Source: a virus. Taken from it: a stretch of DNA of 20,884 bases. Made by a program: the position numbers and the translations under genes. The notes beneath the pieces are model-generated. The model saw only the letters and a list, made by a program, of their open reading frames with translations. It was not told the DNA's origin and searched no databases. The DNA lies in the IMG/VR virus record IMGVR_UViG_3300017923_000013, positions 1-20,884 of that record; one strand, 5' to 3'. Of this stretch, positions 1 to 20,884 are shown in pieces; positions within the stretch are counted from its first letter, which is position 1, and each line of letters starts with the position of its first letter.

Positions 1-1
1 C

Positions 2-202
2 TGGCGGTTCCCCCTGGAATACGCCTCGGCGCTGATGGTCATAACAAAAGATTTCGGGATAATTGACGCAGTTATAGGGGGAACGCGGCTGTCGGTGATG
101 ACCGAGGAGGAGGCCGCGTATGTCGAGTACGGGCGTTTACTGGCGGAAGAGCAGGAACGGAAAAAGAAGAAGCGGGCGATAAAGGAGAAGTTGGGGATAT
201 GA
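2..202 (+). CDS. 3' end of an unknown early protein (partial)
   Basis: An open frame runs in from the left window edge and stops at 200-202, giving 66 visible residues; the true start may lie outside, although ATG 35 is a possible start. The C-terminal half is highly charged, with a Glu-rich stretch followed by a run of Lys/Arg (KKKK near the end), as in a helical or nucleic-acid-contacting tail. I do not recognise a family. The stop overlaps the ATG of the next gene (ATGA at 199-202), so the two are translationally coupled and part of the same early operon, upstream of the transposase. In Mu this position holds ner and the repressor region. Confidence 0.55.
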   Translation, partial: WRFPLEYASALMVITKDFGIIDAVIGGTRLSVMTEEEAAYVEYGRLLAEEQERKKKKRAIKEKLGI

Positions 203-414
203 AGAGCAGCAAGATACGTGCCTGGCTGGTTTTGAGGGAGATAACCCAGACGGAAATAGCGCGGGAGCTCGGGGTCAGCCGGGCGATGGTGTCCCTGTTC
301 ATCTCCGGCCAGGTGTCCAGCCGCAGGCTGTATGAATATTTTTTGGGGCTGGGCGTGCCCCGGAGCTATTTCGGGGGCAAGTATAAAGACGAGCAACAAA
401 CCGAGGCGGCATAG
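199..414 (+). CDS. Small Cro/Ner-like HTH DNA-binding protein
   Basis: This 71-residue protein carries one helix-turn-helix of the Xre/Cro type at about residues 17-38 (TQTEIARELGVSRAMVSLFI), with the usual Gly-Val-Ser turn. The rest is a short basic and aromatic tail. The size and the position directly before the transposase match Ner of phage Mu, which represses early and repressor promoters during lytic growth; that role is inferred from position. Its ATG overlaps the stop of the preceding gene. A GGAG-type Shine-Dalgarno is not obvious apart from AAGGAGAAG at 182-190, which is suitably placed. It could instead be another small phage Cro-like regulator. Confidence 0.7.
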   Translation: MKSSKIRAWLVLREITQTEIARELGVSRAMVSLFISGQVSSRRLYEYFLGLGVPRSYFGGKYKDEQQTEAA

Positions 415-448
415 GGCCGGTTGCAACCAAGCGGGTGATCCTGCTGAG

Positions 449-472
449 CCCCCGCCTGGGGACAGACGGGGG
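449..472 (+). other. GC hairpin before the transposase gene
   Basis: CCCCCG at 449-454 pairs with CGGGGG at 467-472 around a 12-base loop. It sits in the 79-base gap between the Ner-like gene and the transposase, just before the GGAGG at 478-482. No T-run follows, so it is not a classical terminator. It may tune transposase expression, which I infer only from its location. Confidence 0.35.
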
Positions 473-493
473 TAACTGGAGGATTAAAGAAGT

Positions 494-2548
494 ATGAAAG
501 ACGCATATATAGCCAACGAAATAGCAACCGCCTTAAATGTTACTAGGTCGGCAGTTGTGCATCGTAGCAAGCGAGAAGGTTGGCAAAAAGCCAAACGGGG
601 GAGGCAACGGCCTTTCCTAGCTTCCTCTCTCCCCGAAGACGTGCGGATTGCAATCGCGGAGCATCAACTGGCGGAGTCGGTCCCGGCCGTGCGCCAGGGC
701 GGGGACCCGGCCCCGATCCGGGAGGAGCCGGAGAGGAACCCGGCGCTGTTTAAGGACTGGCAGCGGGAGGTCAGGGATGCGCGGCTTGCGGTACTGGAGA
801 TGGTGCGAAGCATGGCGGAGGCTTACGGCGGGGTTACAAAGGCAGAGGCCGCGCTTGCCGGGGCGTCTGCCGAGAGGCATCCGGAGGACCGTTTATCCGA
901 GCAGTTGATCCAGACACTTCGCAAGGCAAACGCCAGGCGCGGAAACTCCTGCCATGTCGGCGCATCCACTTTGCGGCTGTGGCGGCGGACCCGGGAAAAA
1001 CACGGCCCGGACGCCCTGGCTCCGCGAGCGGCGGAACGCACGGAGCCCGACCACCCGGACTGGCTGCGGGAATTCGTCAAATACTACTGTCGGCCCACCC
1101 AGCCGTCCATATCGCAAGTATACGAATACATGCGAAAACAGCAGCGCATGCCATCCCTGCGCACGGTTCAACGGCAGGTGAAGAGCCTGCCGCCGCTGGC
1201 GGCAAACAAGGGCCGGATGGGGCCGCGCGAGATCAAGTGCATCAAGGCATATGTCAAACGCACCACGGACGAGCTTTTGCCCGGCGATGTGTACACGGCA
1301 GACGGGCACAAGGCGGACATTGAGGTTCAGCACCCGGAGCACGGCCAGGCGGTGCGCCCGGAAATCATATCCGTGCTGGATGTGAAGACCAGGCGTTGTG
1401 TCGGGTTTTCCGCAGAGCTGCACGAGCGGGCCTGGTTGGTGGCTGATGCTTTGCGCGTTGCCTGCCAGTGGAACGGCATCCCGGCGATCTGGTATGTGGA
1501 TAACGGCTGCGGCTTCAAGAACGAACTCTTTTCCGGCCCGGGCGTGGGCATCCTGCACCGCCTGGGCGTGACCATCAAACACTCCATCCCGTACAACTCC
1601 CAGGCCCGGGGCATAATCGAGAAATTCAACGACACCTGCTGGGTGCGCTCGGCCCGCAACGTCCCCACGTATATAGGGTGGGACATGGACCGGGACGCCA
1701 AGGACCGGGTGTTCAAAGCCACCCGCAAGGATCTGGCCGAGTGCGGAACGAGCAAGTGGCTGATGGACTGGGAGACATTCCTGGCCTGGGCCACGGAGCA
1801 GGTGATGGATTACAACGACAGACCGCACACCAGCCTGCCGAAGATCCGCGACCCCCGGACGGGGGCCAAGCGGCACATGTCCCCGAACGAATGCTGGGAT
1901 TCCCTGGCGGACCGGGCGGAGATAATCAAGCCGACCCAGCTGGAAGTGGACGACCTGTTCCGGCCCTACGTGGTGCGCGCGTGCCGCCGCTGTCTGGTCC
2001 GGGTATACAACGGGGAGTATTACGCCCCGGAGCTGCAGGATTACCACGGCCAGGACGTGCGGGTGGGCATTGATATTTTCAACCCGGAATGGGTGTGGGT
2101 GCGGGATATGAACGGCCGCCTGATCACGACCGCGGAGCTTAACGCACACGCCCGGCCCTACTTTCACCCCTCGGTGGTGGAACAGGCCAGGGAAAAGCGC
2201 GCGCAGGGCCAGCTGGATAGGCTGGACGAGAAACGGGCGCGGGTGCTGGAGGCGGCCCAGAAGAAAATCGAGAACGGAGGCGAGCCCGCACCGGAACCGG
2301 ACGAACTGCCGGAATCGGCCAGAGAAGCGCAGCGTGAGCTGGAACGGGCTATGTCCGCCCCGGGACCGCAGCAGCCGGAAACGGAACTGCAGCGATTCAA
2401 GAAGGCCAAGCAGCTGGAGCGGAGGATGGAGTCCGGCGAGGCGGTGCCGGGAGAGGATGCCAAATGGCTCCGGGGGTATCAACGTACCTCGGAGTATCGG
2501 GGATATCAGGACATGTATGAGGATTTTGGCGAGGCGGTTTTCGGGTAA
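494..2548 (+). CDS. A: Mu-type DDE transposase (MuA family)
   Basis: This 684-residue protein is close in length to Mu A (663). The N-terminal 60 residues form a Mu-type winged-helix DNA-binding domain (residues 5-35, including ALNVTRSAVVHRSKREGWQ). The retroviral-integrase-like core carries the expected triad: D270 in YTADGHKAD, D336 in WYVDNGCGFKN and E376 in GIIEKFND. The spacing of the first two residues is like Mu (D269, D336), and the Glu is slightly closer than Mu E392. A beta-barrel region (about 480-550) and a charged C-terminal helix-rich tail (560-684) follow, the latter being the region that in Mu contacts the B ATPase. The enzyme nicks and strand-transfers the phage ends. GGAGG at 478-482 precedes ATG 494 by 11 bases. 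The first 120 bases of the gene are clearly poorer in GC than the rest. Confidence 0.97.
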   Translation: MKDAYIANEIATALNVTRSAVVHRSKREGWQKAKRGRQRPFLASSLPEDVRIAIAEHQLAESVPAVRQGGDPAPIREEPERNPALFKDWQREVRDARLAVLEMVRSMAEAYGGVTKAEAALAGASAERHPEDRLSEQLIQTLRKANARRGNSCHVGASTLRLWRRTREKHGPDALAPRAAERTEPDHPDWLREFVKYYCRPTQPSISQVYEYMRKQQRMPSLRTVQRQVKSLPPLAANKGRMGPREIKCIKAYVKRTTDELLPGDVYTADGHKADIEVQHPEHGQAVRPEIISVLDVKTRRCVGFSAELHERAWLVADALRVACQWNGIPAIWYVDNGCGFKNELFSGPGVGILHRLGVTIKHSIPYNSQARGIIEKFNDTCWVRSARNVPTYIGWDMDRDAKDRVFKATRKDLAECGTSKWLMDWETFLAWATEQVMDYNDRPHTSLPKIRDPRTGAKRHMSPNECWDSLADRAEIIKPTQLEVDDLFRPYVVRACRRCLVRVYNGEYYAPELQDYHGQDVRVGIDIFNPEWVWVRDMNGRLITTAELNAHARPYFHPSVVEQAREKRAQGQLDRLDEKRARVLEAAQKKIENGGEPAPEPDELPESAREAQRELERAMSAPGPQQPETELQRFKKAKQLERRMESGEAVPGEDAKWLRGYQRTSEYRGYQDMYEDFGEAVFG

Positions 2549-2591
2549 CCGCCCCGCCCGTGGAAAAACACTACAACAGCATGGAGGTAAA

Positions 2592-3338
2592 ATGACAGCA
2601 ACAGAGGCAAAAGTCAACGGAAACTCGACAATCGCGCCACTGCAAAACGTGGCGCTTTTCACGTCCCTGGTGCGGCGGGTCACCGAACGCCCCGCGCACC
2701 TGCCGGGCATGGCCACGTTTCACGGGTATTCGGGCTACGGCAAGACGTTCGCCGCGACCTATTCGGCGAACAAGACCGGGGCCCGGTATATCGAAATGGG
2801 CGAATCCTGGACGAAGAAAAAACTATGCGCGTCGGTTTTGACCGAACTCGGCGTGCAGACCCAGGCCCGGACCATATCGGACCAGATGGATCAGATTATC
2901 GAAGCCCTGGCTGTAGACGGGGTCCCCCTGATTATCGACGAGGCGGACTACCTGGCGACAAAGGGGCTTATCAATCTGGTGCGCGAGATCCACGACAAAA
3001 GCGGCGCCCCGATTCTGTTGATCGGGGAAGAAGGGCTGCCCGCGGCCTTGTCCAAGTGGGAGCGGGTGCACAACCGCATGCTGGATTGGGTCCCGGCGCA
3101 GCCGTCCACGCTGGACGACGCCCGACATCTGGCCCGGCTGTACTGTCCGGGAGTGGCAGTTGACGACGAGCTGCTGCAGCAAATCGCCGAAGCCGCGACG
3201 GGTCGCGCGCGGCGGATCTGCGTCTCCCTGGACCGGGTGAGAGAGCTGGCCGCGACATCCGGGTACGAGCGCGTGGGGCTCTCGGAATGGGGTGATCGCC
3301 AGTTTTTCCGGGGGCAGCCGCCCGCGAGGAGGAAATGA
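2592..3338 (+). CDS. B: MuB-like AAA+ ATPase, transposition target protein
   Basis: This is a 248-residue P-loop ATPase with Walker A GYSGYGKT at residues 45-52 and Walker B PLIIDEAD at 112-119. A C-terminal helical lid region (about 190-240) has the sensor-2-like stretch ATGRARRICVSLDRV. By family it binds DNA with ATP, captures target DNA and stimulates the transposase encoded just upstream. I chose ATG 2592 because GGAGGT at 2583-2588 precedes it; the frame is open further upstream but overlaps the transposase gene. It is shorter than Mu B (312 aa) because it begins almost directly at the ATPase core. The N-terminal HTH domain of Mu B is missing, and a matching HTH protein is encoded separately at 3906-4274. 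Confidence 0.93.
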   Translation: MTATEAKVNGNSTIAPLQNVALFTSLVRRVTERPAHLPGMATFHGYSGYGKTFAATYSANKTGARYIEMGESWTKKKLCASVLTELGVQTQARTISDQMDQIIEALAVDGVPLIIDEADYLATKGLINLVREIHDKSGAPILLIGEEGLPAALSKWERVHNRMLDWVPAQPSTLDDARHLARLYCPGVAVDDELLQQIAEAATGRARRICVSLDRVRELAATSGYERVGLSEWGDRQFFRGQPPARRK

Positions 3339-3916
3339 TGCCTAGGAAACCGATCGACAAACAGGGCCGCCTGCGCGGCCAGGAGTTCTATTGGCGGGTA
3401 ATGCGTGAATTGGGTGCCGACGGCGCGGATTTTACGCTGCATGACGTGCACCGGAAAACCAGCGCCAGCAAAGATTCGGTGCGCGGATATGTGCTGCGCC
3501 TGGAGCGGGCCGGATATCTGGAACGGTCCGGGAAGCGCGGGCGTGAGGTTTGCTACCGGATAGCCCGGGACAGTCGGTTCGCCCCCCGCATCCGGCGCGA
3601 CGGCAGCGAAATCGGCACCGCCAGCCGTCAGGATCATATGTGGCGGGCCATGAAAATGCTGGGGCGCTTCAGCGTGCGCGATCTGTCCGTGGCAGCGAGC
3701 ACCGACGAGGTCCATGTGGCGAGCACGCACGCGGCGGGTTATCTGGCGCGCCTGGCCCGGGCCGGATACGTACGCAGGGTCGGGCACAACCCGACCATAT
3801 ACGCCATGCTGCCGAGTGCGAACACCGGCCCGAGAGCCCCGTTGATACAGCGCGTTAAACAGGTGTTTGACCCCAATTTAAACAAGGTTGTCTGGAGGTC
3901 CGGAGATGACGAATAG
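3338..3916 (+). CDS. Tandem winged-helix DNA-binding protein
   Basis: The protein has about 192 residues and two similar winged-helix units: about 16-76 (ending VRGYVLRLERAGYLER ... VCYRIA) and about 100-157 (ending AAGYLARLARAGYVRR ... TIYAML). The matching GY-RLxRAGY-xR segments show an internal duplication. The role is unknown; the location between the B-like ATPase and the HTH protein suggests DNA binding during replication or early control. AGGAGG at 3327-3332 lies 5 bases before ATG 3338 and only 2 before the alternative ATG 3335, so I prefer 3338. The gene overlaps the stop of the ATPase gene by one base and runs 11 bases into the next gene. Confidence 0.85.
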   Translation: MPRKPIDKQGRLRGQEFYWRVMRELGADGADFTLHDVHRKTSASKDSVRGYVLRLERAGYLERSGKRGREVCYRIARDSRFAPRIRRDGSEIGTASRQDHMWRAMKMLGRFSVRDLSVAASTDEVHVASTHAAGYLARLARAGYVRRVGHNPTIYAMLPSANTGPRAPLIQRVKQVFDPNLNKVVWRSGDDE

Positions 3917-4274
3917 CGAAACGGTGACCCGGGCCTGGGGCGACGCACCGGACTGGGTACTGGCTCTGGCCCAGGCGGCGGACAGCGGAATGAGCCGCCG
4001 CAGGTTGGCCGAGGCAATAGGCTACAGCCCGGCGGCGGTGAGCCAGGCCATGTCCGGCAAGTACCGGGGCAGCATGGAAAAGATGGCCGCGGCGGTTCGG
4101 GCGGCGCTCATAAATGATGCGGTGCAGTGCCCGGTGCTCGGAGAGATATCCGGGGAGCGCTGCCTCGCGGAGCAGCGGCGCCCCCTGGCGGCCACGTCCG
4201 GGATGCGGGTCCGGCTATGGAGGGCCTGCCGGAATTGCCCGCACAACCTGAAGAACAACCGGGAGGGCGTATGA
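3906..4274 (+). CDS. HTH protein resembling the N-terminal domain of MuB
   Basis: This 122-residue protein has a lambda-repressor-type HTH at about residues 28-65 (SRRRLAEAIGYSPAAVSQAM, then SGKYRGSMEKMAAAVRAAL). The segment after the HTH resembles that of the Mu B N-terminal domain (an NDKYNGD-like turn followed by an amphipathic helix), as I remember that protein. The C-terminal half has four Cys (CPVL, RCLA, ACRNC), possibly a zinc site. I chose ATG 3906, with GGAGGT at 3894-3899 six bases upstream, over a TTG at 3888. It may act with the short B-like ATPase, or it may be an independent regulator. Confidence 0.8.
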   Translation: MTNSETVTRAWGDAPDWVLALAQAADSGMSRRRLAEAIGYSPAAVSQAMSGKYRGSMEKMAAAVRAALINDAVQCPVLGEISGERCLAEQRRPLAATSGMRVRLWRACRNCPHNLKNNREGV

Positions 4275-4494
4275 ACCGCACGATTTGTTTCGAGGATCAA
4301 GGCCAGGATTTTTTGGAATGGGACGTGGACCGGCACGGGATAGTTGTCGGATGCCTCCCTTTCAGGGATTTGTCTGGTGCGGGACGCGGGTGTTGTCCGA
4401 GCCGGAGAAGGGCCGCCGCCTGCGGGTGCGGACCCTGAACTGTCCCGAGACCAGAGTGCTTAAATATAAAGTCAAAGACATACGGAGGTATTAA
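4271..4494 (+). CDS. Small early protein interrupted by an apparent -1 frameshift
   Basis: ATG 4271 follows GGGAGGG and overlaps the stop of the previous gene. Its frame gives MNRTICFEDQGQDFLEWDVD and continues to VVGC, but then turns into an Arg/Cys/Ala-rich low-quality tail ending at 4438. Shifting back one base at C4354 (run CCTCCCTTTC) restores a sensible protein: PPFQGFVWCG..., ending IRRY at the stop 4492-4494, two bases before the next gene. The joined product is 74 residues. This looks like one base lost in a C/T run, either a real mutation or a sequencing error. I see no canonical slippery heptamer for programmed shifting. Its function is unknown. Without the shift the gene would be 4271-4438. 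Confidence 0.55.
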
Positions 4495-4495
4495 A

Positions 4496-4729
4496 ATGAT
4501 CAGTCAGGAAATCAAGTCGTGCTGCGCGGCTCTGGGCGAGCTGACGCACGAACTCACGGACGAGCAGGCGGAGCTGGTGCGCCGGGTGCGGCACAACCTG
4601 AGCGCCGCCGCAGAGGACGCGGAGGTGATGGAGGCGAACCCGATGCTTATGTGCGACAGCGGATTGAAACGGTTCTCGCATGCCCTATCCGCGCTAAACA
4701 AAATCAACCGGGAGGTTTCACATGGATAA
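4496..4729 (+). CDS. Small unknown early protein
   Basis: This 77-residue, mostly helical, acidic protein has heptad-like Leu/Ala spacing (CAALGELTHELTDEQAELV) but no motif I recognise. ATG 4496 follows GGAGG at 4484-4488 with good spacing, and the stop lies 8 bases inside the next gene (gam), so it is translationally coupled to it. It is probably an early accessory protein; I cannot give a function. Confidence 0.75.
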   Translation: MISQEIKSCCAALGELTHELTDEQAELVRRVRHNLSAAAEDAEVMEANPMLMCDSGLKRFSHALSALNKINREVSHG

Positions 4730-5225
4730 GAATCTGAAGAGCTGGGACGACGTGGACGAGGCGGTCCGGCGCATGGGCGAGCTGGACATAGCCCTGGAGC
4801 GCATCCAGGGCGAGGCTACCGTCCGGATAAACGAGATCAAGGACGAGGCCAAGCGCAAGAGCGCCCCGCTCTCCAAGGAGCGCAAGGATCTGGAAAAGCA
4901 GGTGCAGGCGTTTTGCGAGTCCAGCAAAAGCGAATTCGCGAAGAAGCGGTCCAAGGTGCTCAACTTCGGGACCATCGGTTATCGTTTGGTGCGTTCCGTG
5001 CCCGTCCCCAGGGACAAGGACAAGGTCGCCGCTTTGGTCAAGTCCCTGAAAGCGTTCGGCCTGACCGACTGCGTCAAGGTCGAGGAAAAGCCGGACCGGG
5101 ACAAGATCGCGGAGCAGGACGACGCGACCATCGCCAAGCTGGGTCTGAAGCGCACGGTCAAGGACAACTTCCGCGTGCTCCCGGATGTGGAGCGGATTCA
5201 GGACACGGAGCGGGAGGCGGTATGA
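4722..5225 (+). CDS. gam: Gam-like host-nuclease inhibitor (DNA end-binding)
   Basis: The 167-residue protein is near the length of Mu Gam (174). The N-terminal half is a long charged coiled coil (about residues 5-75: DEAVRRMGELDIALERIQGE and onward). It is followed by the Gam-type beta segment (KVLNFGTIGYRLVRSVPVPR), a short helix (DKVAALVKSLKAFGL) and a C-terminal region ending TVKDNFRVLPDVERI. By family, Gam is a Ku-like dimer that binds double-strand DNA ends and blocks host exonucleases. GGGAGG at 4710-4715 precedes ATG 4722. The position, shortly after the transposition genes, matches Mu. Confidence 0.92.
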   Translation: MDKNLKSWDDVDEAVRRMGELDIALERIQGEATVRINEIKDEAKRKSAPLSKERKDLEKQVQAFCESSKSEFAKKRSKVLNFGTIGYRLVRSVPVPRDKDKVAALVKSLKAFGLTDCVKVEEKPDRDKIAEQDDATIAKLGLKRTVKDNFRVLPDVERIQDTEREAV

Positions 5226-5551
5226 GCCTTATGCATCAATACCTGGGCGACATCGGCAGAAGGCTGTTCAAGAAAAAGAACCGGAACGACGTCATCCGCA
5301 CGGAGTGGCTCCCGGCCCATCGTGTACCGGAAGCGATGGAGGCGGCGGATATGATTGATCGCGGACGCGGGAGCATGGGCAGGTATAAGCTGTATTCGCT
5401 TATATATCGGGGGTTCCCCTCACTCAAACCCGACCTGAGGGGCGGGGATGATGTGAGAGTACATGTTTATCCGACGGCGGTGCGCATTGATCTGTGCATG
5501 GGTATGAATTCCGCGGCTATCACCGACGATATCTATCTCGCGGGGGAGTAA
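5222..5551 (+). CDS. Unknown early protein
   Basis: A 109-residue protein starting at ATG 5222, which overlaps the gam stop (ATGA) and is therefore coupled to it. The N-terminal part is basic (GDIGRRLFKKKNRND); the C-terminal half looks like a small beta domain (DDVRVHVYPTAVRIDLCMGM). I do not recognise a family. It is the last gene before the structured gap, and its stop (5549-5551) lies only four bases before the GAA of the hammerhead-like core. Confidence 0.75.
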   Translation: MSLMHQYLGDIGRRLFKKKNRNDVIRTEWLPAHRVPEAMEAADMIDRGRGSMGRYKLYSLIYRGFPSLKPDLRGGDDVRVHVYPTAVRIDLCMGMNSAAITDDIYLAGE

Positions 5552-5552
5552 A

Positions 5553-5660
5553 GCGAATCAGGCACTCAATTCGGTAGCCATGCTTAACGCAACAGTGTGT
5601 GCCCGTTGAGTCCGAATCGAGTGCCTGACGTCCAGGGGTGGCGCCCTGGGCCTGATGAGC
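5553..5660 (+). ncRNA. Hammerhead-like (type II layout) self-cleaving RNA candidate
   Basis: The elements occur in the order and with the exact junction lengths of a type II hammerhead. GC (5553-5554) is one side of helix II and GAA (5555-5557) follows. Helix III is 5558-5574 with 5612-5628, 16 of 17 positions paired. C5629 is the single cleavage-site base. Helix I is 5630-5637 with 5644-5651, 8 bp with one G-U, closed by a 6-base loop. CTGATGA (5652-5658) abuts it directly, and GC (5659-5660) closes helix II. The tip of helix III contains a further 7-bp stem (5583-5589 with 5604-5610). Deviations are a U-A pair at 5558:5628, where known hammerheads almost always have A-U, and a helix II of only two pairs. 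Expected cleavage lies between 5629 and 5630. Activity is inferred, not shown. Confidence 0.55.
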
Positions 5661-5779
5661 AGCCGAACCGCTCCAAGACCCGAGGAGGCCCGGCGAAAAA
5701 TTCCGTGGATCTCTCCTTGTCCGCGGCACTTGGCACCGCCAGACGTAGCCGGGAGAGCGAGCATCGGGCCGGTTACCAC

Positions 5780-5810
5780 GCCCCGCACCATGGACATGGT
5801 GGTGCGGGGC
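5780..5810 (+). promoter_or_regulatory. Strong 11-bp hairpin just upstream of a ribosome binding site
   Basis: GCCCCGCACCA at 5780-5790 pairs perfectly with TGGTGCGGGGC at 5800-5810 around a 9-base loop. It ends six bases before the AGGAGG (5817-5822) that serves ATG 5827. No T-run follows, so a rho-independent terminator is unlikely. Likely roles are mRNA 5'-end protection, translational control or a protein-binding site. It lies in the same 275-base gap as the hammerhead-like element and would be near the 3' end of the leader left after cleavage. The stretch between (5661-5779) has further possible pairings, such as CTCTCC 5711-5716 with GGAGAG 5752-5757. Confidence 0.55.
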
Positions 5811-5826
5811 AATAACAGGAGGCATT

Positions 5827-5991
5827 ATGCTGCAATGCAAGAGAATAAAGGATTGTGACCCGAAGATTTGCGCCAGGGTTTGCACCCTTTGGCACCGGCA
5901 GACCAGATGCTGTTTACTGGTCCGCGACGGTCACGAATATTGCGTGCATGCCGAAGCGCGGAAACAAGAACTCTTGGCCGGGAAGTATTGA
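5827..5991 (+). CDS. Cys-rich mini-protein
   Basis: ATG 5827 has a strong AGGAGG at 5817-5822 and encodes 54 residues ending at TGA 5989-5991. Seven Cys lie at about residues 4, 10, 15, 19, 28, 29 and 39, with a His at 23, 36 and 41, compatible with a small zinc-binding fold. No signal peptide or membrane segment is visible. A longer open frame in another phase overlaps it, but the ribosome binding site and the fit to the next gene (start at 6000) favour this one. The function is unknown; it is the first gene after the structured RNA gap. Confidence 0.6.
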   Translation: MLQCKRIKDCDPKICARVCTLWHRQTRCCLLVRDGHEYCVHAEARKQELLAGKY

Positions 5992-5999
5992 GGTTCCAG

Positions 6000-6410
6000 A
6001 TGACAAACGATGAATGGCAACAGGTACAGAACCAGCTAGTGCCCCCGTTCGGCATGGTGGTCTTGGACTGCGACGGCTACGAACTAACCCTGAGCGTTCA
6101 GCGGTATAAGGGGCTGCAGATGTGCATAATGACGTACGTCGATGGGCGCTTCAAGGGCGAATGGATAACCGGGGATTGCGAGATCCGGCGCAAGTTCATG
6201 CGTGCGGAAAAATTTTATCTGCATGCCAGTTCGGCCAGGTCGCGCGCGAAGAAGCTAAGCAAGCGGGATTTGGCCGATCTAAAGCGGGTGGGCCTCGACC
6301 CCTGGAAACAAAGCGTCTGCTATACTCCCGTGTGGCTGTCATTTGCCCCGCTCAAACGGCATTTGCAAAAAAACTGCACGAACATCGAATTGGTAAGGGT
6401 GGGATACTGA
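6000..6410 (+). CDS. Unknown early protein
   Basis: A 136-residue protein from ATG 6000 (GAGGT at 5990-5994). The frame is open further upstream, but that part overlaps the Cys-rich gene and lacks a ribosome binding site. The N-terminal half looks like a compact beta domain (FGMVVLDCDGYELTLSVQRY, then MCIMTYVDGRFKGEW). The C-terminal half is basic (SSARSRAKKLSKRDLADLKR) and may bind nucleic acid. I do not recognise the family. Its stop overlaps the next ATG (TGATG). Confidence 0.72.
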   Translation: MTNDEWQQVQNQLVPPFGMVVLDCDGYELTLSVQRYKGLQMCIMTYVDGRFKGEWITGDCEIRRKFMRAEKFYLHASSARSRAKKLSKRDLADLKRVGLDPWKQSVCYTPVWLSFAPLKRHLQKNCTNIELVRVGY

Positions 6411-6958
6411 TGAAAGCGACATGCCCCGTCTGCGGCAACTACGGCCCGCTGGAAAATTTTTTGAGCCAGGAAGACTACAAAAAAGCCCTGGCCATAATCA
6501 CGGAACTGCCCGGCGGTTTGCCGCGTTTGGTCGTGCGCTATCTGGCCCTTTTCCGCAAGCCGGGCAGCGACCGGGCCCTCACCGGCCCCCGGGTGCTCCG
6601 GGTCGTTTCCGGACTCCGGGACCTGGCCGTGAGCAACGACATCCAGTGGAAAAGCGGCCGGGTGCATGCGAACAAGCCGCAGTATTGGGAACAGGCCATA
6701 AACACCATGCTGGAGCGGGCGGACGCGGGCAAGCTGGAACGTCCCCTGGACGGTCACAACTATTTGCGGGCGATCGCCTACGAACTGGCGGACAAGGATT
6801 TCGAGGGCGCGCACCGGGAAAAGGAAACCCGGGCCGCTACCCGTCCGGCGGCCAGCGAACCCGGGCGGGAGAACCCGCAACCCGGACCGACGCGGCCGGA
6901 CTTCCGCAAGCAGGCGGAGAATATCAAGAAGATCAAAAAAAAGATGGGGATGCAGTGA
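6410..6958 (+). CDS. Unknown early protein with an N-terminal CxxC
   Basis: A 182-residue protein from ATG 6410, coupled at both ends by TGATG overlaps. It begins MKATCPVCGNYGPLENFL, with a CPVC at residues 5-8 that could be half of a zinc site. The middle is a helical domain (about 30-140) and the tail is Pro/Arg/Lys-rich, ending in IKKIKKKMG. The upstream extension of the frame overlaps the previous gene and is not used. The position, between gam and gemA, and the basic tail suggest a DNA-associated early role. No function can be assigned. Confidence 0.72.
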   Translation: MKATCPVCGNYGPLENFLSQEDYKKALAIITELPGGLPRLVVRYLALFRKPGSDRALTGPRVLRVVSGLRDLAVSNDIQWKSGRVHANKPQYWEQAINTMLERADAGKLERPLDGHNYLRAIAYELADKDFEGAHREKETRAATRPAASEPGRENPQPGPTRPDFRKQAENIKKIKKKMGMQ

Positions 6959-7419
6959 TGAGATTTGAATACTGGAGGCCCATACCGGGGTTTCGCAGGG
7001 CTTACTGGCTGTCGATCAAGGGGCGCCTGTGGAGTCTGCGCGAACAGGAGTTCGTGCATCCGCGAGTGCATGCCAAAGGCTATGCTTATTACCGGCTCCG
7101 AGACGACCGGGGCCGGATAGTCGGCTGGAAGAGCGTGCATCGTCTGATGGGGATTGTCTGGCCCAACCACCTCCGCAGGCGGTATGACGCTAAATGGGTG
7201 CGGGAGACTTGGCCGGAGAAGCGGTCCTCCCCCGCCCCCAATCCCAAACGGCAGCCCGGGGCAAAGCCCACGCCCCGCGCGGAACGGGCGAAGAAGCAGT
7301 CGGACACGTCGCCCGATCGCGAGCCGCAGCGGCGGAAGCCCGCAAACGACCCCTGGCAGCAGCTTACTTTCGCGGACGGCTGCGATTTCAACGACGCGAA
7401 TTTCAACCCATTGGGGTAA
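6958..7419 (+). CDS. NUMOD4/HNH-like protein, probably not an active nuclease
   Basis: A 153-residue protein from ATG 6958, coupled to the previous stop. Residues 3-27 (FEYWRPIPGFRRAYWLSIKG, then RLWSL) match the NUMOD4 signature ExWxxIPGF...YxxSxxGRxxSL found in homing endonucleases. Residues 40-70 (GYAYYRLRDDRGRI... then SVHRLMGIVWPN) match the start of the linked HNH domain, with H61 in the VHRL position. The downstream NHxDG...N part of the HNH site is absent, and a Pro/Lys/Arg-rich linker leads to an acidic end. It is most likely a degenerate or domesticated relative with a DNA-binding role. Confidence 0.7.
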   Translation: MRFEYWRPIPGFRRAYWLSIKGRLWSLREQEFVHPRVHAKGYAYYRLRDDRGRIVGWKSVHRLMGIVWPNHLRRRYDAKWVRETWPEKRSSPAPNPKRQPGAKPTPRAERAKKQSDTSPDREPQRRKPANDPWQQLTFADGCDFNDANFNPLG

Positions 7420-7423
7420 GGCC

Positions 7424-7840
7424 ATGGCAAACAAGTTCAACCGACGCACGCTCTTGGCCAAGATCCACATCGCGAAAAAGGACCTGGGCATGAGCGACGA
7501 CGAATACCGGACGGTGCTGGACGTGAAGTTCGGCAAGGGCTCCGCGTCAAAATTGACGATGCCTCAGCTGTCCCAGCTGGTGGCACATTTCCAAACGCTG
7601 GGCTGGGAGCCCGCCCCGTCCAGGGGCAAACCCAAAAACCCGCCCGCCGAGCGGTCCGCCCTGCTCTCCAAGGTCGAGGCCTATCTGGCCGAAGCCGGGA
7701 GGCCGTGGTCATACGCGGACGCGATGGCCAAGCGCATCTGCAAGGTGGAAAAAATCGCCTGGTGCGAGCCCGAGGATCTGGCCAAAATCGTGGCCGCCCT
7801 GGAATACGACAGGCGGAGGCACGGGAGGTTCGCCGGGTAA
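7424..7840 (+). CDS. gemA: GemA-like regulatory protein (Mu gp16, DUF1018)
   Basis: The 138-residue protein has the GemA/DUF1018 pattern: KIHIAKKDLGMSDDEYRTVL at about residues 13-32, a conserved LTMPQLSQLVAHFQTLGW at 44-61, then a C-terminal helical part (ALLSKVEAYL..., AMAKRICKVEKIAWC). In Mu, GemA is an early protein that alters host gene expression and DNA topology effects. I chose ATG 7424 because the family begins here; the frame is open further upstream but overlaps the previous gene. GGGGTAAGG precedes it. Its stop overlaps the start of the Mor-like gene (TAATG), the same gemA-mor pairing as in Mu. Confidence 0.9.
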   Translation: MANKFNRRTLLAKIHIAKKDLGMSDDEYRTVLDVKFGKGSASKLTMPQLSQLVAHFQTLGWEPAPSRGKPKNPPAERSALLSKVEAYLAEAGRPWSYADAMAKRICKVEKIAWCEPEDLAKIVAALEYDRRRHGRFAG

Positions 7841-8133
7841 TGTCCGACGATCTGCACGAGATTTATCAAGAGATCGAGGCGTTGACCGATCGGGATACGG
7901 CCCGGGCGCTGGCCATGCATTTCGGCGGCCAGCAGGTCTACTTCCCTTACTGGGATTCCGGGCACAAGCGCCGCGATAAGCGAATTCTGCGCGACCGCAG
8001 ATCCGGCATGAGCTACGCGGATCTGGCCCGCAAACACGGGCTGACCGAGCGCCGGATCAGGGATATTTTGCACTCCCACCGGGCGCGGCAAATAACATTG
8101 CCATTGGGAAATGCGCACGACAAAAGGGACTAA
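7840..8133 (+). CDS. mor: Mor-type transcriptional activator
   Basis: A 97-residue protein of the Mor/C family. The hallmark GGQQVYFPYWD, the strand by which Mor dimers contact DNA, is at about residues 29-39. An HTH follows at 57-80 (MSYADLARKHGLTERRIRDI). By family it activates middle or late phage promoters that lack a good -35 box. It is shorter than Mu Mor (129 aa), mostly at the N-terminus. ATG 7840 overlaps the gemA stop. It is the last early gene, followed by a terminator and then the lysis genes, which it may switch on. No separate C gene is seen in the window. Confidence 0.92.
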   Translation: MSDDLHEIYQEIEALTDRDTARALAMHFGGQQVYFPYWDSGHKRRDKRILRDRRSGMSYADLARKHGLTERRIRDILHSHRARQITLPLGNAHDKRD

Positions 8134-8182
8134 AAGTATTCGACCCAAGCCAAACCGGTTTCGGTCGTGCGGCATAAAAAAC

Positions 8183-8212
8183 AAGGCCCCGGTACTACGC
8201 CGGGGCCTTTTT
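8183..8212 (+). terminator. Rho-independent terminator of the early operon
   Basis: AAGGCCCCGG at 8183-8192 pairs with CCGGGGCCTT at 8200-8209 around a 7-base loop and runs into TTTTT (8208-8212). The stem is ten perfect base pairs, mostly GC. It lies 50 bases after the mor stop and before the lysis genes, a clear transcription boundary. Confidence 0.93.
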
Positions 8213-8271
8213 AATATTCCTGAAACCCTTCATTTTTCCCCACCCCGGGGGCCGGTTATACCGACCCCATT
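8213..8271 (+). promoter_or_regulatory. Candidate Mor-dependent late/lysis promoter region
   Basis: This 59-base stretch lies between the early terminator and the endolysin gene. It holds a short dyad CGGTTATACCG (8253-8263), whose TTATAC could serve as a -10 box. There is no good -35, as expected for an activator-dependent Mu-type promoter. If TTATAC is the -10, transcription would begin almost at the ATG (8272). The assignment rests on position and the dyad only. Confidence 0.4.
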
Positions 8272-8703
8272 ATGTACATACCCGAGCATTTCAAACTGTA
8301 TGAGTTGATCCCGCAGAACACGTATGAACGGTTCGGCGGGGACCCGATTTTGTGGCTGCTGTTCGACCCGGGCATTCTCCGGGCAGCGGATTTGATCCGC
8401 AGGCGGTACGGCAAGATGATCGTCAATACCTGGCGCTGGGACGGCAAACACGAATACCGGGGTTTCAGACCCTGGGACTGCGCCGTGGGCGCCAAGCTCT
8501 CCCAGCACAAATTCGGCCGGGCCCTCGATTCGGTCCCGACGGCGGCGACCCCGAAGGAAGTCCGGGCGGACATCCTGGCCGGGAACGCCCCGGAGATCGC
8601 GCAGCTGATCACCGGCCTGGAGATGGACATCTCCTGGCTGCATTTCGACCGGGGCAACCGCACGGCGAATCACGAGAGCGGCCTGCAGCTCATCTACCCC
8701 TAA
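8272..8703 (+). CDS. M15-type peptidase, phage endolysin
   Basis: A 143-residue protein with the zinc peptidase pattern of the M15 (D-Ala-D-Ala peptidase) family. SQHKFGRALD at residues 77-86 gives H79 and D86, and WLHFD at 122-126 gives H124; these are the usual metal ligands. Such phage proteins cleave peptidoglycan cross-links at lysis. No signal peptide is visible, so release would depend on a holin, probably the next gene. The position after the early terminator matches the lys gene of Mu. There is no Shine-Dalgarno close to ATG 8272, which suggests a leaderless or nearly leaderless message. Confidence 0.87.
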   Translation: MYIPEHFKLYELIPQNTYERFGGDPILWLLFDPGILRAADLIRRRYGKMIVNTWRWDGKHEYRGFRPWDCAVGAKLSQHKFGRALDSVPTAATPKEVRADILAGNAPEIAQLITGLEMDISWLHFDRGNRTANHESGLQLIYP

Positions 8704-8719
8704 CCATGGAGGTGCAACT

Positions 8720-8932
8720 ATGGAGATTTTCGGAATTTCAATTTTGACGCTGATCCTCGGCCTACTGGCCGGTGGTTTCCTCGGCCTCAAGTGGCTGGCC
8801 CCCAAAACCGAAGCCAAGTGGGACGACTCGATCATAGATGTTGTCGAGGGCGCTTGCGACACCCTGGGCGTTGACCCGGACGAGCTGGCCAAAAAGTCCC
8901 TGGGCCGTCTCAAGCGAAAGGTACTCAAGTAA
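8720..8932 (+). CDS. Small membrane protein, holin candidate
   Basis: A 70-residue protein with one N-terminal hydrophobic segment at about residues 4-25 (FGISILTLILGLLAGGFLGL), followed by a charged cytoplasmic-looking part ending in basic residues (LGRLKRKVLK). GGAGGT at 8707-8712 gives a good start. The position directly after the endolysin and the single membrane span suggest a holin or holin-like lysis protein, but no family signature confirms this. Confidence 0.7.
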   Translation: MEIFGISILTLILGLLAGGFLGLKWLAPKTEAKWDDSIIDVVEGACDTLGVDPDELAKKSLGRLKRKVLK

Positions 8933-9163
8933 ATGTTTGGAGGTTTCAGTGGCATCGGCAAATTTCTCGGGCTTATCGCATCCCTGGTCCGGCGCGTCCT
9001 GGCGGCCCGTAAAACGCGGGCCGCGCAGGATTCTTATGACCGCATTGAAGACGATCCTGCCGGCGCTTTTATTGACCGTTTCAACGGCCGGGTGCGCGAC
9101 GATGGAGACGAGCCCGGATCCGCTTCCGCCCAGGCCGACCCTGGAGAGCGCGACGACAAATGA
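8933..9163 (+). CDS. Unknown lysis-region protein overlapping an Rz1-like gene
   Basis: A 76-residue protein starting right after the holin-like gene stop. The N-terminal part is mildly hydrophobic and amphipathic (IGKFLGLIASLVRRVLAARK), and the middle segment is SYDRIEDDPAGAFIDRFNGR, with an acidic tail. It is not a clear membrane span, so I cannot call it an inner-membrane spanin. The last 128 bases overlap, in another frame, the lipoprotein gene at 9036. The function is unknown. Confidence 0.65.
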   Translation: MFGGFSGIGKFLGLIASLVRRVLAARKTRAAQDSYDRIEDDPAGAFIDRFNGRVRDDGDEPGSASAQADPGERDDK

Positions 9164-9239
9164 ACGCGGCGGAATCTGCATCGACAAACAGGACACCAGG
9201 GAGCTGCTGCATTATCTGGACCGACTGGAGAGGCGCTGA
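9036..9239 (+). CDS. Rz1-like outer-membrane spanin lipoprotein candidate
   Basis: A 67-residue protein from ATG 9036 with AGGA at 9027-9030. It begins with a lipoprotein signal: K5, a hydrophobic core (ILPALLLTVS), then TAGC with the lipid-carrying Cys at residue 20. The short mature part is Pro-containing at first (SPDPLPPRPTLE) and ends in a charged helix (DTRELLHYLDRLERR). Size, signal and overlap with an upstream frame are typical of Rz1-type o-spanins, which with an inner-membrane partner disrupt the outer membrane at lysis. The -3 residue Thr is less usual than Leu. The partner is not obvious; the overlapping gene at 8933 is the positional candidate. Confidence 0.65.
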   Translation: MTALKTILPALLLTVSTAGCATMETSPDPLPPRPTLESATTNERGGICIDKQDTRELLHYLDRLERR

Positions 9240-9451
9240 TGGCGGACATCGTTGATCGCTCCCAGTCGGCGGAAAAGTATTTCCTGCAGTCCGCCTTGAG
9301 GCGCCCCTCCCCCCGCGGGGGGAAGTCACTTCGCGAATGCGCGGAATGCGGCGAGCCCATCCCGGAAAGCCGGAGATCCGCGATCCCCGGCTGCACACTA
9401 TGCGTGGACTGTCAAAGGGAAAAGGACATTGAAGATGAAAATCCTGCTTAA
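9239..9451 (+). CDS. DksA/TraR-like zinc finger protein
   Basis: A 70-residue protein from ATG 9239, coupled to the previous stop. It has the C4-type zinc finger of small phage TraR/DksA-like proteins: C34 and C37 in CAECG, then C52, C55 and C58 in GCTLCVDCQ, with the linking EPIPESRR segment typical of the family. Such proteins can bind RNA polymerase through the secondary channel and alter host or phage transcription. The N-terminal coiled coil of DksA is mostly missing, as in TraR. The DNA between the helix and the finger holds a perfect 16-base palindrome (9308-9323). Confidence 0.85.
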   Translation: MADIVDRSQSAEKYFLQSALRRPSPRGGKSLRECAECGEPIPESRRSAIPGCTLCVDCQREKDIEDENPA

Positions 9452-9794
9452 GTGGCCGCCCGTTGTGCTGCCCATGCTCGTGTTCATTCTGCAGCTACTG
9501 ATGGGCTGGGTGCTCTGGAGCCTGCGGCAGAAGTACGTGTCTCACGCCGACTGCAACCAATGCCGGGGCGAACTGGTGCAAAGCCATAAAAACGCCGAAA
9601 CCCGCATCAGCGAACTGGAGCGGGGGCACACCGCGCACGAGGCAGCGGCCGCGTACCAGGTGACCACCGGAGATCTGGAAAAAATTTACGGGCGTATAAA
9701 CAGCGTGGACAGAAAAGTTAGCGACCAAAGCGGAGAATTGCGCGCGATGCGCCGGGAACTGGGTCTGATCAACCAACATCTATTGGAGAAATGA
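9435..9794 (+). CDS. DUF2730-type membrane/coiled-coil phage protein (Mu gp25 position)
   Basis: A 119-residue protein with one membrane segment at about residues 8-30 (PPVVLPMLVFILQLLMGWVL), two Cys in DCNQC, then a long coiled coil (about 50-119: AETRISELERGHTA... and VDRKVSDQSGELRAMRRELG). This matches DUF2730 proteins, which sit at the gp25 position of Mu-like phages. The N-terminal anchor with a periplasmic-type coiled coil would also fit an inner-membrane spanin. I prefer ATG 9435 with AAGGA at 9422-9426; a TTG two codons earlier is possible. Confidence 0.8.
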   Translation: MKILLKWPPVVLPMLVFILQLLMGWVLWSLRQKYVSHADCNQCRGELVQSHKNAETRISELERGHTAHEAAAAYQVTTGDLEKIYGRINSVDRKVSDQSGELRAMRRELGLINQHLLEK

Positions 9795-10084
9795 TGACGT
9801 ATAAAGAGCGAATCACCGAAGCCAGGCGGCTGGAAATACTCCGGCTCCTGGCCGAAACGCCGGGATACGAGGCGGGAGCCGGGCTGATAGTCCGGGCCCT
9901 GACCGTTCCCGCCTCGGCCGACCAGGTCGGGGCGGATCTGTCCTGGCTGGACGAACAGGACCTGGTTTCGCTGTCGGACGTATCCGGGGTGCAGCTGGCC
10001 AGGATTACACAGCGGGGGCTGGATGCGGCCCGGGGCATGAGCAGGGTTCCCGGCGTGGCCCGCCCGCTGCCCGGGGAGCAATAG
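9794..10084 (+). CDS. Mu gp26-like winged-helix protein
   Basis: A protein of about 96 residues with an ArsR-like winged helix: ARRLEILRLLAETPGYEAGA, a recognition region (VPASADQVGADLSWLDEQDL) and a wing (LVSLSDVSGVQLARITQRGL). It fits the small family at the gp26 position between DUF2730 and DUF3486 in Mu-like phages. GGAG at 9785-9788 lies 5 bases before ATG 9794 and only 2 before ATG 9791, so I chose the second. The gene overlaps the preceding stop. A role in packaging or late gene control is not established. Confidence 0.83.
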   Translation: MTYKERITEARRLEILRLLAETPGYEAGAGLIVRALTVPASADQVGADLSWLDEQDLVSLSDVSGVQLARITQRGLDAARGMSRVPGVARPLPGEQ

Positions 10085-10087
10085 CCC

Positions 10088-10627
10088 ATGCCCAGAAAGT
10101 CCAGCGTGGACGCCATCAGCGCCGAGGCCCGGGAGGAACTGGACCGCATGGTCAGAAACGGCCGGGCCACGATCGACCAGATCCGGCAGCGCCTGGCCGA
10201 GCTGGAAGGCGAAGACGCCCCGTCCCGCTCAGCCATCGGCCGTTATGTGCAATCGGCAAAGCAGCAGATGGAGCGTTACCGCCAGGCCCAGGAAGTCGCC
10301 AAGGTTTGGGTGGGTAAGCTGGAGGAGGAACCGGACGGTGATGTCGGGCGCCTGCTCTCGGAGATGCTCCGGACGGTGGCGTTTTCGTCCCTGTCCCAGC
10401 TCGGCGAAGAAGACGCCGGGGCCGAGGCCAAGGACATCAGGTTTTTGGCCCAGGCCATAAAAGACCTGGCCAGCGCGGACAAAATAAGCGCCGAACGGGA
10501 ATTGCGGCTCAGGCAGGAAGTGGCCAAGCAGGCCGCGGAAAAGGCCGGGGAAGTGGCCAGGCGCGGCGGACTGTCAAAAGACGCGGTGCAGGAATTGCGT
10601 CGGGAGATACTGGGAGTGGCTTCGTGA
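10088..10627 (+). CDS. DUF3486 protein, small terminase-like (Mu gp27)
   Basis: A 179-residue helical protein. The family opening is clear: PRKSSVDAISAEAREELDRM, then an HTH-like ATIDQIRQRLAELEGEDAPS and SRSAIGRYVQSAKQQMERYR. A long helical region follows, ending in the charged C-terminus LRREILGV. DUF3486 proteins occupy the place of a small terminase subunit directly before the large terminase, and the N-terminal HTH would recognise DNA. The stop overlaps the GTG start of the large subunit. Confidence 0.9.
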   Translation: MPRKSSVDAISAEAREELDRMVRNGRATIDQIRQRLAELEGEDAPSRSAIGRYVQSAKQQMERYRQAQEVAKVWVGKLEEEPDGDVGRLLSEMLRTVAFSSLSQLGEEDAGAEAKDIRFLAQAIKDLASADKISAERELRLRQEVAKQAAEKAGEVARRGGLSKDAVQELRREILGVAS

Positions 10628-12216
10628 GCGTTTCCCCGAAAGTACCGGATACCGCGAAAGCGGACGCCCCGGCGGCCCTGCTGCCCTATCAGAGGGAGTG
10701 GATCGACGATTCGGCCAAGCTCAAAATTTCGGAAAAATCCAGGCGGACGGGCTTGACCTGGGCGGAGGCGGCCGACGACGTGCTGATAGCGGCCGCGGCC
10801 AAAGAGGCCGGGGGGCAGAACGTCTATTACATCGGCTACAACCAGGACATGGCCATAGAATATGTGGAGGCCTGCGCCATGTGGGCGAAAGTGTTCGCCC
10901 GGGCCGCGTCCGAAATCGAGGAAGGGATCTGGGAAGAGGACTCCGAGGACAAGCACATCAAGACGTTCACGATAAAGTTCCCGGACTCGGACCACCGCAT
11001 CGTCGCCCTGTCCTCCCGCCCGGCCAACCTGCGCGGCAAGCAGGGTGTGGTGGTCATAGACGAGGCCGCGTTCCATGAAAAGCTGGATCAGCTGTTGAAA
11101 GCCGCCCTGGCGCTTTTGATCTGGGGCGGCAAGGTTCGGGTCATCTCCACGCACAACGGAGACTCCAACCCGTTCAACGAGCTGATCCACGAGGTGCGCG
11201 GGGGGAAGCGCCGGGGGTCGGTGCAGCGCATAGAGTTCCAGGAGGCGGTACGCCAGGGCCTGTACAGGCGGGTATGCCTGCGCCTGGGCGAGGAGTGGAC
11301 GCCGGACTCGGAGGCGGAATGGGTCTCGGAGGTTTACGATTTTTACGGCGAGGACGCGGCCGAAGAGCTGGACGTCATCCCGTCCAGGGGCAGCGGGGCC
11401 TATTTGCCCGTTACCATGATCGAGGCGGCCATGTCCGAGGAGATACCGGTCCTGCGCTGGGAGCCGCCATCCAGGGATTTCGTGGACTGGCCGGACGATA
11501 CCCGGTTCAGGGAAATGGCCGAGTGGCTGGACGAGCATGTTTTACCTCATCTGATGCATCTGGATCGGGACAACCCGGTCTGGTTCGGGGAGGATTTCGG
11601 CCGGGTGGCGGACCTTACGGATATATGGCCGGTGTTCGAGGCACCCGGGATGATATGGACGGCCCCTTTTGTGCTGGAGCTGCGGGACTGCCCGTTCGCC
11701 CAGCAGGAGCAGGCTCTGTTCTACACGGTAAGCAAGTTCCCCAAACTGGGCGGCGGGGCCCTGGACAAGGGGGGCAACGGCGCGTTTTTGGCCGAGCGGG
11801 CCAGGCAGCGCTTCGGCGGCCCGGACATTATACACGAAATCAGCCTGGGCGGCACCTGGTACACAACACACATGCCCCCGTTCAAAGCCGCGTTCGAGGA
11901 CAAGATTTTTCTCATCCCCAAAGACTCCGAGATCCGGGACGACTTCCGGGCGGTAAAAAAGATCCGGGGCGTGCCCATGGTTCCCAGGGACGAGAGAACC
12001 GCGGCCACGACCCTTTCGGGGAAAAAGGCCAAGCGGCACGGGGACGCGGCCATCGCGGGATGCCTGGCGTACTACGCGGCCAGGAACATCGAATACGGCG
12101 GGGTAATCGAATTCCAGTCCACCGGGCGGATGCGGCCCGGTGCGGATGCAATGCCCTCATACCATGATGTGGGCTTCGGCGCGGTGGCCGGGGCCGTCGA
12201 TACCGGAGGTTTTTAA
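10624..12216 (+). CDS. Large terminase (Mu gp28-like)
   Basis: A 530-residue protein beginning at GTG 10624 inside the gp27 stop. The ATPase half has a Walker A-like SEKSRRTGLTWAEA at residues 36-49 and Walker B VVVIDEAAF at 142-150, followed by the coupling motif region VRVISTHNGDSN at 171-182. The C-terminal nuclease half has acidic residues in FGEDFGRVADLTD (D324, D330) and LDKGGNGAFLAERARQRFG (D381). By family it drives headful packaging and cuts DNA; in Mu it packages from inside flanking host DNA. The length agrees with Mu gp28 (about 550). Confidence 0.95.
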   Translation: MSVSPKVPDTAKADAPAALLPYQREWIDDSAKLKISEKSRRTGLTWAEAADDVLIAAAAKEAGGQNVYYIGYNQDMAIEYVEACAMWAKVFARAASEIEEGIWEEDSEDKHIKTFTIKFPDSDHRIVALSSRPANLRGKQGVVVIDEAAFHEKLDQLLKAALALLIWGGKVRVISTHNGDSNPFNELIHEVRGGKRRGSVQRIEFQEAVRQGLYRRVCLRLGEEWTPDSEAEWVSEVYDFYGEDAAEELDVIPSRGSGAYLPVTMIEAAMSEEIPVLRWEPPSRDFVDWPDDTRFREMAEWLDEHVLPHLMHLDRDNPVWFGEDFGRVADLTDIWPVFEAPGMIWTAPFVLELRDCPFAQQEQALFYTVSKFPKLGGGALDKGGNGAFLAERARQRFGGPDIIHEISLGGTWYTTHMPPFKAAFEDKIFLIPKDSEIRDDFRAVKKIRGVPMVPRDERTAATTLSGKKAKRHGDAAIAGCLAYYAARNIEYGGVIEFQSTGRMRPGADAMPSYHDVGFGAVAGAVDTGGF

Positions 12217-13662
12217 ATGGCACGCAAACCGGAAATGCAGGAAGTAGCCACCACGCAGGACGGCCGGGACATCACCCGGGGATATATTTCACCGTTGGAG
12301 CTGCTGCGGCCGGAGGATCAGGTGCTGTTGCATCGGGGAGGCGGGGATCTGCGGCTTTACGAAGAGTTAAAGCGCGACGACCAGGTTGCCGCCACCTGGG
12401 GCAGCAGGCAGGACGCGGTCATCCAGGCGGACTGGTACGTGGAGCCCGGCGGGGAAAAGCGCCTGGACAAAAAAGCGGCGGACTTTCTGCGCGAACAGCT
12501 CCAGGGCATCCAGTTCGACGACGTGACCAAGAAGATGCATTACGGCATTTTTTACGGATACGCCGTGGCCGAGTGTCTGTGGGCTCCGGACGGTGCGAAC
12601 GTGGCGCTCGACGAAGTCAAGGTGCGCAACAGACGGCGCTTCGCCTTCGACGGCGCGGGGCGGCTGCGGATGAAAACGCATTCCAACCCGACGGGGGAGC
12701 TTTTGCCGGAGCGCAAGTTTTGGGTGTATTCGGCCGGGGCGGATCACGATGACGCGCCTTACGGCCTGGGCCTGGGACATTACCTTTACTGGCCGGTGTT
12801 TTTTAAGCGCTCGGGTCTGCGCCTGTGGCTGATATTCCTGGACAAATTCGGACAGCCCACCGCCAAGGGCACATACCCGGCCAGCGCCACCCCCCAGGAA
12901 AAGCAGAATCTCTTGGCCGCGCTGCAGTCCATACATACCGAATCCGGCATTATTATGCCCGAGGGCATGGACGTGGAGTTGATCGAGGCGGCCAGGTCGG
13001 GGACAGCCGACTATGCCGACCTGTACGAGAAAATGGACAAGGCGATTGCCAAGGTGATTTTGGGCCATACCGGCAGCTCGGAGTCCACGCCTGGAAAACT
13101 GGGCGGCGAGGATATGGCCGAGGCCGTCCGGGACGATATCGTCAAAGCGGACGCGGACGTGGTTTGCGCTTCGTTCAACGCCAGCGTTGCCAGGTGGCTG
13201 ACCGAGTGGAACTACCCCGGAGCGGCGATTCCGAGAGTGTGGAGAAGCCTGGAGAAGCCCGAGGATCTAAACAAAATCGCCGAACGGGACACCAGGATAA
13301 AGCAGCTCGGGTACAAGCCCACGCTCCAATATATCCGGGACAACTACGGTGACGGGTGGGAAGCCGACCCCCGGGCCGGGGGGCCACAATCCTTTGGATT
13401 CTCCGAGGCCGAGGCCGAGGCCCCGGAGCAGATGGCCGACCGCCTGGAAGAGGAGGCGGCCGAAGGCATGGACGCCATGATCGAGCCGGTGCGCCGGGCC
13501 ATAGATAACGCGGCGACACTGAAGGAGGCCCGGGAAAATATCGAAAAGATGTTCGAGGACCTCCCCTCCGACCAGCTCGGCCAAGTCATGCAAAAGGCCA
13601 TTGCCGCGTCCATGCTGGCCGGAATGTTCGAGGCCGCAGACGAGGCCGGGGAGGCGGACTGA
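12217..13662 (+). CDS. Portal protein (Mu gp29, DUF935)
   Basis: A 481-residue protein matching the DUF935 portal family. The N-terminus has YISPLELLRPEDQVLL; the core has DQVAATWGSRQDAVIQADWY, the clip/stem region KMHYGIFYGYAVAECLWAPD, and RLWLIFLDKFGQPTAKGTYP, a typical DUF935 stretch. The C-terminal 90 residues are acidic and helical. GGAGGT at 12205-12210 gives the start at 12217. It forms the dodecameric DNA channel at one head vertex and docks the terminase encoded upstream. The stop overlaps the next start (TGATG). Confidence 0.95.
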   Translation: MARKPEMQEVATTQDGRDITRGYISPLELLRPEDQVLLHRGGGDLRLYEELKRDDQVAATWGSRQDAVIQADWYVEPGGEKRLDKKAADFLREQLQGIQFDDVTKKMHYGIFYGYAVAECLWAPDGANVALDEVKVRNRRRFAFDGAGRLRMKTHSNPTGELLPERKFWVYSAGADHDDAPYGLGLGHYLYWPVFFKRSGLRLWLIFLDKFGQPTAKGTYPASATPQEKQNLLAALQSIHTESGIIMPEGMDVELIEAARSGTADYADLYEKMDKAIAKVILGHTGSSESTPGKLGGEDMAEAVRDDIVKADADVVCASFNASVARWLTEWNYPGAAIPRVWRSLEKPEDLNKIAERDTRIKQLGYKPTLQYIRDNYGDGWEADPRAGGPQSFGFSEAEAEAPEQMADRLEEEAAEGMDAMIEPVRRAIDNAATLKEARENIEKMFEDLPSDQLGQVMQKAIAASMLAGMFEAADEAGEAD

Positions 13663-14459
13663 TGCCGACCGAATACAAGAATCTGCGATTCGAGGAGGCG
13701 ATTGCGTTTTTCCGGGGCAAGCTGAACATGCCCACGTCACGCTGGAACGACATCTGGAAAGAAGCCCACGATACGGCGTTCATGAGCGCGGGCGCGGCCA
13801 AGGCGGATCTGTTGAACGATCTGCGCGGGGCCGTGGATCAGGCGATCTCCGAGGGCACCACGTTAGACGAGTTCCGGAAGAAATTCGACCAGACCGTTGA
13901 AAGTCACGGGTGGAGCTACAAGGGTTCGCGCAATTGGCGCTCCCGGATCATATACGAAACCAATCTGCGCACCGCGTACCAGGCTGGACGCTATGCCCAG
14001 CTCACCGACCCGGATCTGCAAAAGTCCAGGCCGTACTGGGAGTACCGCCACGGCGGCAGCGCAGACCCCAGGGAAGAACATCTGGCCTGGGACGGCATGG
14101 TGCTGCCGACAGACGACCCCTGGTGGGACAGCCATTATCCGCCAAACGGATGGGGGTGCTCGTGTTACGTGGTGGCGCTTTCCGAAGAAGACCTGGAGCG
14201 CATGGGCAAGGACGGCGCGGATCGGGCTCCGGCGACAGAGACTTATCAGTGGACCGACCCCAAGACCGGAGAGGTGCACGAGGTGCCCGAGGGCGTGGAC
14301 CCGGGCTGGGATTACGCCCCGGGCAAAAGCGTGGCCGAGCGCACCCGGGAGTTTGCCGAGAAAAAGGCAAGCCGGATGCCCCGGGCTTTGGCGGACGCTT
14401 TGGGGAAATACTTGCGCGACGTCGCGAGGGAAGACCCGGCCCCTTACGGAGGCGCATAA
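13662..14459 (+). CDS. Minor head protein (Mu gp30/F-like)
   Basis: A 265-residue protein of the phage Mu F-like family (also related to SPP1 gp7). It contains RSRIIYETNLRTAYQAGRYA at about 94-113 and the characteristic C-terminal block EEHLAWDGMVLPTDDPWWDS followed by HYPPNGWGCSC at about 139-168, with two conserved Cys. The family is involved in head assembly and probably ejection, and is carried at few copies near the portal. It directly follows the portal gene and is coupled to it. The tail end is charged and Ala-rich. Confidence 0.94.
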   Translation: MPTEYKNLRFEEAIAFFRGKLNMPTSRWNDIWKEAHDTAFMSAGAAKADLLNDLRGAVDQAISEGTTLDEFRKKFDQTVESHGWSYKGSRNWRSRIIYETNLRTAYQAGRYAQLTDPDLQKSRPYWEYRHGGSADPREEHLAWDGMVLPTDDPWWDSHYPPNGWGCSCYVVALSEEDLERMGKDGADRAPATETYQWTDPKTGEVHEVPEGVDPGWDYAPGKSVAERTREFAEKKASRMPRALADALGKYLRDVAREDPAPYGGA

Positions 14460-14984
14460 ATGGCGGGCGCTTCATTCAAAGCGGAGATCCGGGACGAGGA
14501 CGTCCAGCGGGATCTGCAGCGCATCATGCGCAACATGGGCACCACCGTCCCGGCCATGAAGGACGCGGGCGAGTACATGCAGCGCTCGGTTTCCGACCGC
14601 TTCAGAAAAGAGGAAGATCCGGAGGGGCGTCCCTGGGAGCCGCTTTCCCCGTTTACCCTGGCCAACAAAAGAAACGACAAGATTTTGACGGAACGCGGCG
14701 GGCCGGGGCTGCGCGGGTCGATCCACTACCGGGCCGGTGAAGGGGTGCTGGAACAGGGCACGAACAAGATCTACGGGGCGGTGCACCAGTTCGGGGCGAC
14801 GATCAAGCCCAAGAGCGGCAAAAGCCTGGCCATCGGCAGCCCCAAGGGGCGGTTCGCCCTGGTCGGTTCGGTGACCATCCCCGCCCGGCCGTATCTTGGG
14901 GTGTCGGACGAGGACCGGGAGCGGATACGGGAAATTGTTCTCAGGCACGCGCTGTCCGGGACACGATTCGGGAAAAGCCGCTGA
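14460..14984 (+). CDS. G: Virion morphogenesis protein (Mu gpG-like)
   Basis: A 174-residue protein of the virion morphogenesis / tail completion family (Mu G, P2 gpS). Markers are LQRIMRNMGTTVPAMKDAGE, the motif DPEGRPWEPLSPFTLANKRN at about 55-74, the central HYRAGEGVLEQGTNKIYGAV with HQFG, and the terminal TIPARPYLGVSDEDRERIRE. The ATG follows immediately after the preceding stop. In Mu-type phages it acts in head completion or head-tail joining. Confidence 0.92.
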   Translation: MAGASFKAEIRDEDVQRDLQRIMRNMGTTVPAMKDAGEYMQRSVSDRFRKEEDPEGRPWEPLSPFTLANKRNDKILTERGGPGLRGSIHYRAGEGVLEQGTNKIYGAVHQFGATIKPKSGKSLAIGSPKGRFALVGSVTIPARPYLGVSDEDRERIREIVLRHALSGTRFGKSR

Positions 14985-15103
14985 GCCCCCCTGAGAGAAA
15001 CCCGGCGCTGTTTTCCGGATTCGGGGTCGGGCGATGTGCACAGCGTTCAATCTCGGCAAAATTAAACACCTTTTAAACACATATGAAACGAGCGGAGGTG
15101 CCA
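14985..15103 (+). promoter_or_regulatory. Intergenic region before gpI with spaced TTAAACAC repeats
   Basis: This 119-base gap is at the place where Mu has the late promoter PI. It is AT-rich near its end and holds two identical TTAAACAC boxes at 15062-15069 and 15073-15080, with starts 11 bases apart, one turn of the helix. No terminator-like hairpin is clear. A late promoter or activator site is an inference from position and the repeat. Confidence 0.4.
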
Positions 15104-16195
15104 ATGAAACGAATAGAGATCTTCAAACCGGGCAGGCATACGGCCAAGAGCGGCCATGAGCTGGACTTCACCGAGAGCCGCCTGCGGGAGTCGGCCGAGG
15201 CCTACGACCCGGCCGTGCACGAGGCCCCGATAGTGGTCGGGCACCCGAAGACGGACCATCCGGCCTACGGATGGGTGCGCGGGCTGGAATTCGCCGAGGG
15301 CACGCTCATCGCCGAGCCGGATCAGGTGAACCCGGACTTCGAGGAGATGGTCAAAAGCGGGCATTTCAAGAAGATATCGGCCAGCTTTTACCGGCCGGAG
15401 TCCCGGGCAAACCCCAAGCCGGGGGTCTACTACCTGCGGCACGTCGGGTTTCTCGGGGCCCAGCCCCCCTCGGTCAAGGGACTGAAACCCGTGGAGTTCT
15501 CAGACGGCGGGGACGACGTGGTGGAACTGGAGTTCGGGGAGACCGAAAAATCCATGTCCCGGGTACTGCGCGGTATACGGGAATGGGTGATCGAGATGGC
15601 CGGGATCAAGCGGGCCGATCAGGTGGTACCCGATTACGAGATCCGCAACCTGGAGAGGGACGGCGACGAGCCGGAGTATAATGAAAAAACGGAGGATGAT
15701 GAGATGACCGAAAAAGAGCGGCGGAGAATGCGCGAGGAAGTCGAGGCCGAATTTGCCGAGCGGGAGAAGGAGCTGGCCCGGGCCGAGCGCAAGCAGAAAC
15801 GTGCCAGGCACGAGGCCGCGGCCAGGGAGCTGGTCGAAAGCGGCAAAGTGCTGCCGCGCCATCAAAGCGGTTTGGCGGACTTCATGGAGGCCGTGGACGC
15901 GCAAAACAGCGAGGCGGTGGTGGAGTTCGCCGAGGACAAGGACGGAGGCGGGAAAAAGCTGCCTCCCGCGGATTGGCTGCAAAAGTTCCTCGCCGATCTG
16001 CCCCGGGCGGTGGATTATTCGGAGCACGGCTCCGGGGAGGACGACCCCCAGGAGGCGTACGAGACCCCGAGCGGATACTCCGTGGACGGGGAAAAGGCCC
16101 GCCTGCACCGGCAGGCCCTGGATTACCAGGAAGAGCACGACTGCGAATACGTCACGGCCCTGCGTGCCGTGACCAAGAAGAACGGAGGTAAATAA
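15104..16195 (+). CDS. I: Head maturation protease (Mu gpI-like)
   Basis: A 363-residue protein, nearly the length of Mu gpI (about 361). It begins IEIFKPGRHTAKSGHELDFT, followed by the conserved APIVVGHPKTDHPAYGWVRG, FKKISASFYRPESRAN and YYLRHVGFLGAQPPSVKGL, all typical of the Mu-like protease family. The C-terminal 160 residues are a charged coiled coil and form the scaffold part (see the internal start at 15704). ATG 15104 has GGAGGT at 15095-15100; the in-frame ATG 15083 has none. It cleaves the scaffold during head maturation. The stop overlaps the next ATG by one base. Confidence 0.95.
   Translation: MKRIEIFKPGRHTAKSGHELDFTESRLRESAEAYDPAVHEAPIVVGHPKTDHPAYGWVRGLEFAEGTLIAEPDQVNPDFEEMVKSGHFKKISASFYRPESRANPKPGVYYLRHVGFLGAQPPSVKGLKPVEFSDGGDDVVELEFGETEKSMSRVLRGIREWVIEMAGIKRADQVVPDYEIRNLERDGDEPEYNEKTEDDEMTEKERRRMREEVEAEFAEREKELARAERKQKRARHEAAARELVESGKVLPRHQSGLADFMEAVDAQNSEAVVEFAEDKDGGGKKLPPADWLQKFLADLPRAVDYSEHGSGEDDPQEAYETPSGYSVDGEKARLHRQALDYQEEHDCEYVTALRAVTKKNGGK
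15704..16195 (+). CDS. Z: Scaffold protein from an internal start (Mu gpZ-like)
   Basis: ATG 15704 lies in frame inside gpI and is preceded by GGAGG at 15691-15695, eight bases upstream. Translation from it gives 163 residues, starting MTEKERRRMREEVEAEFAER and continuing as a charged coiled coil, as expected of an assembly scaffold. In Mu, gpZ is made by the same device from the 3' part of gene I. The separate product is inferred from the ribosome binding site and the Mu parallel. Confidence 0.75.
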   Translation: MTEKERRRMREEVEAEFAEREKELARAERKQKRARHEAAARELVESGKVLPRHQSGLADFMEAVDAQNSEAVVEFAEDKDGGGKKLPPADWLQKFLADLPRAVDYSEHGSGEDDPQEAYETPSGYSVDGEKARLHRQALDYQEEHDCEYVTALRAVTKKNGGK

Positions 16196-16542
16196 TGGCA
16201 CAGTCACTTACATTACTGACATTGACGGTTACGGCCTCGGGGGCGGTCGCGGAGCGCAGGTTCGTCGGTTTCGACGGGGCGCAGATCGCGGCCGCCGGGG
16301 CGCGAGCCCTGGGCGTATCCCAGTACGGGCAGGACGACGGCAAGGATCTGGCCGTGGACGTCATCGGCACAACCCCGGTCGAGACCGGCGGGGCCGTGGC
16401 CCTGACCGACGAACTGGTGGCGGACGCGGACGGCCGGGCCATCGCGAACCCGGGAGTTGGCGGGGAGGTGGTTTTGGCCGACCCGTTGGACACGGCGTCC
16501 GGGGCCGGGGAGTACATAGAAGTGCTCCTGCGCAGGGGCTAA
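16195..16542 (+). CDS. Capsid cement/decoration protein (DUF2190-like)
   Basis: A 115-residue protein with an Ala/Gly/Val-rich beta pattern: RFVGFDGAQIAAAGARALGV, the segment DLAVDVIGTTPVETGGAVAL, DADGRAIANP and a terminal ASGAGEYIEVLLRRG. This is the arrangement of the DUF2190 / phage cement family. Such proteins bind the outside of HK97-type capsids and stabilise them. It lies between the protease/scaffold gene and the major capsid gene, its usual place. GGAGGT at 16184-16189 serves ATG 16195. Confidence 0.85.
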   Translation: MAQSLTLLTLTVTASGAVAERRFVGFDGAQIAAAGARALGVSQYGQDDGKDLAVDVIGTTPVETGGAVALTDELVADADGRAIANPGVGGEVVLADPLDTASGAGEYIEVLLRRG

Positions 16543-16558
16543 CAAACAGGAGGAAGCC

Positions 16559-17491
16559 ATGACAATGAATCCAACGCAAGTGCGGGTTATCGACCCGATT
16601 TTGACCAACATCGCCCAGGGCTATGCACACCCGGAGCGGGTAATACACCAGCTGTTTCCCCGGGTACCGGTGCGCCAGCGCGGCGGCCAGGTTATCGAAT
16701 TCGGCCGGGAGAGTTTCAAGCGGCAGAAAACCAGGCGGGCGCCGGGTGCATCGACCAAGCGCCTGCAGTTCGGCTACGAAGGCAAGCCGTTCGCCCTGGT
16801 CCAGGACGCCCTGGAGGGGCAGGTGCCCTGGGAATTCATGCAGGACGCCAACCAGGTGCCAAACATCGACCTGGGCACCGAGGCGGTAAACGAGGTTATG
16901 AATATCATGACCCTGTCCCTGGAGATCGAGGGGGCGGAGCTGGCCACGGATGCGGACAACTACCCGGCGAACCACAAGGAGACCCTGACCAGTACGGACC
17001 AGTGGTCGGACGACGCCAGCGACCCGGGAGCCCAGATCGACGACTACAAGGAGACCGTGCGCAAAAAGGTGGGCCTGCGACCGAATACCCTGGCCATCAA
17101 CGGTGCGGCCTTTACCCGGCTGTCCCGGCACCCCAAGATCCGCGAGCAGTTCAAATACACCAGTTCGGACTCGGTGACCGCGGCCATGCTGGCCGAGTAT
17201 TTCAATTTGCGGCGCATCGCGGTGTTCGAGACCGTGTACGCGGATGAAGGGTCGGACGTGATGAACAATGTCTGGCCGGACGTGGCCGTCCTGGCCTACG
17301 TGCCGGAACAGATCACCTCCCGCCGCCAGCCCAGCTTCGGCTACACCTATACCCTGGTGGGGCATCCGCTGACCGAAGAGGCGTATCAGGACCGCAATCA
17401 AAAGAGCTGGATCTACCCGGTGACCTACGAAAGAGCCCCGGTGTTGTCGGGAATAGAGTCCGGGTTTTTGGTCTCCGACCTGCTGGCGTAA
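16559..17491 (+). CDS. Major capsid protein
   Basis: A 310-residue protein, similar in length to Mu gpT (305), with the general pattern of an HK97-fold phage capsid protein. It has an N-terminal helix (DPILTNIAQGYAHPERVIHQ), an E-loop-like basic stretch (ESFKRQKTRRAPGASTKRLQ), a helix (EAVNEVMNIMTLSLEIEGAE), the capsid-typical PNTLAINGAAFTRLSRHPKI, and a C-terminal A-domain with GYTYTLVGHPLTEEAY. It does not show the gpT signature as I know it and seems closer to capsids paired with DUF2190 cement proteins. A strong AGGAGG at 16548-16553 precedes the ATG. Confidence 0.87.
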   Translation: MTMNPTQVRVIDPILTNIAQGYAHPERVIHQLFPRVPVRQRGGQVIEFGRESFKRQKTRRAPGASTKRLQFGYEGKPFALVQDALEGQVPWEFMQDANQVPNIDLGTEAVNEVMNIMTLSLEIEGAELATDADNYPANHKETLTSTDQWSDDASDPGAQIDDYKETVRKKVGLRPNTLAINGAAFTRLSRHPKIREQFKYTSSDSVTAAMLAEYFNLRRIAVFETVYADEGSDVMNNVWPDVAVLAYVPEQITSRRQPSFGYTYTLVGHPLTEEAYQDRNQKSWIYPVTYERAPVLSGIESGFLVSDLLA

Positions 17492-17499
17492 TGATTTAA

Positions 17500-17517
17500 C
17501 CGGCGTTTAAACGCCGG
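17500..17517. repeat. Perfect 18-base palindrome after the capsid gene
   Basis: CCGGCGTTTAAACGCCGG is a perfect inverted repeat, centred between 17508 and 17509, in the 41-base gap after the capsid stop. As RNA it gives a six-pair GC stem with a six-base loop. No T-run follows. It could stabilise the abundant capsid message or be a protein-binding site. Confidence 0.6.
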
Positions 17518-17532
17518 GTGAAGGAGGCGTAA

Positions 17533-17802
17533 ATGCTATACACAGTCAAGAACGGTCGCATCCGGCGCGACGGCGAGGTTATCGCCCCCGGCGGCACCGT
17601 GGAGATGCCGAAAGAAGAGGCCGGGCCGCTGGTCGAGCGCGGCCTGCTGGAAAAAGCCGAGGTCGAGCCCCAAGGCCCCGACGCCATGAATGTGCCTCAA
17701 CTCAAAGAGGCCCTGGAAGAGATGGGCGTCGAAATCCCCAAGGGGGCAAGAAGAGACGATCTGGTGGCCCTGTACGAGCAGCCGCCGAATGCGGAGGGTT
17801 AA
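17533..17802 (+). CDS. Small head-region protein with a HeH/SAP-like motif
   Basis: An 89-residue protein. The N-terminal part is a short beta unit (YTVKNGRIRRDGEVIAPGGT). The C-terminal part from about residue 52 has MNVPQLKEALEEMGVEIPKG followed by ARRDDLVALYEQ, a helix-extension-helix pattern like LEM/SAP/HeH motifs that bind DNA. Proteins of this kind are common between capsid and gp36 genes in Mu-like and other tailed phages. GGAGG at 17523-17527 supports ATG 17533. The exact role is unknown. Confidence 0.8.
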   Translation: MLYTVKNGRIRRDGEVIAPGGTVEMPKEEAGPLVERGLLEKAEVEPQGPDAMNVPQLKEALEEMGVEIPKGARRDDLVALYEQPPNAEG

Positions 17803-17805
17803 ACG

Positions 17806-18216
17806 ATGCCCTACTGCACCGTCCAAGACCTGATCGACCGCTTCGGGGAGACCGAGATCCTGGAGCTGACCGACCGGGACCAGTCCGGGGCCGTGGACGA
17901 GGTCGCGGCCAACGGAGCGATCGAGGACGCCTCGGCCGAAGTGGATGGGTATATAGGCTCGAAATACAGTCTGCCGCTGGACAGTCCGCCCGCGGTGCTG
18001 ACCCGGATAGCGGCGGACATAGCCCGCTACCGGCTCCACGACAACCTGGCCACCGAGGAGGTGCGCAAGCGCTACGACGACGCCCTGCGCTTCCTCAAAT
18101 CCGTTGGCAAAGGAGAGATCAGCCTGGGAGTCGCCGATCCGCCATCCACTACCGGCTCGCCGATGGTACGCCCAGGACGCAGGCTGTTCGACGACGACGG
18201 TCTGGAGGGCTTTTAG
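17806..18216 (+). CDS. Mu gp36-like head-tail protein (DUF1320)
   Basis: A 136-residue protein beginning PYCTVQDLIDRFGETEILEL, with DEVAANGAIEDASAEVDGYI, YSLPLDSPPAVLTRIAADIA and RYRLHD. This is the diagnostic series of DUF1320, Mu gp36, related to head-tail connector proteins such as HK97 gp6. It probably helps build the connector. The stop is followed directly by the next ATG. Confidence 0.93.
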   Translation: MPYCTVQDLIDRFGETEILELTDRDQSGAVDEVAANGAIEDASAEVDGYIGSKYSLPLDSPPAVLTRIAADIARYRLHDNLATEEVRKRYDDALRFLKSVGKGEISLGVADPPSTTGSPMVRPGRRLFDDDGLEGF

Positions 18217-18771
18217 ATGCTGGCCGAAGCGGAAGATCTGATTGTCGGGAGGATCGCCGACGTCTTGGGGGACACTGTCCGCAAAGTGGAAACACTGCCG
18301 GGGCCGTGGGACGAGCAGTCGCTATCCCTGGCCCTGAGGCAGGCCCCGGGGGTGTATGTGTACTGGGACGGCGGAGGCGCGGCCCGGGACAGCAGGCGCC
18401 CGTATTTGAGCGCCGTCTATAGGGTTTACGCGGTGACCGGACACGCCAGCGGCGAGCGGGAACGCCGCCGCGGGGCGCCGCATCAGATCGGTGCGTATGA
18501 AATATTGGAGCAGTTGATACCGGCCCTGCACGGCTGGCCCGTCGGGGGGTACGGCACACTCGGATTTTCCCGGGTGGCCGTGCTGGCCCCGGTCAGCTCA
18601 CAGAAAAAGGGGCTGGCTGTTTATGAAGCGGAATTTTCAATGGACGCGGCCTGGCCTCCCCTGCGTGACGCATCCTCGCTGTCCGACTTCGCTATTTACA
18701 GCGGCACACATCACGTCGGCGACGGCCCGGACACGGAGAGCCATGCCGACATACCCACGGAGGAAACATGA
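18217..18771 (+). CDS. Mu gp37-like protein (DUF1834)
   Basis: A 184-residue protein with AEAEDLIVGRIADVLGDTVR at the start, APGVYVYWDGGG, then YRVYAVTGHASGERERRRGA and AYEILEQLIPALHGWPVGGY. This pattern and the location between gp36 and gp38 match DUF1834 (Mu gp37), a tail-terminator-like or connector protein. Near the C-terminus comes the conserved FSMDAAWP. The stop overlaps the next start by four bases. Confidence 0.9.
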   Translation: MLAEAEDLIVGRIADVLGDTVRKVETLPGPWDEQSLSLALRQAPGVYVYWDGGGAARDSRRPYLSAVYRVYAVTGHASGERERRRGAPHQIGAYEILEQLIPALHGWPVGGYGTLGFSRVAVLAPVSSQKKGLAVYEAEFSMDAAWPPLRDASSLSDFAIYSGTHHVGDGPDTESHADIPTEET

Positions 18772-18953
18772 ATAAAAAGAGATTTGTAAAACCGGCCGGG
18801 GGTCTACGGGTCCGCAAGCCGGACGGGCGGATTCTGTCCGCCGACGGGGCCTGGGTCGAGTGGTCCGGCTACTGGATGCGGCGGCTGGCCGAGGGCTCGG
18901 TGATCCCGGCGAACCCGCCGAAGCCGAAAAAGACCAAGACGAAGGAGGAATAG
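18768..18953 (+). CDS. Mu gp38-like small protein (DUF2635)
   Basis: A 61-residue protein with the DUF2635 signature FVKPAGGLRVRKPDGRILSA followed by SGYWMRRLAEGSVI, and a Lys-rich tail. AGGAAAC precedes ATG 18768, which overlaps the gp37 stop. The family always lies between gp37 and the sheath gene in Mu-like phages; its exact role is not known. Confidence 0.92.
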   Translation: MNKKRFVKPAGGLRVRKPDGRILSADGAWVEWSGYWMRRLAEGSVIPANPPKPKKTKTKEE

Positions 18954-18956
18954 AGA

Positions 18957-20444
18957 ATGGCTATTAGTTCGACAGTTTTCAACGACATCCCGGCCAGCCT
19001 GCGCATACCCGGCTGGTATGTTGAGTTCGACAATCGCCTGGCGGGCAACGCCGTGTTCATGGGCAAGTTGCTGGTTATCGGCCAGAAGCTGTCCGGGGGC
19101 TCGCAGGACGCCGGGTCCCTGGTGCGGGTCACATCCAAGGAGCAGGCGGACGATCTGTTCGGCCGGGGCTCCATGCTCGCGGAAATGATGCGGGCCATAA
19201 AAGAGGTGGATCTGTACCTGGAGACCTGGGCGGTGCCCCTGGACGACGACGAAACCGGGGTGGCGGCGGAAGGCTCCATCGAGATTACCGCGGGTCCGAG
19301 CGAGACCCGGCCCCTGGCCCTGTACATAGCCGGGCGCCGGGTGTGGGTGAGCATGAGCGCCGGGGATGTGCCGGACGACGTGGCCCAGGCCATTGTTGAC
19401 GCGGTGAACGCGGACGACCGCATGCCGGTAACCGCGGCCATCGACGGCACCACCTCCAGCAAGGTCAACCTGACTTGCAAGTGGGCGGGCGAAACCGGAA
19501 ACGACATCGACCTGCGGGCCTGCGCCAAGGGGGAGGACATGCCCAAGGGCCTGGCGGTGACCTACACCCAGCCCACGGGCGGCTCGGTAAATCCGTCCCT
19601 GGACCCGGCCATAGCCGCGATGGGCGACGAATGGTGGAACTGGATCACGCTACCGTACACCGACCAGACCAGTCTGGACGCGATGGCTTCGGAACTGGAC
19701 GACCGTTACGGGCCCATGCGCCAGATAGGCGGCCGGGCGTTTGCCGCGTTTCGCGGCACGCACAGCGAGACCGGGACCAAGGGCGGCGAGCTCAACTCCC
19801 CGCACATATCCATCATGGGCACGAACATCGCCCCCACCTCGACCTGGATCTGGGCCGCGGTGGATTCGATAGTCGCGGCCAGGAATCTGGCGAACGACCC
19901 GGCCCGGCCGCTGCAGCGCCTGGCCCTTGAAGGGGTTTTGCCCCCGGTGGAGGATGTGCGCTGGACCGACGCGGAGCGCAACCTGCTTTTGTACGACGGC
20001 ATAGCCACGTACACCGTGGCCAGCGACGGCACGGTGCGCATCGAGCGGCAGATAACCACGTATCAGGAGAACGAGTCCGGCATAGCAGACGACAGTTATC
20101 TGGACATCAATACTCCGGAAACTTTGGAGCGCATCCGCTTCGAGCAGGTCAGCCTGTTCGCCCAGAAATACCCGCGTCACAAGTTGGCGGCGGACGAGGA
20201 CCGGGAGTTTTACGACCCCAGCCAGCCGATCATGACCCCGAAGCTGGCCCGGACCGAACTGCTCAATTTGTACCGGATCACGTTCATGGGCGAGCGCGGC
20301 TGGGTGCGTGACTATGACGGATACGCCAAGAGCGTGGCCGCGAACATAGATCCGGATGATCCGAGTCGGCTGAACGTAATCGACATGCCGATGCTGATCG
20401 GACAGTACCGCGTGCACGCGCAGCAGACCCGGTTTCGCCGGTAA
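18957..20444 (+). CDS. L: Contractile tail sheath protein (Mu gpL-like)
   Basis: A 495-residue protein, matching Mu gpL in length. The N-terminal part has FNDIPASLRIPGWYVEFDNR, the family opening; the core includes VTSKEQADDLFGRGSMLAEM and the conserved GTHSETGTKGGELNSPHISI. The C-terminal half contains LLLYDGIATYTVASDGTVRI, ERQITTYQ and the LDINTPETLERI segment. It forms the contractile sheath. GGAGGAATAGAG precedes ATG 18957. The presence of a sheath shows a myovirus-type tail. Confidence 0.97.
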   Translation: MAISSTVFNDIPASLRIPGWYVEFDNRLAGNAVFMGKLLVIGQKLSGGSQDAGSLVRVTSKEQADDLFGRGSMLAEMMRAIKEVDLYLETWAVPLDDDETGVAAEGSIEITAGPSETRPLALYIAGRRVWVSMSAGDVPDDVAQAIVDAVNADDRMPVTAAIDGTTSSKVNLTCKWAGETGNDIDLRACAKGEDMPKGLAVTYTQPTGGSVNPSLDPAIAAMGDEWWNWITLPYTDQTSLDAMASELDDRYGPMRQIGGRAFAAFRGTHSETGTKGGELNSPHISIMGTNIAPTSTWIWAAVDSIVAARNLANDPARPLQRLALEGVLPPVEDVRWTDAERNLLLYDGIATYTVASDGTVRIERQITTYQENESGIADDSYLDINTPETLERIRFEQVSLFAQKYPRHKLAADEDREFYDPSQPIMTPKLARTELLNLYRITFMGERGWVRDYDGYAKSVAANIDPDDPSRLNVIDMPMLIGQYRVHAQQTRFRR

Positions 20445-20460
20445 TAAAAGGAGGTAAGAT

Positions 20461-20817
20461 ATGGGCGCGAGAATAACCGGAGTGGCGATAATCAGGGTGG
20501 ACGGCCAGGAGTTCCCCACCGAGCGCGGGGCGACACTGGACCCCGGCGGGGTGAATCGGGAAACCAAGATGGCCGGGAGGCGGCCGTACTACACGGAAGA
20601 GCCGGTGCCCCCGAAAATCGAGGGAGACGTCCTGCACACCGAAGATATAGATCTGATCGAGCTGGGCAAGATCCGGGACGCCACGGTCTTGTTTGAGTGC
20701 GACAACGGCCAGGACTACATGCTTGGCCATGCTTTTGTAACCGAAACCCCGCAGCTGTCCAGCGGCGAGGGCACCGTGCGCCTGCGCATGGCCGCCCGGA
20801 CATGCGAGAGGATATAA
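20461..20817 (+). CDS. M: Tail tube protein (Mu gpM-like)
   Basis: A 118-residue protein, the length of Mu gpM. It contains GVAIIRVDGQEFPTERGATL, GVNRETKMAGRR, the conserved PPKIEGDVLHTEDIDLIELG and the terminal SSGEGTVRLRMAARTCERI. This is the Mu-type tail tube family; the protein forms the inner tube inside the sheath encoded just upstream. AAAGGAGGTAAG gives a strong start. Confidence 0.96.
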   Translation: MGARITGVAIIRVDGQEFPTERGATLDPGGVNRETKMAGRRPYYTEEPVPPKIEGDVLHTEDIDLIELGKIRDATVLFECDNGQDYMLGHAFVTETPQLSSGEGTVRLRMAARTCERI

Positions 20818-20818
20818 C

Positions 20819-20884
20819 ATGGACGACAAGATTAAATATATAGAAGACGGGGCGGTGATCCAGCTGGACGAGCCGATCACGTAC
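20819..20884 (+). CDS. 5' end of a gp41-like tail assembly protein (partial)
   Basis: ATG 20819, one base after the tail tube stop, opens a frame that continues past the window edge (22 residues: MDDKIKYIEDGAVIQLDEPI, then TY). The position after L and M and the pattern of a short polar lead before an L-x-E-P-I turn fit the Mu gp41 tail assembly family. In many Mu-like phages this is followed by a frameshifted extension, which lies outside this window. Confidence 0.6.
   Translation, partial: MDDKIKYIEDGAVIQLDEPITY

Follow-up and report, generated by a model that had tools for sequence, protein, structure and literature searches.

A core-variant type II hammerhead homologue between the gam and gemA/mor blocks of a Mu-like virus

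Introduction

Hammerhead ribozymes are frequent in phages, and to our knowledge their role there is unproven. The seven over-threshold type II hammerheads of the Streptomyces phage Diane (NC_054663, L004; stretch 45200-50235), none of which is annotated there, are one example of such an occurrence. In the L079 locus, the hammerhead pattern matches eight times within 7 kb. In prophages, hammerheads flank genes, and the processing of long transcripts has been suggested (PMC3088659); gam goes unmentioned in the main text of this survey. Trimming or mutating the pseudoknot of one type II ribozyme lowers its rate by about 20-fold to more than 100-fold (PMC3088659). For mutants of positions 15.1/16.1, a loss of at least 10-fold is cited, while one natural hammerhead with U15.1-A16.1 self-cleaves below typical efficiency, which has been ascribed to the lost contact between A15.1 and G5 (PMC3088659).

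Here, we analyse a site in the Mu-like bacterial virus IMGVR_UViG_3300017923_000013. The window is the whole stretch of this record, positions 1 to 20,884, and coordinates are window positions unless another sequence is named. The site closely resembles the type II class of Rfam family RF02276 (Perreault et al. 2011, PMC3088659) in its open helix II of two G-C pairs, its closed stems I and III, its CTGATGA, GAA and C17, its 8-bp stem I with a GUGGCG loop, its pseudoknot between loop I and the 3' tail, and its location in a phage intergenic region. It differs in having U15.1-A16.1 in place of A-U, and in a stem III of 16 pairs with a 37-nt apical insert, far longer than that of the model. With Diane it shares the type II class and the occurrence in phage intergenic regions, but the window has one copy as against seven in 5 kb, and the displayed Diane copies carry the canonical A-U pair. 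The natural U15.1-A16.1 hammerhead has the same core variant and is likened to the site by this pair alone; self-cleavage, with reduced efficiency, has been shown for it (PMC3088659), whereas the site in the window is known from sequence.

Position and Anatomy of the Ribozyme

The sequence-only reading had placed a hammerhead inside the early operon, where it would, if active, separate the transposition and gam genes from gemA and mor. Pfam assignments confirm this placement between the Gam and GemA/Mor blocks: a Mu-type transposase, an AAA ATPase and Gam are encoded upstream, and GemA and Mor downstream. The features of the locus are collected in Table 1. A small open reading frame without a Pfam family ends in a TAA stop codon one base 5' of helix II, and this TAA passes directly into AGCGAA.

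Table 1. Coordinates of the genes, ribozyme parts and neighbouring element
Feature	Position	Strand	Remarks
gam (PF07352)	4722..5225	+	Pfam, E = 4.9e-38
Small ORF upstream of ribozyme	5222..5551	+	TAA stop 5549-5551
Helix II, 5' side, GC	5553..5554	+	pairs with 5659-5660
Core G12-A13-A14 (GAA)	5555..5557	+	
Stem III, 5' strand	5558..5574	+	variant position 15.1 is U5558
Apical insert of stem III, 37 nt	5575..5611	+	partly self-paired (fold)
Stem III, 3' strand	5612..5628	+	variant position 16.1 is A5628; includes decoy GAA 5614-5616
C17	5629	+	predicted cleavage 3' of C5629, by homology with the hammerhead core
Stem I and loop GUGGCG (5638-5643)	5630..5651	+	5630-5637 pairs with 5644-5651
Core C3-U4-G5-A6-N7-G8-A9 (CTGATGA)	5652..5658	+	
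Helix II, 3' side, GC	5659..5660	+	pairs with 5553-5554
Pseudoknot 3' tail, GCCG	5662..5665	+	pairs with loop I 5639-5642
Rfam match to RF02276 (Hammerhead_II), called span	5610..5668	+	43.8 bits, gathering 37
Conserved structured element, separate from hammerhead	5670..5769	+	directly 3' of hammerhead
Copies of the downstream element	window 5670-5769; L005 5901-6001; L043 2384-2461	+ (window)	

Every base that had been assigned to the helices, the GAA, the single C and the CTGATGA was found where it had been placed. The CUGANGA and GAA segments sit at exact junctions, position 17, where H is required, is occupied by C5629, and the topology is that of type II, with stems I and III closed and helix II open-ended. 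Stem III is paired at 16 of 17 positions, with one A.C mismatch, and stem I at all eight, including one U-G; beyond helix II lies an A5552/A5661 mismatch. Loop I can moreover pair with the 3' tail (U5639 G5640 G5641 C5642 with G5662 C5663 C5664 G5665), an addition to the earlier description that corresponds to the pseudoknot of the class. The unconstrained minimum-free-energy fold draws stems I and III (z = -2.8), and helix II is absent from it.

Judged by sequence, the site is a type II hammerhead homologue, a member of the class, in the + strand transcript. This identity, already proposed from the letters of the DNA, is upheld by the over-threshold Rfam match, by covariation, by the pseudoknot typical of the class and by the canonical hammerhead that a related phage has at the same place. 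In a search of the whole window against all Rfam, RF02276 was the sole family above threshold (43.8 bits, gathering score 37, E = 3.7e-6), and the same search of 14 control genomes gave no match over the cut-off. The descriptor search gives the site a score of 23.5; on both strands of 60 dinucleotide-shuffled versions of the window, the best score is 11.5. A match to Rfam twister-P1 on the minus strand is sub-threshold (22.3 versus 67.2 bits) and was rejected as chance.

Comparison with a Related Phage

A Gam search of IMG/VR returned one close relative, the Mu-like phage L005 (IMGVR_UViG_3300017923_000012), whose Gam is 82% identical. Its type II hammerhead (5805-5881, 49.9 bits) likewise follows gam and one small open reading frame. 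Both phages have the stop-codon junction TAAAGCGAA in common, the TAA running into AGCGAA in each, and they agree in the length of stem I, the size of its loop and the presence of the downstream element. They differ in that L005 has the canonical A15.1-U16.1 pair and a short stem III loop. The stem III of L005 also lacks the 37-nt apical insert.

Alignment of the two reveals compensatory changes in both closed stems. Two are found in stem I (A-U/G-C and G-C/A-U) and one in stem III, in addition to a change from G-U to A-U. In the pseudoknot, G5641-C5663 of the window is A-U in L005. Among 116 parsed type II hammerheads, drawn from the loci that had been fetched, the sequence of stem I varies while its pairing is kept; the pseudoknot is kept in nearly all of them, a count that is no independent test, as most come from a viral-contig scan with a pattern that contained GTGG and AGCC. 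The compensatory changes may be older than the loss of the canonical core pair.

The Core Variant

The sequence-only reading had stated that all required elements are present, and had named two deviations. As for the first point, GAA, H17 and CTGATGA are indeed there, but A15.1-U16.1, normally also required, is missing: this pair provides the U of the NUH cleavage triplet, and the triplet here is GAC. The two-pair helix II turned out to be no deviation at all, most parsed type II hammerheads having two or three pairs, in agreement with the common occurrence of two-pair stems II in the literature (PMC3088659). The other deviation, U5558-A5628 at 15.1-16.1, is real and more serious than had been implied, because it removes the core pair with the highest conservation. 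A-U occupies this position in 132 of 133 distinct type II hammerheads from viral and phage loci, the window alone having U-A, and in all 23 from bacterial genomes. The L012 copy is counted in both sets, so that the window is the sole U-A among 155 to 156 hammerheads, parsed with CTGA-GA and GAA as requirements and thus with other core variants outside the sample.

The comparison with L005 indicates, at the level of sequence, how this variant could have arisen. If the first pair of stem III is removed, 8 of 10 pairs are identical, one is compensatory and one is the G-U to A-U change; if it is not removed, only 1 of 10 is identical. The simplest history is a loss of the A15.1-U16.1 pair by deletion on both strands. 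A swap from A-U to U-A without deletion is disfavoured, since the alignment with L005 points to deletion of the pair.

Hammerheads Downstream of gam

The phylum to which the Geobacter MAG L012 belongs was surveyed, in 395 genomes, for the association with gam. Gam is present in 25 of these genomes, at 30 loci, and a type II hammerhead (E <= 1e-4) in 16. Ten genomes have both (G022, G316, G340, G373, G415, G443, G461, G587, G606 and G676), a co-occurrence with p = 9e-10 in Fisher's test, uncorrected for relatedness. A hammerhead follows gam on its own strand, at a distance of 8-1,064 nt, at 14 of the 30 loci, and within the ten genomes this holds for 14 of the 15 loci; the copy of G373, 8 nt from gam, is below the Rfam cut-off. 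At the remaining gam loci, no hammerhead over the Rfam cut-off was found up to about 1.5 kb on either side. Among the more distant Gam relatives that were first fetched, both genomes and viral contigs, most are without a hammerhead near gam. The placement 3' of gam is thus recurrent, not obligatory.

Predicted Activity

From sequence, homology, covariation and conserved position, we infer that this core-variant hammerhead probably cleaves and processes the early mRNA between the gam and gemA/mor blocks, but slowly at best. Once RNA polymerase has passed about position 5668, stems III and I would form, GC/GC would close helix II, and the 3' tail would pair with loop I. The core would then cut 3' of C5629. 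The upstream, gam-side message would end in a 16-bp hairpin, while the downstream, gemA/mor-side message would carry a 5'-OH and start at the stem I hairpin. Cleavage would probably be slow because the deletion of A15.1-U16.1 in an ancestor, on both strands, would have left U-A at that position, and a fraction of the transcripts, not nearly all, would be cut. That cutting is nevertheless expected to be detectable follows from the natural U-A hammerhead, which self-cleaves, if less efficiently (PMC3088659).

Several points count against this slow-cutting reading. U15.1-A16.1 occurs in none of the 155 other type II hammerheads, and mutants of the pair show the 10-fold or greater loss mentioned above (PMC3088659). 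The compensatory changes possibly predate the loss of the pair, and they come from a single close relative. Finally, a ribosome that terminates at the TAA (5549-5551) would sit over the GAA and the base of stem III, and translation could therefore delay folding.

The same observations leave room for a decayed hammerhead, in which the loss of A15.1-U16.1 abolished cleavage and the hairpins are now inert, or stabilise the mRNA, between the gene blocks. We consider this unlikely, yet it is the most serious of the alternatives. Besides the disappearance of the most conserved core pair, an insert has grown in stem III, and 16 of the 30 gam loci lack any hammerhead, which makes the ribozyme dispensable. 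A relic would, however, be expected to drift, whereas all other core bases are intact, as are stem I, helix II and the pseudoknot, and stem III is still paired at 16 of 17 positions; a natural U-A variant, moreover, has been published as active (PMC3088659).

A Conserved Element Downstream

Directly 3' of the hammerhead lies a second structured element. The copies of the window and L005 have in common GCTCCAA..CCCGAGGAGGCCCGGCGAA and GTAGCCGGGAGAG.G.G.ATCGGG; these two conserved blocks flank a variable hairpin. The architecture consists of P1, an internal loop GnAGG/AGAGnnnnA, P2, a GAA/GUA module and the variable hairpin. In the longest overlapping frames, the reading frame of the 3' block differs between the window and L005, and its conservation is therefore not at the protein level. 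With a covariance model built from both copies, L043 yields a third (21.6 bits; E = 0.017 for a search of 179 kb). This copy precedes the same conserved gene and has two compensatory pairs, for which the shuffle control is weak (64 of 500). A hammerhead was looked for in L043 and is absent.

Behind each of the three copies come a strong hairpin and, after it, the start of the next gene. In the window, this is a 12-bp hairpin (5780-5810, + strand) just 5' of a Shine-Dalgarno sequence (5817-5822) and a small Cys-rich open reading frame at 5827; a strong hairpin also precedes the next gene in L005, where there is a T-run, and in L043. Some 200 nt of L043 (2316-2518) are strongly structured (fold z = -5.5) and closed by GTCTTCAG/CTGAAGAC; this structure encloses the copy of the element and overlaps the end of an upstream open reading frame.

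Rfam 15 has no known family at the element. Two exact DNA patterns and one gapped pattern retrieved, among viral contigs, only unrelated sequence beyond the L005 contig, and covariance model R2 gave nothing convincing in 100 loci fetched by the hammerhead pattern, in 277 genomes (best E 0.08) or in the gam loci. On this sequence evidence, three copies do not suffice to establish a family. It could be imagined that the hammerhead and the element make up a composite leader, with a second RNA domain before the next gene that controls the slowed cutting or its product, but we regard this as improbable.

The Rfam Alignment and the Choice of GAA

The covariance model of Rfam returned an alignment that does not use the outer GAA. 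It takes GAA 5614-5616, within the 3' strand of the long hairpin, and a stem III of 3 bp including a G-U. By comparison of sequences, the real core GAA is the one at 5555-5557 and that at 5614-5616 is a decoy, because a stem III of 16 bp goes with the outer GAA and because the L005 ribozyme uses the GAA that comes straight after the stop codon. Rfam probably misplaces the GAA since the real stem III is far longer than in its model; its alignment was rejected on these grounds. That the active fold is nevertheless the one that Rfam draws is very improbable, for a 16-bp helix would have to break to gain three pairs, G-U included, U15.1-A16.1 would result there too, and the GAA of L005 corresponds to window 5555-5557. 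A chance likeness of hairpins to a hammerhead, for which the reliance of Rfam on the decoy and the departure of the core pair from the consensus could be adduced, has a negligible probability and is in practice already refuted by the canonical L005 homologue at the same place, with its compensatory changes, quite apart from the shuffle scores and the Rfam E-value.

Conclusions

Whatever its rate, the hammerhead of the window, deprived of its core pair, forms a matched pair with the canonical hammerhead of L005 at the same site, so that the cost of losing A15.1-U16.1 becomes measurable in a natural setting. The undescribed conserved element beside it is a separate lead. Within one phylum, the recurrence of type II hammerheads just 3' of gam in Mu-like prophages provides a defined operon in which to probe the function of phage hammerheads.
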